From contig NZ_QICB01000003.1 in assembly GCF_003725295.1 (NCBI RefSeq), positions 186,001-250,000 of the forward strand: 64,000 nucleotides of DNA. The letters are read 5' to 3'. This document shows positions 1 through 64,000 of this stretch, piece after piece. Both the position numbers and the translations under genes were made by a program. The DNA comes from Slackia faecicanis (GTDB taxonomy: Bacteria; Actinomycetota; Coriobacteriia; Coriobacteriales; Eggerthellaceae). The notes under the pieces are model-generated. The model was not told where the DNA came from. It did not search any database and worked only from the letters and a program-made list of their open reading frames with translations. How positions within the stretch are numbered: position 1 is the first letter of the stretch; every line of letters begins with the position of its first letter.

Positions 1-146
1 CGATATTTTAGCGCATAACCCCATGCGGCGTAAAGAAAAACGCCTCGCCATCACAGAGCCCCCATGCCCGCGCGAACCGGCGCGCGGCAGGCGCGGCGCA
101 CCCGCGCGAGCATCGCCGCCGCCCGCCGGCCGAATCGCCCCATACG
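1..146. other. non-coding edge of window
   Basis: No convincing gene is seen here. A long open frame runs through on the plus strand, but its translation is Arg/Pro/Ala-rich and it continues antisense through nhaA, so it is a GC-driven artefact. A small GC-rich inverted repeat (CCGCGCG at 68-74, CGCGCGG at 81-87) is present without a T-tract. Confidence 0.5.
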
Positions 147-174
147 AAAAGGGGCGGCGCCGAAGCGCCGCCCC
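147..174 (-). terminator. intrinsic terminator of nhaA
   Basis: A perfect 10-bp stem (GGGGCGGCGC / GCGCCGCCCC, loop CGAA) at 151-174 is followed on the minus strand by TTTTCG. It lies about 50 bases past the nhaA stop codon. Confidence 0.8.
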
Positions 175-226
175 TGCGGGTTGCGAGCCGAATAGGCGGC
201 GCATGCGATGCGCGCGCAGCCGTTCG

Positions 227-1828
227 CTATCGGGCGCCTTCGCGCTCGGCCTCTTCGCCCTGATGGGCGCGATAGGCCTCGGCGTCGATGCACACGGCGA
301 CTTCGCTTCGGTCGCCGCTTTCCATAGCCTCTTTGGTCTCGGCGCGATCGGCATGGCCGAAGGTCTCCATGACCTCCATGCTGCTCAGACGCGACTCGGC
401 GTCGGCGACGGACATGTTATCGTCTTCGCCCGGGTTAGCCACGTAGAGCACGCCGCGCTTGGCGTCGGAACGCGCGCCAACGAACAGGAACAAAAAGCCG
501 ATGATGCCCGCCAGCGTGGAAGCGCTGAGGATGGCGGCCTTCGCCGATACGATGAACGCCTCGTTATCGAACGCCAGGTTGGCGACGAAGATCGCCATGG
601 TGAAGCCGACGCCGCCCAGAACGGCCGCACCGATCATGTGGTGCCAGTTCACGTTCGCGGGAAGCGAAGCCAGGCCGGTCTTGACCACGATGAAGCTGAA
701 CAGCAGGATGCCGATCGGCTTGCCCAGCAGCAGGCCGAAGAACACGCCCGTGAACACCGGCGAGCCGAGCATGGCGGACGGATCGGCGGTGGCCAGATGC
801 ACGTCGGCGTTGGTCAGCGCGAACAGCGGCAGGATCGCGAAGTAGACCCACGGATAGAGCTTGTGCTCGAGCCTGGTAGCGGGAGGAATGACCTGCGCGG
901 CGATGGCGGACAGGTTCTTCACCTCGCGCATGTAGTCCTTCTGGCCGATGACCGGCTCATCGGGGCGATACGCCTCGTAGGCCTTGCGGATCTTCTTGTC
1001 GGACCAGGCGATGAAGCCCTTCAGATTGATGCGCGAGCCGGACGGGATGGCGAAGGCCAGCAGAACGCCCGCGATCGTGGAATGCACGCCGCTCATGTAG
1101 ACGCAGAACCACAGCACCACGCCCACCAGCAGATACGGCACGAGCGAGTACATGTGGGAGCGGTTCATGAGCACGAGCACCACCATGACGCCCGCGGCGG
1201 CGGCCAGCCAGCCGATGCTGGGCGTCTGGCCGTAGAAGATGGCGATGACCAGGATGGCGATGATATCGTCGGCCACGGCCAGCGTGGACAGGAACACGCG
1301 CACGCCGATCGGCACGCGGTTGCCGAGCAGCGCCATGATGCCGAGCGCGAACGCGATATCGGTCGCGGTGGGAACGCCCCAGCCCATGACGGTGTCGGGG
1401 TTGCCCATGTTGAAGATCAGATAGATCACGATCGGCACCAACACGCCGCCGCATGCCGCCACGATGGGCAGCAGCGCCTGGCGGATGTTGGTCAGCTCGC
1501 CGACGGTCATCTCGTATTTGATCTCGAGACCGACCAGCAAGAAGAAGATAGCCATGAGGATGTCGTTGATGACATGCGAGATGGACATGGTGTATGCGGT
1601 ATCGCCCAGAACGAAGCCGATGTTCTGGTGGATGGCGTGCTCGAACGATTCGTACACGCCGGTGTTCGCGATGATCAGCGCGACGATGGCGGCAAGCAGC
1701 ATGATGCCTGCGGCCTTCGTGGCCGAATGGGTGAACTGGATGATCTTTTTGTACCGGGCCTGGTGAGCGTGAACCTCGTCGATGAAGATCGAGGGTTCGG
1801 CGCCCGTAGGACGCTTTTCAGCGGTCAT
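227..1828 (-). CDS. nhaA: Na+/H+ antiporter NhaA
   Basis: A 533-residue inner-membrane secondary transporter that exchanges protons for sodium in pH and sodium homeostasis. The family signatures are visible: TDIAFALG at about 156-163 and the ion-binding Asp pair in LAVADDII at about 187-188, among roughly eleven to twelve hydrophobic helices. It is much longer than the 388-residue E. coli protein. The extra length is an N-terminal cytoplasmic stretch of about 35 residues, an internal charged loop, and an acidic soluble tail of about 85 residues rich in Glu and Asp. The start chosen is the ATG preceded by GGAGGAGGGG; an upstream in-frame ATG lacks such a site. It is transcribed alone, divergently from the amidohydrolase, and ends at a strong terminator. 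The identification is firm; the role of the acidic tail is unknown. Confidence 0.95.
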   Translation of the reverse strand: MTAEKRPTGAEPSIFIDEVHAHQARYKKIIQFTHSATKAAGIMLLAAIVALIIANTGVYESFEHAIHQNIGFVLGDTAYTMSISHVINDILMAIFFLLVGLEIKYEMTVGELTNIRQALLPIVAACGGVLVPIVIYLIFNMGNPDTVMGWGVPTATDIAFALGIMALLGNRVPIGVRVFLSTLAVADDIIAILVIAIFYGQTPSIGWLAAAAGVMVVLVLMNRSHMYSLVPYLLVGVVLWFCVYMSGVHSTIAGVLLAFAIPSGSRINLKGFIAWSDKKIRKAYEAYRPDEPVIGQKDYMREVKNLSAIAAQVIPPATRLEHKLYPWVYFAILPLFALTNADVHLATADPSAMLGSPVFTGVFFGLLLGKPIGILLFSFIVVKTGLASLPANVNWHHMIGAAVLGGVGFTMAIFVANLAFDNEAFIVSAKAAILSASTLAGIIGFLFLFVGARSDAKRGVLYVANPGEDDNMSVADAESRLSSMEVMETFGHADRAETKEAMESGDRSEVAVCIDAEAYRAHQGEEAEREGAR

Positions 1829-1983
1829 TTCCCCTCCTCCGAAATCTATTCTGGCGGCCGCCCCGACCGGGCTGAGGCCTGCGGCGGGCGTGCCCTGTGC
1901 CCCACCGTCGAAACCCATCGGAAGCCGCAGGTCGAAAGCAAGGAAAAACGACCTATGACGAAGCGATGGAGTTGCCTATTATA
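1829..1983 (-). promoter_or_regulatory. nhaA promoter and long 5' leader
   Basis: A consensus -10 (TATAAT on the minus strand) lies at 1978-1983; no good -35 hexamer is seen 16-18 bases upstream. A start near 1972 would give a leader of about 145 bases before the nhaA ATG. The leader is GC-rich, can form several short stems, and ends in a very strong Shine-Dalgarno. The rest of the 312-bp divergent region up to the amidohydrolase start holds no gene. Confidence 0.45.
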
Positions 1984-2140
1984 TCCCCCTGGTGTTTCGG
2001 ATAGCGAAACTATGCCCCGCACGTTTCCGAACTGCCAAGAAAAACCCTACTGGAACCGCAGCTTGCCGCGGTCCGTCTTCGCCGAGGACACGCCTGACGA
2101 AACGCCGCGCATGCTGCACCCCGTCAAGGAGGATGCCGCC

Positions 2141-3778
2141 ATGCACTCCGACATCATCATCACGAGCGAGCACGTCTTCGCGGGCGTCGAAGGATGCGAC
2201 GAGGCGCGTGCCGCCGCGGTCTGCATCAAGGACGGCCGCATCCAGGCCGTCGTCGACCCCGCCGAAGCCGACGCCTACCGCGGCCCCGACACCCGCACGG
2301 TCGACTACGGCAGCGCCTTCGTCTGCCCGGGCCTGCACGACGCGCACCTGCACGCCTTCCATTCCGCCCTGTACTCGAGCCCTCTGGCCGAAAGCTTCCT
2401 CGGCGAATCCGAAGCCGACTGCGTGGCGCGCCTGGCGCCGCTGGCAGAGCGTCGCCCGACCGGCTGGCTGCTGGCGCAAGGGTGGCGCGAATACCGCTGG
2501 AAGACCCCCGTCATGCCGAGCAAGCATTCGCTCGACGAAGTCTACCCCGACCGCCCCGTGGCCCTGTACTCGGGCGACGCGCACACGCTGTGGCTCAATT
2601 CCTGCGCGCTGGCCGAGCTGGGCGTGACCCGCGACAGCGTGCCCCCCGTGGGCGGCAGCTACGACAAGGACGAAAACGGCGAACTCACCGGCATCGTGCG
2701 CGAGGCGGCCGCCATGGAGCTCATGCCGCGCATCGTGGCCTCGTTCACGCTCGACGAGATAGCCGATGCCTACCGCGGCTTCCTGCGCCGCCTGGCGTCG
2801 CATGGCATCACCTCCGTCTGCGACGTGAGCCTCATGGCGCAGCCCGGACTCGACTTCGTGCGCGACGACGTGTACGCGGCGCTTGAAGAAGCGGGCGACC
2901 TCACCGCGCGCGTGCACCTGTTCCCCACCCTGCTCGACGACATGGGCCGCTTCGAACGCATGCGCGAAACCTACCGTGGCCCGCTGCTCAACGTAGGCGG
3001 CTTCAAGCAGTTCTTCGACGGCGTTTCCAGCCAGCATACCGCCTACCTGCAGGCGCCCTACACCAACGCGCGCTTCGAGGGCGACCGCGGCCAGACCACG
3101 GTACCGTTCGCCACGATGCGCGACCTGATCATGAAGGCCGCCGAAAAAGGCTACCCTGTACGCATCCACACGATCGGAGACGAGGCGATCCACGAGGCGC
3201 TCGACATTTTCGAGGAGGCGCTCGAAACCTACGGAGCGCCGCGCTTCGGACGCAATTCGCTCGAACATCTGGAGAACTTCCAGCCCGACGACATCGAGCG
3301 CCTGGCGCGCCTGGGCGTAATCGCGTCGGTCCAGCCGCCGCACATCACGCTCGATCCGGGCGGCCCCGAGCGCGACCTGGGACCGATGCGCTGCCAGTAC
3401 ATGTGGCCGTTCGCCACCCTGCTCGCAGACGGCGCCACGCTGGCCCTGGGAACCGACTCGCCCGTCGTGGACGTCGACTCGCGCGGCGTGCTCTACACGG
3501 CCGTTACCAGGCAGGATGCCACGACCCACGCTCCGCAGGGCGGCTGGCTCCCCTCCGAGAAGATCGGCATGGCGGACGCGCTGCGCGCCTATGCCGCAGG
3601 TTCTGCCGCGGCGGCGAACGACCCCGACATCGGCACGCTCGAGGCGGGCAAATGGGCCGACATCGCCGTGTTCGACCTCGACCTGCTCGGCGAAGACGCC
3701 GCGCGCGAACCCGAGCGCATCCTCGACATGAACACGCTCGCCACCTACGTGGCGGGCCGCGCGGTCTACGAAGCGTAG
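2141..3778 (+). CDS. amidohydrolase family protein (Amidohydro_3/YtcJ-like)
   Basis: A 545-residue predicted cytoplasmic metal-dependent hydrolase of the amidohydrolase superfamily, branch with YtcJ and N-acyl-D-amino-acid deacylase-like enzymes. Visible features are the N-terminal beta-sandwich segment, the HxH metal motif (His69 and His71 within PGLHDAHLH), downstream histidines in IHTIGDE and LEHLENF, and the late Asp in LGTDSPVVDVD. These are the expected metal ligands and base of a TIM-barrel amidohydrolase. The start is the ATG at 2141, which has AAGGAGG seven bases upstream; the open frame extends far upstream but that part is antisense to nhaA and not protein-like. The substrate cannot be inferred. 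It stands alone, with a terminator downstream and nhaA divergent upstream. Confidence 0.9.
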   Translation: MHSDIIITSEHVFAGVEGCDEARAAAVCIKDGRIQAVVDPAEADAYRGPDTRTVDYGSAFVCPGLHDAHLHAFHSALYSSPLAESFLGESEADCVARLAPLAERRPTGWLLAQGWREYRWKTPVMPSKHSLDEVYPDRPVALYSGDAHTLWLNSCALAELGVTRDSVPPVGGSYDKDENGELTGIVREAAAMELMPRIVASFTLDEIADAYRGFLRRLASHGITSVCDVSLMAQPGLDFVRDDVYAALEEAGDLTARVHLFPTLLDDMGRFERMRETYRGPLLNVGGFKQFFDGVSSQHTAYLQAPYTNARFEGDRGQTTVPFATMRDLIMKAAEKGYPVRIHTIGDEAIHEALDIFEEALETYGAPRFGRNSLEHLENFQPDDIERLARLGVIASVQPPHITLDPGGPERDLGPMRCQYMWPFATLLADGATLALGTDSPVVDVDSRGVLYTAVTRQDATTHAPQGGWLPSEKIGMADALRAYAAGSAAAANDPDIGTLEAGKWADIAVFDLDLLGEDAAREPERILDMNTLATYVAGRAVYEA

Positions 3779-3800
3779 CGCGCGACAAGAGCCCGGAGCG

Positions 3801-3842
3801 AACGCCGGCGACGCCTTGCGAAGGGCGGCGCCGGCGTTTTTC
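3801..3842 (+). terminator. intrinsic terminator after amidohydrolase
   Basis: AACGCCGGCG (3801-3810) pairs with CGCCGGCGTT (3829-3838), with an inner GCC/GGC extension. It is followed by a T-run to 3841. Confidence 0.85.
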
Positions 3843-4013
3843 TTCGGCGCGGCGCAGACACGCCCGGGCGCGTTTCCACGTCCGTTTTGGCCATGCCCGG
3901 ATGCGTGGTTCAAGCCACTTCGACAAGATGGCAACGCGGCTGCGCCATGACACGAGAAGTGCGCTACCATGAACCCAGAACCTAGTTCATCCAGCAACGA
4001 AAGGATGGAAAGC

Positions 4014-4580
4014 ATGGATATCAAAGTCATTGGTCGCAAAGTCACCGTCACCGAGCCGTTGAACGCCTACGCCATCGAGAAGATCGGCAACGCCACCAAA
4101 GTCCTGAGCATCGATATCCCCGAAGCCGAGGTCGTACTGCGCGTCGAGAAGACCCGCGCCATCCCCTGCATCTGCGAAGTCACGCTGCGCCTCAAGGGCC
4201 ACACCATCCACGTGGAAGAGCACGAAGAGGATATGTACGCCGCGATCGATGTGGCCGCCGCGAAGGTCCTGCGCCAGCTGCGCAAGTATAAGACCCGCGT
4301 CATCGACTACCGTATGCGCGAAACCCTGAAGGACACCGCCCCGGCAGAGGCCGGCGCCACCGACTTCGACGAACTCATGGCCGAGCTTTCCGCCGACAAA
4401 GAAGTGGTCCGCGTGAAGGAGATGGACTTCGAGCCTATGACCGAGGAAGAGGCCCTCATCCAGATCGACCTGCTGGGCCACGATTTCTTCGTCTACACCG
4501 ACCGCGACACCAACGAAGTCAACGTCATGTATCGCCGCACGGGCGGCGGCTACGGCCTGCTGAAGCCGAAGGCCGAATAA
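4014..4580 (+). CDS. hpf: ribosome hibernation-promoting factor, long form
   Basis: A 188-residue long-form HPF. It binds the decoding centre of idle 70S ribosomes and dimerises them into 100S particles. The N-terminal half (about residues 1-100) has the S30AE/YfiA pattern beginning MDIKVIGRKVTVT. The C-terminal part (about 125-186, MTEEEALIQIDLLGHDFFVY and the NVMYRRTGGGYGLL segment) is the dimerisation domain that distinguishes the long form. The start at 4014 has AAGGATGG five bases upstream; ATGs at 3969 and 4005 are also in frame but less well placed. It is monocistronic with a strong terminator. Confidence 0.93.
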   Translation: MDIKVIGRKVTVTEPLNAYAIEKIGNATKVLSIDIPEAEVVLRVEKTRAIPCICEVTLRLKGHTIHVEEHEEDMYAAIDVAAAKVLRQLRKYKTRVIDYRMRETLKDTAPAEAGATDFDELMAELSADKEVVRVKEMDFEPMTEEEALIQIDLLGHDFFVYTDRDTNEVNVMYRRTGGGYGLLKPKAE

Positions 4581-4600
4581 ACCGACAGCATGCATTGCCC

Positions 4601-4630
4601 GAGGAGGAGCGAAAGCTCCTCCTCTTTTTT
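4601..4630 (+). terminator. intrinsic terminator of hpf
   Basis: A perfect 10-bp stem, GAGGAGGAGC / GCTCCTCCTC with a GAAA tetraloop, is followed by six T residues. Confidence 0.92.
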
Positions 4631-4710
4631 CGTCTGCAGCCGTACGGTCGAGCCGCGCCCTCGCGAGGCGCAAGAGCGCCCCTTGAGCCGCACGTTGGAA
4701 ACGAAACGGA

Positions 4711-4760
4711 AAGGCCCCGCAGCGGAACCATCTCGGGCGAGATGGGCGCTGCAGGGCCTT
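4711..4760 (-). terminator. terminator of the amino acid ABC operon
   Basis: AAGGCCCTGCAGCG pairs with CGCTGCGGGGCCTT (one mismatch) around a smaller inner stem (CATCTCG/CGAGATG). On the minus strand it is followed by a short pyrimidine-rich tract. It lies 22 bases after the ATPase stop. Confidence 0.65.
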
Positions 4761-4782
4761 CCAAGACGTCATACGGACGCTT

Positions 4783-5547
4783 CTAGTAACGCGCCAGGAA
4801 TTCCTTCGTGCGCTGATGCTGCGGATTGTTCACCACCTGGTCGGCGGGGCCTTCCTCGACGATCACGCCGCCGTCCATGAACACGATGCGGTCGGCCACG
4901 TCGCGCGCGAACTGCATCTCGTGCGTGACGATGACCATGGTCATGTGCTCGGCCGCCAGCTGCTTGATCACCTTGAGCACCTCGGCGGTGAGCTCGGGAT
5001 CGAGCGCGCTGGTGGGTTCGTCGAAAAACACCACTTCGGGGTTCATGCACAGGGCGCGGGCGATGCTCACGCGCTGCTGCTGGCCGCCCGAAAGCTGGCA
5101 GGGCACCTTGTCTTCGTTGCCCTCAAGGCCCATCTTCGCGATCAGCTCGCGCGCCTGGCGCTCCACTTCGGCCTTGTCGCGCTTCTGCACGCAGACGGGC
5201 GCGTCCATGATGTTTTTGAGCACCGTGTAGTGCGGGAACAGGTTGTAGTTCTGAAACACCAGGCCGAACTTCATCTTCGCACGGCGCAGCACGTCGGACT
5301 TGGCGTATTCGGCCTTGCCGCTCTGGCCCGTGCTCGCGACGGTCATGTCGTCATAGTACAGCTCGCCCGAATCGAACGTCTCGAGCAGCGTGGCGCAGCG
5401 CAGAAGCGTCGACTTGCCGCCGCCCGACGGGCCGATCACGGCCACCACTTCGCCCGGCATGACGTCGAGCGAGATGTCCTTGAGCACTTCGTTCTTTCCG
5501 AAGCTCTTTTTCACGTGCGCCAGGCGCACCACGGGTTTTTGATCCAT
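4783..5547 (-). CDS. polar amino acid ABC transporter, ATP-binding protein
   Basis: A 254-residue cytoplasmic ATPase of the GlnQ/HisP type that powers uptake of a polar amino acid. It has Walker A GPSGGGKS (39-46), the signature LSGGQQQR (152-159), Walker B VVFFDEP (172-178) and the switch His in VIVTHEMQ. It is the last gene of a three-gene operon (binding protein, permease, ATPase), 33 bases after the permease. The subfamily is confident; the transported amino acid is not determinable here. Confidence 0.95.
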
Positions 5548-5580
5548 AAGACAACTTCCTTATTCGTCAAGCCTCGACCC

Positions 5581-6234
5581 TTAGTCGTGGTAGTAGTTCA
5601 TCTTTTTCTCGACGCGGTTGAGGATGACCTCCACCACGAAGTTGAAGACCCAGTAGAAGATGGCCGCGAACACGAACGGCAGCATAGACACCTGCGAGGC
5701 CACGAGCGCCTTGGCCGAGCTGAACATCTCGCCGACGCCGATAGCGAACGCCAGCGACGTGTCTTTGACCAGCGTGATGATTTCGTTGGCCATGGCGGGC
5801 AGAATGCGCTTGACCACCTGCGGAAGCACGATCTTGGTAAACGTCTGCACACGGGAATAGCCCAGAACCTGCGCGGCCTCGAGCTGGCCCTTCGGCACGG
5901 ACTGGATGCCGCTTCGATAGATCTCGGCGAAGTAGGCGGCGTAGTTGATGATGAACGCCACGATGGTCGCGCTGAACTTCGATTCGGTGCTCAGCTCGAT
6001 GCCGAAGATGTAATACGGGGCGAAGTAAATGAAGAACATCTGCAGCATGAGCGGCGTGCCGCGCATGATCGAGATGTAGAACCTGACCAGCAGCGCCAGC
6101 GGCTTGAACTTGCTCATGCGGCCGAAGGCCACGACGATGCCGAGCGGCAGCGACCCGACCAGGGTCAGGAAAAAGATCTGCAAGGTGACCAGGAATCCCG
6201 ATCCAAGGATTCCCAACATAGTACCGATGTCCAC
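5581..6234 (-). CDS. polar amino acid ABC transporter, permease
   Basis: A 217-residue inner-membrane permease of the HisM/GlnP family. It has about five hydrophobic helices and the EAA loop at AAQVLGYSRVQTFTKIVLPQ, which contacts the ATPase. The best start is a GTG at 6234, preceded by AGAGAGGA with five-base spacing; an in-frame TTG eight codons upstream lacks a ribosome-binding site. It sits between the binding-protein and ATPase genes of the same operon. A single permease gene implies a homodimeric channel. Confidence 0.93.
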   Translation of the reverse strand: MDIGTMLGILGSGFLVTLQIFFLTLVGSLPLGIVVAFGRMSKFKPLALLVRFYISIMRGTPLMLQMFFIYFAPYYIFGIELSTESKFSATIVAFIINYAAYFAEIYRSGIQSVPKGQLEAAQVLGYSRVQTFTKIVLPQVVKRILPAMANEIITLVKDTSLAFAIGVGEMFSSAKALVASQVSMLPFVFAAIFYWVFNFVVEVILNRVEKKMNYYHD

Positions 6235-6332
6235 GACTATCCTCTCTCTACAGCGCAAATCGCGGACGAGCGTGCGCCCGTCCGCGATGGTGTTACAGGT
6301 TCGTTCTCTGGGAAGTCTACCTGAAAACGGCT

Positions 6333-7163
6333 TTACTTGATGAGCCAGTTCTCAAAAGACAAACCGTACTCGGAATACTTGTTGCAAAGCTCCTCGATCG
6401 TGCCGTCTTCGTACATGGCCTTCAGCGTCTGGCTGACTTTCTCGGCGGTTTCGACGTTGCCCTTCTTGAAGCCGACCGCGTAGTGTTCGGAGGAAAGCGT
6501 TTCGTCAAGCATGACGTAGGCATCGGGCTTCGCGCTCATCTGGTACTGAGCGATGGACAAGTCGCAGGCGACCGCATCCACAGCGCCGGATTCGAGCTGC
6601 ATGAAGGCGGTGTTGTACTCGCCGATGGTCTCGAGCTTGCCGAAAGTTGCGGCGAGGCCGGCCTTGTCGCCTTCGAGCACGTCGAGGGCGGCGGAATCGA
6701 CCTGGGTGATGACGGTCTTGCCCGCCAGGTCGTCGAAGGACGAGATGCCCTTGTCCTTCTTCACCACGACCACCTGGCCGTTGAGCATATAGGGCTCGGA
6801 GAAGGCGTAGTCGGCTTCGCGGCCTTCCATGGTGAAGCCGTTCCAAATGCAGGAAATAGCACCGCTATTGAGCAAGGTGTCCTTGGCATCCCAATCGATG
6901 GGCTCGTATTTGACCGTCCATCCGTTGCGCTCGGCCACCTCGGCGGCCAGATCGAGGTCGAAGCCGGTGTAGTTGCCGTCGTTGCCGACGAAACCGTAGG
7001 GCGGATACGACTGGTCGAATCCGACGATGAACTCGGCGCCCTCGGCGGGCGCGCCCTGGGGTTCGCTTTCCGTTGCGGCACCGCCGCCGCAGCCTGCCAG
7101 CATGACGGCCGACAGGGCCATCGCCGCCACGAAGGCGATGATCAAAGACAGCTTCTTCTTCAT
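6333..7163 (-). CDS. amino acid ABC transporter, substrate-binding lipoprotein
   Basis: A 276-residue family 3 solute-binding protein anchored to the outer face of the membrane. The signal peptide has a lipobox ending LAGC, with Cys25 as the lipidated residue. The mature part shows the type II periplasmic-binding-protein fold pattern, including GFDQSYPPYGFV, GFDLDLAAEVAERNGW and the dipeptide-rich hinge. The start ATG has AAGGGTGA upstream. It is the first gene of the operon, about 70 bases downstream of a good promoter with a palindromic operator, so this gene's transcription is likely repressor-controlled. Confidence 0.94.
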   Translation of the reverse strand: MKKKLSLIIAFVAAMALSAVMLAGCGGGAATESEPQGAPAEGAEFIVGFDQSYPPYGFVGNDGNYTGFDLDLAAEVAERNGWTVKYEPIDWDAKDTLLNSGAISCIWNGFTMEGREADYAFSEPYMLNGQVVVVKKDKGISSFDDLAGKTVITQVDSAALDVLEGDKAGLAATFGKLETIGEYNTAFMQLESGAVDAVACDLSIAQYQMSAKPDAYVMLDETLSSEHYAVGFKKGNVETAEKVSQTLKAMYEDGTIEELCNKYSEYGLSFENWLIK

Positions 7164-7210
7164 TTCGTCACCCTTCTTTCTGAAACGTTTTCCTCATTAT
7201 GTTCCTCCAT

Positions 7211-7230
7211 CACTTTAGCATGCTAAAGTG
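7211..7230. promoter_or_regulatory. perfect 20-bp palindrome, candidate operator
   Basis: CACTTTAGCA followed directly by TGCTAAAGTG is perfectly symmetrical. It begins four to five bases downstream of the predicted start point of the ABC operon, where a bound repressor would block initiation. The regulator is not identifiable from the site alone. Confidence 0.7.
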
Positions 7231-7240
7231 CTTGGCTGAT

Positions 7241-7269
7241 AGTATAGCACAGCAGAGCGATGAAGTGAA
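7241..7269 (-). promoter_or_regulatory. promoter of the amino acid ABC operon
   Basis: On the minus strand, -35 TTCACT (7264-7269) and -10 TATACT (7241-7246) are separated by 17 bases. The predicted start is near 7234, giving a leader of about 70 bases. Confidence 0.7.
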
Positions 7270-7276
7270 CAGAGCA

Positions 7277-7303
7277 CAAAAAAGCCCCCCGAAAGCGGAG
7301 GGC
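7277..7303 (-). terminator. terminator of the dmsB-torD-dmsC operon
   Basis: GCCCTCCG pairs with CGGGGGGC (one mismatch) around a short loop. It is followed on the minus strand by a T-run (7277-7283) and lies about 107 bases past the dmsC stop. The stretch between (7304-7409) holds no gene. Confidence 0.75.
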
Positions 7304-7409
7304 GGACAATACGCGCCGGCAAACGGGCGCTATGCATTAGAAAGCGCAGGGGAAAGGCACGGAAATGAAGACATGCGGCAACCGGCCCCGACGGCCGGCG
7401 GAGTTTCGC

Positions 7410-8258
7410 TCAAAAACCCGCTGACAAATACGAGGCGTAAAACGGAAGACGAGAAACGAGCACGCTTGAAAGCACAAGCACGCAGCCGCAAACATCGACG
7501 GCGCATGCCCTCAAGCCCGCCGCCTTCGCCGACTTGCGCTGCATGAACCAACCAGTCGAAGCAAGCGCCGAAAAAACGACGATTGACACGACATAAGAAG
7601 GTACGACATCGGCGGCGGAAGCCACGTTGTTCGAAATTCCCGTCAAGAACAGCGCATGGCACGCCATCATTCCCGCCAGCACAACGATAAGCGGCGGCAA
7701 GGCCTTGAGCGCGCATGCATGCCAGCGACCGGTCTCGGGACGAAACGCCCGCATTATCGAAGCACCGAGCGACACGCCCCCCACCAGGGCGGCAAGCCCC
7801 AAGTTAACGGGCGCATGCCACGTATCCCACGAAGGCACCGTAGGCACCGAATACGCAAGCGCCACCATGGCGACCATCGCAGCACACGCGACAACCGACG
7901 CGACGGCGAGCGTGTTCGCGAACCGGCGGCTATACGTCAGCTTGAACGTATAGAGCCAATACACCCCGGCCGCGAACAAGAATGCGACGACGGCCGCGAC
8001 TTCATTGGATAGAGGAGAACGCCCGATGCCCTCGACGGCATGCAGGGCGTTCGCAGGCGTTCCCAAATGCGTCGCCGACGCGATGAAGCCCGCCCAAGCA
8101 ACAGCAAGCGGGACGATCAGCGCATGATTCATCCTATCGCGCACGGCCGCAGCCGTATCGCGGTGCACCAGAAGATACATCGTCGTCAACGCGAAGGCGA
8201 CCGCGCCGGCGGGAGCCAACGCGGTGAACACCGCCAGCGAACCTCCGCTGAACCCCAT
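7410..8258 (-). CDS. DmsC-like membrane anchor subunit of molybdoenzyme
   Basis: A 282-residue polytopic protein with about eight hydrophobic helices and the DmsC family layout (MGFSGGSLAVFTALAPAGAV at the N-terminus, a conserved THLGTP motif at about residues 63-68). Family members anchor the catalytic and iron-sulfur subunits and oxidise menaquinol. It follows the TorD-like gene by 11 bases and is the last gene of the group. The ATG at 8258 follows a GGGGGCAGGG tract. It probably serves the DmsA-like enzyme encoded upstream, since that operon carries no anchor of its own. Confidence 0.85.
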   Translation of the reverse strand: MGFSGGSLAVFTALAPAGAVAFALTTMYLLVHRDTAAAVRDRMNHALIVPLAVAWAGFIASATHLGTPANALHAVEGIGRSPLSNEVAAVVAFLFAAGVYWLYTFKLTYSRRFANTLAVASVVACAAMVAMVALAYSVPTVPSWDTWHAPVNLGLAALVGGVSLGASIMRAFRPETGRWHACALKALPPLIVVLAGMMACHALFLTGISNNVASAADVVPSYVVSIVVFSALASTGWFMQRKSAKAAGLRACAVDVCGCVLVLSSVLVSRLPFYASYLSAGF

Positions 8259-8269
8259 GACCCTGCCCC

Positions 8270-8947
8270 CTATCTATATATCCTGCGCGCAGCAGGCTCG
8301 ATCGCAAGCAGCGCGCGCACGTCATCGAGCGTCGCCTTGCACAGAAGCGTCAAGCCGCGATACGTCTCGGTGGCCGCCGCGGCGGCGAAGGCATCGAGAA
8401 AGCGGTCGGACCAGCACAGCAGATGGTCGCCGAGCAGCTCGCATAGAAGATCGGGGCGCGATCGCGCAACCTCTGCAGCCAGAATGAGCAGGCGCCCGAA
8501 CTGATCCTCCGGATCGTTTTCGGCATAAAGGCCGCTCACGGCATGCGCGCGCATCCAGTCGCGCAGAAGGACCCATGTGCGCCCGTACATCACTTTCTCG
8601 CGATCCATGTATACCGACCCCCACGGCGGCGCGGGGGAGAAGCCGGCTCCGCGTATGAGACGCGTGAATTCCTCCGACATCGCATCGGGAAACTCGTCCG
8701 TGCCGCACGCAAAACGACAAGCGGCCTCCACGCGATCCGCTTCCTCTCCGAACGGCCAATCGAGCGCGATGTCGATATCGCGCAGCATTCCGAAGGCGCG
8801 GGCGGCGCCTTCTTTGACCGGATGGAACAAGAAGCAGGACCCGAGGATATCGGCGCAGGCCGCGAACGCCTCGAGAAACTCCTCGTCGCGAAGCATCGCC
8901 GCACTGCGTTCGGGGTCGCACACGCGATACGTCTTTTCTTGATTCAT
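8270..8947 (-). CDS. TorD/DmsD-family molybdoenzyme chaperone
   Basis: A 225-residue all-helical cytoplasmic protein of the TorD family, which binds the Tat signal peptide of a molybdoenzyme and assists cofactor loading before export. Family-like features are the N-terminal helix pair around LGSCFLFHPVKEGA and the central WGSVYMDREKVMYG segment, which matches the PxSV/Y(L)D-type signature. The ATG at 8947 has a GGAGGAGG site; an upstream extension of the frame lacks one. It lies between a dmsB-like and a dmsC-like gene, as expected for a dedicated chaperone. Confidence 0.85.
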   Translation of the reverse strand: MNQEKTYRVCDPERSAAMLRDEEFLEAFAACADILGSCFLFHPVKEGAARAFGMLRDIDIALDWPFGEEADRVEAACRFACGTDEFPDAMSEEFTRLIRGAGFSPAPPWGSVYMDREKVMYGRTWVLLRDWMRAHAVSGLYAENDPEDQFGRLLILAAEVARSRPDLLCELLGDHLLCWSDRFLDAFAAAAATETYRGLTLLCKATLDDVRALLAIEPAARRIYR

Positions 8948-8982
8948 GGTCCTCCTCCCATGAAGCCGCGAAACGGCGCGGC

Positions 8983-9618
8983 CTATTCCCCTCCCAGGTC
9001 TCCCAGCTCGCAAGGGTTGGCGATCGCCCCCTCGCCGCGTTCGGCCGCAGCCGCTGCGGGCGACAAGAGCATGAAAAGATTCGGCTCCGTATACGACGAA
9101 TCAGGCAACGGAAGCACGTCGGATACGGCCTCGGAACGAAGCGACGCCATGTCGTCGGCATCGCCTGCGGCGAGCGCGCGAAGCGGGCAGGCCTCGACGC
9201 AGATGGGCTGCTTGCCCTCGGCCACGCGGCTCGAGCACCCGTCGCACTTCGAGCTTTGACGGGTGAATTCGTCGATCGACGGCGCATGATACGGGCACGC
9301 GACGGTGCAGTAGCCGCAGCCGATGCATTTCTTCGCATCGACGCACACCAGGTCGAGCTCGTTTTTATGCATGGCGCCCGTCGGGCACACGTGCACGCAT
9401 TCGGGCCTGTCGCAATGATTGCAGGCAAGCGATATGTGGTAGACGTAGGAGGTGACCCTGACGCATCCGTCGGCGCCGCTTTCGCAGACGCCGCCCTCGT
9501 AATCGATGACGCGGCGATAGACATGCCCCGCCGCCAGCCCGTGATAGTCGGCGCAGGCGGCCATGCACGTGCGACACCCCGTGCACCGCGTATTGTCGAA
9601 GAAGAATCCGCGCGCCAA
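8983..9618 (-). CDS. DmsB-like 4Fe-4S ferredoxin subunit (first of two)
   Basis: A 211-residue electron-transfer subunit with four Cys groups for four [4Fe-4S] clusters: CTGCRTCMAAC near the N-terminus, CNHCDRPECVHVC, CIGCGYCTVAC and CDGC...CVEAC. Such subunits carry electrons between the membrane anchor and the molybdoenzyme. It begins with TTG directly after GGGGGAGG. It is followed by torD and dmsC, and preceded by a terminator that separates it from the dmsA-dmsB pair. It is about half identical by eye to the neighbouring DmsB-like protein, so the two look like a duplication. Confidence 0.88.
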   Translation of the reverse strand: MARGFFFDNTRCTGCRTCMAACADYHGLAAGHVYRRVIDYEGGVCESGADGCVRVTSYVYHISLACNHCDRPECVHVCPTGAMHKNELDLVCVDAKKCIGCGYCTVACPYHAPSIDEFTRQSSKCDGCSSRVAEGKQPICVEACPLRALAAGDADDMASLRSEAVSDVLPLPDSSYTEPNLFMLLSPAAAAAERGEGAIANPCELGDLGGE

Positions 9619-9658
9619 AACCTCCCCCTTTCGACGCGAACAGCCGCCTTATTGTACG

Positions 9659-9690
9659 AAAAACGCCCCGCGCCCAAAAGCGCGAGGCGA
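9659..9690 (-). terminator. terminator between dmsAB and dmsB-torD-dmsC
   Basis: CGCCTCGCGC pairs with GCGCGGGGCG (one G-T pair) and is followed by TTTTT on the minus strand. A candidate -10 (TACAAT, 9651-9656) lies just beyond, so the downstream group may have its own weak promoter. Confidence 0.7.
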
Positions 9691-9711
9691 AATCGCAGAA
9701 AGACGCACGCC

Positions 9712-9746
9712 GCGATCGGGCGGGCGAAAGCGCGCCGCCCGATCGC
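9712..9746. repeat. inverted repeat after dmsB
   Basis: GCGATCGGGCGG and its near-complement CCGCCCGATCGC flank a small GCGAAAGCGC core. There is no T-tract, so it may stabilise the 3' end of the dmsAB mRNA or assist the terminator that follows. Confidence 0.55.
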
Positions 9747-9754
9747 AAGCCCGT

Positions 9755-10372
9755 CTAGATCTCCAGCTCGTTGGCCACGAAGCCCGTAGCGTCGCCCGGC
9801 TCCTTGGCGGCAGGGCACGCCTTGATGAGCAGGCTCGGAACCGTCAAGGACGGATCGGCCAGAGGCGCGATGCCGGCCACGGCGTCGGGATGGGCCGCCT
9901 TGAGCTCGTCCAGATCGCCCCACTCGAGCGCGCGCAGCGGGCAGGCCTCGACGCAGATGGGCTGCTTGCCCTCGGCCACGCGGTCGCGGCACATGTCGCA
10001 CTTCTTGGCCTTGTTCTCTTCCTTCACCAGGATCGGCACGCCGTAGGGGCAGGCGTCCACGCAGGCGCCGTTGCCCGTGCAGGTGTCCTGGTTGATGAAC
10101 ACGATGCCGTCTTCGTCCTTCTCGATCGCGCCCGTCGGACACGCCGCGAAGCACTTGGGGTTCTCGCAGTGATTGCACGCATCGGAGACGTGGTACATGA
10201 ACGCGTCGCACGTCGCGGTGCCGTCGGCGCCGAGGGAGCAGCTTCCGCCCTCGTAGTCGAACACCCTGCGGAAGGCCACGTCGGCGGGCAGGTCTTTATA
10301 GTCTTTGCACGCCATCTCGCACGTGCGGCAACCCGTGCAGCGGGTGCTGTCGAAATAGAATCCGTAAGCCAT
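9755..10372 (-). CDS. DmsB-like 4Fe-4S ferredoxin subunit (second)
   Basis: A 205-residue iron-sulfur subunit with the same four-cluster arrangement as its neighbour: CTGCRTCEMAC, CNHCENPKCFAAC, CTGNGACVDAC and CDMC...CVEAC. It lies 13 bases after the catalytic subunit gene and most likely forms the electron-transfer partner of that enzyme. The N-termini of the two DmsB proteins are nearly superimposable (MAYGFYFDSTRCTGCRTC versus MARGFFFDNTRCTGCRTC), which supports recent duplication. An AAAGGGGGAAATG segment precedes the ATG. Confidence 0.9.
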   Translation of the reverse strand: MAYGFYFDSTRCTGCRTCEMACKDYKDLPADVAFRRVFDYEGGSCSLGADGTATCDAFMYHVSDACNHCENPKCFAACPTGAIEKDEDGIVFINQDTCTGNGACVDACPYGVPILVKEENKAKKCDMCRDRVAEGKQPICVEACPLRALEWGDLDELKAAHPDAVAGIAPLADPSLTVPSLLIKACPAAKEPGDATGFVANELEI

Positions 10373-10385
10373 TGCATTTCCCCCT

Positions 10386-12821
10386 TTAAGCCTTGGCGAC
10401 CTGGACGATCATGGTGTGGGCGTTGCCGTTGCCCTTTCCAAGCGGCGAAGGCCTGTACGTGGTGAGCGTGTTCACGCATGCGCCCTTATCGACCTTGTCG
10501 CCGAACATGTCGGCCTTGTGCCACGCGCCCTGCGGAATGCCCACGGTGCCGGGGACGATGCGGGACGTGACTTTGGCCTCGATGCGGATCTCGCCCGCGG
10601 GGCTTTTCACCGAGCACATGTCGCCCGAAGCGATGCCGCGGCTCTCGGCGTCGGCCGGATTGATCCACAGCTGCTGACGCGCAACGGCCTCGAGTTCGGG
10701 GATGAAGCCGAACGACGAATGAGTGCGGCTCTTGTGGTGGAAACCGGAGCAGTACAGCGGGAACTCGTCGGTAGTGCTGCCGTAGCCCTGGAAGCCCGCG
10801 AAAAACATCGGGATCGGGTTGATCGCGTCGCCCTCTTCGAGCTCCCACGTAGCGGCGATTTCGGCCAGCTGCTCGGAATAGATCTCGATCTTGCCGGACG
10901 GGGTGGCAAGCGGATTGGCCACGGGATCGTCGCGGAAATCCTTCATGCCGATAGCCGTCGGAAGGGCGCGCTTGTACAGGCCCTGGGCCTTGATTTCGTC
11001 CCAGCTGGGCATCTCGGAATCCTCGGCGGCGCCCGCCTCGTAGATCTCCTGGATCCACTGCTCCTGGGTCTTGCCCTCGGTGAACTGCTCTTTCATGCCG
11101 AACTTGTCCGCGATGTCCGCCATCACGTCATAGCTCGTGCGGCACTCGCCCGGCGCCTCCTGGGCAGGACCGCCCACGCACACGCCCGTGTACCACTCGG
11201 TGTAGCCGTTGGTCTTCATGTTGAGCTGCTCGGAGCGCATGGCGTCGGGCAGCAGGATGTCCGCGTACTTGGCGGAGTCGGTCATCACGGTGTCCCAAAC
11301 CAGAATGAACTCGCACTTGCTCTCGTCGGAAAGGATCTCGTGCACCTTGTTGATATCGCCATGCTGGTTAGTGATGCAGTTGCCCGCATAGTTCCACAGG
11401 AACTTGATGTCGTTGCTCAGCTGGTCGACGCCGGTGATACCCGCATTGGTGGCGGTCATCTCTTTGCCGTGGTCGACGGCATTAAGCCATTCGTAGCATG
11501 GGATACGTGCTTTAACGGGGTTCTTGCCGGACGGCAGACCGCCGACCAGCGAAACGGACGGCTCGGCCTCGCGCTGGCCGGTATTGGTGCCGGGAAGGCC
11601 GATCTTGCCCAGCAGGACGGGAATCATGCAAATCGCACGGCAGGTGTCCTCGCCGTTGGTGTGACGCTGCGGACCCCAGCCCTGAACCACGAACGGAGCC
11701 TCGGCGGCGGACAGGTCGGCAGCAAGCTGGCGAATGGTGTCGGCCGGAATCTGCGTGATCGGAGCGGCCCACTCGGGGGTCTTCTCGACCATATCGTAGC
11801 CGGTGCCCATGATGTAGTCCTTGTAGGACTTATTCTGGCCCTTGGCGCTTTCAGGCATGCTCTCCTCGTCGTAGCCCACGCAGTACGTATGCAGGAAGTC
11901 GAGGTCGACCTGATCGTTCGCAATGAACTCATGAGCAAGGGCGCAAGCCAGCGCGGCATCGGTGCCGGGACGAATCGGCAGCCACTCCTCAGGATGGCCC
12001 GAAGCGCTCTCGTTCATACGATAGTCGATGTTGACGATCTTGCCACCGCGACCCTGAACGGCCTCGCGGACACGAGCGAAGTCCCACACGATATTGGCGC
12101 CGCCCATGCGGGTCTCGGCCGGGCTGTTACCGAACATCACCACGAGGTCGGAATTGGCCTCGGCCTCAGTCATCGAAGACGCGAACACGTCGTCGTAGGG
12201 CGAGCACTCTTCGCCGTACATATACGGAAGAGCGGCCGAAATCATATTGGTGGAATAGTCGTAGCCGCGCTTCAGGTGACCGCCCAGCAGGTTGAGCAGA
12301 CGCGAAGACGGATTACCCGTCGCAGAATACATGCCCGTGGCGTAATTGACGTAGATGGCATCGTTGCCGTACGTGTCGATCGTGTACTTCAGCTTGTCGG
12401 CGATGGTCTGGACAGCCTCGTCCCAGCTGATCTGCTCGAACTTGCCCTCGCCGCGCTTGCCGACGCGTTTCATGGGATACAGCAGGCGGTCGGGGCTGTT
12501 CAGCCAGCGGCGCATGGAGCGGCCGCGCAGGCAGGCACGCGCCTGAAGGTCGATATCGCCCGTGTTATCGGATTCCATGTACTGGACCTTGCCGTCTTTG
12601 ACATGCCACTGGAACACGCAGTTGCCGCCGCAGTTGACGTTGCACTGGCTCCACGCGATCGTTTCCTCGGCGGCCTCGGGCGCCGCGGCCTCCTCGCTTT
12701 TCGGCGCGCAGCCGAACATGGAAGCGCCGCCCAGAACACCCGCGCCGGCGACGGCTCCCGCGAAGGTGCCCTTCACGAAATTGCGTCGCGAAACGGGATG
12801 TCCTTCGATTTCTTTCACCAT
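10386..12821 (-). CDS. DmsA-like molybdopterin oxidoreductase, Tat-exported
   Basis: An 811-residue catalytic subunit of the DMSO reductase family. The N-terminus carries a twin-arginine signal (SRRNFVKG, residues 17-24) followed by a hydrophobic stretch and a lipobox-like FGC. A [4Fe-4S] motif CNVNCGGNC with a later Cys (ACLRGR) follows, then molybdopterin-binding segments. A YDYSTN segment at the position of the DmsA active-site Ser suggests a serine molybdenum ligand. The ATG at 12821 has GAGAGGGGGAATC upstream; an upstream ATG six codons earlier is less likely. It heads an operon with a DmsB-like gene and is divergent from a membrane LuxR regulator. The substrate (a sulfoxide, N-oxide or other) is unknown. 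Confidence 0.93.
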   Translation of the reverse strand: MVKEIEGHPVSRRNFVKGTFAGAVAGAGVLGGASMFGCAPKSEEAAAPEAAEETIAWSQCNVNCGGNCVFQWHVKDGKVQYMESDNTGDIDLQARACLRGRSMRRWLNSPDRLLYPMKRVGKRGEGKFEQISWDEAVQTIADKLKYTIDTYGNDAIYVNYATGMYSATGNPSSRLLNLLGGHLKRGYDYSTNMISAALPYMYGEECSPYDDVFASSMTEAEANSDLVVMFGNSPAETRMGGANIVWDFARVREAVQGRGGKIVNIDYRMNESASGHPEEWLPIRPGTDAALACALAHEFIANDQVDLDFLHTYCVGYDEESMPESAKGQNKSYKDYIMGTGYDMVEKTPEWAAPITQIPADTIRQLAADLSAAEAPFVVQGWGPQRHTNGEDTCRAICMIPVLLGKIGLPGTNTGQREAEPSVSLVGGLPSGKNPVKARIPCYEWLNAVDHGKEMTATNAGITGVDQLSNDIKFLWNYAGNCITNQHGDINKVHEILSDESKCEFILVWDTVMTDSAKYADILLPDAMRSEQLNMKTNGYTEWYTGVCVGGPAQEAPGECRTSYDVMADIADKFGMKEQFTEGKTQEQWIQEIYEAGAAEDSEMPSWDEIKAQGLYKRALPTAIGMKDFRDDPVANPLATPSGKIEIYSEQLAEIAATWELEEGDAINPIPMFFAGFQGYGSTTDEFPLYCSGFHHKSRTHSSFGFIPELEAVARQQLWINPADAESRGIASGDMCSVKSPAGEIRIEAKVTSRIVPGTVGIPQGAWHKADMFGDKVDKGACVNTLTTYRPSPLGKGNGNAHTMIVQVAKA

Positions 12822-12994
12822 GATTCCCCCTCTCATCAAGGATCATTCCTTGAAACGGTGTGACATGAATATACGTAAAACACCAGGTGAAAGCATCACA
12901 CCCCACATGTGATTTCTCACACTGAGCCTCGATTCGCTTGCCGGGACGCCGTTTGTTCGTCACACTGATGCACGATGTCGTAAAAAGGAGAATC
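12822..12994. promoter_or_regulatory. divergent control region with repeated TCACAC/GTGTGA motifs
   Basis: This 173-bp region separates dmsA from the LuxR gene. GTGTGA occurs at 12858-12863 and TCACAC at 12896-12901, 12917-12922 and 12960-12965; the last two are part of identical TCACACTGA copies 43 bases apart. TGTGA and TCACA also face each other across four bases at 12908-12921. This looks like a set of binding sites for the adjacent LuxR protein or a Crp/Fnr-type factor. Confidence 0.5.
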
Positions 12995-14650
12995 GTGAAT
13001 CCCACCCAGCTTATACCGCATGCATCGAGCATCGGCTACGCGCTTTTCACCGTGATCAACGCCACGCAGATCTGGGGCGGCGTATTCCCGTTCCTTCCCA
13101 AAGACTTTCAGACCGACGAGGTGACGCTCACCTTCTATCTGGCGCAAACCATCGCATTCTGCACCGCATTCGTCGCAAGCACGTTCGGCTCGTACTACTT
13201 CCCCGCCCAAGCGCGCAAAATGCTCATTTCGCTCAGCGCAGGCATGGTGCTCGTCGGATCGTCATGCGTCATCGCCGCCATGTATATACCCGTCTACACC
13301 ATCGCCTTCGTCTTGGCAGGCGGCATATCGACGGGGGTCGGAACGGCCGGCTTCTTCATGCTTTGGCAACGATACTTCTCGTCCATCGAAGCCGAAGCGA
13401 GCAACTATCGCCTCATCTTAGGAGCGGCGGCGGCATGCGCATGCTATTTCGCCCTTTACCTCATTCCCATAGCGCTTACCGCATTTCTGATTCCCGTCGT
13501 GATGCTTCCCATATGCGCCCTCTGTCTCTCCCTCTCGGCGCGAGAAATGGATTTCGACCAGCCTATGTTCGAAGACGTGCCGCGCGAGCATCCCCAAGTT
13601 TACATGCAGGTCATCAAGGACTCGAAAGCCAGCGCTCTTTGCGTGGCCGCCCTCGCCTTCGCAAGCGGCCTCGCGCGCGGCGTCGCCGTGATCAACCCGC
13701 AAATCTCGGACGTCGTGAACTTCGCCTCGATGGCGGGGCTTCTCCTTGCCGCCGCCACCCTGCTGGCGCTTTGGCTCACATCGTCTGTGCGGTTCGGGCT
13801 GCGCACGGTCTTTCGCGGCGTATACCCCATCGTGATAACGGGCCTCTTCCTGTTCCCCTTCATGCAGAAAGTCGGCCTCAGCCTGTTCGCGGGACTGACT
13901 TATATGGCATTCTCGCTTGTGACGCTCATCATGATGATGCAATGCGCCCAAACCTCCCGCGACCGTGGAACCAACCCCGTATTCGTCTACGGATTCTTCG
14001 GCAGCGCCGCCTACATCGCCCAGGGCATCGGATTCCTTCTCGGATGGTTCGCCAACGACATCGAAATACTCGGCGTCGGCCAAACCGCGCTTCTTTCCAT
14101 CGTGGCCGCATACGTGCTCGGCATGGCTCTCTTCGTCTCGACGAGCGCGAAAGGACACGATGCGCCGAAACGCATCGACCGCATCGAATTTCTCACGCCC
14201 CCGCTGGCGCTGCACAGAAAATCGGCATCAGCGGCGCTCGGCATCGGCGACGAGAAGCCCGATTCGAGCGAAGAACCCGAAAACACCGACGGAAACACAG
14301 CCGGCATTCGAATCGATGCGAATGCGACGAGCAAGAAGACGCCGATGCGAAAACAGGAGCAAGGCACGACAACGAGCCCCCGATCGGCGCGACGCTTCGA
14401 AGGAACCGACCACGTCATCACCGACCGCCTTTCCAAACAATGCATCGTCGTTCGCGAAAAACACGGACTCTCGTCTCGCGAAACCGAAGTCATGGAACTG
14501 GTCGCACGCGGCAAATCCATGGCTTCGATCGCCGAAGAGCTGTTCATTTCGGAAAATACGGTTCGCACGCACTGCAAGCACATTTACAGCAAACTCGACA
14601 TCCACTCCCGCCAAGAACTGAGCGATCTGGTATCGAACACAAAGCTGTAA
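12995..14650 (+). CDS. LuxR-family regulator with 12-helix membrane N-terminus
   Basis: A 551-residue regulator with about twelve hydrophobic helices in residues 1-400 and a cytoplasmic LuxR/GerE helix-turn-helix at the C-terminus (about 485-548: LSSRETEVMELVARGKSM, then the recognition helix ENTVRTHCKHIYSKL). A polar linker rich in Ser, Thr and Lys joins them. The chosen start is a GTG with AAAAAGGAG four bases upstream; an ATG nine codons earlier has no site. This architecture is common in Eggerthellaceae, often beside respiratory molybdoenzymes. Divergent orientation to the DmsA-like operon suggests it controls that operon, perhaps sensing a substrate at the membrane. That role is inferred. 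Confidence 0.9.
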   Translation: MNPTQLIPHASSIGYALFTVINATQIWGGVFPFLPKDFQTDEVTLTFYLAQTIAFCTAFVASTFGSYYFPAQARKMLISLSAGMVLVGSSCVIAAMYIPVYTIAFVLAGGISTGVGTAGFFMLWQRYFSSIEAEASNYRLILGAAAACACYFALYLIPIALTAFLIPVVMLPICALCLSLSAREMDFDQPMFEDVPREHPQVYMQVIKDSKASALCVAALAFASGLARGVAVINPQISDVVNFASMAGLLLAAATLLALWLTSSVRFGLRTVFRGVYPIVITGLFLFPFMQKVGLSLFAGLTYMAFSLVTLIMMMQCAQTSRDRGTNPVFVYGFFGSAAYIAQGIGFLLGWFANDIEILGVGQTALLSIVAAYVLGMALFVSTSAKGHDAPKRIDRIEFLTPPLALHRKSASAALGIGDEKPDSSEEPENTDGNTAGIRIDANATSKKTPMRKQEQGTTTSPRSARRFEGTDHVITDRLSKQCIVVREKHGLSSRETEVMELVARGKSMASIAEELFISENTVRTHCKHIYSKLDIHSRQELSDLVSNTKL

Positions 14651-14656
14651 AGACAT

Positions 14657-14692
14657 CGGGGAGGACCGCTTCGAAATGCGGCCCTCCCCGAT
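14657..14692. terminator. bidirectional terminator between luxR and ferredoxin gene
   Basis: TCGGGGAGG pairs with CCTCCCCGA, extended by CCGC/GCGG. T-rich sequence follows on the plus strand. It serves the convergent LuxR and ferredoxin genes. Confidence 0.75.
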
Positions 14693-14697
14693 TCTTC

Positions 14698-15807
14698 CTA
14701 CCTGGGAGCAAAACGGAAACGCGAGCAAGCCGGGCATTTCGCTCTGCCGGGCTCCGCCTTGAACAAGCGCCCGCATTTCTCGCACACCGACACATCGATG
14801 GGATTGTATTTCACGGCGGGAACGTCGAAGGAGCGCATATCGTCCCACCCGCCCAAATTCTGCTGAGGACAGCTCATGTAGCATAAGCCGCATTGCGTGC
14901 ACCGGCTTGCATCATGCGCCAAGTAACGCGGCACGAAAGATCCCTCGCCCGGCTCGGAGCCTGCGGCGGGCATTTGATCGCCCGGATCCGCATCCGTCAG
15001 CGAAAGAGCGCCGTGGGGACACATGTTCACGCAGACGCCGCAGCCTTTGCAGGCTCCGTCTTCGACAAGCGTCTTCCAGCACAGCTCGATGCGTTTTTCC
15101 GCGGGAAGCGCCTGTGCGGCATCGAGCAGCATCGCGCGCGAACGAGAGACGCGCGGCGCCTGCGAGGGATCGGCCAGATGCGCGGCGCCCTTTTTCACGG
15201 CGTCCGCAGCCGTCGACAACGCGCGACGTCGCTGCGCGCCCGCCGTGCGCGCAGCAGCACGTTGCGGCGCGACAGATGCGGGAACGCGAGGCATGATGCG
15301 CTCGGCGAACTCGTCGCGACCGAAAAACTCCTTCAAACGGGAAAGCGTCTCTTTGATCTGCGCCACGGCGCAAGCACGCTCGCATGTCTTGCACGGCGAC
15401 GTTTTCAGCACCACGGGAACGGCCAAGGCATAAGCGGCGACTTCGTCCCAAGGAAGCGATGCGAGGCATGCGACCGTCGCATCGGCATCGCCCTCATAGC
15501 GCTCGCACGCGATCACGACGCAGCCGCGGGCTGCGGAAACGGCGCTTTCCACCCGCGCGCACTGCGTCGACGACGCGTTGACCGCCTGCGTCGGACATGC
15601 CGTCACGCACAGGCCGCAATCGGTGCAGCCGCGCCAATCGGGCGTCGGCCCGTGCAGCGAAAGCTGCGAAGGACAGACCGCGCTGCATTCGTCGCACGGC
15701 GTTTTCTTCTGGATATCGTTCAGGCAAAGCCCTTCGATGCGCGTCGGATGGTTTTCATGCATCCAATAGCCCACCGCATACAATGCCGCCTCGTCGGCAA
15801 TCCCCAT
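14698..15807 (-). CDS. multi-cluster 4Fe-4S protein with C-terminal zinc ribbon
   Basis: A 369-residue cytoplasmic iron-sulfur protein. The N-terminal third has CDECSAVC and CTDCGLCVTAC. A central region has paired Cys (CKTCERAC) and a basic Ala/Arg-rich linker. The C-terminal third has two classical motifs, CKGCGVCVNMC and CTQCGLCYMSC. The last 30 residues hold a rubredoxin/zinc-ribbon pattern, CEKCG...CPAC. Two ATGs compete: 15813 sits one base after GGAGG, 15807 has the proper seven-base spacing and was chosen. A TATACT -10-like box (15842-15847) lies upstream. It resembles ferredoxins found with DmsA-type loci in related anaerobes; its partner is unknown. Confidence 0.8.
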   Translation of the reverse strand: MGIADEAALYAVGYWMHENHPTRIEGLCLNDIQKKTPCDECSAVCPSQLSLHGPTPDWRGCTDCGLCVTACPTQAVNASSTQCARVESAVSAARGCVVIACERYEGDADATVACLASLPWDEVAAYALAVPVVLKTSPCKTCERACAVAQIKETLSRLKEFFGRDEFAERIMPRVPASVAPQRAAARTAGAQRRRALSTAADAVKKGAAHLADPSQAPRVSRSRAMLLDAAQALPAEKRIELCWKTLVEDGACKGCGVCVNMCPHGALSLTDADPGDQMPAAGSEPGEGSFVPRYLAHDASRCTQCGLCYMSCPQQNLGGWDDMRSFDVPAVKYNPIDVSVCEKCGRLFKAEPGRAKCPACSRFRFAPR

Positions 15808-15936
15808 AGCCATTCCTCCCCCGTCTATGAAACCAGGGAGCAGTATAGCGTGCGCAACGTGTGGCGAAGATGCGAACAGGACTCGAGAGCGACGGAAACA
15901 TGGAGAGCGCCGAAGCGCTCAAGCCGACGCAGCACG

Positions 15937-16581
15937 CTACAGGCTGATAGCGGCGCCTGGATTGTCGGGCACGGCGCCGATCAGAACCTGGCCGCAATCT
16001 TGCACGCGACCGGCCATTTCGCGCACGTCGTACCAGAACTGATCCTCATAGGTGCCCTCGTCGCTGATCACGCCGACGGTTTCCAAGCCGACGCCGCGCG
16101 CGTCGAAGACGGAACGGTACAGATGGTATTCCTGAGTGACAACGAAGCAGCTTTCGGCTCGGTACACGTTCGCGACGCGCCACATGGTGTCGTAGGTGTG
16201 ATATCCGCCCGGATCGCAGCAGACGTCGCCTGAGGGAACGCCGCGTTCGACGGCGTAGCGTTTCATGGCGGAAGGTTCGTCGTAGTTCGCCTCGCGGCCG
16301 TCGCCCGACATGATAATCGTAGATGCAAGCCCGCGGTTGTACAGGTCGATCGCGGCATCGACGCGGTTTTCGAGAATGGGAGACAACGAGCCGTCGGCAT
16401 AGACGCTCGCGCCCAGCACGATGATGCAGTCGGCGCGTTCGGGCGCTTCCGCGGCGAGCGCTTCGTCCAAGGCGCATATGGCGCCCTTCGTGGAAAGCAC
16501 GACCCAAGCGTTCACGCCGACAAGCACCGTCAAGCACAGAAGCACGACGACGCCGACGCCTTTGAAGAATCCTCGGATCAA
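15937..16581 (-). CDS. SanA/YdcF-type DUF218 membrane-anchored protein
   Basis: A 214-residue protein with one N-terminal transmembrane helix (about residues 8-30) and an extracytoplasmic DUF218 domain. Family signatures include DCIIVLGASVYADGSLSPILENR, an IIMSGDG segment and VTQEYHLYRS. The family is linked to envelope integrity and vancomycin sensitivity in other bacteria (SanA, ElyC), but its biochemistry is unclear. The best start is a TTG preceded by AAGGAAATACT; an upstream in-frame ATG would add 16 non-family residues. It is monocistronic. Confidence 0.82.
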   Translation of the reverse strand: MIRGFFKGVGVVVLLCLTVLVGVNAWVVLSTKGAICALDEALAAEAPERADCIIVLGASVYADGSLSPILENRVDAAIDLYNRGLASTIIMSGDGREANYDEPSAMKRYAVERGVPSGDVCCDPGGYHTYDTMWRVANVYRAESCFVVTQEYHLYRSVFDARGVGLETVGVISDEGTYEDQFWYDVREMAGRVQDCGQVLIGAVPDNPGAAISL

Positions 16582-17029
16582 AGTATTTCCTTCCCGGGCC
16601 TTTCGCCCCGCCGAACAACCCGGACGCACGCCGGGCCGCGCGCAAGAACACTCGCGCTCGATTTCCAGACGTATCCTACCCCACCTTGAAAAACGAGCCT
16701 GCGCGTCCGTCGACCTTCACGGGAAATCGCCTGCGTCTGCAAGAATGCAACACAAAACGGCCCGCCCGGCAGCGCAAAATCCGCAACGGAAAGCCGTCCG
16801 CAATCGAAGCGAAGCCGAAGCCGCCCGTTGAAACGTGCCGTCATACGCCGTCCGAAACCCGCAATCCCGTAAAGCGCCGCACGAGACCGGGCGCGAACGC
16901 GAAACGGGCGCCGCCCCGAAAGACGACGCCCGCGACCAAGCGGCCCGATGCCGCAACGAGCGAATCGACAACATCGGGCAACGCATGCCGCGAAACTGCA
17001 GAGGCGCCCGCGCGAACAAGGCCCGAAAC
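16582..17029. other. intergenic stretch without recognised gene
   Basis: About 450 bases between the SanA-like gene and the leuS terminator. Open frames on both strands are Arg/Ala/Pro-rich and have no ribosome-binding site or family resemblance. A GC hairpin (GGGCGCCG...CGACGCCC, 16905-16932) is the only clear structure. I do not recognise tmRNA, RNase P RNA or SRP RNA hallmarks here. Confidence 0.5.
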
Positions 17030-17061
17030 AAAAAAATCCCGCCGCCACAACGGGCGACGGG
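17030..17061 (-). terminator. intrinsic terminator of leuS
   Basis: TCCCGTCGCC pairs with GGCGGCGGGA (one G-T pair) and is followed by a seven-base T-run on the minus strand, directly after the leuS stop. Confidence 0.88.
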
Positions 17062-17070
17062 ACGATTTGC

Positions 17071-19620
17071 TTATTTTACGACGATGTTCACCAAACGGCC
17101 GGGGATGACGATCTTCTTGACGACCGTCTTGCCTTCGACCGCCTTCGAAGCGGCCGCGAGGGCCTCTTCGAGAATCGCGGTTTCGGCGGCGTCGGCAGCA
17201 ACCGTGATGCGGGCCTTCACCTTGCCGTTCACCTGGACGGCCAGCTCGACCTCGTCGGCCTTGGCCATCTCGGGATCGAACGTCGGCCAGGCCTCGTTGT
17301 GCACGCTGCCCTCGTGGCCGAGGACCGTGTGCCACAGCTCCTCGGACATATGGGCGGCCATAGGCGCGAGCAGCTTCACGATGGTCTCGGCCACGTCGCG
17401 GCCGAGTTCGGCGTCGCGGGCGTCCGGCGCGGTCTTACGCAGATAATCGCCGGAAGCGTTCACCAGCTCCATGATCGCGGAGATGGCCGTGTTGAAGTTG
17501 TTGCGCTCGAAATCGTCGGTCGCCTTGCCCACGACGCGATGACGCTCGCGCAGCAGCACCTTGGCCGACTCGGCCGCCTGCTGCGCCGTGGCGGCGCCTT
17601 CCTCGTAGTAGGTCTGCTCGTCCGCTTCGCCCATCAGGTCGTAAACGATGCGCCACGCGCGGTTGAGGAAGCGATAGATGCCGCCGAGGCCAGCCTCGTT
17701 CCAGTCGAGGTCTTTGTCGGGCGGCGCCATGAACAGAATGTAGGTGCGCACGGCATCGGCGCCGTACTCGTCCATCATGACGACGGGAGAAACCACGTTG
17801 CCCTTCGACTTGGACATGGTTTCGCCGTGCTCGTCTTTCACCATGCCCTGGCACAGCAGGTTGGTGAACGGCTCGTCGAAATCGACCATGCCGGCGTCGC
17901 GCAGGACTTTCGTGAAGAAGCGCGAGTACAGCAGGTGCAAGATGGCATGCTCGATGCCGCCGATGTACTGGTCGACGGGCATGTAGCGGTTCGCCTTATC
18001 GGGAGCGAACGGCAGCTGGTCGTTATGCGGGTCGCAATAGCGCAGATAATACCAGCTCGAGCAAGTGAACGTGTCCATGGTGTCGGTCTCGCGACGTGCG
18101 GGGCGACCGCACTTCGGGCAGACGCACTCGACGAATTCCTTGTGGTCGGCCAGCTGCTCGCCCTTGGTGATGTCAAGATCGAGCGGCAGCTCGACCGGCA
18201 GGTCCTCTTCGGGAACGGGCACGATGCCGCACTCGTCGCAATAGATCGCAGGGATAGGGTTGCCCCAGTAGCGCTGACGGCTGATCAGCCAGTCGCGCAG
18301 ACGGAACTGCACGGACAGCTTGCCCTTGCCCGCAGCCTCCAGGTCGCCGATGATCGCATCGACGGCGGGAGAATGCTTGCCGCCCTCCATGCCTGTGTAT
18401 TTGCCGGACTGCACCAGGTAGCCCGTGGCCTCGAAGGACTGTTCCCAATCGACGTTTTCGACCACCATGTCCTGCTGGTCTTTGAGCTGTTCATACAGCT
18501 CGTCTTCCTTCGGCAGGATGATCGGCGGAACGGGCAGGCCGTATTTGCGGGCGAACTCGAAATCGCGCTGGTCGCCGCAGGGAACGGCCATGACGGCGCC
18601 TGTGCCGTAATCGGCCACGACGTAGTCGGCCACCCACACGGGAACCTTCTTGCCGTTAATCGGGTTGACCACGTAGCGGCCCGTGAACGCACCGTGCTTC
18701 TCGAGGTCGCCCTGGGCGCGCTCGACGGCGGTGACCTTCTCGACGCCTTCCATGACCTCGCGCACGGCGGCCTCGTACTCGGTGCCTTCGACCAGCTCGA
18801 TCAGGCCGTCGTATTCGGGAGCCAGCAGGAAGAAGCTGCAGCCGAACAGCGTATCGGGGCGGGTGGTGAACACCGTGATGTCGTGGCCCTCCATGGGCTC
18901 GCCGTTTTCGTCGCACAGCGCGAAATCGACCTCGGCGCCTTCGGAGCGACCGATCCAGTTGGCCTGCATCTGCTTGACGCGCTCGGGCCAGCCATCCAGC
19001 TTGTCAAGGTCGTCGAGCAGCTCCTGGGCGTATTCGGTGATCTTGAAGTACCACTGCTCCAACTCGCGGCGCTCGACCGCGTTGCCGCAGCGCCAGCACA
19101 CGCCGTCGGTGACCTGCTCGTTCGCCAAAACGGTATGGCAGGACTCGCACCAATTCACGGGGTTGCTGCGACGCTCGACCAGGCCCTTCTCCCACATCTT
19201 GAGGAAGATCCACTGACCCCAACGATAGTATTCCTTATCACACGTGCGCACCGTGCGGTCCCAGTCGTAGGAGAAGCCCATGCGCTTGAACACGTTACGC
19301 TGGGTTTCGATGTTGCCGTACGTCCAGGTGGCAGGATGGCCGTTGTGCTTGATGGCCGCGTTTTCGGCGGGAAGGCCGAAGGCGTCCCAACCCATGGGGT
19401 GCAACACGTCGAAGCCGCGCATCTTGCTGTAGCGGGCGATCACGTCGCCGATGGAGTAGTTGCGCGCGTGGCCCATGTGCGGGTCGCCCGACGGATACGG
19501 GAACATCTCGAGCACGTATTTCTTCGGCTTCGAGGAATCCTCTTCCATCTTGTTCTGTTCGGTCTGCTCCCAGACGGCCTGCCAACGAGGCTCTATCTCA
19601 TGGGGGTTGTACTCTTTCAT
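17071..19620 (-). CDS. leuS: leucyl-tRNA synthetase
   Basis: An 849-residue class I aminoacyl-tRNA synthetase that charges tRNA-Leu. The HIGH-type motif appears as PHMGHA (47-52) and the KMSKS-type motif as MSKSKG near residue 600. A Cys-rich zinc module ([25 protein letters not shown] region), a CP1 editing domain and a C-terminal anticodon-binding region complete the bacterial LeuRS layout. The ATG at 19620 has GGAGCTGCAG upstream; an in-frame upstream extension of 17 codons is rejected. It is monocistronic with a consensus -10 upstream and a strong terminator. Confidence 0.97.
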
Positions 19621-19682
19621 CTGCAGCTCCTGATATCTTGCACGTCCAGCCGCACGCGGCTTTCGAAACATGAATTCCGCCT

Positions 19683-19688
19683 ATTATA
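19683..19688 (-). promoter_or_regulatory. leuS -10 box
   Basis: TATAAT on the minus strand, about 55 bases before the leuS ATG; the -35 is poor. The predicted leader is too short for a full T-box. Confidence 0.5.
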
Positions 19689-19809
19689 CGGCCGTACGCA
19701 AGAATGGAGAAATCGCCCACGAGAAAATTAACGCGCCCGTGAGAAACCGGGGCGCATTCGCGCGCGAACGGCTGACGCACCTCGCGCATCGGGAAAACGG
19801 AGGCGACGC

Positions 19810-19841
19810 AAAAGGGCGCCGGCACGATGCCGACGCCCTTC
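19810..19841 (-). terminator. terminator of the coiled-coil/RlpA-like gene
   Basis: GGGCGTCGGCA pairs with TGCCGGCGCCC (one G-T pair) across a three-base loop, followed by TTTTG on the minus strand. Confidence 0.85.
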
Positions 19842-19868
19842 TTATGCGAAATGATGAGAAACGCGATG

Positions 19869-20990
19869 CTACAGGAAGCGATAGCTCACGGTGCGCACGC
19901 CCCAATCGAAACACGAGCTTGCACCGAAGGCCTTCCAGACGCCCGGCTGCAGATCGAGCGATCGGGAGCCGCCGCCCATGCCGCCCAGGTCGTTCACCGT
20001 GGCGACCACCGTGGAGCCGCCGTAGCTTATTTCGACCTGGCGGCCCAGATACGAACGCGCGTTGGGCCACGACAGAGGCACGGCAACGCCCATGGAGGTC
20101 TCGGTGACCAGCGCGCCCGAAGCCGTGGGCTTGCCGAGCGTGCCGTCGGTGGTGGAGCCGTATGCGGAAGCAGAGCCGGTCTTCCAACCCGCCTGGTCGA
20201 CGGCGGGGCCGCTGGAATTGCCGGTATTGCCGGAACCGCCCGCCTGGGAGTTCGAGCCGTTGGATGCGGAATCGTTCGATGCAGGCGGCTTCTGTTCGGA
20301 AGGAGCAGAAGCCTGGGGCTGTTCGGCAGGAGGCTCGGCTGCGGCGGCTTTCGCCTGTTCGGCGGCCAGAGCTTCGGCCTGGGCCTTCAACGCTGCAAGA
20401 CGCTCGGCCTCGGCCGCGGCGGCGGCTTCGTCTTGGGCCTTCGCCAGCTGGGCCTCGGCGTTGGAGACCACCTGGGCGGCCTCGGCGCTTTTCTGCTCGG
20501 CCTCGGCGATCTTGGCCATCTGCGCGTCTTTCTTCTTGTTCATGTCATCGAGCGCAGAGGCGAACGCCTCTTCGCGCTGACGCTGACGCTCGATTTCTTC
20601 GGCCTGGGCCTTCTGAACCGAATCGACGTAATGCAGGTTGTTCAGCAGGTCGCTGAGGTTTTCGGAATTCAGCAGCACCTTGAGCACGCCCACGCCGCCG
20701 GTCTTGTATTCGTACGACATCATGTCGCCCAGACGGATGCGGCCCTCCTGGACCTCGCCCTGGGCCTCGAGCACGCCTTCGACGGCGTCATCGATCTGGT
20801 CTTGCAGACCGTCCGCTTCGTCTTGCAGCTTCGCGTGCTCCTGGCTGATCTGCGCCAGGCGCTCCTCGGCCGCGTCGAGCGTCTGCTGCGCGTCCGATAC
20901 GCCATCGGCCCATGCCGCGGCGGCGGGCATGGGCAGACAAAGCGCTGCTGCCAGCACGCAGGCCGGCAGCAGCGAAGATATGTTCTTCAA
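19869..20990 (-). CDS. exported coiled-coil protein with C-terminal RlpA-like barrel
   Basis: A 373-residue secreted protein. The signal peptide ends near AAAAWA (about residue 27). A long coiled coil follows (about 30-220), like the N-terminus of CwlO/PcsB-type peptidoglycan hydrolase regulators, then a Pro/Ser/Gly-rich linker. The C-terminal 100 residues (SASAYG through VRTVSYRF) resemble a double-psi beta-barrel of RlpA/3D type, including VVATVNDLGG and RSLDLQPGVWKAFG. The only plausible start is a TTG at 20990 with no strong Shine-Dalgarno, so the start is uncertain. It lies 44 bases after guaB. A cell-wall role is likely but unproven. Confidence 0.75.
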   Translation of the reverse strand: MKNISSLLPACVLAAALCLPMPAAAAWADGVSDAQQTLDAAEERLAQISQEHAKLQDEADGLQDQIDDAVEGVLEAQGEVQEGRIRLGDMMSYEYKTGGVGVLKVLLNSENLSDLLNNLHYVDSVQKAQAEEIERQRQREEAFASALDDMNKKKDAQMAKIAEAEQKSAEAAQVVSNAEAQLAKAQDEAAAAAEAERLAALKAQAEALAAEQAKAAAAEPPAEQPQASAPSEQKPPASNDSASNGSNSQAGGSGNTGNSSGPAVDQAGWKTGSASAYGSTTDGTLGKPTASGALVTETSMGVAVPLSWPNARSYLGRQVEISYGGSTVVATVNDLGGMGGGSRSLDLQPGVWKAFGASSCFDWGVRTVSYRFL

Positions 20991-21034
20991 GTACCTGATG
21001 AGAACTACTTTCCTCGGTGGACAGGAAGGGCGCC

Positions 21035-22552
21035 TTAGCGCGCGGTGCTCACGTAGGGAGTCTTGTCCTTCAGGAGCACGTCATGAGCGCCGCCCTCGAC
21101 GATGGACGTGGAGGAGACGACGGTCAGCTTCGCCTTGTCGCGGAACTCGGGGATGGTCAGAGCGCCGCAGTTGCACATGGTGGAGCGGATCTTGAGCAGC
21201 GTGACGGCGATGTTGTCCTTCAGGCTGCCGGCGTAAGGCACGTAGGAGTCGACGCCCTCTTCGAAGGACAGCGACTTCTTGCCGCCCAGATCGTAACGAC
21301 CCCAGTTGCGGGCGCGGGCGGAACCTTCGCCCCAGTATTCCTTCATGTAGGTGCCGTTGACGACGACCTTGTTCGAGGGGCTCTCGTCGAAGCGGGCGAA
21401 GTAGCGGCCCAGCATGACGAAGTCGGAACCCATGGCCAGGGCCAGGGAGATGTGGTGGTCGTAGACGATGCCGCCGTCGGAGCAGATCGGCACGTAGATG
21501 CCGGTCTGCTCGAAGTACTCGTCACGGGCCTTGGCGACTTCGATGGTCGCGGTGGCCTGGCCGCGGCCGATGCCCTTGGTCTCGCGGGTGATGCAGATGG
21601 AACCGCCGCCGATACCGACCTTCACGAAGTCTGCGCCGGCCTCGGCGAGGAAGCGGAAGCCTTCGCGGTCGACGACGTTGCCCGCACCGATCTTGACGTC
21701 GTTGCCATAGTGCTCGCGGACCCATTCGATGGTCATCTTCTGCCAGTCGGAGAAGCCTTCGGAAGAGTCAATGCACAGCACGTCGGCGCCGGCCTCGACC
21801 AGAGCGGGAACGCGCTCGGCGTAGTCGCGGGAGTTGATGCCCGCACCCACGATGTAGCGCTTCTCGGCATCGAGCATCTCGAGCGGATTGTCCTTATGGG
21901 AATCGTAATCTTTACGGAAGGTCATGTAGACCAGGTGATCCTGGTCGTCGACCAGCGGGAGGCTGTTGAGCTTGTGGTCCCAGATGATGTCGTTGGCCTC
22001 TTTGAGAGAGGTCTCGGCGGGGGCCACGATCAGCTTCTCGCGCGGAGTCATGAAATCGCAGACCTTGGCGTCGAGGGACATGCGGGACAGGCGGTAGTCG
22101 CGCTCGGTCACCACGCCGAGCAGCTTGCCGTTGGGCTTGCCGTCATCGGTGACGGGCATGGTGGAATGGCCCGTGACCTCCTTGAGCTCGAGAACCTGCT
22201 CGAGGGTCATGTCGGGAGACAGGGTTGCGTCGCTCACCACGAAGCCGGCCTTATGCTGCTTCACGCGGGAAACCATGGCAGCCTGGTCCTCGATGGACTG
22301 GTTGCCGTAGATGAAGGACAGGCCGCCTTCGGTGGCCAGCGCCACGGCCATGCGGTCGTCGGAAACGGCGGCCATGATGGCGGACACCATGGGGATGTTC
22401 AGCGAGAGAGGGCACTCCTCTTCGCCCTTGCGGTAGCGGACAAGCGGCGTTTTCAGGCTGACCTTGGTCGGGATGCAGCTGGCGGGCGTGTGCCCAGGGA
22501 CCAGCAGGTACTCGTTGAAGGTGCGCGAGGGCTCCTCGTAATAAAACGCCAT
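21035..22552 (-). CDS. guaB: inosine-5'-monophosphate dehydrogenase
   Basis: A 505-residue enzyme catalysing NAD-dependent oxidation of IMP to XMP, the committed step of GMP synthesis. A TIM barrel interrupted by two CBS domains (about 95-215) is visible, with the catalytic Cys loop [12 protein letters not shown] and the dinucleotide/IMP segments around DGGIVYD and GRYFAR. The ATG at 22552 has AAGGAG with seven-base spacing. The promoter has a consensus -10. Confidence 0.95.
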
Positions 22553-22592
22553 GTGGCTACTCCTTCGTATTCGGGGCTATATATGACCGGTT

Positions 22593-22621
22593 ATTATAGG
22601 CCTCGAACGGCGTTTTGGCAC
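22593..22621 (-). promoter_or_regulatory. guaB promoter
   Basis: -10 TATAAT (22593-22598), 17-base spacer and -35 GTGCCA (22616-22621) on the minus strand, giving a leader of about 35 bases. Confidence 0.6.
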
Positions 22622-22672
22622 ACCTCCGCGCAAAAACGTCCTTTTCCGAAGAAGCGCCACACGAAAACAGCA

Positions 22673-22702
22673 CCTTTCGCTTTAGCCGAATAAAGCGAAA
22701 GG
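22673..22702. repeat. perfect 12-bp inverted repeat between guaB and aminopeptidase
   Basis: CCTTTCGCTTTA and TAAAGCGAAAGG are separated by six bases. It lies about 50 bases upstream of the guaB -35 between divergent genes and has no T-tract, so it is more likely an operator than a terminator. Confidence 0.6.
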
Positions 22703-22848
22703 CGCTGGCACGCGGCGCAGCGGGGCCGCAACCGCACAGCGCATGAAAGATGGAACTTGGCGGGATAGCGGCGGGCCGACGGACGCCGCGGCGTGACGTG
22801 CTATACCATGCACCCTGATACGCATCAGCCCGATGAAAGCAGGAAGCC

Positions 22849-24282
22849 ATGGAGCACAAGAACGCCTGGCTCTCCTACGACGAGGCCGACCTCGCCGCAG
22901 TGGAGTCTTTCGCGACCGATTACAAGAAATTCATCAGCGAGAACAAAACCGAGCGCGAGTGCGCCGCCGCGGCCGTCGCCATGGCCCGAGAGGCCGGCTA
23001 TGTCTCCGTCGATGAAGCCCGCGCGGCAGGCCGCACGCTCGAAGCCGGCGACAAGGTGTACGCCGAATGCTTCGGCAAGTCGGTCATCCTGGCCCAGATC
23101 GGCCGCCGCCCGATGGAGGAAGGCCTCAACATCCTTGGCGCGCACATCGACAGCCCGCGCCTGGACATCAAGCAGAACCCGCTTTACGAAGCGGGCGGAT
23201 TCGCGCTGCTCGACACGCACTACTACGGCGGCATCAAGAAATACCAGTGGGTCACCCTTCCCTTGGCCATCCACGGCGTGATCGCCAAGAAAGACGGCGG
23301 CGTCGTGGAAGTGAACATGGGCGAAGACGAAGGCGACCCCGTGTTCTGTGTCACCGACCTGCTGGTGCATCTGGCCCAAGACCAGCTGCAAAAGAAGGCC
23401 TCCGAGGTGATCGAAGGCGAAAACCTCGACATCCTGGCCGGCAGCCGTCCGGCGAAGGCTCCCGAAGCGGCCGAGAAGGCCGCGGGCGCGCAGACGAGCG
23501 AGTTGGAGAAGCTTGCCGAGAAAGAGCCCGTCAAGGCGCTGCTGCTTTCCATTCTGGCCGAGAAATACGACATGGAAGAGGCCGACTTCCTTTCCAGCGA
23601 GCTGGAAGTGGTTCCCGCGGGCGCGGCCCGCGACTGCGGCTTCGACCGTTCTATGGTGATCGGCTACGGCCACGACGACCGCGTGTGCGCCTACCCCAGC
23701 CTGATCGCCCAGCTCGAGGCGACCGACCTTGACAAGACCGGCGTGTGCATCCTCGTGGACAAAGAGGAAATCGGCAGCGTGGGCGCCACCGGCATGACCT
23801 CGATGTTCTTCGAGAACACCATCGCCGAGATCATGGACCTGGCAGGCCAGGCGGGAGACCTGCCCCTGCGCCGCTGCCTGGCCAACTCCAGCATGCTTTC
23901 CAGCGACGTATCCGCGGGCTTCGACCCGTCTTACGCGAGCGCGTTCGAAACGAAGAACGCCGCATACCTGGGCCGCGGCGTGGTATTCAACAAGTTCACG
24001 GGCAGCCGTGGCAAAAGCGGCTCCAACGACGCCAACGCCGAATACATGGCCAAGATCCGCGCCGTCATGGAGAAGGGCGAAGCGGCCTTCCAGACCGCAG
24101 AGCTTGGCAAGGTGGACATCGGAGGCGGCGGCACCATCGCCTACATCCTGGCCAAATACGGCATGAACGTCATCGACTGCGGCGTGGCCGTGCTGAACAT
24201 GCACGCGCCGTGGGAGGTCATCGACAAGGCCGACCTCTACGAGACGCTCAAGGCCTATCGCGCGTTCCTGAAATACGCGTAA
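22849..24282 (+). CDS. M18 family aminopeptidase
   Basis: A 477-residue cytosolic metallo-aminopeptidase of the M18 (aspartyl aminopeptidase) family, which removes N-terminal residues in peptide turnover. Zinc-binding and catalytic signatures are visible: GAHIDSPRLD (first metal His and Asp), CILVDKEEIGSVG (catalytic Glu pair) and MHAPWEV near the C-terminus (last metal His). The ATG at 22849 is preceded by GCAGGAAGCC. It is divergent from guaB and ends at a terminator. Confidence 0.93.
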   Translation: MEHKNAWLSYDEADLAAVESFATDYKKFISENKTERECAAAAVAMAREAGYVSVDEARAAGRTLEAGDKVYAECFGKSVILAQIGRRPMEEGLNILGAHIDSPRLDIKQNPLYEAGGFALLDTHYYGGIKKYQWVTLPLAIHGVIAKKDGGVVEVNMGEDEGDPVFCVTDLLVHLAQDQLQKKASEVIEGENLDILAGSRPAKAPEAAEKAAGAQTSELEKLAEKEPVKALLLSILAEKYDMEEADFLSSELEVVPAGAARDCGFDRSMVIGYGHDDRVCAYPSLIAQLEATDLDKTGVCILVDKEEIGSVGATGMTSMFFENTIAEIMDLAGQAGDLPLRRCLANSSMLSSDVSAGFDPSYASAFETKNAAYLGRGVVFNKFTGSRGKSGSNDANAEYMAKIRAVMEKGEAAFQTAELGKVDIGGGGTIAYILAKYGMNVIDCGVAVLNMHAPWEVIDKADLYETLKAYRAFLKYA

Positions 24283-24316
24283 GCGACGCGCGGCTGAAGC
24301 GTTCACGATCGCGTTC

Positions 24317-24351
24317 GGGGCGGAATTCGCACATGCGGGTTTCGCCCCTTT
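24317..24351 (+). terminator. terminator after M18 aminopeptidase
   Basis: GGGGCG pairs with CGCCCC around a 22-base loop with AA/TT closing pairs, followed by TTTCTC. Confidence 0.6.
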
Positions 24352-24447
24352 CTCGTTCGCCGCGCCGCGAATCGCGGACAAGCCCGCTGCCCTATCACGA
24401 TTCCCCCGATAAACCCTGCGACGCGCGCATGCGCAGAAAGGAACGTC

Positions 24448-26250
24448 GTGTCCACCATCCCCTCCCGCAAGCCGGGCGAACCCGCCAAGCCTTCCGTCTC
24501 GGGCGGACAGGTGTTCAAGAAATTCATCGGCTATTACAGCAAGTACAAGTTCCTGTTCTGGTTCGACCTGGTATGCGCCACGCTTCTGGCCTGCATCGAC
24601 CTGGCGTTCCCGCAGCTGCTCAACTTCTTCACGCGCGATTTCTTCCTGCAGCCCGCCCCCGTGGTGATGGGCGCGCTCGGCCTGATCTGCGCCGGCATGG
24701 TGGCGCTGTATCTGCTGCGCACGGGTTGCCAGTGGTTCATCGCGCGCTGGGGCCACGTCATGGGCGCGCGCATGGAGGCCGACATGCGCACCGACCTGTT
24801 CGAGCAATACCAGCGCCTCAGCTTTTCGTATTACGACAAGAACAACACCGGCGAAATGATGAGCCGCCTGGTCACCGACCTGTTCGACGTGTCCGAGCTC
24901 GCCCACCACGGCCCCGAGAACATCTTCATCTGCTCGCTTAAAATCGTGGGCTCGTTCGCGCTGCTGTTCTTCATCAACGTGCCGCTCACGCTGATCATGC
25001 TGGCCTGCACCCTTGTCATGGCCGCCTACGCGGCGTGGACCAACTACCGCAAACGCGTCATTTTCACCGAGAACCGCCGCACCATGGCGGGCGTCAACTC
25101 GTGCATCCAGGACGCCCTGGGCGGCATGCGCGTGGTGAAATCGTTCGGCAACGAGGCGCTCGAAGCCGAGAAATTCGCGCGCACCAACCGCCTGTTCGTG
25201 GAGACGAAAGAGCGCTCGTACAAGTTCATGGGGCGCTTCCATGCCGTGAATTCCCTGTTCACGGGCCTGTTGTACACGATCGTCGTCGTGGGTGGCGGCT
25301 ACTTCATGGTACAGGGGCAGATCGAGCCCACCGACCTGGCGATCTATGCCCTCTACATCGGCATCTTCCTTTCGCCGATCGAGCAGCTGATCAACTTCGC
25401 CGAGCAGTTCCAGAAAGGCTACGCGGGATTCCGCCGCTTCGCCGAGATCATGGCGATCGAACCAGCCGTGCAGGACAGGCCCGGCGCGACCGACCTGGAG
25501 AAGGCGGAAAGCGTCGGCGTGCGCGGCGACATCCGCTACGAAGACGTGGCGTTTTCCTACGACGGAGCCGCCGACGTGCTGCGCGGCTTCACCCTGCATG
25601 CGCCCGCGGGCAAGACCACCGCGCTCGTGGGCCCGAGCGGCGGCGGCAAAACCACCACGTGCTCGCTGCTGCCCCGCTTCTACGACGTCTGCGGCGGACG
25701 CGTGACGATCGACGGCGTCGACGTGCGCGACGTCGCGCTGACATCGCTGCGCCGCACCGTCGGAATCGTACAGCAGGACGTCTATCTGTTCGACGGCACC
25801 ATCCGCGACAACATCTTGTACGGAAACCCCGCGGCAAGCGACGCCGAGGTGATCGAGGCGGCCAAACGCGCGAACATCCACGACGCCATCATGAGCTTCG
25901 ACGACGGCTACGACACTTACGTGGGCGAGCGCGGCGCGCGCCTGTCGGGCGGACAGAAGCAGCGCATCTCGATCGCGCGCGTGTTCCTGAAAAACCCGCC
26001 GATCCTGATCCTGGACGAAGCCACCAGCGCGCTCGACAACGAAAGCGAGCGCCATGTGCAAGAATCGCTGGCGGAGCTTTCCAAGGGCCGCACCACGCTG
26101 GTGATCGCGCACCGGCTTTCCACCATTCGCGGCGCCGACAAGATCGCCGTCGTGGACGACGGCCGCGTAGTGGAGGAAGGCACGCACGACGAGCTGATTG
26201 CTCTCGGCGGCACCTACGCCCGCTACTGCGCCATGCAGTTCGGCGTGTGA
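24448..26250 (+). CDS. ABC-type exporter, fused membrane and ATPase domains
   Basis: A 600-residue half-transporter of the MsbA/multidrug exporter type. Six transmembrane helices (about residues 30-320) precede the nucleotide-binding domain, with Walker A GPSGGGKTT (about 396-404), signature LSGGQKQR, Walker B ILILDEATSALD and an H-loop IAHRLST. It probably works as a homodimer and exports a lipid, peptide or drug. It begins with GTG seven bases after AAAGGAAC. It is alone on the plus strand with a terminator downstream. Confidence 0.93.
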   Translation: MSTIPSRKPGEPAKPSVSGGQVFKKFIGYYSKYKFLFWFDLVCATLLACIDLAFPQLLNFFTRDFFLQPAPVVMGALGLICAGMVALYLLRTGCQWFIARWGHVMGARMEADMRTDLFEQYQRLSFSYYDKNNTGEMMSRLVTDLFDVSELAHHGPENIFICSLKIVGSFALLFFINVPLTLIMLACTLVMAAYAAWTNYRKRVIFTENRRTMAGVNSCIQDALGGMRVVKSFGNEALEAEKFARTNRLFVETKERSYKFMGRFHAVNSLFTGLLYTIVVVGGGYFMVQGQIEPTDLAIYALYIGIFLSPIEQLINFAEQFQKGYAGFRRFAEIMAIEPAVQDRPGATDLEKAESVGVRGDIRYEDVAFSYDGAADVLRGFTLHAPAGKTTALVGPSGGGKTTTCSLLPRFYDVCGGRVTIDGVDVRDVALTSLRRTVGIVQQDVYLFDGTIRDNILYGNPAASDAEVIEAAKRANIHDAIMSFDDGYDTYVGERGARLSGGQKQRISIARVFLKNPPILILDEATSALDNESERHVQESLAELSKGRTTLVIAHRLSTIRGADKIAVVDDGRVVEEGTHDELIALGGTYARYCAMQFGV

Positions 26251-26283
26251 TGCAGACGCGCGGCAAGCGAGCCGAAACGCACG

Positions 26284-26312
26284 AAGGACCCGGCATGCCG
26301 GGTCCTTTCTCT
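26284..26312 (+). terminator. terminator of the ABC exporter
   Basis: AAGGACCCGGCA / TGCCGGGTCCTT forms a perfect stem (loop formed from the central bases), followed by TCTCTTTC. Confidence 0.85.
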
Positions 26313-26327
26313 TTCGGGGCGAAACGT

Positions 26328-27236
26328 CTATGGACGGAAATCCTTCGGCGCGAACACGCGCAGCGCGCCGGGCTCGATGCTCAAGCTGACGGGCAGGAGC
26401 GGGCCTTCGTCGCCGTCGACGCCGCATGACAGTTCGGCATCCAAGCAGCTTATCTCGAACGACCTCGCGTGCAGATACAGCACTTCGCGGCTTTTCTCGA
26501 GCGTGCGGGCAAGGGCGTGCGGCGCAAGCGACGCCAAGGCGGGAAACGAGGCGCGCTTCAGCGCGATCAAGTGCAGCAGGCCGTCGTCGAGACGCGTCGG
26601 CACGCACGACGTGAATTCGTTGGCCAGCGCGTTCGCGGAAAACGCGACGAACGAGCCGATGTCTTCGATGATTTCCTCCCCGTCGGCCACGATGCGCAGG
26701 CGGTAGCGGCGGTCGTTTCCCACGCGCAGCAATTCGCTGGCGGCATAGGCCGACAGGCCGAAGCGCGTCTTGACGTCGGACGACACCTCGCGAATGCCCT
26801 CGGGAAGCGTGCCGCCCGTCACGGTGTGGGCGAACGAGACGCCGTTGACGAACGTGGCGTCCAGCACCTTCGTCTTCGAGAAGTCGAGGGCCGCCACGAC
26901 CTGCGCGGGATCGGACGGCAGGCCGAGCGTGCGCACGAAGCCGTTGCCCGTTCCCGCAGGAAGCGGATTGAACGTCGGCATGCGCCCGTAGCGCCTGCGA
27001 CCCTCGAACAGGCCGCGCAGCCCCAGCCCGACCGTGCCGTCGCCGCCCATGACGAACAGCGCCTCGACGCTCGCGCACGCCTCGCAGGCCCATGACTCCA
27101 CATCGTAGGCGGAGCGCGACATGCGGCATTCCACCTGGTCGAACGCCTCTTCGAGCAGCGGCAGGACGCACTGGGCGAAAACAGCGCCGTCGCGCCGGCC
27201 CGAATCGGGATTCACGATCAGCAACGCCTTCCCCAT
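26328..27236 (-). CDS. diacylglycerol/sphingosine kinase-like lipid kinase (YegS/DagK family)
   Basis: A 302-residue protein of the DAGK_cat family, which phosphorylates lipid substrates. The diagnostic VMGGDGTVG motif (about residue 62) and the PLPAGTGNGFVRTLG segment are present. The C-terminal domain has the usual beta-sandwich pattern. The ATG at 27236 has GGGAGG five bases upstream; an extension of 22 codons is rejected. It is convergent with the ABC exporter. Confidence 0.88.
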   Translation of the reverse strand: MGKALLIVNPDSGRRDGAVFAQCVLPLLEEAFDQVECRMSRSAYDVESWACEACASVEALFVMGGDGTVGLGLRGLFEGRRRYGRMPTFNPLPAGTGNGFVRTLGLPSDPAQVVAALDFSKTKVLDATFVNGVSFAHTVTGGTLPEGIREVSSDVKTRFGLSAYAASELLRVGNDRRYRLRIVADGEEIIEDIGSFVAFSANALANEFTSCVPTRLDDGLLHLIALKRASFPALASLAPHALARTLEKSREVLYLHARSFEISCLDAELSCGVDGDEGPLLPVSLSIEPGALRVFAPKDFRP

Positions 27237-27420
27237 GCGTCCTCCCTTCCCTGCATCGAAACGCGTCCGCGCGCGCAAACGCCGCGGCGCATCGCCTTCC
27301 ATGCGACCTTATCCGCTTCGGGCGGGCGCGGGCAAGCGAAAACAACAGCGGGAAACGAACGGAAACCGTTTCGATACCGATCCGACACCTCGCAGCCGGA
27401 AACCGCGGCCGCATGACATG

Positions 27421-27446
27421 AAAAAGCCCGCCGAACCGACGGGCTT
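27421..27446 (-). terminator. terminator of the rhodanese gene
   Basis: GAAGCCCGTCGG pairs with the CCGGCGGGCTT side (one G-T pair), followed by TTTTT on the minus strand. Confidence 0.85.
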
Positions 27447-27468
27447 CGCGTGAGAGCGCCTCTTTCGC

Positions 27469-27945
27469 CTAGCAGCCGCAGCCGCAAGAATGCTCGTGGG
27501 CGTGGGCGTGGCCGCAACCGCAACCAGCATCGCCCTGCACGGCCACCGCATCCGATGCCGCGAGCGCCGCCGCGACGGCGCGCTCCTCGTCGGTAGTCAC
27601 CACTTCGTAGGGCCATTCGGCAAGGCCGCCCGCATCGTAGACGTTCACGTAGCCGATGGCCTCCATGTGCTCGGTCGCACGGGCGCTGCGCTCACCGTTG
27701 TCGCAATACAGCACGATGGCCGACGCGTCGTCGGAAAGCTCCATGCCGCGCACGTTGGCGATAGCGTCCAGGCCGCGCTCGCCCAGCGCCTCGTCGTAGA
27801 GGCAGTCGCAGATGTCTTCGGCGGCCATGCAGCCGGCGCCCGGGATATGGCCCGCGTCGTATTCTTCCTTCGAGCGCACGTCGACCAGCAGCATATGCGG
27901 GTCGTTGGCGATCATCTCCTGCACTTCGGCAGCATCGAGTTTCAT
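27469..27945 (-). CDS. rhodanese-domain protein with Cys/His-rich tail
   Basis: A 158-residue cytoplasmic protein. Residues 1-125 form a single rhodanese domain with the active-site loop beginning at Cys81 (YCDNGERS), where a persulfide would be carried. After an Ala-rich linker the last 17 residues hold five Cys and four His in alternation (Cys142, 144, 154, 156, 158; His146, 148, 150, 152), a likely metal-binding tail. The ATG at 27945 has AGAGAGGA upstream; the longer upstream frame is not protein-like. It is monocistronic. A role in sulfur transfer or metal handling is plausible; the tail is not typical of the family. Confidence 0.88.
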   Translation of the reverse strand: MKLDAAEVQEMIANDPHMLLVDVRSKEEYDAGHIPGAGCMAAEDICDCLYDEALGERGLDAIANVRGMELSDDASAIVLYCDNGERSARATEHMEAIGYVNVYDAGGLAEWPYEVVTTDEERAVAAALAASDAVAVQGDAGCGCGHAHAHEHSCGCGC

Positions 27946-28166
27946 CGTGATGTCCTCTCTTTTTCCCGACGCCGCGCCCGAAAGCACGCTTGCGGGCGCG
28001 GCGGATTTCCTTCTATGAACGCATACGCCAGGCGAAGCGGCGCTGTAAGGCTGCAGCGGCCGCTCCGGCGGAAAGCGCATCGACGGTTTTCGCGCCGATG
28101 CGTCGACCGCCGCGCGCCGATGGCACGCACGACGGCGAAACGCCTCCGTCATTCCAGCGGCATGCG

Positions 28167-28724
28167 TCAGGCGAAATGCCCCGTTTCGACCAGCTCGACC
28201 GATTTCACCGCGCCGCCCTCGACGACCATCTTCGCCACGCTAGGCGCCGAACCGCCGCGCGGACGCGTCACCGAGCCGGGACACACCACCAGGCTCGCAG
28301 GCGAAGCGGCCTTGCCCTTCAGGATGCGCGGCACATGCGTATGGCCGTGCACCGCCACCTGCGGAACCGGGTCGCCCGGCTGCAGCGCCGACGTGCATCC
28401 GCGCAACGCGCGCTGCAGATCGTCGGGCGTGTGCGTCACCAGGAATCGTACGCCGCCGATCACGGGCGTGGCGAACCGGCCCACCGCTTCGCCGTATTCG
28501 CGGCAATCGTTGTTGCCCAGCACCGCCGTGACCGGCGCGAGCGTTTCGAGCTCGGCCAGAATGCCGGGGTCGCAGATATCGCCCGCATGCACGATGAAAT
28601 CGCAGTCGGCAAGCTCGGCGAAGGCGGCCTGAGGCAGCACGCCGTGCGTATCGGACAGAATGCCCACGAGCAGGGGCCCATCGACGCCCGACCGCGCGGC
28701 GCCGGCCATGCGCTGATCGGCCAC
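28167..28724 (-). CDS. YfcE/MJ0936-type metallophosphoesterase
   Basis: A 185-residue calcineurin-like phosphoesterase. The dimetal motifs appear in order: GILSDTHG (DxH), VHAGDICD (GD), LGNNDCREY (GNND) and HTPDD with VHGHTHVP (GHTH). The start is a GTG two bases after the stop of the upstream gene, with GAGGAGGAATAGCC providing the ribosome-binding site, so translation is probably coupled to the upstream OST-HTH protein. Family members hydrolyse phosphodiesters; the substrate is unknown. Confidence 0.9.
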   Translation of the reverse strand: MADQRMAGAARSGVDGPLLVGILSDTHGVLPQAAFAELADCDFIVHAGDICDPGILAELETLAPVTAVLGNNDCREYGEAVGRFATPVIGGVRFLVTHTPDDLQRALRGCTSALQPGDPVPQVAVHGHTHVPRILKGKAASPASLVVCPGSVTRPRGGSAPSVAKMVVEGGAVKSVELVETGHFA

Positions 28725-28726
28725 GG

Positions 28727-30715
28727 CTATTCCTCCTCGTCTTCTTCCTCGGCCGCGTCGATGATCGATGCGGGCGAGAGCCAATCGATATACGGGCGGC
28801 AGAGCAGGCGCGCATCGCGGTAGGCCTGTGCCATGGTGACGACGGTCTGGCCCTGGTAGTTGCCCGATTTCTGCAGCTCCACCACAAGCGCCACGTCAGG
28901 CGTCGGCGAGTCGGTCAAGATCAGCGGAAGCAGCAGGTTCATGCTGTTCGTGCGCGGGTAATACGCGGGAACGGCGGTCTTGTAGTTCCAGCGCACCTGG
29001 CGCTTGGCCACGTCGATCGCGGCGTTGATGCTCGTGCTGAGGCGGTTGAACAGGCGCGTGTCGTTCTCGATCACGCCGCGCAGCTTCTCGAAACGCTCGC
29101 CGCGCGCGCCGTCGGAAAGCTCCTCGATGCCCGCCAGGATGCCCAGGCACTCCTGAGACGACGCCAGCTCGTCGCGCAGGAAATTCACCGGCAGCCTGTG
29201 CACGTTGTCCACCACGATGTGGTGCACGTCGCACACCACCTCGCGATCCAGGTCGAACAGCAGGTCTTCCTTGCGCTCAAGATAGCTTGCGGGCTGCGGC
29301 AGCGGATTGAGCTCGCGCACCAGGCGCTTGCCGAGTCTGCCCGTGCCCGCCGTGCAAAAGCCCGAAAACGACCACGGATAGCGCGTCTCTTCCGGCTTGT
29401 CGGGGTCGGACGGCTCGAAGCAGGCGTAGATGTCTTCGTAGTGCTTGTCCACCAGGCCCGTGTTGAACACGGCGAAATCCTCATCGGAGGAAAAGCCCAC
29501 CTTGTCTTCGAGCGTCAGACGGTAGAAGGTGTAACGGATGTAATTGTGCAGAATGTCGAACTTGCGCGTGTTGGCGTCGAGTCCGGCGCCGCTGAAATCC
29601 CACGGCTCGTCGAGGGCGAGGTCGGCCAGCGTGGCCAAGAATTCCTGCCACGTTCCCAGGTAGCCGAAGCGCTCGAGCGCTTTGCCGGGAATGACGCGGC
29701 GGCGCGGGCGTCGGATGTCCGGGCGCGAAGCCGCGGCGCCCTGCGCCGATCCGGCCTTGCTCGCAGACGCGGGCTTGGCGGTACGGCGGCGGGCAGACGA
29801 ATCATGCTCGGATGCGCCGCGACGCGTCTGGGCGGCGTCCTGCTTCTTGTCGTCTTTCTCATCCGAAGCGGAATCGGCCTTCTTGTCGGATTCGGCCGCC
29901 TTGCCTGCGGGCGCCTTCTTCGCCTGGTCGCCCGCATTCGGCTTGGCATCCGGCGAAGCGTCCGCAGAAGAAGCGTCCTGGGCCGCATCGGCCTGCTCGT
30001 GAGCGCCGCAGCCTCGGCCCGGTTTCGGGGCGCTGCCCGATTGAGCGGAACGGCGCACCGGGGTTTTCCCCTGCTTCTGCTCTTCCGCTTTTTCGGCCTG
30101 CTTTTCTTTTACCTGGTCAGTATTAGTATCTATTTGATTGTCAGTACTATTTTTATCTTTCTTATTCGCGTCTACTTTACTTTTCTTGTCTTGTTTTTTT
30201 TCAGCTTCAGCAGACTCTTTTGAATCGGCTTTCTTAGATTCACTATCGTTACTATTCGCATCATTAGTATCTTTTTGATTGCTAGGTTTCTTTTTGTCTG
30301 CTTGGTTACTTTGCTGCGCCTTATCTTTTTTAGAAACCGCGTTCGCGAAACGAGCCTCTTCATCGGCTGCAGCCTGGCGCGCCGGGTCATCGCCCTCTTC
30401 GCCCTCGACGGGCGCGACCTCGTCGACGGAGGGCGCGTCGTTTTCGTAATCCTCGAACTCGTGCAGGCAGAACATCGACTGCGATACGCCGCCGATCTCT
30501 TTCGTGGACAGGCTCACGAAATCGGACATTTCCTCAAGCATGGGCTTGAGCTTCAGAAAGCCGTAGTCTTCGCGGTTGATGCCTTCGCGAACGAAGCACC
30601 AGCCAAGGCTTGCCAGCGGGTAGTCTTCGTCGAAATCGAACTTCTTCTTCAGCGCACGATAGATGAACCGACGGTCGTCGTCGGACATGTGCGGCTTTGC
30701 GGGTTTGCGGGCCAT
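28727..30715 (-). CDS. OST-HTH/LOTUS-like plus DUF3825-like protein with charged linker
   Basis: A 662-residue protein. Residues about 12-82 match the OST-HTH/LOTUS pattern (DYPLASLGWCFV followed by YGFLKLKPMLEEMSDFVSL), a predicted RNA-binding winged helix. Residues about 345-655 look like DUF3825 (FGYLGTWQEFLATLADLAL and the later VPAYYPRTNSMNLLLPL segment). Between them lies a 250-residue disordered linker rich in Lys, Asp, Ser, Gln and Ala. Part of the linker (about 30095-30345) is strongly AT-rich with codons rare elsewhere in the window. The ATG at 30715 has AGGAGG. It is translationally coupled to the downstream phosphoesterase. I recognise the domains by pattern only; an RNA-related role is inferred. 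Confidence 0.75.
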   Translation of the reverse strand: MARKPAKPHMSDDDRRFIYRALKKKFDFDEDYPLASLGWCFVREGINREDYGFLKLKPMLEEMSDFVSLSTKEIGGVSQSMFCLHEFEDYENDAPSVDEVAPVEGEEGDDPARQAAADEEARFANAVSKKDKAQQSNQADKKKPSNQKDTNDANSNDSESKKADSKESAEAEKKQDKKSKVDANKKDKNSTDNQIDTNTDQVKEKQAEKAEEQKQGKTPVRRSAQSGSAPKPGRGCGAHEQADAAQDASSADASPDAKPNAGDQAKKAPAGKAAESDKKADSASDEKDDKKQDAAQTRRGASEHDSSARRRTAKPASASKAGSAQGAAASRPDIRRPRRRVIPGKALERFGYLGTWQEFLATLADLALDEPWDFSGAGLDANTRKFDILHNYIRYTFYRLTLEDKVGFSSDEDFAVFNTGLVDKHYEDIYACFEPSDPDKPEETRYPWSFSGFCTAGTGRLGKRLVRELNPLPQPASYLERKEDLLFDLDREVVCDVHHIVVDNVHRLPVNFLRDELASSQECLGILAGIEELSDGARGERFEKLRGVIENDTRLFNRLSTSINAAIDVAKRQVRWNYKTAVPAYYPRTNSMNLLLPLILTDSPTPDVALVVELQKSGNYQGQTVVTMAQAYRDARLLCRPYIDWLSPASIIDAAEEEDEEE

Positions 30716-30850
30716 AAGGCCTCCTATCGTATGAAATGAACGGCGCAGACGCATACCGCGCCGGAATCGGACATGCGGCCATCATACGGAAAACGCGCGG
30801 CTCCATTCGCCGATGCATCGAAAAAGCGGACGGCTTCGCGCATAACGAAC

Positions 30851-30882
30851 AAGGCGCCGCGCATGAGGATGCACGGCGCCTT
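30851..30882 (-). terminator. terminator of the rlmH gene
   Basis: AAGGCGCCG pairs with CGGCGCCTT, extended inward by GCAT/ATGC around a CCTC loop. TTGTTCG follows on the minus strand. Confidence 0.7.
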
Positions 30883-30910
30883 GGCGTAAGGCGTTCGTCG
30901 GATGACGGGG

Positions 30911-31381
30911 CTATTTGTGATACGGCTCGCCGCGGCTAATTTTGAACGCGCGATAGATCTGCTCGAGCAGGACCACGCGCGCCAGGTTGTGCGGAAGCGT
31001 GATTTTGCCGAACGACAGGCATTCGTCGGCGAAATCGTGCACGCTGCGGCTCACGCCGCCCGATCCGCCCACCACGAAGGTGATGTCGCTTATGCCCGAA
31101 AGCATGAGCGCGTCCATGCGCGCGGCGATTCCCTCGCTGGACAGCTGCTTGCCGCCCACGTCGAGCAGGATGACGTGCGAATGCTCGGGCAGCGCCTCAA
31201 GGATGCCCTTGCCCTCGGTTTTGCGGGCGCCTTCCTCGCCGCCGCACTTCGCGGGATCGCGGTCGGGAATCTCTTCGATGGTCACCTTGGCATACGCCTT
31301 CAAGCGCTTCATGTATTCGGCGCAGGCTTCGACCCAGAATTTCTCTTTCAGCTTGCCGACGGCGATTACGTGGATTTTCAC
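30911..31381 (-). CDS. rlmH: 23S rRNA (pseudouridine1915-N3)-methyltransferase RlmH
   Basis: A 156-residue SPOUT methyltransferase acting on helix 69 of 23S rRNA in assembled ribosomes. Family signatures are MKIHVIAVGKLKEKFW, the SAM-binding trefoil-knot segment FVVGGSGGVS and the C-terminal FGKITLPHNLARVVLLEQIYRA. It starts with GTG downstream of AAGGAG at ten-base spacing. Its genomic neighbours are further RNA genes. Confidence 0.95.
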   Translation of the reverse strand: MKIHVIAVGKLKEKFWVEACAEYMKRLKAYAKVTIEEIPDRDPAKCGGEEGARKTEGKGILEALPEHSHVILLDVGGKQLSSEGIAARMDALMLSGISDITFVVGGSGGVSRSVHDFADECLSFGKITLPHNLARVVLLEQIYRAFKISRGEPYHK

Positions 31382-31417
31382 GACCCGGCATCTCCTTTCA
31401 TGTGCGTGCGCACGATT

Positions 31418-31828
31418 CTATCCGATGGGCATGCGCTCCACAACGAGGAACGCCATGGTGTAGGGCGTCACGCGCGGCCATGCGCTCAGCGCTTCGTCGC
31501 GGTGCGGGTCGCCTTCGCGCAGAAGCTCCAGGCGCAAACGGGCGCCGCGATAACGCTCGGCCTTCGAGGCGGCCTGGGCGTTCACTTCCTCGTAGACGAG
31601 CACGCAGGTTCCCGTGCGCTCGATGTTCTCGCGCGTCCTGTTGGGCGCGAGCGTCATGACCACGTGGTCGTCGTCGGCCATCATGGGAACGAACACGGCG
31701 GCATTGGGCGTGCCGTCCTCGTTCACCGTGGCCACCACGGCGGCGCCTGCCACGGCCGCCATGGAATCGGCGAGGTCTTTGCCCTCGAGCGTGGTGAATT
31801 TGTCCGTTGCGGCATAGCGCTGAGACAT
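31418..31828 (-). CDS. pyridoxamine 5'-phosphate oxidase-like flavoprotein
   Basis: A 136-residue single-domain protein of the FMN-binding split-barrel (PNPOx-like) type. It shows the pattern VATVNEDGTPNAAVFVPMMADDDHVVMTLAPNR, typical of small flavin-binding oxidoreductases. The ATG at 31828 has AAGGAAGG. It lies 14 bases downstream of the YacP-like gene and 36 upstream of rlmH, likely in the same operon. The substrate is unknown. Confidence 0.8.
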   Translation of the reverse strand: MSQRYAATDKFTTLEGKDLADSMAAVAGAAVVATVNEDGTPNAAVFVPMMADDDHVVMTLAPNRTRENIERTGTCVLVYEEVNAQAASKAERYRGARLRLELLREGDPHRDEALSAWPRVTPYTMAFLVVERMPIG

Positions 31829-31842
31829 GGCTGCCTTCCTTT

Positions 31843-32391
31843 CTACAAAGCGTCGCGCAAGGCGGCGAGTTTCGCACGAACCGACGGGTCGAGGCGCTCG
31901 CCCACCGTGTTCTTCACGGCCACGCGCGGGCATTCGTCCAGGTCGTATTCGTGATCGTTCACTTCGACCGCATGGCTGAAGCCATTGGCGCTCATGCGGT
32001 CCACGCCGAAGCCGAACACCGTGTTCTGGATGGTGGCGTCGCTGGTCACCACCATGGTCTCGATACCGCGCTCGCGCGCGTCGCGGCTCAGCTTCTCGAT
32101 CACCTTGTCGGCGGAATCGCCCGCGCGCGAGAACATGATGCGTACGCCGGCGATCTTCTCGCACGAGCCGTCCGAGAGCTCGTTGCGCGCTCCGTCGAAC
32201 ACGATGACCGCCTCGCAATCGCGGCCGGCATAGGCCACCACGTCGTTGATCAGCGCCTCGCGCGCGCGATTGAACGCATCGTCGGCGTAATCGGGGTTCG
32301 GGCCCGCATCGCGCAGATGGCGGTAGCGCGAGCCGCTGCGCAGCACGTTGTAGCCGTCGACGATCAGCAGTTTCCTTCTCTGTTTTGCCAT
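31843..32391 (-). CDS. YacP-like NYN-domain ribonuclease
   Basis: A 182-residue protein of the NYN/YacP family. LLIVDGYNVLRSG holds the first acidic residue, VIVFDGARN the second and MVVTSDATIQN the third, as expected for a PIN-like nuclease fold. Bacillus Rae1/YacP cleaves mRNA at the ribosome. The ATG at 32391 has only a weak CCAGG upstream. It is probably part of the rlmB-yacP-flavoprotein-rlmH operon; rlmB and yacP-like genes are neighbours in many Gram-positive bacteria. Confidence 0.9.
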   Translation of the reverse strand: MAKQRRKLLIVDGYNVLRSGSRYRHLRDAGPNPDYADDAFNRAREALINDVVAYAGRDCEAVIVFDGARNELSDGSCEKIAGVRIMFSRAGDSADKVIEKLSRDARERGIETMVVTSDATIQNTVFGFGVDRMSANGFSHAVEVNDHEYDLDECPRVAVKNTVGERLDPSVRAKLAALRDAL

Positions 32392-32395
32392 TTGT

Positions 32396-32422
32396 ATACC
32401 TGGTTTCTTTTTGATACCTGGT
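32396..32422. repeat. short direct repeat upstream of YacP-like gene
   Basis: ATACCTGGT occurs at 32396-32404 and 32414-32422, separated by an AT-rich nine-base spacer. The proximal copy covers the ribosome-binding region of the YacP-like gene, so it may affect its translation. Confidence 0.4.
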
Positions 32423-32428
32423 ATGTAA

Positions 32429-33190
32429 TTACGCCTGCGCCTTCACATGGCACTGACGCATCCACTCGTACATGACGGCGGTAGCGGCCTGGGCCACGTT
32501 GAGCGAGCCGACCTTGCCCTCCTGGGGAAGCTTGGTCAAAAAGTCGCAGCTCTCCTGTGTCAGGCGCGACAGGCCCTCGCCTTCGTTGCCCATCACCAGG
32601 ACGATTTTGCCGTGCAGGGGCGCTTCCCACACCGTGTAGTGCGCCTGCTCGCTGGCGCCTGCCACCCAAAAGCCCGCCTCTTTGAGCTTCTCAAGCGTGG
32701 AGGCGATGTTGGGAACCTGGGCGCACGGAATATGATTGATGGCGCCCGCGGAGCTCTTGTAGGTGGCGGCCGTCACATGCGCGCTGCGCTTGTTGGGGAT
32801 AATCAGGCCCGATGCGCCGACGATTTCGACGGAGCGCGCGATGGCGCCCAGGTTGCCGGCATCGGTGATGTGGTCGAGCACCACGACGAGCGCGTTGCCG
32901 TCATGCTCTTCGGCATGCTGCTCGGCGGCACGCAGGATGTCCTTGAAACCCGCGTAGCGATACGGACGGGCCTCGGCCATGATGCCCTGGTGGCTTCCGC
33001 GCGCGCTCAGCTCGTCGAGCTTGCGGCGCGTCACCGTTTTCACGGGCACGTCGAACTGACGGGCCTTGCGCAGAATGTCTTTGACCTGGCCGTCCTGCTG
33101 CAGGTTGTCGGCCATCAGCACGCATTTGACGGGCATCTGGGCGCGCAGCGCCTCGATGACCGGGCGTTTTCCCTCGATATAGTCTGCCAT
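32429..33190 (-). CDS. rlmB: 23S rRNA (guanosine2251-2'-O)-methyltransferase RlmB (TrmH family)
   Basis: A 253-residue SpoU/TrmH-family methyltransferase. The N-terminal substrate-binding domain begins MADYIEGKRPVIEAL. The SPOUT motifs follow: DHITDAGNLGAIARS (motif 1), LVMGNEGEGLS (motif 2) and LPQEGKVGSLNVAQAATAVMYEW (motif 3). It heads the four-gene RNA operon. The assignment to RlmB rather than another 2'-O-methyltransferase rests on overall pattern. Confidence 0.9.
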   Translation of the reverse strand: MADYIEGKRPVIEALRAQMPVKCVLMADNLQQDGQVKDILRKARQFDVPVKTVTRRKLDELSARGSHQGIMAEARPYRYAGFKDILRAAEQHAEEHDGNALVVVLDHITDAGNLGAIARSVEIVGASGLIIPNKRSAHVTAATYKSSAGAINHIPCAQVPNIASTLEKLKEAGFWVAGASEQAHYTVWEAPLHGKIVLVMGNEGEGLSRLTQESCDFLTKLPQEGKVGSLNVAQAATAVMYEWMRQCHVKAQA

Positions 33191-33303
33191 GATTTTCCTA
33201 TCGCCTTATTCCCCTGAGCGGCCGGTGCGAGTTTTCGGCCGCGTATCTTTCAAGCGCCTCGAAGGACGCGAATTCGTAACGGTTGATTATCGCATGTCCC
33301 CAT

Positions 33304-33582
33304 AAGGAAAGGGCCCGCAATGCGAACCCTTTCAAGAAACCCATGTCGAAACGCCGTGCGCGACATCGTGCGCCCGACCGCAATCGCGATCCTCCGGCCG
33401 CAATTGTCAGGCAGCGACCACGCAGTCACGAGCACGCGACCGCACAGCCGGTTAAACCGTACAACCAACCGCAGCCTTTCATCCGCGTCCATCCAGCCAC
33501 GCCCGCAGCCTCCTAACCACGGCCGCCCAGCCACGCCCGCAGCCTTCCGGCCGCTACCGCCCGGCTTTACCGGGCGGAAACG
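33304..33582 (-). repeat. dispersed intergenic repeat, copy A
   Basis: This stretch fills most of the 376-bp gap between rlmB and the TorD-like gene. Its core (33353-33442) aligns without gaps to 42451-42540 with 74 of 90 identical bases, the last 22 being identical. Similarity continues into a hairpin at one end (AGGG...CCCT) and a CCGCCCGG/CCGGGCGG hairpin (33557-33577) at the other, with degenerate GC-rich tandem units between. The second hairpin overlaps the TorD stop codon, so the repeat supplies the last residues of that protein. Confidence 0.85.
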
Positions 33583-34265
33583 AAATCGCGCAGCAGACGC
33601 GCCGCGGCACGATAGAACACCCGCGACGAGATGCGCTCCACCTCGCACGCGAAATCGCACATCCACATCGCTGGGTGCTCGTCGAAAAACAGTTCGAACG
33701 CCGTCGCTGGCGAACCGCCGGGAAGATCGGCCAGGGCAACGCCGCATGATGCCGCGTCCACCGCCCCCGATTCCACGCTCGCAAGAAACTGCAGCAGCTC
33801 AAGCTCGGACGAAACATGGTCGAGCGATTCGTTCGTGCCCTGAGGACGACCCAGGCCGCATGCGGCGCAAAAGCGCTCGACGGCGATGGCGGAGGGGCTG
33901 ACGAAAAGCAGCGGGGCCGCATGGGTGCGCGCCGCCGCCCAAACGCTTTCGTACGGACTTGCCGCAGGCGTCGGCGGACCGACGAACAGCCGCGTCGCCT
34001 CCTGGCGCAGCGCATGCAAAACGGCCTCGGGACCTTCGCCTGAATCCGCCCGCGTCAGCTCGCCGCACTCCGCATCGGCGGCAAACCCCCACGCACGGCG
34101 CAGCTCGTCCAGCGCATCGGCCCATTCGCCCGACGCAATCGGCATCACGGCGCCGCGATCGGGATAGCGAAATGAAAACGCAAGAAACTCGCAGGTCGTG
34201 GCAACAAGGCCCCAATCCGTCACAACATCATGCGACCCTGCGGCCCCACAAGAAACGCTTTGCAT
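33567..34265 (-). CDS. TorD-family chaperone of second molybdoenzyme operon
   Basis: A 232-residue helical protein of the TorD family. It shows ATTCEFLAFSFRYPD near the N-terminus and PYESVWAAARTHAAP in the middle, matching the conserved P-Y-x-S-V segment of such chaperones, then a Glu/His-rich C-terminal region (FDEHPAMWMCDFACEV). The ATG at 34265 has AAAGGGG with suitable spacing. It is the last gene of the operon and presumably matures the catalytic subunit. Its stop codon lies inside a dispersed repeat element, suggesting its 3' end was altered by insertion. Confidence 0.85.
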   Translation of the reverse strand: MQSVSCGAAGSHDVVTDWGLVATTCEFLAFSFRYPDRGAVMPIASGEWADALDELRRAWGFAADAECGELTRADSGEGPEAVLHALRQEATRLFVGPPTPAASPYESVWAAARTHAAPLLFVSPSAIAVERFCAACGLGRPQGTNESLDHVSSELELLQFLASVESGAVDAASCGVALADLPGGSPATAFELFFDEHPAMWMCDFACEVERISSRVFYRAAARLLRDFVSAR

Positions 34266-34285
34266 GTGTTTACCCCTTTCCCCCG

Positions 34286-34714
34286 TCATCGCTTCGACAC
34301 AACGGCCTTCATCTTCGGCGCGAACAAGACAACATGCACCAAAGCAAGCGCCATGAACAACTGCGCCGAAAACGCATGGACAGGCGCCCAGAAGAAAAAC
34401 CCTCCGGCATACAGGCCGAACGTCGGCAGCACGGCACCCGACACCATCAGGCCCGAAACCGCGCAAACCGCCAGATCGACGAAGATCGCCGCATTCAACA
34501 CGAACGAAAAAGCCTTGCCCGCACGGCGTTTGCGAAATCCGTTCTGGAACAGCCTGGCGCCTTCCTCGTGGCGCGCCGCCACATGGACGATCACCGCAAC
34601 CGCGAACACAAGCCCCGCCCATTCATGCACGCCATAGCCAGTCGAATCGGGAAACATCAGCGCGATCGCGCCCGCGGCAAGCACGACGTCGAAAACGAAT
34701 GATCGCATACTCAT
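34286..34714 (-). CDS. small membrane cytochrome b-like protein (DUF4405-like)
   Basis: A 142-residue membrane protein with four predicted helices. Conserved histidines lie in GVHEWAGL, VIVHVAARHEEG, PVHAFSAQ and ALVHVVLF, the spacing expected of a haem b-binding four-helix domain (DUF4405 or related cytochrome). The ATG at 34714 has GAGGTGA. It follows the CX4CH protein by five bases, so the two are likely translated together and may form a membrane electron-transfer module. The family assignment is by pattern. Confidence 0.7.
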   Translation of the reverse strand: MSMRSFVFDVVLAAGAIALMFPDSTGYGVHEWAGLVFAVAVIVHVAARHEEGARLFQNGFRKRRAGKAFSFVLNAAIFVDLAVCAVSGLMVSGAVLPTFGLYAGGFFFWAPVHAFSAQLFMALALVHVVLFAPKMKAVVSKR

Positions 34715-34719
34715 CGATG

Positions 34720-35079
34720 TCACCTCGACTTTCTTACCATGACGATGGCGATGCATGCGAACATGGCGGGCACCAGAAGCCACACCATGAGGCTGACGCC
34801 CGATGCCCGGCGGTAGCCGTCGGAAAGGGCACTCCACGCGTGGCAATCGACTGACGCGCAGCCATCTTCCGGACACTTCATCTCATGGATGCCGTCGGGT
34901 GCGGGCACGTTATCGAACCCGTGGCATTGCCCGGTGGCGCACCCCTGCACGACAGGGCATTCCGATTCGGCCGTGATGCCCGCAGGTGCGCCCACGGCGT
35001 CGAGCGCGACATCGGCCGCGAAAAACGACAGCAGGCACGCCGCCGCGAAAAGAGCCGCGTAAGCGAAGATTCGCCTCAT
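34720..35079 (-). CDS. small membrane protein with two CX4CH haem-like motifs
   Basis: A 119-residue protein with an N-terminal signal or transmembrane segment (5-25) and a C-terminal transmembrane helix (94-115). The extracytoplasmic loop holds two similar units: C41, C47, C52-H53 and C69, C74, C79-H80. Each has a CX4CH sequence (CATGQCH, CASVDCH), a known variant of the c-type haem attachment motif, plus an extra upstream Cys. It sits between NrfD and a cytochrome b-like gene. It is most likely a small di-haem cytochrome c, but metal or disulfide binding is possible. Confidence 0.65.
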   Translation of the reverse strand: MRRIFAYAALFAAACLLSFFAADVALDAVGAPAGITAESECPVVQGCATGQCHGFDNVPAPDGIHEMKCPEDGCASVDCHAWSALSDGYRRASGVSLMVWLLVPAMFACIAIVMVRKSR

Positions 35080-35123
35080 CGCGCCATCACCTTCCCTTCA
35101 GACAGCCGAAATACAACCGACGA

Positions 35124-35164
35124 ACCCGCGCGTCGCATGCGCTCGCACAAAACGACACGCGGGT
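35124..35164 (-). terminator. hairpin between nrfD-like gene and cytochrome pair
   Basis: ACCCGCGTGTCG pairs with CGACGCGCGGGT (one G-T pair) across a 17-base loop, with TTCG after it. It may partly terminate or process the transcript, lowering expression of the last three genes. Confidence 0.5.
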
Positions 35165-35172
35165 CTTTTCGC

Positions 35173-36402
35173 CTATTCGGCCGACTTCAACGGAAGATGC
35201 TTGACGCCCAGAAGCAGCATCAAAACGCCCAGGGCGAACACGCCGGCGACGACGCCGAATTCGATCGGCGCAGGCGCATACACGCTGTTCGCATACAGGC
35301 TCGCAAACGAGCCGTACGCATCGTAGCCGCCAAGCGCCGCATGATCGGTCAAAACGGTGGGCATGTCGAGATTAGGAACCTGGAACCCGCCTACGATAAG
35401 CTGCACGCGCTTGCAGAAGATGCCGACGATGGCCAGCACGGACGCCACGATGAGCAGCGCATTGGAGCGCAGCTTAGGCGTGAAGCACACGACGGCACAC
35501 GCGATACACCCGATAACCTCGACCCAGAAGAAGGGGGCGAGCACGCCGCTCGTGAGCATCTCCACGATGCCCACGCCGCCTTCGGAAAGCGGATAACCCG
35601 TAGTCAGAAGGTCGCATCCGAAGAAATACAGGTCCACGCACACGAACGCGCCCAGAAGCTTCGCCATCTTGACGAGGTTGTCGTCGGCCACGTCGAAATA
35701 GCCCGCCGCACGCAGCGCGATGACGACGGCCAGCACCAGGGCGGTTCCGCACACCAGGGCGGAGCTCACGAACCACGGGGCCAGAAGGGCGGTATGCCAG
35801 AACTCGTGGGAAATGTTCAGTCCCAGAATCCAAGCCGTCACCGAATGGACCAGCACCGCCACCACAAGCGCGACCACGCTGATGACGCGCAGGGCCACCG
35901 CGCGCATCTTGCCTTGCTCGAAGCGGATCTGCGCCCACAGATAGAAAAGCGAAAGCACCAGATACGTTCCGATGACCAGCACGTCCCACATCAGCGGACT
36001 GGTCAGATTGGAGTACACGAACAGCTCCCACAGACGGATCGGCTGGCCGAGGTCGACCACCACCAGGCCGATCGCGCACACGGTGCAGCAGATCGAGGTC
36101 CACACGGCGACCTTGCTGATGCCGCCGAAGCCCTTGATGCCGAACGCCTTCGGCATGGAGCTGATGATCAGGCCGCCCGCGGACAGGCCGACGAAGAACA
36201 TGAAGGACATGATGTAGAGACCCCACGAATCAAGGTCGCGCATGCCCGTCTGGATCATGCCGCCCGAAAGCTGGACCATCCACAACGCGATGCCGGCGAC
36301 GGTGATGACGGCGGACACGGCAATGGCAATATTGAGGGCCTTGCCCGCTTTGCAAGGCGCCCCGGTCTTGGCGGCGGATGCCGCCTGCTTGTTGTCAGAC
36401 AT
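35173..36402 (-). CDS. nrfD: NrfD/PsrC-type membrane quinol subunit
   Basis: A 409-residue polytopic protein with about ten helices, of the NrfD/PsrC family. Such subunits pass electrons between the quinone pool and a periplasm-facing ferredoxin subunit. Features include the N-terminal LDSWGLYIMSFMFFVGLSAG and the HSVTAWILGLNISHEFWHTALLAPWFVSSAL segment. The ATG at 36402 has GAGGGGAAAG. It follows the ferredoxin gene by 13 bases, in the standard catalytic subunit-ferredoxin-NrfD order. Confidence 0.92.
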   Translation of the reverse strand: MSDNKQAASAAKTGAPCKAGKALNIAIAVSAVITVAGIALWMVQLSGGMIQTGMRDLDSWGLYIMSFMFFVGLSAGGLIISSMPKAFGIKGFGGISKVAVWTSICCTVCAIGLVVVDLGQPIRLWELFVYSNLTSPLMWDVLVIGTYLVLSLFYLWAQIRFEQGKMRAVALRVISVVALVVAVLVHSVTAWILGLNISHEFWHTALLAPWFVSSALVCGTALVLAVVIALRAAGYFDVADDNLVKMAKLLGAFVCVDLYFFGCDLLTTGYPLSEGGVGIVEMLTSGVLAPFFWVEVIGCIACAVVCFTPKLRSNALLIVASVLAIVGIFCKRVQLIVGGFQVPNLDMPTVLTDHAALGGYDAYGSFASLYANSVYAPAPIEFGVVAGVFALGVLMLLLGVKHLPLKSAE

Positions 36403-36415
36403 TCTTTCCCCTCGC

Positions 36416-37036
36416 TTACACCAGGTAATACACGGACGGAGAGGTTCCGCTATCGGGAAGGAGCTGCATGTATTCGCGCTCCCTGATAAGCTTGGACACC
36501 TCGGAATCGGGATCGTCGAAATCGCCGAAATAGCGCACGCGTGCGGGGCACACCTCGATGCACGCGGGCTGGAGCCCCTGCGCAAGGCGATGCCAACACA
36601 TGGTGCATTTCTCCACCGTGTGCTTCTGATGCTTGGCAACGCTCACATCGCCCATATCCTGGCCGATCGCATACACGGGCTCTTCCCAGTTGAAGCTGCG
36701 CACGCCCGTGTAAGGGCAGGCGGCCATGCACATGCGGCAGCCGATGCACTTGTCGTAATCCTGGCGAACGGCACCCGTGGCCTCGTCTTTATACGTCGCG
36801 CCCACAGGGCACACCTTCACGCATGCGGGGTTGTCGCAATGCTGGCACGAAACGGCGATGTTCCCCATGGAAAGGTTGGGATAGGTTCCCTTCGGGGTGT
36901 CGCGATTCTCGCCGCCTTCGGTCAGGATGCGATTCCACCACACGCCGTCGGGCAGGTTGTTCTCCACCTTGCATGCAACGGCGCACGCGTGGCAGCCGAT
37001 GCACGACTTCTTATCGATAACATATCCGAGACGCAT
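36416..37036 (-). CDS. 4Fe-4S ferredoxin subunit of second molybdoenzyme
   Basis: A 206-residue PsrB/NrfC/DmsB-type electron-transfer subunit with four cluster motifs: CIGCHACAVAC, CQHCDNPACVKVC, CIGCRMCMAAC and CTMC...CIEVC. The start is an ATG two bases after the catalytic subunit stop. It is more similar in layout to PsrB than to the two DmsB-like proteins of the first locus, having a longer insertion before the second motif. Confidence 0.93.
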   Translation of the reverse strand: MRLGYVIDKKSCIGCHACAVACKVENNLPDGVWWNRILTEGGENRDTPKGTYPNLSMGNIAVSCQHCDNPACVKVCPVGATYKDEATGAVRQDYDKCIGCRMCMAACPYTGVRSFNWEEPVYAIGQDMGDVSVAKHQKHTVEKCTMCWHRLAQGLQPACIEVCPARVRYFGDFDDPDSEVSKLIREREYMQLLPDSGTSPSVYYLV

Positions 37037-37038
37037 CG

Positions 37039-39582
37039 CTATTCACCCTCTTCGTTCCACACGCGGACCTCGCAAAGCACGTCCATGAAATTGTTGTTCA
37101 CGCCGAACACGTCGTATTCGGTGGAGCTGAGCTCAGACCAGCCGCCCGCCTTGTGCTGGTAGCGCTGCCATCCCTTGGGATAGACCAGCGTGCCGGGACG
37201 AATGGCGTCGGAGAAGACCGCCCTGGCAACCGCCGTTCCGCGATCGTTGTAGCATTCCACGTAATCGCCGTCAGCGATGCCGCGCGCAGCCGCATCAGCG
37301 GGGTTGATCCGCACGAACGGCTCGGAGTCGAGCTCGCGCAGAAGCGGCGTACTGTACCACTGGGAGTGCACGCGATAGCGAGGACGCTCGCTCATGAGCA
37401 CCAGCGGATACTTCTTGTACAGGTCGTTTTCGGGCCATGCCTCCAAAGGCGGGAACCAACGCGCCATGCGGTCGCGTTCCACCTCTTCGGGCGTCGGGGT
37501 CTTGCTGGAAAGCGCGCGCACCATGGGCATTTCGCGATAGAACTCGAAGCGGCCCGAAGCCGTGCCGAAGACACCGTCCTTGTAGGCGATATGGGGCTCT
37601 TTTTCGGCGTCGCCCTCGATGAAGCGAATCTGCTTCTTCTCGCGCAGCGCATCCATGCTCACGCCGACCATCGCGCACGTGTCGCAGTCGAAAAGCTCCT
37701 CGAGGATTTCCTCGTTGGACAGGGTGAAAAATTCGCCCAGGCCGAGCTTTTCGGCCAGCTCGGTGATAATCTGGGTGTCGGGCTTGCTCTCGTACAAAGG
37801 TTCAATCGCCTTCTCGCTGTAGTTCAGCGAGAAGCACTGGCCGGCGTTGGCCACCTCTTCGAGCTCGAACCACTGCGCCACGGGAAGCACCATGTCGGCA
37901 TAGCGGGCCGAATCGGTCATGACGGAATCGGCCACCACCACGTAATCGAGCGACGGGATGATGTCGTCGGTCCATGCGTGCGTGTCGGTGTGGGTGTTCA
38001 AGGGGTTGGCCGAATACATCCACAGCATCTTGATCTTGGCATCTTGGCCTGCAAATTTGCCGGTCTTGGCAACGTTGGCGAAATCGACGCTGGGAATGCT
38101 CAGGCCCGTGCTCGCGCCGGTCGGCGCCTTATAGGCGGCGTTGTCGCCCATGTGGATGCCCCAGTACGAACCGTACGAAGCGCCGGGCTTGCCGAGGTTG
38201 CCGACAAGCGCGCAAAGCGTCAGGCCCGCCATGGTGGTGTGGCCGCCGTTGTTGTATGCCTGCGGGCCGTAGCCCTCGTAATGAAACACCGGGCCGTCGA
38301 TGCAGACGTCGGCCAGATACTCGATGTCTTCGACGGAAACCTCGCACAGCTCGCTCGCCTCTTCGAGGCTATGCGACATGATCTCCTCTTTCAGCAGCTC
38401 GTATGCCGTGCGGCACGCCACGCCGCCAAGGTCGTACGAACCCTCGATCGCCACATGCGTCGGGTCGGCCTCCGTCAAGGGAACGAGCGCGCCGTCGACG
38501 AGCACCATATAGGGGTCGTCCATGACCTCCTGGCCGGTCGTCGGGTCGATCACGCCGGTTGCAACGGGGGCGATGCCGGTGTCGCTGCGACGGACGAACA
38601 TACCCGTGTCGCTGCGCACCAAAAACGGCGCCACCGTGTGGTCGCGAAGATAGGCCACGTCCTGCGCACCGCGCTCCACGATCACGCGCATGATGGCGTA
38701 CTTCAAAAGCGTGTCGCTTCCCGGGCGGACGGGAATCCACTTGTCGGATTTCGACGCGATCTGCGTGTACGTGGGGTCGATGACGACGAGCTTGGTGCCG
38801 CCCTCCATCGCCTCTTTGATGTGATGCCAGTTCTGAACCTGCGCATCGGTGATGTTGGCGCCCCACACCATGATGGTCTTGGCGTTCTTTGCATCGGTGG
38901 GCTCGTTACCCTCCCACATGGCCAGGCCCATCAACGGAGTGATGTAGAGGCCGGCAACCGCCTGCATGCCGTAGAAGCTGCCCATGTCCAAGCACGGCGT
39001 GATGCTGCTGGCATTGAGGATGTTCTGCAAACGGCCGTAGGCGCCCGTGATGCCCGCCGACTGATTGCCCGAAGCGGTCAAAAACGCGAGCGCGCCTTCG
39101 CCGTATTCGGCCTGGGTCTTCTTGATGTTCTCGGCGATTTCGGTCAGAGCCTCATCCCAGCTGATGCGCTCCCACTGACCCGCACCGCGCTCGGTTCCCT
39201 GCACGCGACGCATGGGATACTGAACACGCTCGGGGTCGTAGATGCGATGCACGTGCGAAAGGCCGCGCTGGCAGATGCGGCTGTAGCAATCCTCGTTGTA
39301 CGGCGCGCGAGACGTCTTGACCACCTTGCCGTCGCGCACATGCACGTTCAGATGGCAGAAGCCGAAACAGTTCGGCCTGCATACTCCTCGAAAGATCGTT
39401 TCGCCCTCGTTGTTCGGCTGTCCCGCAACGAATTCCCCTGCAACCTGCGGCAGCCCCGGCTGCGATTGAGCGCATGACGTAAGCGAGACGGTCGCCGTCG
39501 TTCCGGCGGCAACCGCGGCCGTCGTCTTCAGAAAGCTTCTACGCGTGATTGTGCGAGAGCCCGCATTCTGTTCCGCTGCCAA
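37039..39582 (-). CDS. molybdopterin oxidoreductase, Tat-exported (second locus)
   Basis: An 847-residue catalytic subunit of the DMSO reductase superfamily. The Tat signal TITRRSFLKTTAAV is followed by a lipobox-like TSC. The [4Fe-4S] motif is CRPNCFGFC with a later Cys at RICQRG. Typical bis-MGD segments follow (MVWGANITDAQ, VIDPTYTQIASKSDKWIPVRPGSD, WMYSANPLNT, LVLMSERPRYRVHSQW). The best start is a TTG directly after TTAGGGGGAACA, which gives a normal-length Tat leader; an ATG 47 codons upstream would add a basic non-signal extension. The molybdenum ligand is not clear, and the substrate is unknown. It heads a six-gene operon. Confidence 0.93.
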   Translation of the reverse strand: MAAEQNAGSRTITRRSFLKTTAAVAAGTTATVSLTSCAQSQPGLPQVAGEFVAGQPNNEGETIFRGVCRPNCFGFCHLNVHVRDGKVVKTSRAPYNEDCYSRICQRGLSHVHRIYDPERVQYPMRRVQGTERGAGQWERISWDEALTEIAENIKKTQAEYGEGALAFLTASGNQSAGITGAYGRLQNILNASSITPCLDMGSFYGMQAVAGLYITPLMGLAMWEGNEPTDAKNAKTIMVWGANITDAQVQNWHHIKEAMEGGTKLVVIDPTYTQIASKSDKWIPVRPGSDTLLKYAIMRVIVERGAQDVAYLRDHTVAPFLVRSDTGMFVRRSDTGIAPVATGVIDPTTGQEVMDDPYMVLVDGALVPLTEADPTHVAIEGSYDLGGVACRTAYELLKEEIMSHSLEEASELCEVSVEDIEYLADVCIDGPVFHYEGYGPQAYNNGGHTTMAGLTLCALVGNLGKPGASYGSYWGIHMGDNAAYKAPTGASTGLSIPSVDFANVAKTGKFAGQDAKIKMLWMYSANPLNTHTDTHAWTDDIIPSLDYVVVADSVMTDSARYADMVLPVAQWFELEEVANAGQCFSLNYSEKAIEPLYESKPDTQIITELAEKLGLGEFFTLSNEEILEELFDCDTCAMVGVSMDALREKKQIRFIEGDAEKEPHIAYKDGVFGTASGRFEFYREMPMVRALSSKTPTPEEVERDRMARWFPPLEAWPENDLYKKYPLVLMSERPRYRVHSQWYSTPLLRELDSEPFVRINPADAAARGIADGDYVECYNDRGTAVARAVFSDAIRPGTLVYPKGWQRYQHKAGGWSELSSTEYDVFGVNNNFMDVLCEVRVWNEEGE

Positions 39583-39726
39583 TGTTCCCCCTAACAAAAG
39601 ATTCGAACCGTCCGCTTCAAAGGCGTTGCGTTGCGCATCGCGACGACCTTTCCCCTGCGGACGTCCTCCCTCACGCAAGCGGCGCTTGCGTCCTTGACAA
39701 GAACCAGCTGATTCTTTTGTCATAGG

Positions 39727-39778
39727 TTGTCATACATACAGGGGATATTCAAGGATTGAATAGGGCAATATATGACAA
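39727..39778. promoter_or_regulatory. nested dyad upstream of second molybdoenzyme operon
   Basis: An inner dyad ATTCAA-GGA-TTGAAT (39747-39761) lies almost concentric with outer arms TTGTCATA (39727-39734) and TATGACAA (39771-39778). It is AT-rich, lies 145-200 bases upstream of the TTG start, and probably binds a regulator of the operon. No clear -10/-35 pair was assigned. Confidence 0.5.
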
Positions 39779-39836
39779 TGATTATTCTATTTTGAGTATG
39801 ATCGACGAAAAAACGCCTGAAGAAACGCGTCTTATC

Positions 39837-40784
39837 CTATTTCTTCGCGCCGTCGCCCACGAATCCGTCGGCAAAACTGCTCGGAAGCACGAGCGTGCCG
39901 CCCGATTCCTCCATGCCCTCGCACGCAAGATGCATGGTACGCAGGCGCATCGCAACGTCGTTGGCGTCGTAGCTTTCGGAGGCGTCGGCGAGCATGGCGG
40001 ATATATCCTGCTCGGCCTCGGCCAGCACGATGCGTGCATTGCGTTTGCGCTCGGCAACGGCCTCGGCGGCCATGGCCTTTTGCAGCTCCTTCGGAATGAC
40101 GATGTCGCGCACCTCCACGTCGATGATGTCGATGCCCCAAGGGGAAAGCTTCTGTTCGATGCGGTCTTTCAACTCGTCGTCGAGCTGCTCGCGCCGCGTT
40201 GCCAGCTCCGCGACGGAAATGCGGCCGATGGCCTCCCTCATCGAGGTCTGGGCCACCCACGAAACCGCCGTCACGTAGTCCTCCACCTCCACGGCCGCCT
40301 TCTCGGGGTCGAAGACCATCCAGAACAGGACCGCGTCGACATTCACCGGCACCAGGTCTTTCGTGAGCGTTTCCTCGGCGCCGAAATACACCGACGCCAC
40401 GCGCTGGTCGATGCGCACCGTATAGAACTCGACGATGGGAATGGTGAACACGATGCCCGGCCCCGCAACCCTGTTGAACCGGCCGAAGCGCATGACCACG
40501 GCCTTCTCCCATTCCAAAACGATATGGATGGAATTAGACGCGAGAAGGCCCACGAAGCACGCAACGAGCAGCGCCGCCAGGCCGATGCGCCCCGCCACCA
40601 GCGCCCATGCCGACGCCACGATCGCGAAGGCGAGCGCGAAAACCGCGATGGAAAACACCGTTGCGCCATTGCGGGTGGTTCTCCTGCGTTCGATCTGCGG
40701 CATGGACGGCGTGCCGTCGAAACGAAGGGGGCCGCAAGCGCCCTTCTGCCTTGATTCCTTCTGCTTGCGAGCTTTTTTGCCCAT
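39837..40784 (-). CDS. SPFH/band 7 (stomatin-like) membrane protein
   Basis: A 315-residue protein with a basic N-terminus, two close hydrophobic segments (about 40-85) and a band 7 domain (about 88-265): VLEWEKAVVMRFGRFNRVAGPGIVFTIPIVE, then the LTKDLVPVNVDAVLFW and WGIDIIDVEVRDIVIPKELQKAM segments typical of stomatins. Such proteins oligomerise in membrane microdomains. The ATG at 40784 has AGGGGAGACG upstream. It is the third gene of an NrfD-GntR-SPFH operon, an unusual context for this family. Confidence 0.92.
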   Translation of the reverse strand: MGKKARKQKESRQKGACGPLRFDGTPSMPQIERRRTTRNGATVFSIAVFALAFAIVASAWALVAGRIGLAALLVACFVGLLASNSIHIVLEWEKAVVMRFGRFNRVAGPGIVFTIPIVEFYTVRIDQRVASVYFGAEETLTKDLVPVNVDAVLFWMVFDPEKAAVEVEDYVTAVSWVAQTSMREAIGRISVAELATRREQLDDELKDRIEQKLSPWGIDIIDVEVRDIVIPKELQKAMAAEAVAERKRNARIVLAEAEQDISAMLADASESYDANDVAMRLRTMHLACEGMEESGGTLVLPSSFADGFVGDGAKK

Positions 40785-40845
40785 CGTCTCCCCTATCCCC
40801 GCCTGATCGGCATGTTCAATACGGCATTGCCATTCGTTCGAGCGA

Positions 40846-41313
40846 TCACGCGCCACGCGACGCATGGCCGCAGTCTGCGTCGTCGAAGCGGACGAACCGC
40901 ACGCCTCCCTTGGCAGGTTCACCGCCTGCTTGCGCGTCCCGTTGCTCCTTGATGGTTTTCAGAATCTGCCGCTCGGCGTCGTCAAGCGTCATGCCCACCT
41001 CGAGGCAGCGCTTGAGGTATTCGCGCGCCAACCCTTCGGACACCGCAGAAACGGACACGTCGCAGCGTTCGCTCACATCGGCGACGAAGGCCCCTTGCCG
41101 GCGCTTCGACACGATATAGCCGTCCTCTTCGAGGCTGCCGTACACCTTGCTGACCGTGTTGTAGTTCACGCCCACCTCGGCCGCCAGGCCTCGCACCGTG
41201 GGAAGCTGGTCGTCCGTTTTATAGTATCCAGAAGTAATCAAGTATATGAAACGATTTTTCAGCTGCAGCCATACGGGAAGGCTGCTCTTCTCATTGACTT
41301 CGAAAAGCGCCAT
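40846..41313 (-). CDS. GntR-family regulator (YtrA-like)
   Basis: A 155-residue regulator. The N-terminal winged helix (about 1-78) has LPVWLQLKNRFIYLITSGYYKTDDQLPTVRGLAAEVGVNYNTVSKVYGSLEEDGYIVSKRRQG, the GntR DNA-binding pattern. The C-terminal part is short and helical, as in the YtrA subfamily that controls neighbouring membrane proteins. Its start lies 23 bases inside the upstream NrfD-like gene, so the two are coupled. It probably autoregulates this operon. Confidence 0.9.
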   Translation of the reverse strand: MALFEVNEKSSLPVWLQLKNRFIYLITSGYYKTDDQLPTVRGLAAEVGVNYNTVSKVYGSLEEDGYIVSKRRQGAFVADVSERCDVSVSAVSEGLAREYLKRCLEVGMTLDDAERQILKTIKEQRDAQAGGEPAKGGVRFVRFDDADCGHASRGA

Positions 41314-42379
41314 CTTCTGTCATTCCAATCGAATCCGAACCAAACGCCGACGCGTTTCCACGCGCATCTTCCTGCGGATACGCAAGCTGCATATCCTGCC
41401 ATTGGGCGGCTTCCACGATGGACCATCTCAGGCACCATCCGCCGAGCAAAATCAAAACCCCCACAAAAACACAGGCAAGAGAACCTTCGAACCGAAGCGA
41501 GGGGAATCGCGACGCAAAGACCTCGCATGCAAAGGGAATCGCCAGCCCGCACACGACAAATCCCGCCCACCAGGCAGCACAGACGCTCCCATCCACGAAC
41601 AGAGACGCACACAGCTGCCACCACGGCCCGTCTTTTCCCGCAAGAGCATCGACGATGAAAAGACCCGCGAAAAGCGTCTCGCACGCGATGGCGCCCAGGT
41701 CGATGAGAAGCAGCCTGCGCACGAAGGGCCGCACGAACGCCGATTCGCCGACCACGGTGGCAACCACAAGGATGACGGCGCATCCGCACGATGCCGACGA
41801 GAAGAGAAACAGCGCAAGTATCCACCAGGAATGCCACAACTCGATCGCGGGGCCGACGCTCACAAGCAGCGCGCCCGTGTAGACCATGACGAACAACGCC
41901 GCGACCATCGTGACCGTTTCAAGAAGACGGATGGCTTTCCGAGGCCATGCCATACCGTCGAAAAACGCCGCGAAGCACAGCAGCGCACCCGACGCGAGTA
42001 AGACGGCCAACGAGAAAACCCCGAACGTGATAAACGATGCCGAGGGAGTGAAGAACAGCAAGGCCAAGCGGTCGATGCGCCCCAGGTCGAACACGAGGCA
42101 GGCCACGCCGAAAGCGACAAGGCCCTCCCCCGCAAGGAGGGAAAACGCCTTAACGCGGCGCAGCGAATCGCGCGCATTCGCAGCACTCGGCAAGCCTGCG
42201 TGACCCGCAAGAACATGGCCTTTCGCAAACACGTCAAGAAGCGACACGAGGGAAAGCACCCCCGCGCCCGCGCCGCCGAAGAAAAGATATGCCACCACAA
42301 GATCGCTGAACAAAGAAACCCCGCAAACAGGAGCCGGACGCACTTCAACCCGGCCATCGACAGAGGCAGCATAGTACAC
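41291..42379 (-). CDS. orphan NrfD-like membrane protein
   Basis: A 362-residue polytopic protein with eight to nine helices and NrfD-like features: LFSDLVVAYLFFGGAGAGVLSL near the N-terminus, a CLVFDLGRIDRL loop and ELWHSWWILALFLFSSASCG. Unlike usual NrfD proteins it has no ferredoxin or catalytic subunit beside it. The start is a GTG with only a weak GGAAT upstream, so a few residues are uncertain. It overlaps the following GntR gene. Confidence 0.8.
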   Translation of the reverse strand: MYYAASVDGRVEVRPAPVCGVSLFSDLVVAYLFFGGAGAGVLSLVSLLDVFAKGHVLAGHAGLPSAANARDSLRRVKAFSLLAGEGLVAFGVACLVFDLGRIDRLALLFFTPSASFITFGVFSLAVLLASGALLCFAAFFDGMAWPRKAIRLLETVTMVAALFVMVYTGALLVSVGPAIELWHSWWILALFLFSSASCGCAVILVVATVVGESAFVRPFVRRLLLIDLGAIACETLFAGLFIVDALAGKDGPWWQLCASLFVDGSVCAAWWAGFVVCGLAIPFACEVFASRFPSLRFEGSLACVFVGVLILLGGWCLRWSIVEAAQWQDMQLAYPQEDARGNASAFGSDSIGMTEDGAFRSQ

Positions 42380-42403
42380 AAAGCCGATTCCGACAACGTA
42401 CGA

Positions 42404-42644
42404 AGAGAGGGCCCGAAAACGAGCCCTCCCAAGAAAACCTCTGTCGAAACACCGCGCGCGATGCCGTGCGACCGACAGCGATCGTAATCCTCCTGCCGCA
42501 GTTGACTGGCAGCGGCTACGCAGTCACGAGCACGCGACCGACCGCAACCTCTCGGCCACAACCACCCGGCCACGACCGCAAATCTCGGCCACGGCCTCCC
42601 GGCTACCGCCCAGCCACCGCCGCACGGCTTACCGAGCGGAAACG
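42404..42644 (-). repeat. dispersed intergenic repeat, copy B
   Basis: This copy occupies the gap between cysS and the orphan nrfD-like gene. The core at 42451-42540 is 82 percent identical to copy A without gaps. The distal hairpin (CCGCACGG/CCGAGCGG, one mismatch, 42620-42639) begins five bases after the cysS stop, and the proximal hairpin is GAGGGC/GCCCTC near 42405-42428. Both copies have the same orientation relative to the flanking minus-strand genes. Confidence 0.85.
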
Positions 42645-44123
42645 CTACGCGCGCTTGATGCGAGCGCCCGCGTTGGTGTCTTCGACCATCAGTCCCAGCT
42701 CATTGAGGCGGTCGCGAATCGCATCGGCGCGACCCCAGTCTTTCGCGGCGCGAGCCTCGGCGCGCGCCGCAAGCAAGGCCTCGGCGGCAGCTTCGATGCC
42801 ATCGCCCTCGAAGCCCACCAAGTCGGCGGCAAGGCCCACCAGCTCGTCCGGAAGATCGAGCGCTTCGCGAATGGGAACCTCGATGCCCAGAATGGCGAAT
42901 GCGCCCATGATGGAAGCGGCACACACCACGGCAGCCTCCTCGTCGACGGCGCCCGCCGCCTGCTCGAGGTAGGTATTGGCCTCGGTGACCAGGTTGAAGT
43001 AGGCGGCCAGGGCGCCCGCGGTGTTGAAGTCGTCGTTCATCTGCGCCTCGAACTCAGCCGACGCGGCCTCGGTGGCGGCGATGAGCTTCTGCGCCGCCTG
43101 CTCGTCTACAGCGGCGCCTTCCTCGACGTGGTTCGCGGCCCAGCGCAGGTTCTCCACCGCCGTGGCAATGCGGGCCAGCGAATTCTCGGCGCCCTCGAGG
43201 CGCTCGTAGGAGAAGTCGAGCGGCGAGCGGTAATGCGTCTGCAGCATGAGCAGGCGCAGCGCCGGCGCGGAGTGCTCGTCGAGCACCTCTTTGAGCGTGT
43301 AGAAGTTGCCGAGCGACTTGCTCATCTTCTCGCCGTCGACGCGCAGCATGCCCGTGTGCATCCAGGTGTTGACGAAGGGAACGTGCCAGCAACACGTGGC
43401 CTGGGCACACTCGTTCTCATGATGCGGGAACGCCAGGTCGCCGCCGCCGCCGTGGATGTCGATCGGGGTGCCCAGGTAGCGATGCACCATGGCCGCGCAC
43501 TCGGTGTGCCAGCCGGGGCGGCCGTCGCCCCACGGAGAAGGCCAGCTGGGCTCGCCGGGCTTGGCGCCCTTCCACAGCGCGAAATCGAGCGGGTCGCGCT
43601 TGTCTTCGTTTTCCTCGATGCGGGCGCCCACCATGAGGTCATCGATCTTGCGGCCCGAAACCTCGCCGTAGTTCTCATCGCTGCGCACCGCGAAATACAC
43701 GTCGCCGTTATCGACGGCATAGGCGTGGCCCTGCTCGATCAGACTCTTGATCATGGCGATCATGGGGCCGATTTCCTTCGTGGCGCGCGGGCGGATGTCG
43801 GGATCCATGATATTGAAGCGACGCATCTGCTCGATGAACGCGTCGGAGAACTCGGAGGCCACCTCTTCGGACGTGCGGCCCTGCTCGTTGGCGCGATTGA
43901 TGATCTTGTCATCGACGTCGGTCAGGTTCTGGGCGAACGTGACCTCGTAGCCGCTCGCGATGAGCCAGCGGCGGATGACGTCGAACGAAAGGAAGGTGCG
44001 GGCGTTGCCGATGTGGATCTGGTCGTACACGGTGGGGCCGCACACGTACATGCGGACCTTGCCCTCTTCGATCGGCACGAACTCGCGCTTCTCGCGCACC
44101 TGGCTGTTATAGATACGAATCAT
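42645..44123 (-). CDS. cysS: cysteinyl-tRNA synthetase
   Basis: A 492-residue class I synthetase charging tRNA-Cys. It has YVCGPTVYDQIHIGNART (zinc Cys and HIGH-type motif), the zinc ligands in GWHTECAAM and HHENECAQ, and the KMSKS-type motif EKMSKSLGN. A DALR-type helical domain and anticodon-binding tail follow. The ATG at 44123 has GGGAGGAATC. Its 3' side carries the dispersed repeat in place of an ordinary terminator. Confidence 0.96.
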   Translation of the reverse strand: MIRIYNSQVREKREFVPIEEGKVRMYVCGPTVYDQIHIGNARTFLSFDVIRRWLIASGYEVTFAQNLTDVDDKIINRANEQGRTSEEVASEFSDAFIEQMRRFNIMDPDIRPRATKEIGPMIAMIKSLIEQGHAYAVDNGDVYFAVRSDENYGEVSGRKIDDLMVGARIEENEDKRDPLDFALWKGAKPGEPSWPSPWGDGRPGWHTECAAMVHRYLGTPIDIHGGGGDLAFPHHENECAQATCCWHVPFVNTWMHTGMLRVDGEKMSKSLGNFYTLKEVLDEHSAPALRLLMLQTHYRSPLDFSYERLEGAENSLARIATAVENLRWAANHVEEGAAVDEQAAQKLIAATEAASAEFEAQMNDDFNTAGALAAYFNLVTEANTYLEQAAGAVDEEAAVVCAASIMGAFAILGIEVPIREALDLPDELVGLAADLVGFEGDGIEAAAEALLAARAEARAAKDWGRADAIRDRLNELGLMVEDTNAGARIKRA

Positions 44124-44252
44124 GATTCCTCCCGGAAATAACGTGACGAGCATGCATCATGCTTACATAGACAAGGTCGAGATGCGCCTTGACGCAGCGC
44201 CCGAAAGCTTACAACAGATCGGGCGCGTATCCCACGCGCAGTTCCGCACGAG

Positions 44253-44279
44253 CCGAAAGCCGCTTGATGCGGCTTTCGG
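44253..44279. terminator. strong hairpin between ispF and cysS
   Basis: A perfect 11-bp stem CCGAAAGCCGC / GCGGCTTTCGG with a five-base loop lies 50 bases after the ispF stop. It lacks a T-run but is placed to end the ispD-ispF transcript. Confidence 0.55.
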
Positions 44280-44330
44280 GCGCGTCAGGACTGCTTGAAC
44301 ATGGAATATGCGCCCGATCATCCGGAAAAG

Positions 44331-44822
44331 CTAACATCGCTGCAGCAAAGCGACGGCCTGAGCCGAAACGCCTTCTTCGCGGCCTTCGAACCCGAGACGC
44401 TCGGTCGTGGTGGCCTTCACGCCCACCGCGTCGACCGAAACGCCCATGGCGCGGGCCAGATTCTCGCGCATCGCATCGCGATGCGGGGAAAGCTTGGGAG
44501 CCTGCGCAGCCACCACGCTGTCCACGTCGACGATTTCGAAACCGAGCGAACGCACATGCTCGGCCACCTTCGACAGCAGCACGAGCGAATCGGCGCCCGC
44601 ATAGGCGGGGTCGGTGTCGGGGAACAGCTTGCCGATGTCGCCCGCGCGCGCCGCGCCGAGCAGCGCGTCGGAGATGGCGTGCGCCAGCACATCGGCATCG
44701 GAGTGGCCCAGAAGCCCCTGATGATGAGGGATTTCCACGCCGCCCAGAATGAACTTGCGGTCGGGCGCGAACGCGTGGACGTCGAAGCCCAGGCCGATGC
44801 GCATAGGAGAAACGTTGGTCAC
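44331..44822 (-). CDS. ispF: 2-C-methyl-D-erythritol 2,4-cyclodiphosphate synthase
   Basis: A 163-residue enzyme of the non-mevalonate isoprenoid pathway. The metal site DVHAF and the [18 protein letters not shown] motif are present, as is the C-terminal [17 protein letters not shown] signature. The start is a GTG with AGAGGA upstream; a possible ATG six codons later would lose little. It follows ispD by 25 bases, so these consecutive-pathway genes form an operon. Confidence 0.96.
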
Positions 44823-44847
44823 GATGGTCCTCTCTTCGAAGAGCGGG

Positions 44848-45705
44848 CTATTTGTCGGCGGCGAGGCCGGCCGAATCGACCGCGGCCGAAAGCATCATGT
44901 AGTCTTCGGGAACGGTGAGCTTGATGTTGTCGCGCTTGCCCTCCACCACGAGGACCTTGCCGCCCAGGCGCTCGATCAGCGACGAGTCGTCGGTGCCCAC
45001 GAAGCCGTCGCGCAGCGCGGAGGCATGGGCGCGGCGGTACACGCCGCTGCGGAACACCTGCGGCGTCTGCGCGTTCCAGAACACGCGGCGGTCGGGCGTG
45101 CCCACGATGCAGCCGCCTTCGACCACCTTCAGCGTGTCCACCGCCGGCGTGGCCACAATGGCGCCGTCGGCGTCGACCATGCCCTTGAGCGTGTTGATTG
45201 TATGCGCGATCAGATCGGGAGACACGAGCGGACGGGCGCCGTCGTGCAAGATCACGTACTCGTATTCTTCGGGCACGAACTCCAGGCCCGAAAACGCGCT
45301 TTCCTGGCGCGAGCCGCCGGAGGGCGCCAGCACGAGCGGCGTGACGAACGAGAACGGGTCGATCGCGCGCTCTTTATATTCTTCGGCGCGATCCGAAGGG
45401 CACACCACCACGATCAGCCCGATATCTTCCACGGCGTCGAACGCCGCGATCGACCAGGCCAGAATGGGACGGCCCGCGATTTCGACGAGCTGCTTGCCGC
45501 CTTCGTGGCCGAAGCGCTCGCCCGAACCGCCCGCCAAGATGATGGCGGCCGTCTTGGGGCTTTTGCCCACCGTGCCCTTATAGCGCGAGGCGGAGGCCTC
45601 GGACGCATCGCCGCCGAGCGTCATGGCCGACGCGATATCGACCAGAACGGAAGGCAGAAAGACCGGGTCTTCGGGATATGCCTTGCTATCGTTGAAATCG
45701 CCCAT
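44848..45705 (-). CDS. ispD: 2-C-methyl-D-erythritol 4-phosphate cytidylyltransferase
   Basis: A 285-residue nucleotidyltransferase making CDP-methylerythritol. The catalytic loop [14 protein letters not shown] and the conserved segments [27 protein letters not shown] and [14 protein letters not shown] are typical of IspD. It has about 50 extra N-terminal residues before the first beta strand compared with most IspD proteins; the ATG at 45705 has GGAAGGGGAATC, so this extension appears genuine. It is the first gene of the ispD-ispF operon. Confidence 0.95.
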
Positions 45706-45721
45706 GATTCCCCTTCCGTGA

Positions 45722-45757
45722 AAACACGCGGGGCGTCCGGCAGACAGACGCCCCGCG
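45722..45757 (-). terminator. terminator of clpC
   Basis: CGCGGGGCGTC pairs with GACGCCCCGCG around a nine-base loop, followed by TGTTTTC on the minus strand. Confidence 0.85.
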
Positions 45758-45789
45758 CACGGGCCCGAAGCCCGTATTGCTATGGTTGA

Positions 45790-48363
45790 CTAGTCGGCTG
45801 CTCCGCCGCTCGACACGCCGCCGGAACCGCCGGCGCCGGCATGTCCCAGATCGAACTGCGGAAGCAGCGATTCTGCTTCTCGTGCAATACTATCACGCTT
45901 TCGCGGCGCGGGAATCTCTCCCTCGCCGGGCGTGAACACGAGCTCGCCGTCCGCCAGGTCCACGTCGATGACCGAACCCGCGTGCCACTTGCCTTCCAGA
46001 ATCTGCTCGGCGATCGGATCTTCGAGCAGGCGCTGGATCGCGCGGCGCAGCGGACGGGCGCCCATCGAGGTATCGGTGCCCTCGTCGGCCACGTGCTCGC
46101 GCGCGGCGGGCGTCAGGTTGATGGTCATGTCCATGGCGATCAAGCGGTCGCGCAGGTCGGCCACCATAAGCTCGACGATGCGGCCGATCTGCTCGCGCGT
46201 CAGGCTCTTGAACACGATGATTTCATCCAGGCGGTTCAAGAACTCGGGGCGGAAGAGCTTCTTCATCTCGCTCATCACGCGACTCTTGATTTCCTTGTCG
46301 GACAGGCCGGCCTGGGAATCGGGCGTGAATCCGAGCGGCGCGCTCTGGGCGATTTCACGGGCGCCCACGTTGGACGTCATGATGATCACCGTGTTGCGGA
46401 AGTCCACCGAGCGGCCCTGGGCGTCGGTCAAGCGGCCCTCTTCGAGAATCTGCAGCAAGATGTTGAACACATCGGGATGCGCCTTCTCGATTTCGTCGAA
46501 CAGCACCACCGAATACGGACGCTGGCGAACCGCTTTGGTAAGCTGGCCGCCCTCGTCGAAGCCCACGTATCCCGGAGGCGAACCCACCAGGCGGCTGACG
46601 CTGTGCTTCTCCATGTATTCGGACATGTCGAAGGTGATGAGGGCCTCTTCGGAGCTGAACAGGAACTCGGCGAGCGCCTTGGAAAGCTCGGTCTTGCCCA
46701 CGCCCGAGGGGCCGAGGAAGATGAACGAGCCCGCGGGACGTTTCGGGTCTTTCAGGCCGCTGCGGGAACGGCGAATCGCCTTCGACAGCGCCGTGACGGC
46801 TTCCTCCTGGCCGATGATGCGCTCGTGCAAAACGCCTTCCATGCGCAGAAGCTTGTCGGTCTCGGCCTCGGTGAGGTTGCTCACCGGCACGCCCGTGGAC
46901 ATGCTTACCACGTCGGCGATTTCGGCCTCGGTGACTTCGGAGAGCTTGCGGTCGGCCTGCTCGGCGAACTTCTTCTCGGCCTCTTCGCGGCGGGCGACGA
47001 TGTCTTTCTCCTGGTCGCGCAGAGCGGCGGCGCGCTCGAAGTCCTGGCCGGAGATGGCCTCTTCCTTCTTGGTGCGCACGGAGCGCAGCTCGTCGTCGAT
47101 ATCGCGGATCTCGTCGGGCAGCACGCGGTTGCGGATGCGCATGCGGGCGCCGGCCTCGTCGAGCACGTCGATGGCCTTATCGGGCAGGAAACGGTCCTGG
47201 ATATAGCGATTCGACAGCGTGACCGCGGCATGCAGCGCCTCGTCGGAGAAGCGCACGTGATGGTGCGCCTCGTAGCGGTCGCGCAGGCCGTCCAGGATGC
47301 GCATCGACTGCTCTTCGTTGGGCTCGTTCACCATGATGGTCTGGAAGCGTCGCGCAAGCGCGGAGTCTTTCTCGAGGTGCTTGCGGTACTCCTCCACCGT
47401 GGTGGCGCCGATCACCTGGATTTCGCCGCGCGACAGGGGCGGCTTCAGAATGGCGGCCGCGTCGATCGAGCCTTCGGCGGAACCCGCGCCGATGATGGTA
47501 TGCATCTCGTCGATGAACAGGATGACGTCGCCTTCCTTGACGACCTCCTTGATCACCTTCTTCAGGCGCTCTTCGAATTCGCCGCGGTACTTCGAGCCCG
47601 CCACCAGGGCGGACACGTCGAGCGTCACCAGGCGCTTGCCGCGGATGATGTCGGGAACCTGGTCGGCCACGATCAGCTGCGCCAGGCCCTCGGCGACGGC
47701 GGTCTTACCGACGCCCGGCTCGCCGATCAGCAGCGGATTGTTCTTCTGGCGGCGCGAAAGCACCTGCATGACGCGCTCGATTTCGGCAGCGCGGCCGATC
47801 ACGGGATCGAGCTTGCCGTCGCGCGCCTTGGCGGTGAGGTCGGTGCCGAATTCCTCGAGCATGCCGGTATCGGACTGCTGCTGCTCGCCGCCGAAGAACG
47901 GCAGGCCGGCGGCGACCGGCGTGGGCTGGCCCACGAGGTCGTTCAGGGCGCCGCGCACCTTGTCGGCGGACACGCCCATCTTCTTCAGCGCGTCGATCGC
48001 GCCGCCCTCCTCTTCGCGGATGATGCCGAGCAGCAGATGCTCGGTGGAAATATAGCTCTGCCCCATCTGCATGGCCTCGCGCAGCGAGGTTTCCAGGATG
48101 CGCTTGACTCGCGGGCTGAAGGACAGATGCGCCGCAGGCTGCTCCGTCTTCGTGGCCTCGCTCATCGCGCGCACGGCTTCATGCGCGCCTTCGTAGGTCA
48201 CGCCGACATGCTCGAGCGCCTGGGCGGCCATGCCCTCGGGCTCTTTCGCAAGGCCGAGCAGCAGATGCTCGCTGCCCACGTGGGGCTGGCTCAATGCGCG
48301 CGCCTCCTCCTGGGCAAGCACGAGCACGTGGCGCGCCTTGTCGGTGAATTTTTCGAATGCCAT
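45790..48363 (-). CDS. clpC: ATP-dependent Clp protease ATPase subunit ClpC
   Basis: An 857-residue Hsp100 unfoldase that feeds substrates to ClpP. It has the N-terminal double Clp repeat (about 1-145), AAA1 with Walker A GEPGVGKT, a UVR motif ([18 protein letters not shown]) in the middle domain as in ClpC rather than ClpB, AAA2 with Walker A GPSGVGKT, and a C-terminal D2-small domain. The ATG at 48363 follows ACGGGACC. The tail is Gly/Ser-rich. Transcription starts at a promoter overlapped by a CIRCE-like repeat. Confidence 0.96.
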
Positions 48364-48468
48364 AAAAGGTCCCGTTTCTCAAAGGTGACGACGCCCCGCG
48401 GCCCGAACGATCGGCCCCGCGCGGACGCGCCGGTCTTACAAACAGTACTCCAACGTATTTTGCGAACA

Positions 48469-48498
48469 ATCCTAGCACTCATGAAAAACGAGTGCCAA
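48469..48498 (-). promoter_or_regulatory. clpC promoter overlapped by CIRCE-like operator
   Basis: On the minus strand, -35 TTGGCA (48493-48498) and -10 TAGGAT (48469-48474) are 18 bases apart. Between and overlapping them is TAGCACTC-N9-GAGTGCCA (48473-48497), a near-consensus CIRCE repeat (TTAGCACTC-N9-GAGTGCTAA), the HrcA binding site. The start would be near 48462, giving a leader of about 100 bases. Confidence 0.85.
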
Positions 48499-48564
48499 GG
48501 TGCAAGGCCCCCGGTGCCGTTTCGTTACATCGCATCCACACGCTTCACGCACGGCGCCTATACG

Positions 48565-48595
48565 AAAAAGGCCCGACTCAAAGAGTCGGACCCTT
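48565..48595 (-). terminator. intrinsic terminator of lysS
   Basis: GGTCCGACTC pairs with GAGTCGGGCC (one mismatch) across a TTT loop, followed by TTTTTCG on the minus strand. Confidence 0.88.
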
Positions 48596-48615
48596 CGAAA
48601 ACAGCTCGATGCGCC

Positions 48616-48745
48616 GCCTGCCTCCACCCTGGTCGCCGCAGCGCAGGCAAGTGCGAATCCGACGGAGCGAATCGTCGCGAACGAGGAGCGCCGCGTACTT
48701 CGCTACGCAAGCGACGAGTGAACGGCGAGGCGCCCGTCCGATTCG
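48616..48745 (-). other. structured 3' region of the lysS transcript
   Basis: Between the lysS stop and its terminator lie nested pairings: CGAATCCGACGG (48654-48665) with CCGTCCGATTCG (48734-48745, one mismatch), TCGTCGC with GCGACGA (48672-48678, 48711-48717) and GCGTA with TACGC (48693-48697, 48704-48708). A separate GCCTGC/GCAGGC stem lies at 48616-48648. No gene is seen here. It could be a structured 3' UTR or small RNA, or chance pairing in GC-rich DNA. Confidence 0.35.
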
Positions 48746-48766
48746 TCCGCAGCCGGCCGACGCAAC

Positions 48767-50749
48767 TTAATACAGCTTAGCGCCGGCGGGAATCGCGGAA
48801 TCAAGCATGAGCAGATTCAGGCGCTCCTCGCCCGCTTCCTCATGGATGGCGGAAAGCAGCATGCCGCAAGAATCGATGCCCATCATCTTGCGCGGAGGCA
48901 GGTTGGTGATGGCCACGAGCGTCTTGCCCACCAGGTCTTCGGGCTCGTAGTACGGGTGGATGCCGGAGAGGATCGTGCGGTCTTCGCCGGTGCCGTCGTC
49001 GAGAGTGAACTGCAGCAGCTTCTTGCTCTTCGGAACGGCGATGCACTCCTTCACCTTCACCGCGCGGAAGTCGGACTTGCTGAACGTCTCGAAGTCGACC
49101 TCGTCGGCGAACAGGGGCTCCACGGCCACCTTGGAGAAGTCGATCGTCGGAACCTTGTTGGGCGCGTAGATGCCGGCAGCGGCCTGCTCGTCGGAAGCGG
49201 TCTGGCCGCCCTGCTGGGCGCCGAGCTTCTTCTTGCCTTCGGGGCGCATGTGCGGGAACAGCAGCACGTCGCGGATGCTGGCGGAGTTGGTCAGCAGCAT
49301 GACCACGCGGTCGATGCCGATGCCGATGCCGCCCGCGGGAGGCATGCCGTACTCGAGGGCGCGCACGTAGTCCTCGTCGTATTCCATGGCCTCGTCGTCG
49401 CCTTCGGCCTTCTCCTCCATCTGGCGGGCGAAGCGCTCGGCCTGGTCGACCGGGTCGTTGAGCTCGGAGAACGCGTTGGCGTACTCATGGCCGGCGATGA
49501 CCAGCTCGAAGCGGTGCGTCAGGCGCGGGTCTTCCTCGTTGCGCTTGGCCAGCGGGGAAACCTCCACCGGGTAATCGCAGACGAAGGTGGGGTTCACGAT
49601 GGAATCCTCGCCGATTTCGTCGTAGATCTCGGCGATGATCTTGCCCGGGCCCCAGTCCTGCTTGACCTCGATGCCATGCTTGGCGGCATGGGCGGCAAGC
49701 TCTTCGACCGGCGTGTCCATGGTCACTTCGACACCCAAGACGTCGGAGACGATTTCGGTCATCGGACGGCTCGGCCATGCGCCGAACAGGTCGATTTCCT
49801 GGTCCTGGTACAGAATGGTTCCCTCCAGGCCCACGGCGCGCGCGGCGGCCTTGATGACGCCCTCGGCGAGCTCCTTCATGCCCTCGAGGTCGGAGTAGGC
49901 GCGATAGGCCTCCATGGTGGTGAACTCGGGGTTGTGCGTGAGGTCCATGCCCTCGTTGCGGAAGATGCGGCCGATTTCGAACACGCGCTCGAAGCCGCCG
50001 ACCAACAGGCGCTTCAGGTGCAGCTCGGTGGCGATGCGCAGATAGCACTCCTGGTCGAGCGCGTTGAAGTGCGTGATGAACGGCTTCGCGGTGGCGCCGC
50101 CCTGAATGGTCTGCAGGATGGGCGTCTCGACCTCCATGTAGCCGTCGTCTTCCATGTAGCGGCGGAAGGCGGACAGGATGGCGGAACGCTTGCGGAAGGT
50201 GTCGCGGACGTCTTCGTTGACGATCAGGTCGACGTAGCGCTGGCGATAACGCGTCTCTTTGTCGGACAGGCCGTGGAACTTCTCGGGAAGCGGACGGACC
50301 GCCTTGGAGAGCAGCACGATCTCACGCGGAGCGATGGACAGCTGGCCGCGCTGGGTGCGCACCACGATGCCTTCGACGTTGACGATATCGCCCAGGTCGA
50401 GACGGCCGAGCAGGTCCCAATCGGACTCGGACATGTCGTTGATGCGGCAGAACAGCTGGATGTCGGCAGAGGGGTCGCGCAGCACCACGAAGACGATCTT
50501 GCCCTGGCCGCGCTTCGCGATGACGCGGCCGCCGATCTTCACGACGTCTTCGGTGTTCTCGCCGGCGGCCAGCTCGGCGTATTTCGCCTCGATGTCGGCC
50601 GCGTAATGGGTGATTTCGGAATGTTCCGGATACGGATTCGTGCCGGCATCGATGTACGCCACGCGCGTGGCGAGGCGACGGGCGCGCTCGTCGTTAAGCG
50701 TGCCGTCGTCCACAATGGCCTGCTCGTTTTCGGGAGTGGTTTCGCTCAT
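48767..50749 (-). CDS. lysS: lysyl-tRNA synthetase with C-terminal tRNA-binding domain
   Basis: A 660-residue class II synthetase. The OB-fold anticodon-binding domain (about 65-160) precedes the catalytic core, with motif 2 FEIGRIFRNEGMDLTHNPEFT and motif 3 GGIGIGIDRVVMLL. It is some 150 residues longer than usual LysRS. After a linker the last about 110 residues (FSKSDFRAVKVKECI, then LSGIHPYYEPEDLVGKTL and NLPPRKMMGIDSCGMLLSA) form an EMAP/Trbp111-like tRNA-binding domain normally fused to MetRS. The ATG at 50749 has GAAGGATG. The added domain probably increases tRNA affinity. Confidence 0.95.
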   Translation of the reverse strand: MSETTPENEQAIVDDGTLNDERARRLATRVAYIDAGTNPYPEHSEITHYAADIEAKYAELAAGENTEDVVKIGGRVIAKRGQGKIVFVVLRDPSADIQLFCRINDMSESDWDLLGRLDLGDIVNVEGIVVRTQRGQLSIAPREIVLLSKAVRPLPEKFHGLSDKETRYRQRYVDLIVNEDVRDTFRKRSAILSAFRRYMEDDGYMEVETPILQTIQGGATAKPFITHFNALDQECYLRIATELHLKRLLVGGFERVFEIGRIFRNEGMDLTHNPEFTTMEAYRAYSDLEGMKELAEGVIKAAARAVGLEGTILYQDQEIDLFGAWPSRPMTEIVSDVLGVEVTMDTPVEELAAHAAKHGIEVKQDWGPGKIIAEIYDEIGEDSIVNPTFVCDYPVEVSPLAKRNEEDPRLTHRFELVIAGHEYANAFSELNDPVDQAERFARQMEEKAEGDDEAMEYDEDYVRALEYGMPPAGGIGIGIDRVVMLLTNSASIRDVLLFPHMRPEGKKKLGAQQGGQTASDEQAAAGIYAPNKVPTIDFSKVAVEPLFADEVDFETFSKSDFRAVKVKECIAVPKSKKLLQFTLDDGTGEDRTILSGIHPYYEPEDLVGKTLVAITNLPPRKMMGIDSCGMLLSAIHEEAGEERLNLLMLDSAIPAGAKLY

Positions 50750-50801
50750 CTGGCATCCTTCGTCGACTGGTATAGAAACGGTTCGTTCGAACATCAATGG
50801 G

Positions 50802-50829
50802 ATTCTAACGTATAACGCCGCGCTTTCAC
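50802..50829 (-). promoter_or_regulatory. lysS candidate promoter
   Basis: -10 TAGAAT (50802-50807) and -35 GTGAAA (50824-50829) with a 16-base spacer on the minus strand, about 50 bases before the lysS ATG. Confidence 0.45.
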
Positions 50830-50860
50830 GACGGGCGCCTCATTATCGCAAATACGGCAA

Positions 50861-50920
50861 GAGCCAGCCGCCCTTCCGCGCCTTCCCGGGAAGCGGGGGC
50901 GCGGAAAAAGCGGCTGGCTC
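50861..50920 (-). terminator. long inverted repeat after greA
   Basis: GAGCCAGCCGC pairs perfectly with GCGGCTGGCTC over a 38-base insert that itself contains a CCGCGCC/GGCGCGG stem. T-rich signal after it is weak. It begins 28 bases past the greA stop and likely ends that transcript. Confidence 0.6.
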
Positions 50921-50947
50921 GCTGAGATGCAAAAAGCAGATCGGCTG

Positions 50948-51415
50948 CTACTGCTCGATCCTGACGATGGTCATCTCGACCTCGCGACCGGTGGGACCGG
51001 TGGTGGTGATGACGTCGTCCTTCTTATGGCCGAGAAGCGCAGCGCCCACGGGGCTCTCGTTCGAGATCTTGCCGGAGGCGACGTCGGCCTCGGCGCCGCC
51101 CACGATGGTGAAGGTGCGCTCGCGACCGCCCATGTTCACGACCACGGTGCTGCCGACGTTCACGCGGGAAGAGCGCTTGGGAACGGCGACGACGGTGGCC
51201 TCGGACAAGATCTGGTTGATCTCGGCAATGCGGGCCTCGACCATGCCCTGCTCGTTTTTCGCGTCGTCGTACTCGGAGTTCTCGGAAATGTCGCCGAACT
51301 CGCGCGCGACCTTGATGCGCTCGCCCACCTCGGCGCGCTTTTCGTTCTCGAGATAGTGCAGTTCCTTCTCGAGCTTCTCTTTTCCTTCGGGAGTGAGGAT
51401 GTACTCGTTCGCCAT
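50948..51415 (-). CDS. greA: transcription elongation factor GreA
   Basis: A 155-residue factor that rescues backtracked RNA polymerase by stimulating transcript cleavage. The N-terminal coiled coil has the acidic tip EFGDISENSEYDDAK, and the C-terminal FKBP-like domain ends with the conserved SPVGAALLGHKKDD segment. The ATG at 51415 has CAGGTG upstream. It appears monocistronic between lysS and tatA. Confidence 0.96.
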   Translation of the reverse strand: MANEYILTPEGKEKLEKELHYLENEKRAEVGERIKVAREFGDISENSEYDDAKNEQGMVEARIAEINQILSEATVVAVPKRSSRVNVGSTVVVNMGGRERTFTIVGGAEADVASGKISNESPVGAALLGHKKDDVITTTGPTGREVEMTIVRIEQ

Positions 51416-51470
51416 CGCGCAACACCTGACCTAGAACTCGCGCGCTCTGCGGCGCGCTTTGCTGACTAAA

Positions 51471-51508
51471 TTAAAAAACGGTATGCCGACAACCGCAGGC
51501 ATACCGTT
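51471..51508 (-). terminator. intrinsic terminator of tatA
   Basis: A perfect 11-bp stem AACGGTATGCC / GGCATACCGTT is followed by TTTTTTAA on the minus strand. Confidence 0.92.
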
Positions 51509-51529
51509 CGAATGCAAGATTCTTCGAGA

Positions 51530-51805
51530 CTATTCCTCGTCGGAATCGGCCGCGTTCGCGGTGGTCTTCTTGGCAGAAGAAGCAACCTTCTTTTTACGAA
51601 CGGGCTTCTCTTCGACCTCTTCCTCGTCTTCGTCGTCGAGGTCTTCGATTTCCTTCTTCTTGCCGCCGCCCATGCCGTCACGCAGATTCTTCACCGTGCG
51701 GCCAAGCGCGCTACCGAGCTTGGGAAGGTTCTTCGGTCCGAAGATAAGAAGGGCAACAGCAAGGATGATAAGGAGTTCGGGCACGCCGAGTCCAAAAATT
51801 TTCAT
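51530..51805 (-). CDS. tatA: Sec-independent translocase protein TatA
   Basis: A 91-residue TatA/B-type protein. One N-terminal transmembrane helix (VPELLIILAVALLIFGPKNLP) is followed by an amphipathic helix (KLGSALGRTVKNLRDGM) and a highly charged Glu/Asp/Lys tail. It forms the protein-conducting part of the Tat system needed by the two RR-signal molybdoenzymes and the NlpC/P60 protein in this window. The ATG at 51805 has GGAGGAACAC. No tatC is present nearby. TatA is favoured over TatB by the short length and FGP motif. Confidence 0.92.
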   Translation of the reverse strand: MKIFGLGVPELLIILAVALLIFGPKNLPKLGSALGRTVKNLRDGMGGGKKKEIEDLDDEDEEEVEEKPVRKKKVASSAKKTTANAADSDEE

Positions 51806-51867
51806 GTGTTCCTCCGTGATATCGCCCGTAGAAACGACCGGGCATTCGATTGCGTTCGCGAAAAAGA

Positions 51868-51945
51868 TGGTCGGGACGACAGGATTTGAACCTGCGGCCT
51901 CTGCGTCCCGAACGCAGCGCTCTACCAAGCTGAGCCACGTCCCGA
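51868..51945 (-). tRNA. tRNA-Pro (CGG)
   Basis: A complete cloverleaf read on the minus strand: acceptor TCGGGAC/GTCCCGA, D-arm GGCTC...GAGC, anticodon stem CTGCG/CGCAG with loop TTCGGGA (anticodon CGG), T-arm GCAGG TTCAAAT CCTGT, and an encoded CCA end. Confidence 0.93.
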
Positions 51946-52058
51946 CATATCGCAAACAGCGCGCTTTATTCTAGCACACTTCCGAAAAAAGCAAAGAGGT
52001 TTTTTCAATCTTCTTGAGGAAAGATCTTTCGTCCGCTTTTCGAGCCGAAAGGCGGACG

Positions 52059-52086
52059 AAAGCGGGCACGCCGAAGCATGCCCGCC
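52059..52086 (-). terminator. terminator of the NlpC/P60 gene
   Basis: GCGGGCATGC pairs with GCGTGCCCGC (one G-T pair) around a TTCG loop, followed by TTTCG. A second 11-bp stem (CTTTCGTCCGC/GCGGACGAAAG) lies just beyond. Confidence 0.75.
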
Positions 52087-52102
52087 CGAAAATCGATAGA
52101 CG

Positions 52103-53368
52103 CTACCAGCGCAGCGCGCAGTAGAACTGGCGGTAGGACGAATAGCACACCACCTGACCCGGCTGCGGCGCGTGAATGTAGCTTCCGCCGCCGGCTGCGG
52201 CGCAAATGCCCACGTGGCCGCCCGTATACAGGACGTCGCCAGGCTGCGCCTGGCCGAGCGAAAGCACATAGCGCGCAGAGGCGTACTGGGCGCCCGTGGT
52301 GCGGCCGATGCTGTAGCCGGTCGCGCTGTAGCAATAGCTGGTCAGGCCGGAGCAGTCCAAACCGACGCCCGGCGTGGAGCCGCCCCAGACGTAAGGAACG
52401 CCGAGCTGGGTCTGAGCCACGCCCAGAGCCGCCGTGTTGGGAACGCCGCCGCCCGAGGACGAGCCGCCGCCGTTGGAGGAAGACCCGCCCGAGGACGAGC
52501 CGCCGGACGAAGAGCCTCCGTTGTCGGAAGACCCGCCGTTGCCGCCGTTGGACGACGAACCGCCCGTGCTGCCGCCGTTGGAGGCGGAGCCGCCGGCATT
52601 GCCGCTATTGGAGGAGCCTCCGTTGGAAGAAGAGCCGCCGGCATTGCCGCCCGAAGGCCGGGCCGCCTGCTGCTCGGCGCGCTGCTGCTCCTGGAACTTG
52701 GCTGCCTCTTCGGCGGCCTTGGCCTCGGCAGCAGCCTCCTGCTCCTGCTTGACCAGGGCTGCGACCTCGGCGTCGAGGGAATCAACCTCGGCCTGGTACT
52801 GCGCGACCAGTGCTTCGGCCTCGGTCTTGATGGCCGAAGCCTCGTCCATCTTCGCCTTGGCGGTATCGGCCTGGGAGGCGTATTCGACGCGCTGAGCCTC
52901 GTTGTCTTCGCGCAGCGTCTTGGTTTCGGAAACGAGCTTGGCATCGTTGTCGTTCAGCGTCTCGAGCGAATCCCAGTTCTTCAGGAAGTCGTCGAACGAC
53001 GCCGATCCGAGCAGGATGTCGAGGAACGTGGTCTGGCCGTTGCGGTACATGCTACGTGCGCGGTCGCCGAGGCGACCCTGCAGCTCGCCGATACGAACGT
53101 TGTTCTCGTCGATCTTGGTCTGCGCCTCGTCCATCTTCGCCTTGGCGACATCATGCTCTTCGAGAGCGGTATAGTAATCGTCGGAAGCCTTGGAAAGCCT
53201 CGACTGCATATCGTCAAGCTTGACACGCACGGCGTCGGCCTCGGCCTGCTTGTCGGCAGACGTGGGCTCGGCGAATGCAATGCTCGGCACGGCCAGGGAA
53301 ACGGCGCCGAAAGCGGCTGCGCCTCCCACGAACGCGCGCCTCGTCAGATGCATTTTCTGCTCAGCCAT
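52103..53368 (-). CDS. Tat-exported NlpC/P60 peptidoglycan hydrolase
   Basis: A 421-residue exported cell-wall hydrolase. A twin-arginine signal (LTRRAFVGG) precedes a coiled coil (about 35-215) and a Gly/Ser/Asn-rich low-complexity linker (about 225-305). The C-terminal NlpC/P60 cysteine peptidase domain (about 310-421) has the catalytic Cys in GLDCSGLT, the His in GGHVGIC and the third polar residue in YIHAP. Such enzymes cut the D-Glu-diamino acid bond of peptidoglycan stems. The ATG has AGAAGGAG. The architecture parallels the coiled-coil/RlpA-like protein at 19869-20990. Confidence 0.93.
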   Translation of the reverse strand: MAEQKMHLTRRAFVGGAAAFGAVSLAVPSIAFAEPTSADKQAEADAVRVKLDDMQSRLSKASDDYYTALEEHDVAKAKMDEAQTKIDENNVRIGELQGRLGDRARSMYRNGQTTFLDILLGSASFDDFLKNWDSLETLNDNDAKLVSETKTLREDNEAQRVEYASQADTAKAKMDEASAIKTEAEALVAQYQAEVDSLDAEVAALVKQEQEAAAEAKAAEEAAKFQEQQRAEQQAARPSGGNAGGSSSNGGSSNSGNAGGSASNGGSTGGSSSNGGNGGSSDNGGSSSGGSSSGGSSSNGGGSSSGGGVPNTAALGVAQTQLGVPYVWGGSTPGVGLDCSGLTSYCYSATGYSIGRTTGAQYASARYVLSLGQAQPGDVLYTGGHVGICAAAGGGSYIHAPQPGQVVCYSSYRQFYCALRW

Positions 53369-53525
53369 ACAAGCTCCTTCTGTTGGATCGATCCTTTTCT
53401 AAAGGTCTCATAAAGCGTAACCATAGCAAAAAACCCTGCGCTCAATGCCGTGAAAGGCGCTCGTACACATACGGGCATCATAAGGCTTCCACATGAAGAA
53501 AGAAACGGCGCGGCCCCGAAACCTC

Positions 53526-54278
53526 CTACGAAAACGCCATGCAGAACGCGTCCAGCAGCAAGATCGCGTCGTGATGGGCCATGCGGTCGACCTCTTCGGC
53601 GACAGCATCGCTGCCGGCGACGCCCGACAGCTCCAGCGCGATGCGCAAAGGCTCGCCTTCGCCCGTCTTCGCGCGGGCCGCGTCCACGGCGGCGGAGATG
53701 CGCTTCGCGAGCGCCGAGGCGTCATCGCACAGGACGCGAGGCACCGAAGGATCGGTCTTGTCGTCAGGGCCCACGATATGCGCCAGCAGCATGTCCGCAT
53801 CGGGCGGCACGAGCAGGGTTTCGGCGCTGACCATCTTGGAACGGGGGTTGGTGGCCATGGCGAGATTCGACATGTACGACGCCACCTTGCGCGTGAAGCC
53901 CTCGGTGCCGAACAGGCACACGGCGTGGTGCTCGAGCACGTCGGCCGCGCGCGCGAAGCCCATGTAGGCGCGCTCTTCCACCTGGGGCTTGTCCATCCAG
54001 GCATTGTGCAGGTTACGCAGGATGGCGTACGTGTTCACGCCGGCGATGCCGTCGGGAACCAGGCCCATGTTCAGCTGGAACTTGCGCAGCGCGCCTTCGG
54101 TGTAGGCGCCGAAGGTTCCGCTGACGCCGCCGCATGCGAACCCGAGGGCCCCCAGGGCCGTCTGCAAAGCCTCGACGTCTTTGCCCGCGAAATTGGGAGT
54201 GCGCAGGTACAGCAGGCGCTCGCCCAGCTCGAACTGGTCGCCTTCCTTATCCTGCCTGTGGATGGTCTCAGAAATCAT
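53526..54278 (-). CDS. peptidoglycan-binding protein with unassigned C-terminal domain
   Basis: A 250-residue protein without a signal peptide. Residues about 30-95 form a PG_binding_1 domain (DVEALQTALGALGFACGGVSGTFGAYTEGALRKFQLNMGLVPDGIAG). The rest (about 100-250) is not a family I recognise; it includes a region with LVPPDADMLLAHIVGP and an Ala-rich end with EEVDRMAHHDAILLLDAF. CwlM-like proteins pair such binding repeats with an amidase fold, and this may be a divergent relative. It lies 16 bases after the polyprenyl synthase gene with a weak ribosome-binding site, so is probably coupled to it. Confidence 0.75.
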   Translation of the reverse strand: MISETIHRQDKEGDQFELGERLLYLRTPNFAGKDVEALQTALGALGFACGGVSGTFGAYTEGALRKFQLNMGLVPDGIAGVNTYAILRNLHNAWMDKPQVEERAYMGFARAADVLEHHAVCLFGTEGFTRKVASYMSNLAMATNPRSKMVSAETLLVPPDADMLLAHIVGPDDKTDPSVPRVLCDDASALAKRISAAVDAARAKTGEGEPLRIALELSGVAGSDAVAEEVDRMAHHDAILLLDAFCMAFS

Positions 54279-54294
54279 CGTTCGATCACGCTTT

Positions 54295-55365
54295 CTACTT
54301 CAGGCGGTTCACGAAATAGTCCGCCATGGAAATCAGCAGGTCACGAGCGGGGCTGGCCTCGAGCATGTCCATCAGGCGAACCTTGGAGACGCTCGTCAGG
54401 CTTTCCGCGTAGCTGCGCGCGTATTCGACCGAGCCGCTTTCGCGCATGATGCCGACCGCCTCGGCCAGAAGGTCTTTGTCGGTCGTCTTGGCGGAAAGAA
54501 TCTCGATCAGGCGTTCGCGCTTCGGGGAATTCTGCAGCGCATGCACCACCATGAGCGTGCGCTTGCCTTCGGTGATGTCGCTGCAGTAGTCCTTGCCCAC
54601 CACGTCGGCGTCGCCTTCGATGTTGAGCAGGTCGTCTTGGATCTGGAACGCCAAGCCGGTATCGAGGCCGTAGTTGCGCAGGGCCTCGATTTCGGCCTCG
54701 GAGCCGCCGCCGATGATGGCGCCGATCGCCAGAGGCACCGCGCCGGAGTAATGGGCGGTCTTATGCGTGGCCATGACCAGATAGTCTTCGGGGGTGATGT
54801 CGTAGCGTTCGTCGCGCGCCCAGCCAAGATCGAGCGCCTGACCCTCCACCGTGCGGCGCGTCATCTCGATCAGCTCGCCCACCACGCGCACCTTCACGGA
54901 GTCGCTCAGGACGGGGTCTTTGATGACGCTGCCGTTGACCAGCGACAATGCAAGATCGCCCGCGTTGATGGCGATGCCCAGGCCCTGCGTCAGATGCAGG
55001 CAGGGCTCGCCGCGGCGCAGCGTGGCCTCGTCGGCGATGTCGTCGTGGATCAAAGCCGCGGTGTGGAAGTGCTCGATCGCGGATGCGGCGGAAACCGCCA
55101 GGCGGACGTCGCCGCCCACGGCGAGGCACGACGCGAAGCAGATCAGCGGACGATGGCGCTTGCCGCCATTCTGGCTATAAGAGAACAGAGGATCGTAGAG
55201 ATACTTGTCCATGTCGGCATGCGTGCCGCGCGGAATGTAGGTGTTCACCAGCTCGCCGACCACGCCCGCATAGGAATCGAGATATTCCTCGAACGTCGTC
55301 GGAGGATTCTCGATCGCCTCGAAAAGCTGCTCCATGCTTGCATTTCTCAATTCGGCTGCCGTCAT
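54295..55365 (-). CDS. polyprenyl diphosphate synthase
   Basis: A 356-residue trans-isoprenyl diphosphate synthase. The first Asp-rich motif is HDDIAD and the second QIQDDLLNIEGD, with GGKRHRP and THKTAHYSG segments typical of the family. It makes an isoprenoid chain for quinones or related lipids; chain length cannot be told. The start at 55365 (ATG after GGAAAGGG and GAGG) is the best of several; a later ATG at 55335 is possible. The open frame continues far upstream through the tRNA-Leu region, which is not coding. Confidence 0.92.
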   Translation of the reverse strand: MTAAELRNASMEQLFEAIENPPTTFEEYLDSYAGVVGELVNTYIPRGTHADMDKYLYDPLFSYSQNGGKRHRPLICFASCLAVGGDVRLAVSAASAIEHFHTAALIHDDIADEATLRRGEPCLHLTQGLGIAINAGDLALSLVNGSVIKDPVLSDSVKVRVVGELIEMTRRTVEGQALDLGWARDERYDITPEDYLVMATHKTAHYSGAVPLAIGAIIGGGSEAEIEALRNYGLDTGLAFQIQDDLLNIEGDADVVGKDYCSDITEGKRTLMVVHALQNSPKRERLIEILSAKTTDKDLLAEAVGIMRESGSVEYARSYAESLTSVSKVRLMDMLEASPARDLLISMADYFVNRLK

Positions 55366-55542
55366 ACCTCGCAACCCTTTCCATCGTCTGTCCTGCTTTC
55401 GGCCCGATCCGGCGAACGGGCCTTCGCGCGCCGCATGGCTGCGTTCCTCGCGGAAAGGGCGGACCCTTCCGCGAACAAGCAACGCCGCGGGCGTCGTATG
55501 GGCCTTCGCCGTGACGCGAAGGCGCTGGAACCGGTTCCTATA

Positions 55543-55581
55543 CGGCCCGGTCGGCCGTTCTTGGTAGGAGCGGTGGGACTC
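55543..55581 (-). repeat. duplicated tRNA-Leu 3' end, distal copy
   Basis: 39 bases identical to 55731-55769. They contain the last 20 bases of tRNA-Leu including CCA, plus 19 bases of downstream flank. The two copies are 188 bases apart, the pattern left by a site-specific integration event or tandem duplication. The surrounding 55366-55749 region holds no gene. Confidence 0.85.
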
Positions 55582-55630
55582 CCGCGTCCGCTGCGCGAAC
55601 GCTCTTCCCCTCGGGCTGAAGCCCTCGGGC

Positions 55631-55675
55631 GAATTCCTGAAAACCGTCCACAGGACGGTTTTCTTGACGGAATTC
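55631..55675 (-). terminator. hairpin between tRNA-Leu and its duplicated end
   Basis: A perfect AAAACCGTCC / GGACGGTTTT stem with a three-base loop is enclosed by outer GAATTCC / GGAATTC arms. It lies about 75 bases after the tRNA-Leu gene and probably ends its transcript. Confidence 0.7.
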
Positions 55676-55730
55676 CACCTTATCGGTTCGAGCCCCTCGC
55701 GCCGATGCTCTCCGTCACTCAATTCCCATG

Positions 55731-55769
55731 CGGCCCGGTCGGCCGTTCTTGGTAGGAGCGGTGGGACTC
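55731..55769 (-). repeat. duplicated tRNA-Leu 3' end, tRNA-proximal copy
   Basis: This is the intact copy, forming the real 3' end and flank of the tRNA-Leu gene. It is identical over 39 bases to 55543-55581. Confidence 0.85.
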
Positions 55770-55833
55770 GAACCCACAAGACCGAAGTCGGAAGATTTTA
55801 AGTCTCCTGCGTATGCCATTTCGCCACGCTCCC
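55750..55833 (-). tRNA. tRNA-Leu (UAA)
   Basis: A class II tRNA on the minus strand. The acceptor GGGAGCG pairs with CGCTCCT, the anticodon loop CTTAAAA gives UAA, the variable arm is long (around CCGACTTCGG), the T-arm is TGTGG GTTCGAG CCACC-like, and CCA is encoded. Confidence 0.9.
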
Positions 55834-55915
55834 GCATATGCGGCTGTGCATCCGGACGCACAGCTTTCAATGATAGCAAAAGCGGTTTTAGCTCGCGCGA
55901 AGCCATGAAACGAAC

Positions 55916-56872
55916 TTATTCGGCCGATTGGCGGGCGGCGTCGAGCACGATGCCCATCAGGATGTCGCTTTCGCTTGCCGTGAAGCCGTCGACGCCGGCC
56001 AGCTCCATGACGACGTCCAAGATGAGCGCGCCCGCGGGAAACACGCCGGCTCGTTTGGGCTGGATGCCCGGCACCTGCATGCGCTCGGCGAGCGGCATGC
56101 GGCCGAGACGCTCTTTGACGCCGTCGAACTGTTCCCTGCTCACGCGGGCCTTGTGCACCTTCGACGAATCGTAGGGCACGAGCGCATCGCGCACGGCCAC
56201 CACCGACGTCGGCGTGCCCGCCACCGCCACCAGGCGGTCGACGTGCAGGTCGGCCTGGGCGAAGAAAGGCGCGAGCGTCTCTGCAGCCCACGCGCGCGCT
56301 TCGGCGTATTCGGCCTCGCTCGGCGGATCGCCGTGCAAGAAGCGCTCCGTCATGCGGCGGCATCCCACGTCGAACGAATGAAACGCGCGCATGGACACCT
56401 CGGGCACCAAGGCTCCCGCGGGCGCGTCGGCGCGGCCGATCGCGAGCTCGGTCGACCCTCCCCCGATATCGGCGAACAGCAGGTTTTCTCCGCGAAAATC
56501 GTTCGATGCGCCGAGAAACGACAGCTCGGCCTCGCGGCGCCCGGGAATGACCGAAAGGTCGATGCCCACGGCATGGAGGCGCTCGACGAATTCATCGGCG
56601 TTTTCGGCATCGCGGCTCGCGCTGGTGGCCAGGGCCGTCACGCGGTCGACCGGCGTCTGCGCGCCGCATTCGTCGATGATTTCTTTATAGGAAGCGATTA
56701 CGTCCACGGTGCGCTCGATCGATTCGACGGCAAGGCGGCCCGTGGCGTCCACGCCCATGCCGAGATCGGTGATCGTGCTGCGCCTCACCGCCGTATGCAC
56801 GCCCGAAGCGTCCACGTCGGCCACCAGAAGGCGGCTCGTTACCGTTCCGATATCGATAGCGGCGATACGCAT
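55916..56872 (-). CDS. Ppx/GppA-family exopolyphosphatase
   Basis: A 318-residue protein of the actin-like ASKHA fold. MRIAAIDIGTVTSRLLVADV holds the first phosphate loop and LLFADIGGGSTELAIG the second. The C-terminal catalytic extension of long Ppx is absent, so it belongs to the short single-domain group that hydrolyses polyphosphate and/or pppGpp. The ATG has AGAGGAATCC. It lies 23 bases downstream of the DivIC-like gene, so the two are probably one operon. Confidence 0.92.
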   Translation of the reverse strand: MRIAAIDIGTVTSRLLVADVDASGVHTAVRRSTITDLGMGVDATGRLAVESIERTVDVIASYKEIIDECGAQTPVDRVTALATSASRDAENADEFVERLHAVGIDLSVIPGRREAELSFLGASNDFRGENLLFADIGGGSTELAIGRADAPAGALVPEVSMRAFHSFDVGCRRMTERFLHGDPPSEAEYAEARAWAAETLAPFFAQADLHVDRLVAVAGTPTSVVAVRDALVPYDSSKVHKARVSREQFDGVKERLGRMPLAERMQVPGIQPKRAGVFPAGALILDVVMELAGVDGFTASESDILMGIVLDAARQSAE

Positions 56873-56895
56873 GGTGGATTCCTCTCGTTAGGGCC

Positions 56896-58023
56896 CTACG
56901 ACGTCTGCGCGCCGTCGGCGGGCTGCTGGCCTGCCGAAACGTCGCTCACATTGGACATGTCGGTGTTTTCGGGCATGACTTTGGCGGGGTCGACATAGCC
57001 GAACAGCACGTCGAGCATGGGCGAATACCACGTTTCGGGAGCAGGAACGCTGCCGCTTTTGACCTGGGCGATCAGCTCGTCCTGCGCGGTTCCCTTCTCG
57101 TTGCCCAGGCCGCGAACGACACCTGCCACCTGGCCGTCGTAGACCCAGCCGAGCTCTTTGTGCGCGGCGTCTTCGATGCCTTCGTCGGTCTTGAGATATT
57201 CGATTTGGCTTTCGATGGCCTCGTTGCGCGCCGAAAGGGCGTCGTATTCGGCCTGCAGGCGCGACTGCTCGCGGGTTTCCAGGTAATAGGTCTGGGCCGC
57301 GGGGTACAGCAAGACCAGCGCGAAGATAAAACATGCCGCCGCGCCGGCCAAAACGGCGAGCGGCGGAGCGGATGCGCGCGGAGCCTTGGCGCTGCGCGTG
57401 GACGAGCGACGCGGGTCGCCCGAAACGGCGCGGCCCGATTCCAGGTCGGAAAAAGCGCGCTTGTGCGCCCTGCCCATTTCGCCCTTGTACACCGCGGCGC
57501 GCGAAGCGTGCGGCGAAGGGGCCGGCTCGTCGGAGCCGAACTGCTTGAAGAACAGGCGGTCGGCCTTCTGCTTGGTCTTGGCACGGCGCTTGTCGTAAGA
57601 ACGCTGGGCACGCGACGAGCTTTCCTTCGAGCGGTCGGCAGACGGCTCGTATGCCTCGAGCGCCGGGCGCGATTCGTACGAACGATCAGACGCATCGGCA
57701 CGCACGCGCGACGACGCGAGAGACGCGACACGCTGCGAAGGCTGGGGGTCGCCCGCCAGGCGAAGCTCGCGAGACGGACGCGACAGCGTGGGCAACGATG
57801 CCGACGACGTGCGAGCGCCATAGGTGGAAGAAGCATAGCCGCCCATGCCCGCCGAAGAACGCGGGGCCGCGACGTCGAGCGAGGCATAGCGCCCCTGGCC
57901 GGGCGCGTAGGGATCGCCTGCCGCGCGGGCCATTTCGTTGACGGCCGGACGGGAATAACGAGACGACGCCATGCGTCGGGCGTCGTCGAACGGGATGATA
58001 TTGGCGTTGCCGCTTCTTGCCAT
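56896..58023 (-). CDS. DivIC/FtsB-like septum formation initiator
   Basis: A 375-residue protein. The first 220 residues are a disordered cytoplasmic region rich in Arg, Ser, Ala and Tyr. One transmembrane helix (221-243) and a coiled coil (244-280, LQAEYDALSARNEAIESQIEYLK) follow. The ELGWVYDGQ segment (about 289-299) resembles the post-coiled-coil part of DivIC, which joins FtsL and the division complex. The N-terminal extension is far longer than in E. coli FtsB. The ATG at 58023 has AAGGAG at a rather long spacing. Confidence 0.88.
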   Translation of the reverse strand: MARSGNANIIPFDDARRMASSRYSRPAVNEMARAAGDPYAPGQGRYASLDVAAPRSSAGMGGYASSTYGARTSSASLPTLSRPSRELRLAGDPQPSQRVASLASSRVRADASDRSYESRPALEAYEPSADRSKESSSRAQRSYDKRRAKTKQKADRLFFKQFGSDEPAPSPHASRAAVYKGEMGRAHKRAFSDLESGRAVSGDPRRSSTRSAKAPRASAPPLAVLAGAAACFIFALVLLYPAAQTYYLETREQSRLQAEYDALSARNEAIESQIEYLKTDEGIEDAAHKELGWVYDGQVAGVVRGLGNEKGTAQDELIAQVKSGSVPAPETWYSPMLDVLFGYVDPAKVMPENTDMSNVSDVSAGQQPADGAQTS

Positions 58024-58171
58024 GAAGAACTGCGCTCCTTGGGGGCAGAGGTGGTGCATTTCGGTGGTGCGTGTGCGATGCGCTGTTAGAGCTGTTGGCA
58101 TAGTATCACAACGGCCCCGGGCGCTTTCATGCGCAGGCGAACATCACGACGACACCACGCCCGCTCAGACG

Positions 58172-58200
58172 AACGGCCCCGGTGCGATACCGGGGCCGTT
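58172..58200 (-). terminator. hairpin after the ArcD-like gene
   Basis: A perfect 12-bp stem AACGGCCCCGGT / ACCGGGGCCGTT with a five-base loop, about 109 bases after the stop. It is followed by only a short T tract, and the adjoining 58201-58308 holds no gene. Confidence 0.65.
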
Positions 58201-58308
58201 CGTGAAAAACCGCTCTCTTGCTTCGTCCGCGCGTCCCGCTTTCGCGATGCCGCCCGAAGCGGGCCTTCCCGAAAGCCTTGAAACCGCGAACCCTTCGATG
58301 CCGAAGCC

Positions 58309-59778
58309 TTAGATGACGCTGATCTGGCCGGTGAAGATCATGACGAGGCTCACCACGAAGAAGATCACGATGGCGGCCGCAAGCACCTTGTCGGCGACGT
58401 TGGGCAGGATGGCCTGGCCGCGCTCCTTCTGGCCGTACAGGTACAGCAGGATGCCGGGCGCAAACAGAATCGTGGTGATCATGAGGCCCGTCAGGCCGCC
58501 TGCGTAGATGAGGAACAGGCTGTAGAACAGGCCTACGAAACCGATGACGCGATAGAGCCACACGGTGGCCTTGCTCTCGCCCGCGAAGCCGTCCTTCTTC
58601 ACGGCGCACACGAACAGGTAGCACGTGCTGAAGAAGTACGGAATCAAGATCATAGAAACCGAAACGCCGTAGAAGAACTGATAGGTCTGCTCCGAGAACA
58701 GAATGATGACCAGGAACGCCTGGACGATCAGGCAGGTGATGGTGCAGGTGACGACAGGTGCGCCGTTCTTGTTCTTCTTCGCGAAGATTTTCGGGAACAC
58801 GCCCTGCTCGGCGGCCTCATGCGGGCACTCGGACGCGATGATCGTGTAGCCCAGCATGGCGCCCAGAAGCGACAGCGCGACGCCCAGGTTCACCAGCGCG
58901 GCGCCCCAGGGACCGACGACGGCCTCGAGCACTCCCGCCATGGACGGGTTGGGCAGCGCGGCCAGCTCGGCGCGCGGCATGACGCCCATGGAAAGGATGG
59001 ACACGATCAGGTAGATGGCGAGGATGCCGCAGAACGCGATGATGGTCGCACGGCCGACGTCTTTGCTGCGCTTGGCGCGGCCGGAAATGGCCACGGCGCC
59101 TTCGATGCCCAGGAAGATCCAGATGCTCACGCCGACGGTGCCGACGATCTGGTCCCACAGGGCGGGGCCGTCGGGTTCGCCCCAGAAGTTCTCCATGAAG
59201 ATGGCGGGATCGAAGTTCATCGAGAAGATGATCGCCACGATGGCCACGAACAGCGGGACCAGCTTGGCGATGGTGGTGATGATGTTGATGCTCGCAGCCT
59301 CTTTCACGCCGCGGCAGACCAACGCCCAGCACACCCAGACGATCAGCGAGGCGCCGATCACCGACACGAGGTTATTGCCCTCGCCGAACACGGGGAAGAA
59401 AAACGACAGGCTGGCGAACAGCAGCGTGGTGTAGGAGACCGTTGCCAGAAGAGCGCTGATCCAGTAGCCGTACGCCGAGGTGAAGCCCATGAACTCGCCG
59501 AATCCCGCGCGGGCGTAGCTGTAGATGCCGCCGGTAAGCTCGGGCTTGAACTTGTTCAGGGCGTAGAAGCACATCATCAGGCAGAACACGCCGATGCCGC
59601 ACACGAGCCAACCGATGAGCACCGCGCCCGTGTTTGCCCCTGCCGCCGCCATATCGCCCGCCATCGTGAAGACGCCGCCGCCGATGACGGCCGTGATCAC
59701 CGCTGCGATAAGGTGAGGAAGTGAGAGTCCGTTAGGGTCGTTGACCTGGTCGGTGCGGCCTGATGCGAGGTTCGACAT
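58309..59778 (-). CDS. arcD: APC-family arginine/ornithine-type antiporter
   Basis: A 489-residue membrane transporter with about twelve to thirteen helices of the basic amino acid/polyamine antiporter (APA) family. The APC consensus VITAVIGGGVFTMAGDMAAAGANTGAVLIGW is at the N-terminus, followed by GGIYSYARAGFGEFMGFTSAYGYWI. The pattern fits ArcD-like antiporters that exchange arginine for ornithine; arginine deiminase metabolism is common in Eggerthellaceae. The ATG at 59778 has GCAGGTTGTC. No arcA/B/C genes are nearby, so the symbol is tentative. Confidence 0.82.
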   Translation of the reverse strand: MSNLASGRTDQVNDPNGLSLPHLIAAVITAVIGGGVFTMAGDMAAAGANTGAVLIGWLVCGIGVFCLMMCFYALNKFKPELTGGIYSYARAGFGEFMGFTSAYGYWISALLATVSYTTLLFASLSFFFPVFGEGNNLVSVIGASLIVWVCWALVCRGVKEAASINIITTIAKLVPLFVAIVAIIFSMNFDPAIFMENFWGEPDGPALWDQIVGTVGVSIWIFLGIEGAVAISGRAKRSKDVGRATIIAFCGILAIYLIVSILSMGVMPRAELAALPNPSMAGVLEAVVGPWGAALVNLGVALSLLGAMLGYTIIASECPHEAAEQGVFPKIFAKKNKNGAPVVTCTITCLIVQAFLVIILFSEQTYQFFYGVSVSMILIPYFFSTCYLFVCAVKKDGFAGESKATVWLYRVIGFVGLFYSLFLIYAGGLTGLMITTILFAPGILLYLYGQKERGQAILPNVADKVLAAAIVIFFVVSLVMIFTGQISVI

Positions 59779-59985
59779 GACAACCTGCTTTCTTCTGGGA
59801 ACCCGTGATCGCGGAAGACAACCCGCGACGCTCACGAACAGGATACCCCCAAAACGTCTCCAAATGATCAACACAATGTCGGCGCCTGATTCATTTTCGT
59901 GCAAACGTGATGATAATTTTCAAAAAATTCCTGCTCAACGATGCCGAATGCGAACAAAAAATAATTTTTTACAAAACGGCACCGA

Positions 59986-60021
59986 AAGGAAAGGGAGACG
60001 CCGACGCACCTCCCTTTCCTT
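59986..60021 (-). terminator. terminator of the leucine-rich-repeat gene
   Basis: AAGGAAAGGGAG pairs with CTCCCTTTCCTT across a 12-base loop, followed by TTCGG. A symmetrical AT-rich tract lies beyond (59956-59971). Confidence 0.75.
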
Positions 60022-60024
60022 CTC

Positions 60025-61980
60025 TTACAGCGCGAAACGCGACCGCGACGTCGCCCGCGCGCCCTGCGCATCGTTTTTCCGACGATGCTCTTCCATGAGA
60101 TACAGCACGCAATCGGCGCGGTTGCACGAGCGCAGAAGCTCGATCTGCTCGTCGAACGATTCGTCGTCGATGAAACCTGCCGCAAGCAATGCCGACACCT
60201 CGTCGCGTTCGCCGTCGCGGGCCACGCGCATCCGGGCCTCCGCCGCACGCTCGCGCAGACGCTCGACCAGCGCGTCGCGCACCTGGGCCGACGGAGCATG
60301 GGGATCGGCGATGCGGTGGATGATCGCGCCCAGGCGGTCGGGCAGGTTCTTGCCCGAAAGCAGCAGCTCGTCGTACGCGTCGTAATCGAACGGCACGCCG
60401 CCGTCTGCGGACGCGTCGATGAAGCAGCTCAGAAGCTGGTCGGCCGACACATGGACCGTGGATCCCGTGCGCTCGAGACGGCATGCCGCGTACTCGAAAC
60501 ACCCTTCGCCGATGCTCGTCACGCTGCGCGGCACGGACACGGGCGCGGAAAACAGGCGCGAGCAGAAGCAATGCGCTCCGATTCTGCGAAGCCCCTCGGA
60601 AAGCACGAGGCGCTCGGTGCCGCGGCAGGCGTTGTCGCGCTCGATCGCGCGCACCGTCGCAGGGATCGAAAGCGTGGCGGGCGCATACGGCAAGGCGCGC
60701 ACCCCGATGCGCACGAGCGGGCGGCCCTCCACTTCGCTCGGAAGGGAGAGCGACCGGCGCACAGGCGGCGCCGGGGCCTTGATGGCCGCAGACGGCGCCA
60801 GGTCGGCCATGCCCGCATGGCGCACGGCGGCCGCCTCGGCGAAGCGCTTGGAGATGGACTTCGGAGCGGCAGGGCCCGCCACCAGAACGGCGCCTTCCTC
60901 GTCGAAATCGTAGAAGCATTCGTCGTGCTCGACCACGCGCTCGCTCGCCAGGCGCACGCCGCGGGCATGAAGCGGGGCGACCGCCGGGGCCTCGTCGGGA
61001 AAGATCCACACGGCATCGTCCCATTCGCGGGCGGCCACGCGCGCAAGCGAAGCGGGGGCATGTACCACGTCGGGCTGCGCGCAGCCCGCGCAAAACGCCG
61101 AGGGCCCTATCTCTTCGACGCCCTGCGGCACCGTCATGCGCTCGGCGTAAGGGGGCGCGGCGAACACGAGGCGCGCTCCCCCGTTGTCGAACAGGCTTCC
61201 TTCGCGCGCGCAATAGCGCTCGTTGCGCGGGTCCACGGAATAGGCGCGGCTTCCCAGACGCGGCGAAACGCCCGCCAGATCGCACGGCTGCTCGCCCATG
61301 TGCTCGAGACCTGCGCCCAGATGGATGCAGCCTGCCGACACCGCCGAGAACGCCGAGGCGTCGATGCGCTTCACCGTGTCGGGAATCGCCAGCAACCGCA
61401 CGCCCACGCCCTGCACGAAACGGCGCGCGAAGGCCTCGGCGGTCACGCGCACGATCGGCACGCCTTCGACCGATGCCGGCAGCACCGCCGTCACGTGATC
61501 GGATCCGAGCGCCTTCGCCAGGCGTTTCAGGTCGAACCCGACCAGGGCGTAGCCGTCGTCTTCGCGACGGACGGCCACGATATCGCTCAGGTCGGACGCG
61601 TCGGCGCCGCCCGATACGTGCGGCGCCAGCACGGCGCTGCTTTCGGGGCGGGCCAGGTCGCTTCCCGCCATGGCGCGGTCGAGCACCGCATCGAGCTCGT
61701 CGCGTTCGATGCCCATGCTGCGGGCGCCCGAATAGATCAGTCCGATTTCTTGCGCGGGCAGCATCTCGTTGGCGGGAGCGCGGCCGTCCGCGCGGGCCGC
61801 CGACACCCATTCCTCATAAGGAAGAAGCTGAGGCGACCACACCTCGCCCTCGCGGGCGCGGGCCGCATCGCGCACGTCGGCCTCGCCCGCGCGCAGGTGG
61901 CGCGGATGGGCCGTGGCCGCGGCGATGAGGTCTTCGACAGGGGTATCCTCGTCTTCGAAAACCAGGAAATCGCACGTCAT
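60025..61980 (-). CDS. BspA-type leucine-rich-repeat protein
   Basis: A 651-residue protein without a signal peptide. Repeated LRR_5/TpLRR units are visible (SVEGVPIVRVTAEAFARRFVQGVGVRLLAIPDTVKRIDASAFS near 190-230; VEGRPLVRIGVRALPYAPATLSIPATVRAIERDNA and SVPRSVTSIGEGCFEYA near 430-490). The last 150 residues (FDYDAYDELLLSGKNLPDRLGAIIHRIADPH, then an Arg/Glu-rich helical tail) resemble a helical ankyrin-like domain. The ATG at 61980 has GGAAGGAG. It is divergent from a VWA/MoxR pair, a pairing that may be functional. No function is known. Confidence 0.78.
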   Translation of the reverse strand: MTCDFLVFEDEDTPVEDLIAAATAHPRHLRAGEADVRDAARAREGEVWSPQLLPYEEWVSAARADGRAPANEMLPAQEIGLIYSGARSMGIERDELDAVLDRAMAGSDLARPESSAVLAPHVSGGADASDLSDIVAVRREDDGYALVGFDLKRLAKALGSDHVTAVLPASVEGVPIVRVTAEAFARRFVQGVGVRLLAIPDTVKRIDASAFSAVSAGCIHLGAGLEHMGEQPCDLAGVSPRLGSRAYSVDPRNERYCAREGSLFDNGGARLVFAAPPYAERMTVPQGVEEIGPSAFCAGCAQPDVVHAPASLARVAAREWDDAVWIFPDEAPAVAPLHARGVRLASERVVEHDECFYDFDEEGAVLVAGPAAPKSISKRFAEAAAVRHAGMADLAPSAAIKAPAPPVRRSLSLPSEVEGRPLVRIGVRALPYAPATLSIPATVRAIERDNACRGTERLVLSEGLRRIGAHCFCSRLFSAPVSVPRSVTSIGEGCFEYAACRLERTGSTVHVSADQLLSCFIDASADGGVPFDYDAYDELLLSGKNLPDRLGAIIHRIADPHAPSAQVRDALVERLRERAAEARMRVARDGERDEVSALLAAGFIDDESFDEQIELLRSCNRADCVLYLMEEHRRKNDAQGARATSRSRFAL

Positions 61981-62034
61981 AGAAGCTCCTTCCCCGAGCG
62001 GAATACGGCTTGGCCGCATTGTCGGCGACGGTTG

Positions 62035-62063
62035 TTTACCGGCGTTTCGCCCCATGCTACACT
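62035..62063 (+). promoter_or_regulatory. promoter of the VWA/MoxR operon
   Basis: -35 TTTACC (62035-62040), 17-base spacer and -10 TACACT (62058-62063), giving a leader of about 90 bases. Confidence 0.6.
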
Positions 62064-62160
62064 GCGCCCTGGAGTTAGGGCAAGCATGCCTGACGGCCCG
62101 GCGTAGCGCGGGAGCAACAGGCGGCATCAAGCCCGCAAACGTCTCTCGATGGGAGCGACC

Positions 62161-63687
62161 ATGGCAACCGAAACCGTCGACGCGCTTGCCGTCCAAGCGC
62201 TCGACCTCGCCAAAAACGCGCTGCTCGTGCGCCTGCGTTTCATGAACGCGGCCTTCGCCCGCCTGCGCCCGCTGCCGGTGCCCGGCGCGACGCTCGCCAC
62301 CGACGGCGCATACATCCGCTTCGATTCCGCCTCGTTCGCGCGCAACTACGCCGCCGAACCCGCGTTCGCCGCGCATGCGTTTCTGCACATGACCCTGCAC
62401 AACGTGTTCCTCCACCTTTACACCGACGCGCGCGTCGACACGCTACGCTGGGATACGGCCTGCGACATCGCCGTCGAACACGTCATGACGCAGCTGGACA
62501 TTCCCGCCGCGCGCACGGAGGCGATGGCTCGCCAGCAGGCGACGCTCGCAGAGATAGAAGCTAACTTAAATATCATTACAGCTGAAACTATATATAGGTA
62601 TCTTGTTGATACCGTTGCTGATGACGAGCGCATCCGCGCCATGCGCGAACCGTTTCTGGTAGACGATCACGCTCCCTGGCACGCCATGGCCGCCGAAGAG
62701 TCCGCGAAATCGAAGGACCCGGAAAGCACGCGCACCGAGGAAAGCGACACGCAGCGTACCGACGCCGCCACCCAGGCCGCACAAGACGGCACCGATGCCG
62801 AGCTTCCCGAAGACGCCGACAAGCGCGAGAAAAGCCATTCGTCGCGCCGCGGCCTGAAGCAGGAAGACATCGTGCAGAAAGAAGCGCCCGAAAACGCCGC
62901 CGAAGCGGTCGGCAAGCGCTTCGCGAACACGGTGAACCTCGACCGTTCGCGCGAGCAATGGAAAAACGCCGCCTACGAGATGGGCGTGCAGCTGGACACC
63001 TACGTGCAGCTCTGGGGCGTCGAGGGGTCTAACCTTTCGATGAACCTGCGCTCGGTCACGCGCGAGAAGCAGGACTATCGCGAGTTCCTGCGCAAGTTCG
63101 CGCGCATGGGCGAGCACATGCGCATCAACGACGACGAATTCGACTACGTGTACTACTGCTACGGCCTGTCGCGCTACGGCAACCTGCCCCTGATCGAGCC
63201 GCTCGAATACAGCGAAGAGAAGCGCGTCCGCGATTTCGTGGTGGCGATTGACACGTCGGCTTCGACCAAAGACGGACTCGTGCGCAAGTTCATCGAGAAG
63301 ACCTATTCGATCCTCTCCGACGAAACAGGCTTTTTCGCCGACATGAACGTGCTGATCATTCAGTGCGACGCCGAGATAGCCGACGTCACGCGCATCGGCT
63401 CGCTGCCCGATCTGGAGCATTACCTCGACGATCTGGAAATCAAAGGCCTCGGCGGCACCGACTTCCGCCCCGTGTTCTCCTACGTCGACGCGGCGCTCGA
63501 GCGCGGAGAATTCACCGATCTGGCGGGACTCATCTATTTCACCGACGGCCAGGGAACCTACCCCGCGCGCAAGCCCGACTACGAAGCGGCGTTCGTCTTC
63601 GTGGACGACGACGCGGGCGTGACCGTGCCCGTCTGGGCCATGAAGGTGGTCCTGGAGGAAAAGGTGCTCCTCGACGACGACCTCTAA
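62161..63687 (+). CDS. VWA-like domain protein with metallopeptidase-like N-terminus (DUF2201-like)
   Basis: A 508-residue cytoplasmic protein. The N-terminal region (about 1-150) contains HMTLH (76-80), a HxxxH zinc-like motif as in the metallopeptidase-like domain found with DUF2201. A charged low-complexity linker (about 180-260) follows. The C-terminal VWA-like domain begins at about 355 with VVAIDTSAST (DxSxS MIDAS) and has GGTDFRPVF. An AT-rich patch at 62551-62630 encodes a helical segment. The ATG at 62161 has GGGAG. It precedes a MoxR-type AAA ATPase, the usual partner of VWA proteins in substrate remodelling. Confidence 0.85.
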   Translation: MATETVDALAVQALDLAKNALLVRLRFMNAAFARLRPLPVPGATLATDGAYIRFDSASFARNYAAEPAFAAHAFLHMTLHNVFLHLYTDARVDTLRWDTACDIAVEHVMTQLDIPAARTEAMARQQATLAEIEANLNIITAETIYRYLVDTVADDERIRAMREPFLVDDHAPWHAMAAEESAKSKDPESTRTEESDTQRTDAATQAAQDGTDAELPEDADKREKSHSSRRGLKQEDIVQKEAPENAAEAVGKRFANTVNLDRSREQWKNAAYEMGVQLDTYVQLWGVEGSNLSMNLRSVTREKQDYREFLRKFARMGEHMRINDDEFDYVYYCYGLSRYGNLPLIEPLEYSEEKRVRDFVVAIDTSASTKDGLVRKFIEKTYSILSDETGFFADMNVLIIQCDAEIADVTRIGSLPDLEHYLDDLEIKGLGGTDFRPVFSYVDAALERGEFTDLAGLIYFTDGQGTYPARKPDYEAAFVFVDDDAGVTVPVWAMKVVLEEKVLLDDDL

Positions 63688-63697
63688 GAAACCTCGC

Positions 63698-63720
63698 GCG
63701 GCCGAGGCGCCTTCGGCCGC
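63698..63720 (+). repeat. hairpin between VWA and MoxR genes
   Basis: GCGGCCGA pairs perfectly with TCGGCCGC around a seven-base loop. It lacks a T-run, so it may modulate expression within the operon rather than end it. Confidence 0.5.
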
Positions 63721-63789
63721 TTACCCGAAGCAATCCGAACCGCAGGGACGCGCGCCGCGGCGCCGTCCCGACCTCGCCAAGGAGGGCCC

Positions 63790-64000
63790 ATGAACATCAG
63801 CCAAGCGAAAAAGCAGATCGAACGTTCCATGAGGGCGTATTTCGCCAAAGACGAATTCGGCGATTACCGCCTGCCCGTCAACCGCCAGCGCCCGGTGTTT
63901 CTGATCGGCGCGCCCGGCATCGGCAAAACCGCGATCATGGAACAGATCGCCCAGGAGCTCGAAGTGGGCTTCGTCTCGTATTCCATGACGCACCACACCC
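63790..64000 (+). CDS. MoxR-type AAA ATPase (partial, runs off window)
   Basis: Only the first 70 residues are present. They contain the Walker A motif FLIGAPGIGKTAIMEQ near residue 38 and the following strand, as in MoxR/RavA-type ATPases. The ATG has AAGGAGG four bases upstream. It follows the VWA gene by about 100 bases and is probably its ATPase partner. The sequence is cut at base 64000. Confidence 0.85.
   Translation, partial: MNISQAKKQIERSMRAYFAKDEFGDYRLPVNRQRPVFLIGAPGIGKTAIMEQIAQELEVGFVSYSMTHHT

Follow-up and report, generated by a model that had tools for sequence, protein, structure and literature searches.

An OST-HTH/LOTUS-like protein with a DUF3825 domain in Slackia faecicanis: a candidate RNA-targeting effector with a possible BECR-like ribonuclease domain

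What is the function of a bacterial protein that joins an OST-HTH/LOTUS-like N terminus to a DUF3825 domain through a long charged linker? Such a protein, of 662 amino acids, is encoded in Slackia faecicanis on the minus strand at positions 28727 to 30715 of the window (the whole 64,000-nucleotide stretch of DNA that was analyzed). The gene was defined by its open reading frame, its Pfam match, and seven Slackia orthologues, and direct reading of the sequence places an AGGAGG ribosome-binding site (positions 30720 to 30725, minus strand) ahead of the ATG at 30715. The reading that we favor, at a probability just short of even, is that of a LOTUS-guided RNA-targeting effector whose DUF3825 domain would be a metal-independent BECR-like endoribonuclease with a predicted site at His499 and Thr624.

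Pfam places DUF3825 (PF12873) at residues 363 to 645 (positions 28781 to 29629, minus strand) with an E value of 3.6e-65 and 220.3 bits, against a gathering cutoff of 27 bits. The match runs over the whole profile (1 to 238 of 238), which bears out an earlier note on this DNA that had called the C terminus DUF3825-like. DUF3825 was the only family that Pfam found, and an NYN/DUF88 nuclease was absent from the same polypeptide. NCBIfam gave no match to the 662-residue protein, and a search with the PADLOC-DB models gave a marginal match alone (“Control_protein,” E = 0.015) and no known antiphage system.

The N terminus (residues 1 to 92; positions 30440 to 30715, minus strand) was placed by comparison of profiles. 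The full-length protein had no OST-HTH match in Pfam, and the N terminus searched alone scored 16.3 bits against OST-HTH (PF12872; E = 0.0093), below the cutoff of 23.8. Three of four whole Slackia orthologues had a subthreshold OST-HTH match on the same stretch (E = 0.013 to 0.093), and among 25 N termini of DUF3825 proteins, 10 matched OST-HTH (best E = 6.5e-4) and no other family matched more than a single one. Profile-profile comparison of these 25 N termini with 21 actinobacterial OST-HTH domains, taken from 30 fetched loci of which 9 were left out, gave a score of 34.3 and a probability of 88%, with 200 column shuffles reaching at most 19.1. The closer 11 N termini scored 37.8 (probability, 92%; 200 shuffles, at most 15.7), and the eight Slackia sequences by themselves gave a weak result (probability, 17%). 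The Ghxph motif, which lies in the insert between helices 2 and 3 and defines OST-HTH (PMC2848206), is found as GFLKL from residue 52. An AlphaFold model of the N-terminal part (pLDDT 43.8) is too poor to judge a winged helix. Judged by its sequence, the N terminus is OST-HTH-like, as had been proposed, and falls below formal Pfam membership. The earlier note had also allowed that profile searches might fail to place either terminus; both were placed, DUF3825 by Pfam and OST-HTH by profile-profile comparison. The long charged linker described there was recovered as well: residues 93 to 340 (positions 29696 to 30439, minus strand) form a charge-balanced polyampholyte of disordered-type composition, with 40% charged residues, a net charge per residue of +0.012, and one aromatic.

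Of 396 Coriobacteriia genomes, 143 carry DUF3825, as do 6 of 296 genomes sampled from the host phylum. Close tblastn searches also located the domain on plasmids (9 records) and phages (7 records), the latter being those of Listeria, Streptococcus, and Ruminococcus. A plasmid-borne query matched 44 plasmid records (35 from Campylobacter), a profile scan of viral contigs yielded 32 loci, and E. coli DNA searched with the DUF3825 gene of an Enterobacter plasmid gave no match. The phage proteins of PHROG 11623 match the window protein (E = 4e-30); the two are similar in sequence, and the phage versions that were classed differ in lacking OST-HTH. From 150 DUF3825 matches, 88 plus the window protein were retained and reduced to 73 proteins at less than 90% identity. 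Nineteen of these were OST-HTH-like, a count that rests on a model built from A4, whose own members match it by construction. Four were cold-shock proteins, a label assigned by hand to L072 to L076, of which L072 and L073 were tested with Pfam (L072, E = 3.6e-4, subthreshold; L073, E = 2.4e-10). Seventeen carried X only, 25 were stand-alone, and 8 were classed as other. X is an unnamed domain of ∼85 residues that occurs in one or two copies N-terminal to DUF3825 (L122, L123, L026, and L019) and, in those proteins that were scanned, matched no Pfam family. An OST-HTH-like, cold-shock, or X domain precedes DUF3825 in 40 of the 73 proteins; the phage, plasmid, and viral members are stand-alone, cold-shock, or “other” throughout, with no OST-HTH. 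That DUF3825 is repeatedly joined to domains of the RNA-binding type strengthens the view that these proteins act on RNA.

Outside Slackia, the gene occupies unrelated settings: phages, plasmids, a TerY-P-like operon, and a position beside JetABC-like genes. Integrase genes adjoin DUF3825 in all five viral candidates tested (L073, L078, L083, L087, and L089). In Listeria phage A006, DUF3825 lies two genes from AcrIIA1 and close to attP, and a Geobacillus plasmid encodes an Abi_C protein 1.5 kb from it. At L113 (positions 490 to 8956), a DUF3825 protein from a clade lacking His499 and Thr624 (see below) is encoded directly upstream of DUF3375, DUF4194, and SbcC-like genes, which we take to be JetABC/Wadjet-like; no fourth Jet gene was present in the L113 stretch. 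The protein L021 has the architecture DUF4062-OST-X-DUF3825, and its locus (L115) also holds TIR-WD40 and TPR proteins. At L176 (positions 415 to 5010), vWA, PP2C, and kinase genes are followed 27 bases on by the gene for an X-DUF3825 protein, directly after a triad of the TerY-P-like kind; the window gene, in contrast, has no such neighbors. Modules of vWA, PP2C, and kinase are described as antiphage systems or their partners (PMC11090510). As a locus, L176 resembles a TerY-P defense triad plus an extra effector. Plasmids of Campylobacter jejuni/coli commonly carry DUF3825, and in two such plasmid stretches (L104 and L105) it lies near HicAB and YafQ toxin-antitoxin genes. At L160 (positions 3967 to 8397), a DUF3825 protein has a C-terminal extension, and a kinase-DUF285 protein is encoded 36 bases later. 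Visual inspection of 30 additional genome loci revealed no constant partner gene, apart from the neighbor found at L151 to L153, which is presumably isocitrate-dehydrogenase-like; all three of these loci belong to the His/Thr-less clade. Neither an antitoxin nor an immunity gene was observed with DUF3825, and no antitoxin gene adjoins the window gene, whose neighbors are rlmH and yfcE; this would be unusual for a toxic RNase and counts against one. If the window protein is a LOTUS-guided RNase, it was possibly recruited from mobile-element conflict.

The DUF3825 domain yielded an AlphaFold model with a pLDDT of 88.7 and a pTM of 0.84, in which DSSP assigns helices in model residues 201 to 242 and strands at 248 to 252, 257 to 264, 274 to 280, and 286 to 293. 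By title, 19 of the best 20 VIA-align rows were RelE/ParE/HigB/YoeB/YafQ/BrnT/colicin D/CDI toxin/Cami1-type chains, with Z scores of 3.7 to 4.8, the highest of which is weak by VIA-align's own note and may reflect a common arrangement. Eighteen of these 19 rows cover model residues ∼155 to 314, and the toxins are aligned over nearly their full length (in the first row, 86 of 87 residues). We assume that 6cp8, 6cp9, and Cami1 share the same BECR fold. As defined in PMC3482391, BECR denotes a helical segment and then a four-stranded meander, often with Ser/Thr in strand 4, and its definers used DALI Z scores above 3.5. Model residues 155 to 314 likewise form a helical segment and then a four-stranded meander, with an invariant Thr at model position 290. 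The predicted structure weakly resembles the RelE/ParE/colicin D-type (BECR) RNases.

Sequence comparison gave DUF3825 a score of 15.3 against a ParE profile (shuffles, at most 17.0) and 11.7 against an EndoU profile (shuffles, at most 13.4), after removal of 17 rows that were divergent, fragmentary, or without His/Thr, and with EndoU represented by three of five stretches; distant members need not show similarity in such a comparison. EndoU chains were absent from the best 50 VIA-align rows listed, which is uninformative. The model had no match in BFVD at E ≤ 0.001; the top 10 there included two phage MuF C-terminal domain proteins (three in the best 50), at a probability of ≤0.47. An internal duplication of DUF3825, with two BECR units as in EndoU, found no support in sequence (N half versus C half, score of 8.8; mean of 100 shuffles, 10.9); one HigB2 chain aligns to the N half (VIA-align row 17), so that the domain may still be duplicated in structure. 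DUF3825 might instead be another enzyme acting on RNA or nucleotides, such as a ligase, phosphatase, or transferase. No solved structure matched DUF3825 by sequence (matches to the N terminus had E values of 0.5 to 1.3), Foldseek of the model against the PDB found none at E ≤ 0.001, and the invariant polar residues Glu370, Trp372, and Thr419 lie outside the BECR-like half, all in keeping with such an enzyme. However, a single superfamily of RNases or gyrase toxins accounts for 19 of the 20 top-ranked structural rows, and we consider this alternative unlikely.

Residue conservation lends further support to the favored BECR-like endoribonuclease. Across 57 diverse DUF3825 rows, 22 columns were ≥93% conserved, and the window protein retains all conserved residues. 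His499 (codon at positions 29219 to 29221, minus strand) and Thr624 (positions 28844 to 28846, minus strand), both predicted to be catalytic, were invariant in all 57 rows, phage- and plasmid-borne ones included. Thr624, at model residue 290, lies in the fourth sheet strand (286 to 293), where BECR enzymes often have a catalytic Ser/Thr. His499 is positioned where the helical segment starts, and an Asp four residues on is reminiscent of the colicin D Hxx[ED]. In a clade of 14 rows, His499 was retained in none (and gapped in five), Thr624 in one, and Pro641 in none, and Asn577 and Tyr586 were also altered; most other conserved columns were kept, and Arg636 (positions 28808 to 28810, minus strand) was invariant even there. 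This is a single clade (support, 100/100) drawn from Coriobacteriia families f4 and f2, and its 14 rows are not independent because His and Thr were lost together once, on a single long branch; L071 was left out of the tree, and L071 and L033 were left out of the conservation count. On sequence grounds, the joint loss of residues is the pattern of an enzyme gone inactive in one lineage.

The same clade also suits a different reading, in which DUF3825 is a noncatalytic RNA- or protein-binding domain, the protein regulates or stores RNA, and the His/Thr site is a ligand pocket. The clade still keeps the domain in many Coriobacteriia, and the long polyampholyte linker recalls granule-forming proteins; LOTUS-linker proteins of germ granules regulate or store RNA. 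However, that His499 and Thr624 never vary across the 57 divergent rows probably exceeds the usual need of plain RNA binding, and we assign this reading a low probability. Were the protein instead the LOTUS-guided endoribonuclease that we prefer, its N-terminal winged helix would bind RNA, the charged linker of roughly 250 residues would allow reach to, or clustering on, the bound RNA, and the BECR-like C-terminal DUF3825 would cut it metal independently via His499 and Thr624, with Arg507, Tyr620, and Arg636 as further candidate site residues. DUF3825 by itself is found on phages, prophages, and plasmids, multidomain forms sometimes stand beside conflict-type genes, and in one Slackia sublineage the gene sits stably in the chromosome, flanked by rlmH and yfcE. 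The role of such a protein, we infer, would lie in defense or in RNA turnover.

The earlier note had suggested an RNA-binding or RNA-processing module, in part on the basis of an NYN nuclease, RlmH, and RlmB within 4 kb. All three are encoded within 2.5 kb upstream of the DUF3825 gene; the NYN neighbor is of the YacP type and a separate gene, not the OST-HTH-type (DUF88) nuclease. Seven Slackia loci hold orthologues, with YfcE and rhodanese genes downstream in 7 of 7 and RlmB-NYN-RlmH upstream in all 6 whose contig extends that far. Among 12 Slackia genomes searched, the DUF3825 gene lies between RlmH and YfcE in 8; contig ends cut the locus in G003 and G011, which are uninformative for its presence beside rlmH; and in G007 and G009 the run RlmB-NYN-RlmH-YfcE-rhodanese is complete but lacks the gene, so that the gene either entered an existing cluster or dropped out of one. 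G007 has a different DUF3825 protein at another locus. Elsewhere in Slackia, an OST-HTH/X/DUF3825 paralogue of G008 (L108, positions 4330 to 6015, and L025) is split over two reading frames, and the related L024 of G005 is open throughout. A terminator-like hairpin of 15 pairs with a T-rich tail, identified by pattern match only, lies between rlmH and the DUF3825 gene (positions 30850 to 30883, minus strand). Downstream, a YfcE-type phosphoesterase gene (positions 28167 to 28724, minus strand) has a likely GTG start at 28724; translational coupling to it is plausible because this GTG follows the DUF3825-gene stop by 2 nt and GAGGAGG lies within the end of the upstream gene. The pair is not specific, since YfcE stays where the DUF3825 gene is missing.

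All 12 Slackia genomes have RlmH and YacP side by side, and none of 18 non-Slackia genomes with clear matches to both does, though in 16 of the 18 the two are on different contigs. A housekeeping module for rRNA or mRNA processing that unites the gene with RlmH, RlmB, and the YacP-like nuclease is very improbable, for although gene order holds in all seven Slackia loci with an orthologue, to the limits of their contigs, two Slackia genomes have the cluster without the gene, the hairpin intervenes, and outside Slackia RlmH and YacP were not seen together (0 of those 18 genomes) and DUF3825 lies elsewhere. A functional tie to these genes is not supported and was dropped on the evidence of G007 and G009; the “RNA cluster” reading is weak because the cluster persists in those genomes when the gene is absent and the hairpin stands between the gene and RlmH. 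Of the module once suggested, the RNA-acting protein stands, on its domains and their recurrent fusions, and the link to RlmH, RlmB, and NYN does not. The neighborhood is conserved in one Slackia sublineage and not beyond it, where DUF3825 occurs in unrelated places.

The preferred LOTUS-guided endoribonuclease has partial counterparts among known proteins. In the available part of PMC2848206, almost all bacterial OST-HTH proteins have a DUF88/LK nuclease, and bacterial LK-nuclease (DUF88/NYN-type) proteins with OST-HTH, as well as MARF1/limkain b1, likewise combine an OST-HTH-type domain and a (predicted) RNase in one chain; that group also has cold-shock fusions, as the DUF3825 group does, and the same text makes no mention of an OST-HTH-DUF3825 pairing. 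Unlike those proteins, the window protein has DUF3825 rather than PIN/NYN as its C-terminal partner, with OST-HTH at the N terminus and a long charged linker between. Compared with the BECR RNases (RelE/ParE, colicin D, CDI toxins, and EndoU; PMC3482391 and PMC11980606), the C half of DUF3825 is a weak structural match and similarly has a helical segment ahead of a four-stranded meander, with an invariant Thr in strand 4 and an invariant His in the helical segment; it differs in that no sequence similarity was found, an extra N-terminal half is present, no antitoxin or immunity partner was seen, and the fusions are of the RNA-binding type. Neither “DUF3825” nor “PF12873” was mentioned in the 5.39 million open papers searched by name or Pfam number, and in the same literature, “OST-HTH” and “RelE” as whole words occurred together in a HEPN review alone.

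A broader account, which we regard as possible but rather doubtful, is that DUF3825 founds a new metal-independent BECR RNase family carried alone by mobile elements, to which Coriobacteriia repeatedly added LOTUS-type domains. The Slackia form would then be the bacterial equivalent of LOTUS-nuclease proteins such as MARF1, using another nuclease and a granule-type linker, and the sister clade would be a pseudo-nuclease limited to RNA binding. The predicted catalytic pair His499/Thr624, together with a clade that naturally lacks it, makes the function directly testable. If the protein is active, LOTUS-guided RNA cleavage would extend beyond the PIN/NYN nucleases, and this simple bacterial protein would offer a means of asking how LOTUS domains select RNA.

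Follow-up and report, generated by a model that had tools for sequence, protein, structure and literature searches.

Flexible genomic loci are exchanged through homologous recombination in the conserved genes that flank them, and intrinsic terminators are GC-rich hairpins located downstream of genes. In M. tuberculosis, repeat-associated conversion and a 7.3-kb duplication have been described (PMC12046097). The literature served as context only, and no description of the present locus was found in it. The locus lies in the window, by which we mean the whole 64,000-nt stretch of Slackia faecicanis DNA that was analysed, and consists of a 9-kb molybdoenzyme cluster with a similar sequence at each of its ends. 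We consider it probable that this repeat is the relic of a duplication and marks an accessory locus at either end, the cluster itself being exchanged by recombination in its flanks.

Results

A two-copy direct repeat at the ends of a molybdoenzyme cluster

The two copies of the repeat (A and B) lie on the same strand, as had been noticed in an earlier, sequence-only reading of the window; this is the minus strand, with copy A between torD and rlmB and copy B between cysS and an NrfD-like gene (Table 1). The gapless match reported in that reading (33353–33442 versus 42451–42540) was recomputed and again gave 74 of 90 identical bases. Local alignment of A and B yielded 137 nt at 81% identity (E about 1e-30), with a second, weaker block of 115 nt at 69.6% upstream of it, and the whole unit measures approximately 250–285 nt when the torD tail is counted in. 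Read along the minus strand, each copy is made up of a torD 3' coding tail, a spacer (E) and a hairpin (T) that is a predicted terminator.

Table 1. Coordinates in the window of the repeat copies, their hairpins, the accessory cluster and the neighbouring core genes
Feature	Position	Strand	Remark	Basis
Copy A	33307–33591	-	torD 3' coding tail (33567–33591), spacer E, T; between torD and rlmB	
Copy B	42405–42652	-	torD 3' tail relic (42629–42652, overlapping the cysS end), spacer E, T; between cysS and nrfD-like gene	
23-nt stretch identical in A and B, CGGTCGCGTGCTCGTGACTGCGT	33420–33442	-		sequence comparison
Terminator-like hairpin T of A	33307–33333	-	counterpart single-copy between cysS and rlmB in empty-site genomes	
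Terminator-like hairpin T of B	42405–42430	-	compensatory changes relative to A	
Hairpin spanning the torD stop codon, A	33557–33577	-	degenerate counterpart in B at 42620–42639	
Accessory cluster, whole	33567–42379	-		Pfam
NrfD-like	41291–42379	-		Pfam
GntR regulator	40846–41313	-		Pfam
SPFH protein	39837–40922	-		Pfam
Molybdopterin oxidoreductase	37039–39723	-		Pfam
4Fe-4S subunit	36416–37036	-		Pfam
Second NrfD	within 35173–36639	-		Pfam
Cytochrome b561/DUF4405	34286–34876	-		Pfam
TorD-like (torD), ORF	33567–34622	-	last cluster gene	Pfam
cysS, core gene	42645–44153	-	on the upstream side of the cluster; last ~300 nt in the putatively recombined patch	
rlmB-type SpoU rRNA methyltransferase, core gene	32429–33190	-	on the other side of the cluster	
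T–rlmB interval	33191–33348	.	second half of the putatively recombined patch	

The repeat had been described as dispersed and as a possible miniature mobile element, and it had been proposed to count its copies and to compare occupied with empty sites. Empty sites were found (see below), additional copies were not: in the S. faecicanis genome (1,995,252 bases in 20 contigs, 97.7% complete) the sequence occurs in exactly two places, with no third copy anywhere in these ~2 Mb, and it is a two-copy direct repeat rather than a repeat family. Within the genus only the terminator end recurs, in related Slackia, and a search of 138 genomes of the family returned nothing past the T end and short matches; the T-like matches in genus g39 were terminator hairpins in a different context, and viral contigs searched with the repeat gave 0 matches. 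For a MITE or IS remnant inserted twice, which would fit a pair of similar intergenic sequences, each with a hairpin at either end, these counts leave next to no chance, as does the genuine torD coding sequence included in the unit. By inspection, neither a terminal inverted repeat nor a target-site duplication was present at the aligned ends, the unit running from torD coding sequence to T. Copy number and torD content contradict the mobile-element suggestion, as does the result that none of the genes examined encodes an integrase or transposase.

Two annotations within the cluster deserve comment. The 351-aa torD ORF, which overlaps the cytochrome gene, probably extends too far at its N-terminus, and a plus-strand ORF (34885–36486) considered as a LuxR gene was rejected because it runs antisense to the NrfD gene. 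Elsewhere in the window, a 47-nt direct repeat (96% identity) occupies 55535–55581 and 55723–55769, the second copy overlapping the end of a tRNA gene (55753–55833), and the first possibly represents an att-like relic or the 3' fragment of a tRNA; a 180-nt direct repeat at 72% identity (9071–9250 and 9825–10004) is possibly paralogous coding sequence.

Occupied and empty sites in related Slackia genomes

The closest named relatives at the cysS–rlmB site were Slackia genomes. The site is empty in G007 (Slackia sp. cluster2_bin.78) and G009 (Slackia sp. S1M_St_29), where cysS adjoins rlmB with a single T between them, and no relative of the S. faecicanis torD was detected in either genome. G007 is collinear with the window on both sides, matching cysS up to 42645 and then the sequence from 33348 onward, and because the match breaks at 42645/33348, the extra DNA of the window comprises the cluster, the torD tail and spacer of A, and all of B. 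The assumption that the flanked block is accessory is borne out by the empty cysS–rlmB sites in these close relatives and by the failure to detect a torD relative in those two genomes. In G010 (Slackia sp. S30M_St_16) the same site is occupied: one contig runs from cysS through T and nrfD into the oxidoreductase gene and another from the remainder of the oxidoreductase gene to torD, T and rlmB, both being collinear with the window across a gap of ~0.7 kb. Occupied genomes thus number two, one of which (G010) is a fragmented MAG (83% complete, 5% contaminated) whose cysS and rlmB sides lie on separate contigs; a further genome, G008, was left out of the site comparison because contig ends cut its cysS and rlmB.

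In several other genera of the Eggerthellaceae (L050, L055, L056, L057, L074), homologues of TorD, molybdopterin oxidoreductase, NrfD or SPFH proteins were located at most ~9 kb upstream of rlmB, whose surroundings may thus be a recurrent location for clusters of this type. Other rlmB loci, when scanned upstream of rlmB for similar direct repeats, contained just short matches, mostly inverted. In Slackia piriformis (L044, L128) the cysS beside rlmB is ~55–57% identical to that of the window, rlmB is 87% identical, and a small extra gene apparently lies between the two, which suggests that cysS was displaced in this species.

The cysS-side copy carries the tail of torD

Copy A overlaps the stop codon of torD, and the sequence-only reading took this to mean that an inserted element supplies the last residues of the protein. 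We found that the C-terminus of torD falls where 28 homologues end, and because torD ends where its homologues do, its end is read as native and B as copied from it. Copy B of S. faecicanis begins with a torD-end relic of ~25 nt (CGTTTCCGCTCGGTAA versus CGTTTCCGCCCGGTAA in torD); 2 of 5000 shuffles and 8 of 5000 random window pieces attained as good a match. The cysS-side copy of G010 holds 46 nt from the end of the torD coding sequence, in which a single base is absent. These comparisons indicate that the cysS-side copy is derived from the torD end. The native C-terminus and the tail copied to the cysS side in G010 speak against an element that supplies the end of torD, and the earlier preference for insertion rather than local duplication has to be reversed: a unit that contains the tail of the adjacent gene is the product of a duplication of local sequence.

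The same tail bears on a Campbell-type entry, in which a circle with one terminator copy would integrate by a single crossover at T and generate direct repeats at once. Such an entry would account for an insert bracketed by direct repeats and for the single T of the empty sites, but it predicts the spacer of the recipient beside cysS, where the torD tail is found instead; moreover, the homology at T amounts to only ~45 nt and a subsequent conversion would be required in any case, which makes this route improbable.

The two copies resemble each other within genomes

Within each occupied genome, A and B align over the whole unit (in G010, 122 nt at 97.5%, the 46 nt of torD tail included), whereas of the orthologous copies of S. 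faecicanis and G010 only ~50–60 nt around T can be aligned. T alone is an exception, since T of the S. faecicanis copy A is nearer to G010 than to T of its own copy B. As the spacers of the two genomes do not align, the copies appear to be kept alike within each genome, and we infer that, once S. faecicanis and G010 had split, A and B underwent conversion or unequal crossing-over in one lineage or in both. Cluster DNA is ~80–86% identical between the two genomes and the core flanks 84–87%; with flanks and cluster both at roughly 80–87%, the locus looks inherited and the spacers would have turned over together. Tandem units are present in the GC-rich spacer, approximately two of ~33–34 nt in B (42539–42603) and, by eye, alike in A (33468–33545), and are a likely source of fast spacer turnover.

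Unrelated spacers would also be expected if S. faecicanis and G010 had each acquired the cluster, or duplicated its end, on their own, with no homogenisation required. The left boundary of B points the same way and counts against the account favoured here: the torD tail starts at the cysS end in S. faecicanis and 24 bp after the cysS stop codon in G010. Against independent acquisition, the two genomes agree in site, gene order and the right-hand boundary at T, and the identity of the cluster is close to that of the core flanks, as vertical descent predicts. We regard separate acquisition as unlikely.

The conserved hairpin is a probable terminator

The hairpins described as matching at both ends of the repeat proved to be real in A and B at the 3' end, but the 5' hairpin is degenerate in B. 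The 3' hairpin, T, is GC-rich and conserved at gene 3' ends; across six sequences 71 of 71 cells of the stem were paired and two pairs were altered on both sides, a pairing score equalled by 26 of 500 shuffles with this number of sequences. No T run follows the stem, which is succeeded by CTTAT in A and TTCGT in B, and a consensus terminator scan, which requires a T run, called neither hairpin. Despite these two results, T is probably a terminator. T of the S. faecicanis copy B has diverged more than T of A, by changes that preserve pairing, which is consistent with selection for the hairpin at both places.

A structured regulatory RNA shared by the leaders of rlmB and nrfD had also been a candidate. 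The folds of both copies exceed shuffles in stability (z -3.9 for A and -2.5 for B), and the compensatory changes in T would fit such an RNA. Stability of GC-rich folds is by itself weak evidence for an RNA, and when the 136-nt core was folded, z was a modest -1.9 and -3.2, with unlike internal structures in A and B. For helices beyond the terminator there are just two related spacers to compare, and their predicted folds differ. Searches against Rfam (the whole window at the gathering threshold, A also at a relaxed threshold) matched only tRNAs, and the spacer measures ~30–35 nt and is unrelated in G010, and is ~40 nt or less in the empty sites. The conserved structure is limited to the terminal hairpin, and the spacer is not common to S. 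faecicanis and G010. With no Rfam match, dissimilar middle structures and a spacer missing in relatives, an RNA element at this locus is very unlikely.

The core flanks group genomes by occupancy

In 150-nt windows over 20 kb, S. faecicanis and G007 showed a median identity of 93%. Most of cysS was about 91–98% identical (mostly 95–98%), the final ~300 nt of cysS were 79–83% and the T–rlmB interval 69–76% identical, and at the start of rlmB identity was back to 97–100%. Low-identity stretches also occur elsewhere in the same 20 kb, and the bounds of the short patch (466 nt) used for comparing four genomes were picked post hoc from this identity profile. Within the patch, informative sites split 23:7:6 in favour of S. 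faecicanis with G010 versus G007 with G009; outside it the split was 13:26:87, the 87 sites favouring S. faecicanis with G007. The AU test on the same four genomes preferred the first grouping in the patch (alternatives p = 0.043) and S. faecicanis with G007 outside it (others p = 0.0002 and 0.001). The tree conflict is limited to the flanks. The tree of the flanks follows occupancy, which suggests that the cluster is exchanged through homologous recombination in the flanking core genes, and the evidence that occupied and empty alleles have been exchanged in this manner is good but not overwhelming. Among the other low-identity stretches, one (65–85%, 29700–30510) lies inside a gene for a DUF3825 protein and perhaps represents a fast-evolving or exchanged domain.

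An accessory block with direct repeats at both ends is also what attL and attR of an integrative element with a site-specific recombinase would look like. This is highly improbable here: no recombinase or integrase is found among the Pfam-matched genes between the copies, the repeat carries the tail of the block's own gene, unlike an att core, and the tree conflict reaches past the repeats into cysS.

Discussion

A duplication relic at the ends of an exchanged cluster would have arisen as follows. In the ancestral state cysS would have adjoined rlmB, with hairpin T after cysS. The molybdoenzyme cluster would then have arrived between cysS and T, which left its last gene, torD, ending at T, and the cluster end (torD tail, spacer and T) would have been duplicated ahead of the first cluster gene, through which cysS would have regained a terminator. 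The simplest route would be a tandem duplication of the cluster, after which one copy would have been lost almost entirely; none of the genomes compared shows a full tandem duplication. The direct repeats would subsequently have been re-homogenised lineage by lineage, either through gene conversion or through repeated rounds of unequal crossing-over and collapse, and the cluster with its immediate flanks would pass between Slackia lineages, or be lost, via homologous recombination in cysS and beside rlmB. The exchange can be read either way, as a gain of the cluster by the S. faecicanis lineage or as its loss from G007.

An extension of this account, which we consider unlikely, is that the paired T repeats act as a recurrent hinge for amplification and deletion, with Slackia populations including cells that hold 0, 1 or several copies of the cluster. 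If true, respiratory capacity would be tuned by cluster copy number and both repeats would be rewritten in each cycle.

The Slackia pair resembles duplication-derived direct repeats kept by non-allelic homologous recombination or gene conversion, such as those of M. tuberculosis (PMC12046097), in that the copies lie kilobases apart, are more alike within than between genomes and need no transposase; it differs in that no full duplication is seen and the repeated unit, a gene tail together with a terminator, sits at both ends of an accessory metabolic cluster. The locus provides a worked case from a gut bacterium: an accessory respiratory cluster is apparently exchanged via core-gene homology, no machinery of a mobile element having been detected, and a duplicated gene tail and terminator account for the direct repeats beside it. 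The case is a warning, too, that direct repeats around accessory blocks should not be equated with transposon or att ends until gene-tail content and empty sites have been checked. Like intrinsic terminators, T is a GC-rich hairpin (11–12 bp) downstream of genes and shows compensatory changes, but unlike these it is without a clear T run and its terminator role is predicted. Like flexible genomic loci, the Slackia site has occupied and empty alleles between core genes, a recombination signal in the flanks and no integrase found; unlike these, its flanks add a duplicated terminator, which offers possible homology for deletion or amplification.
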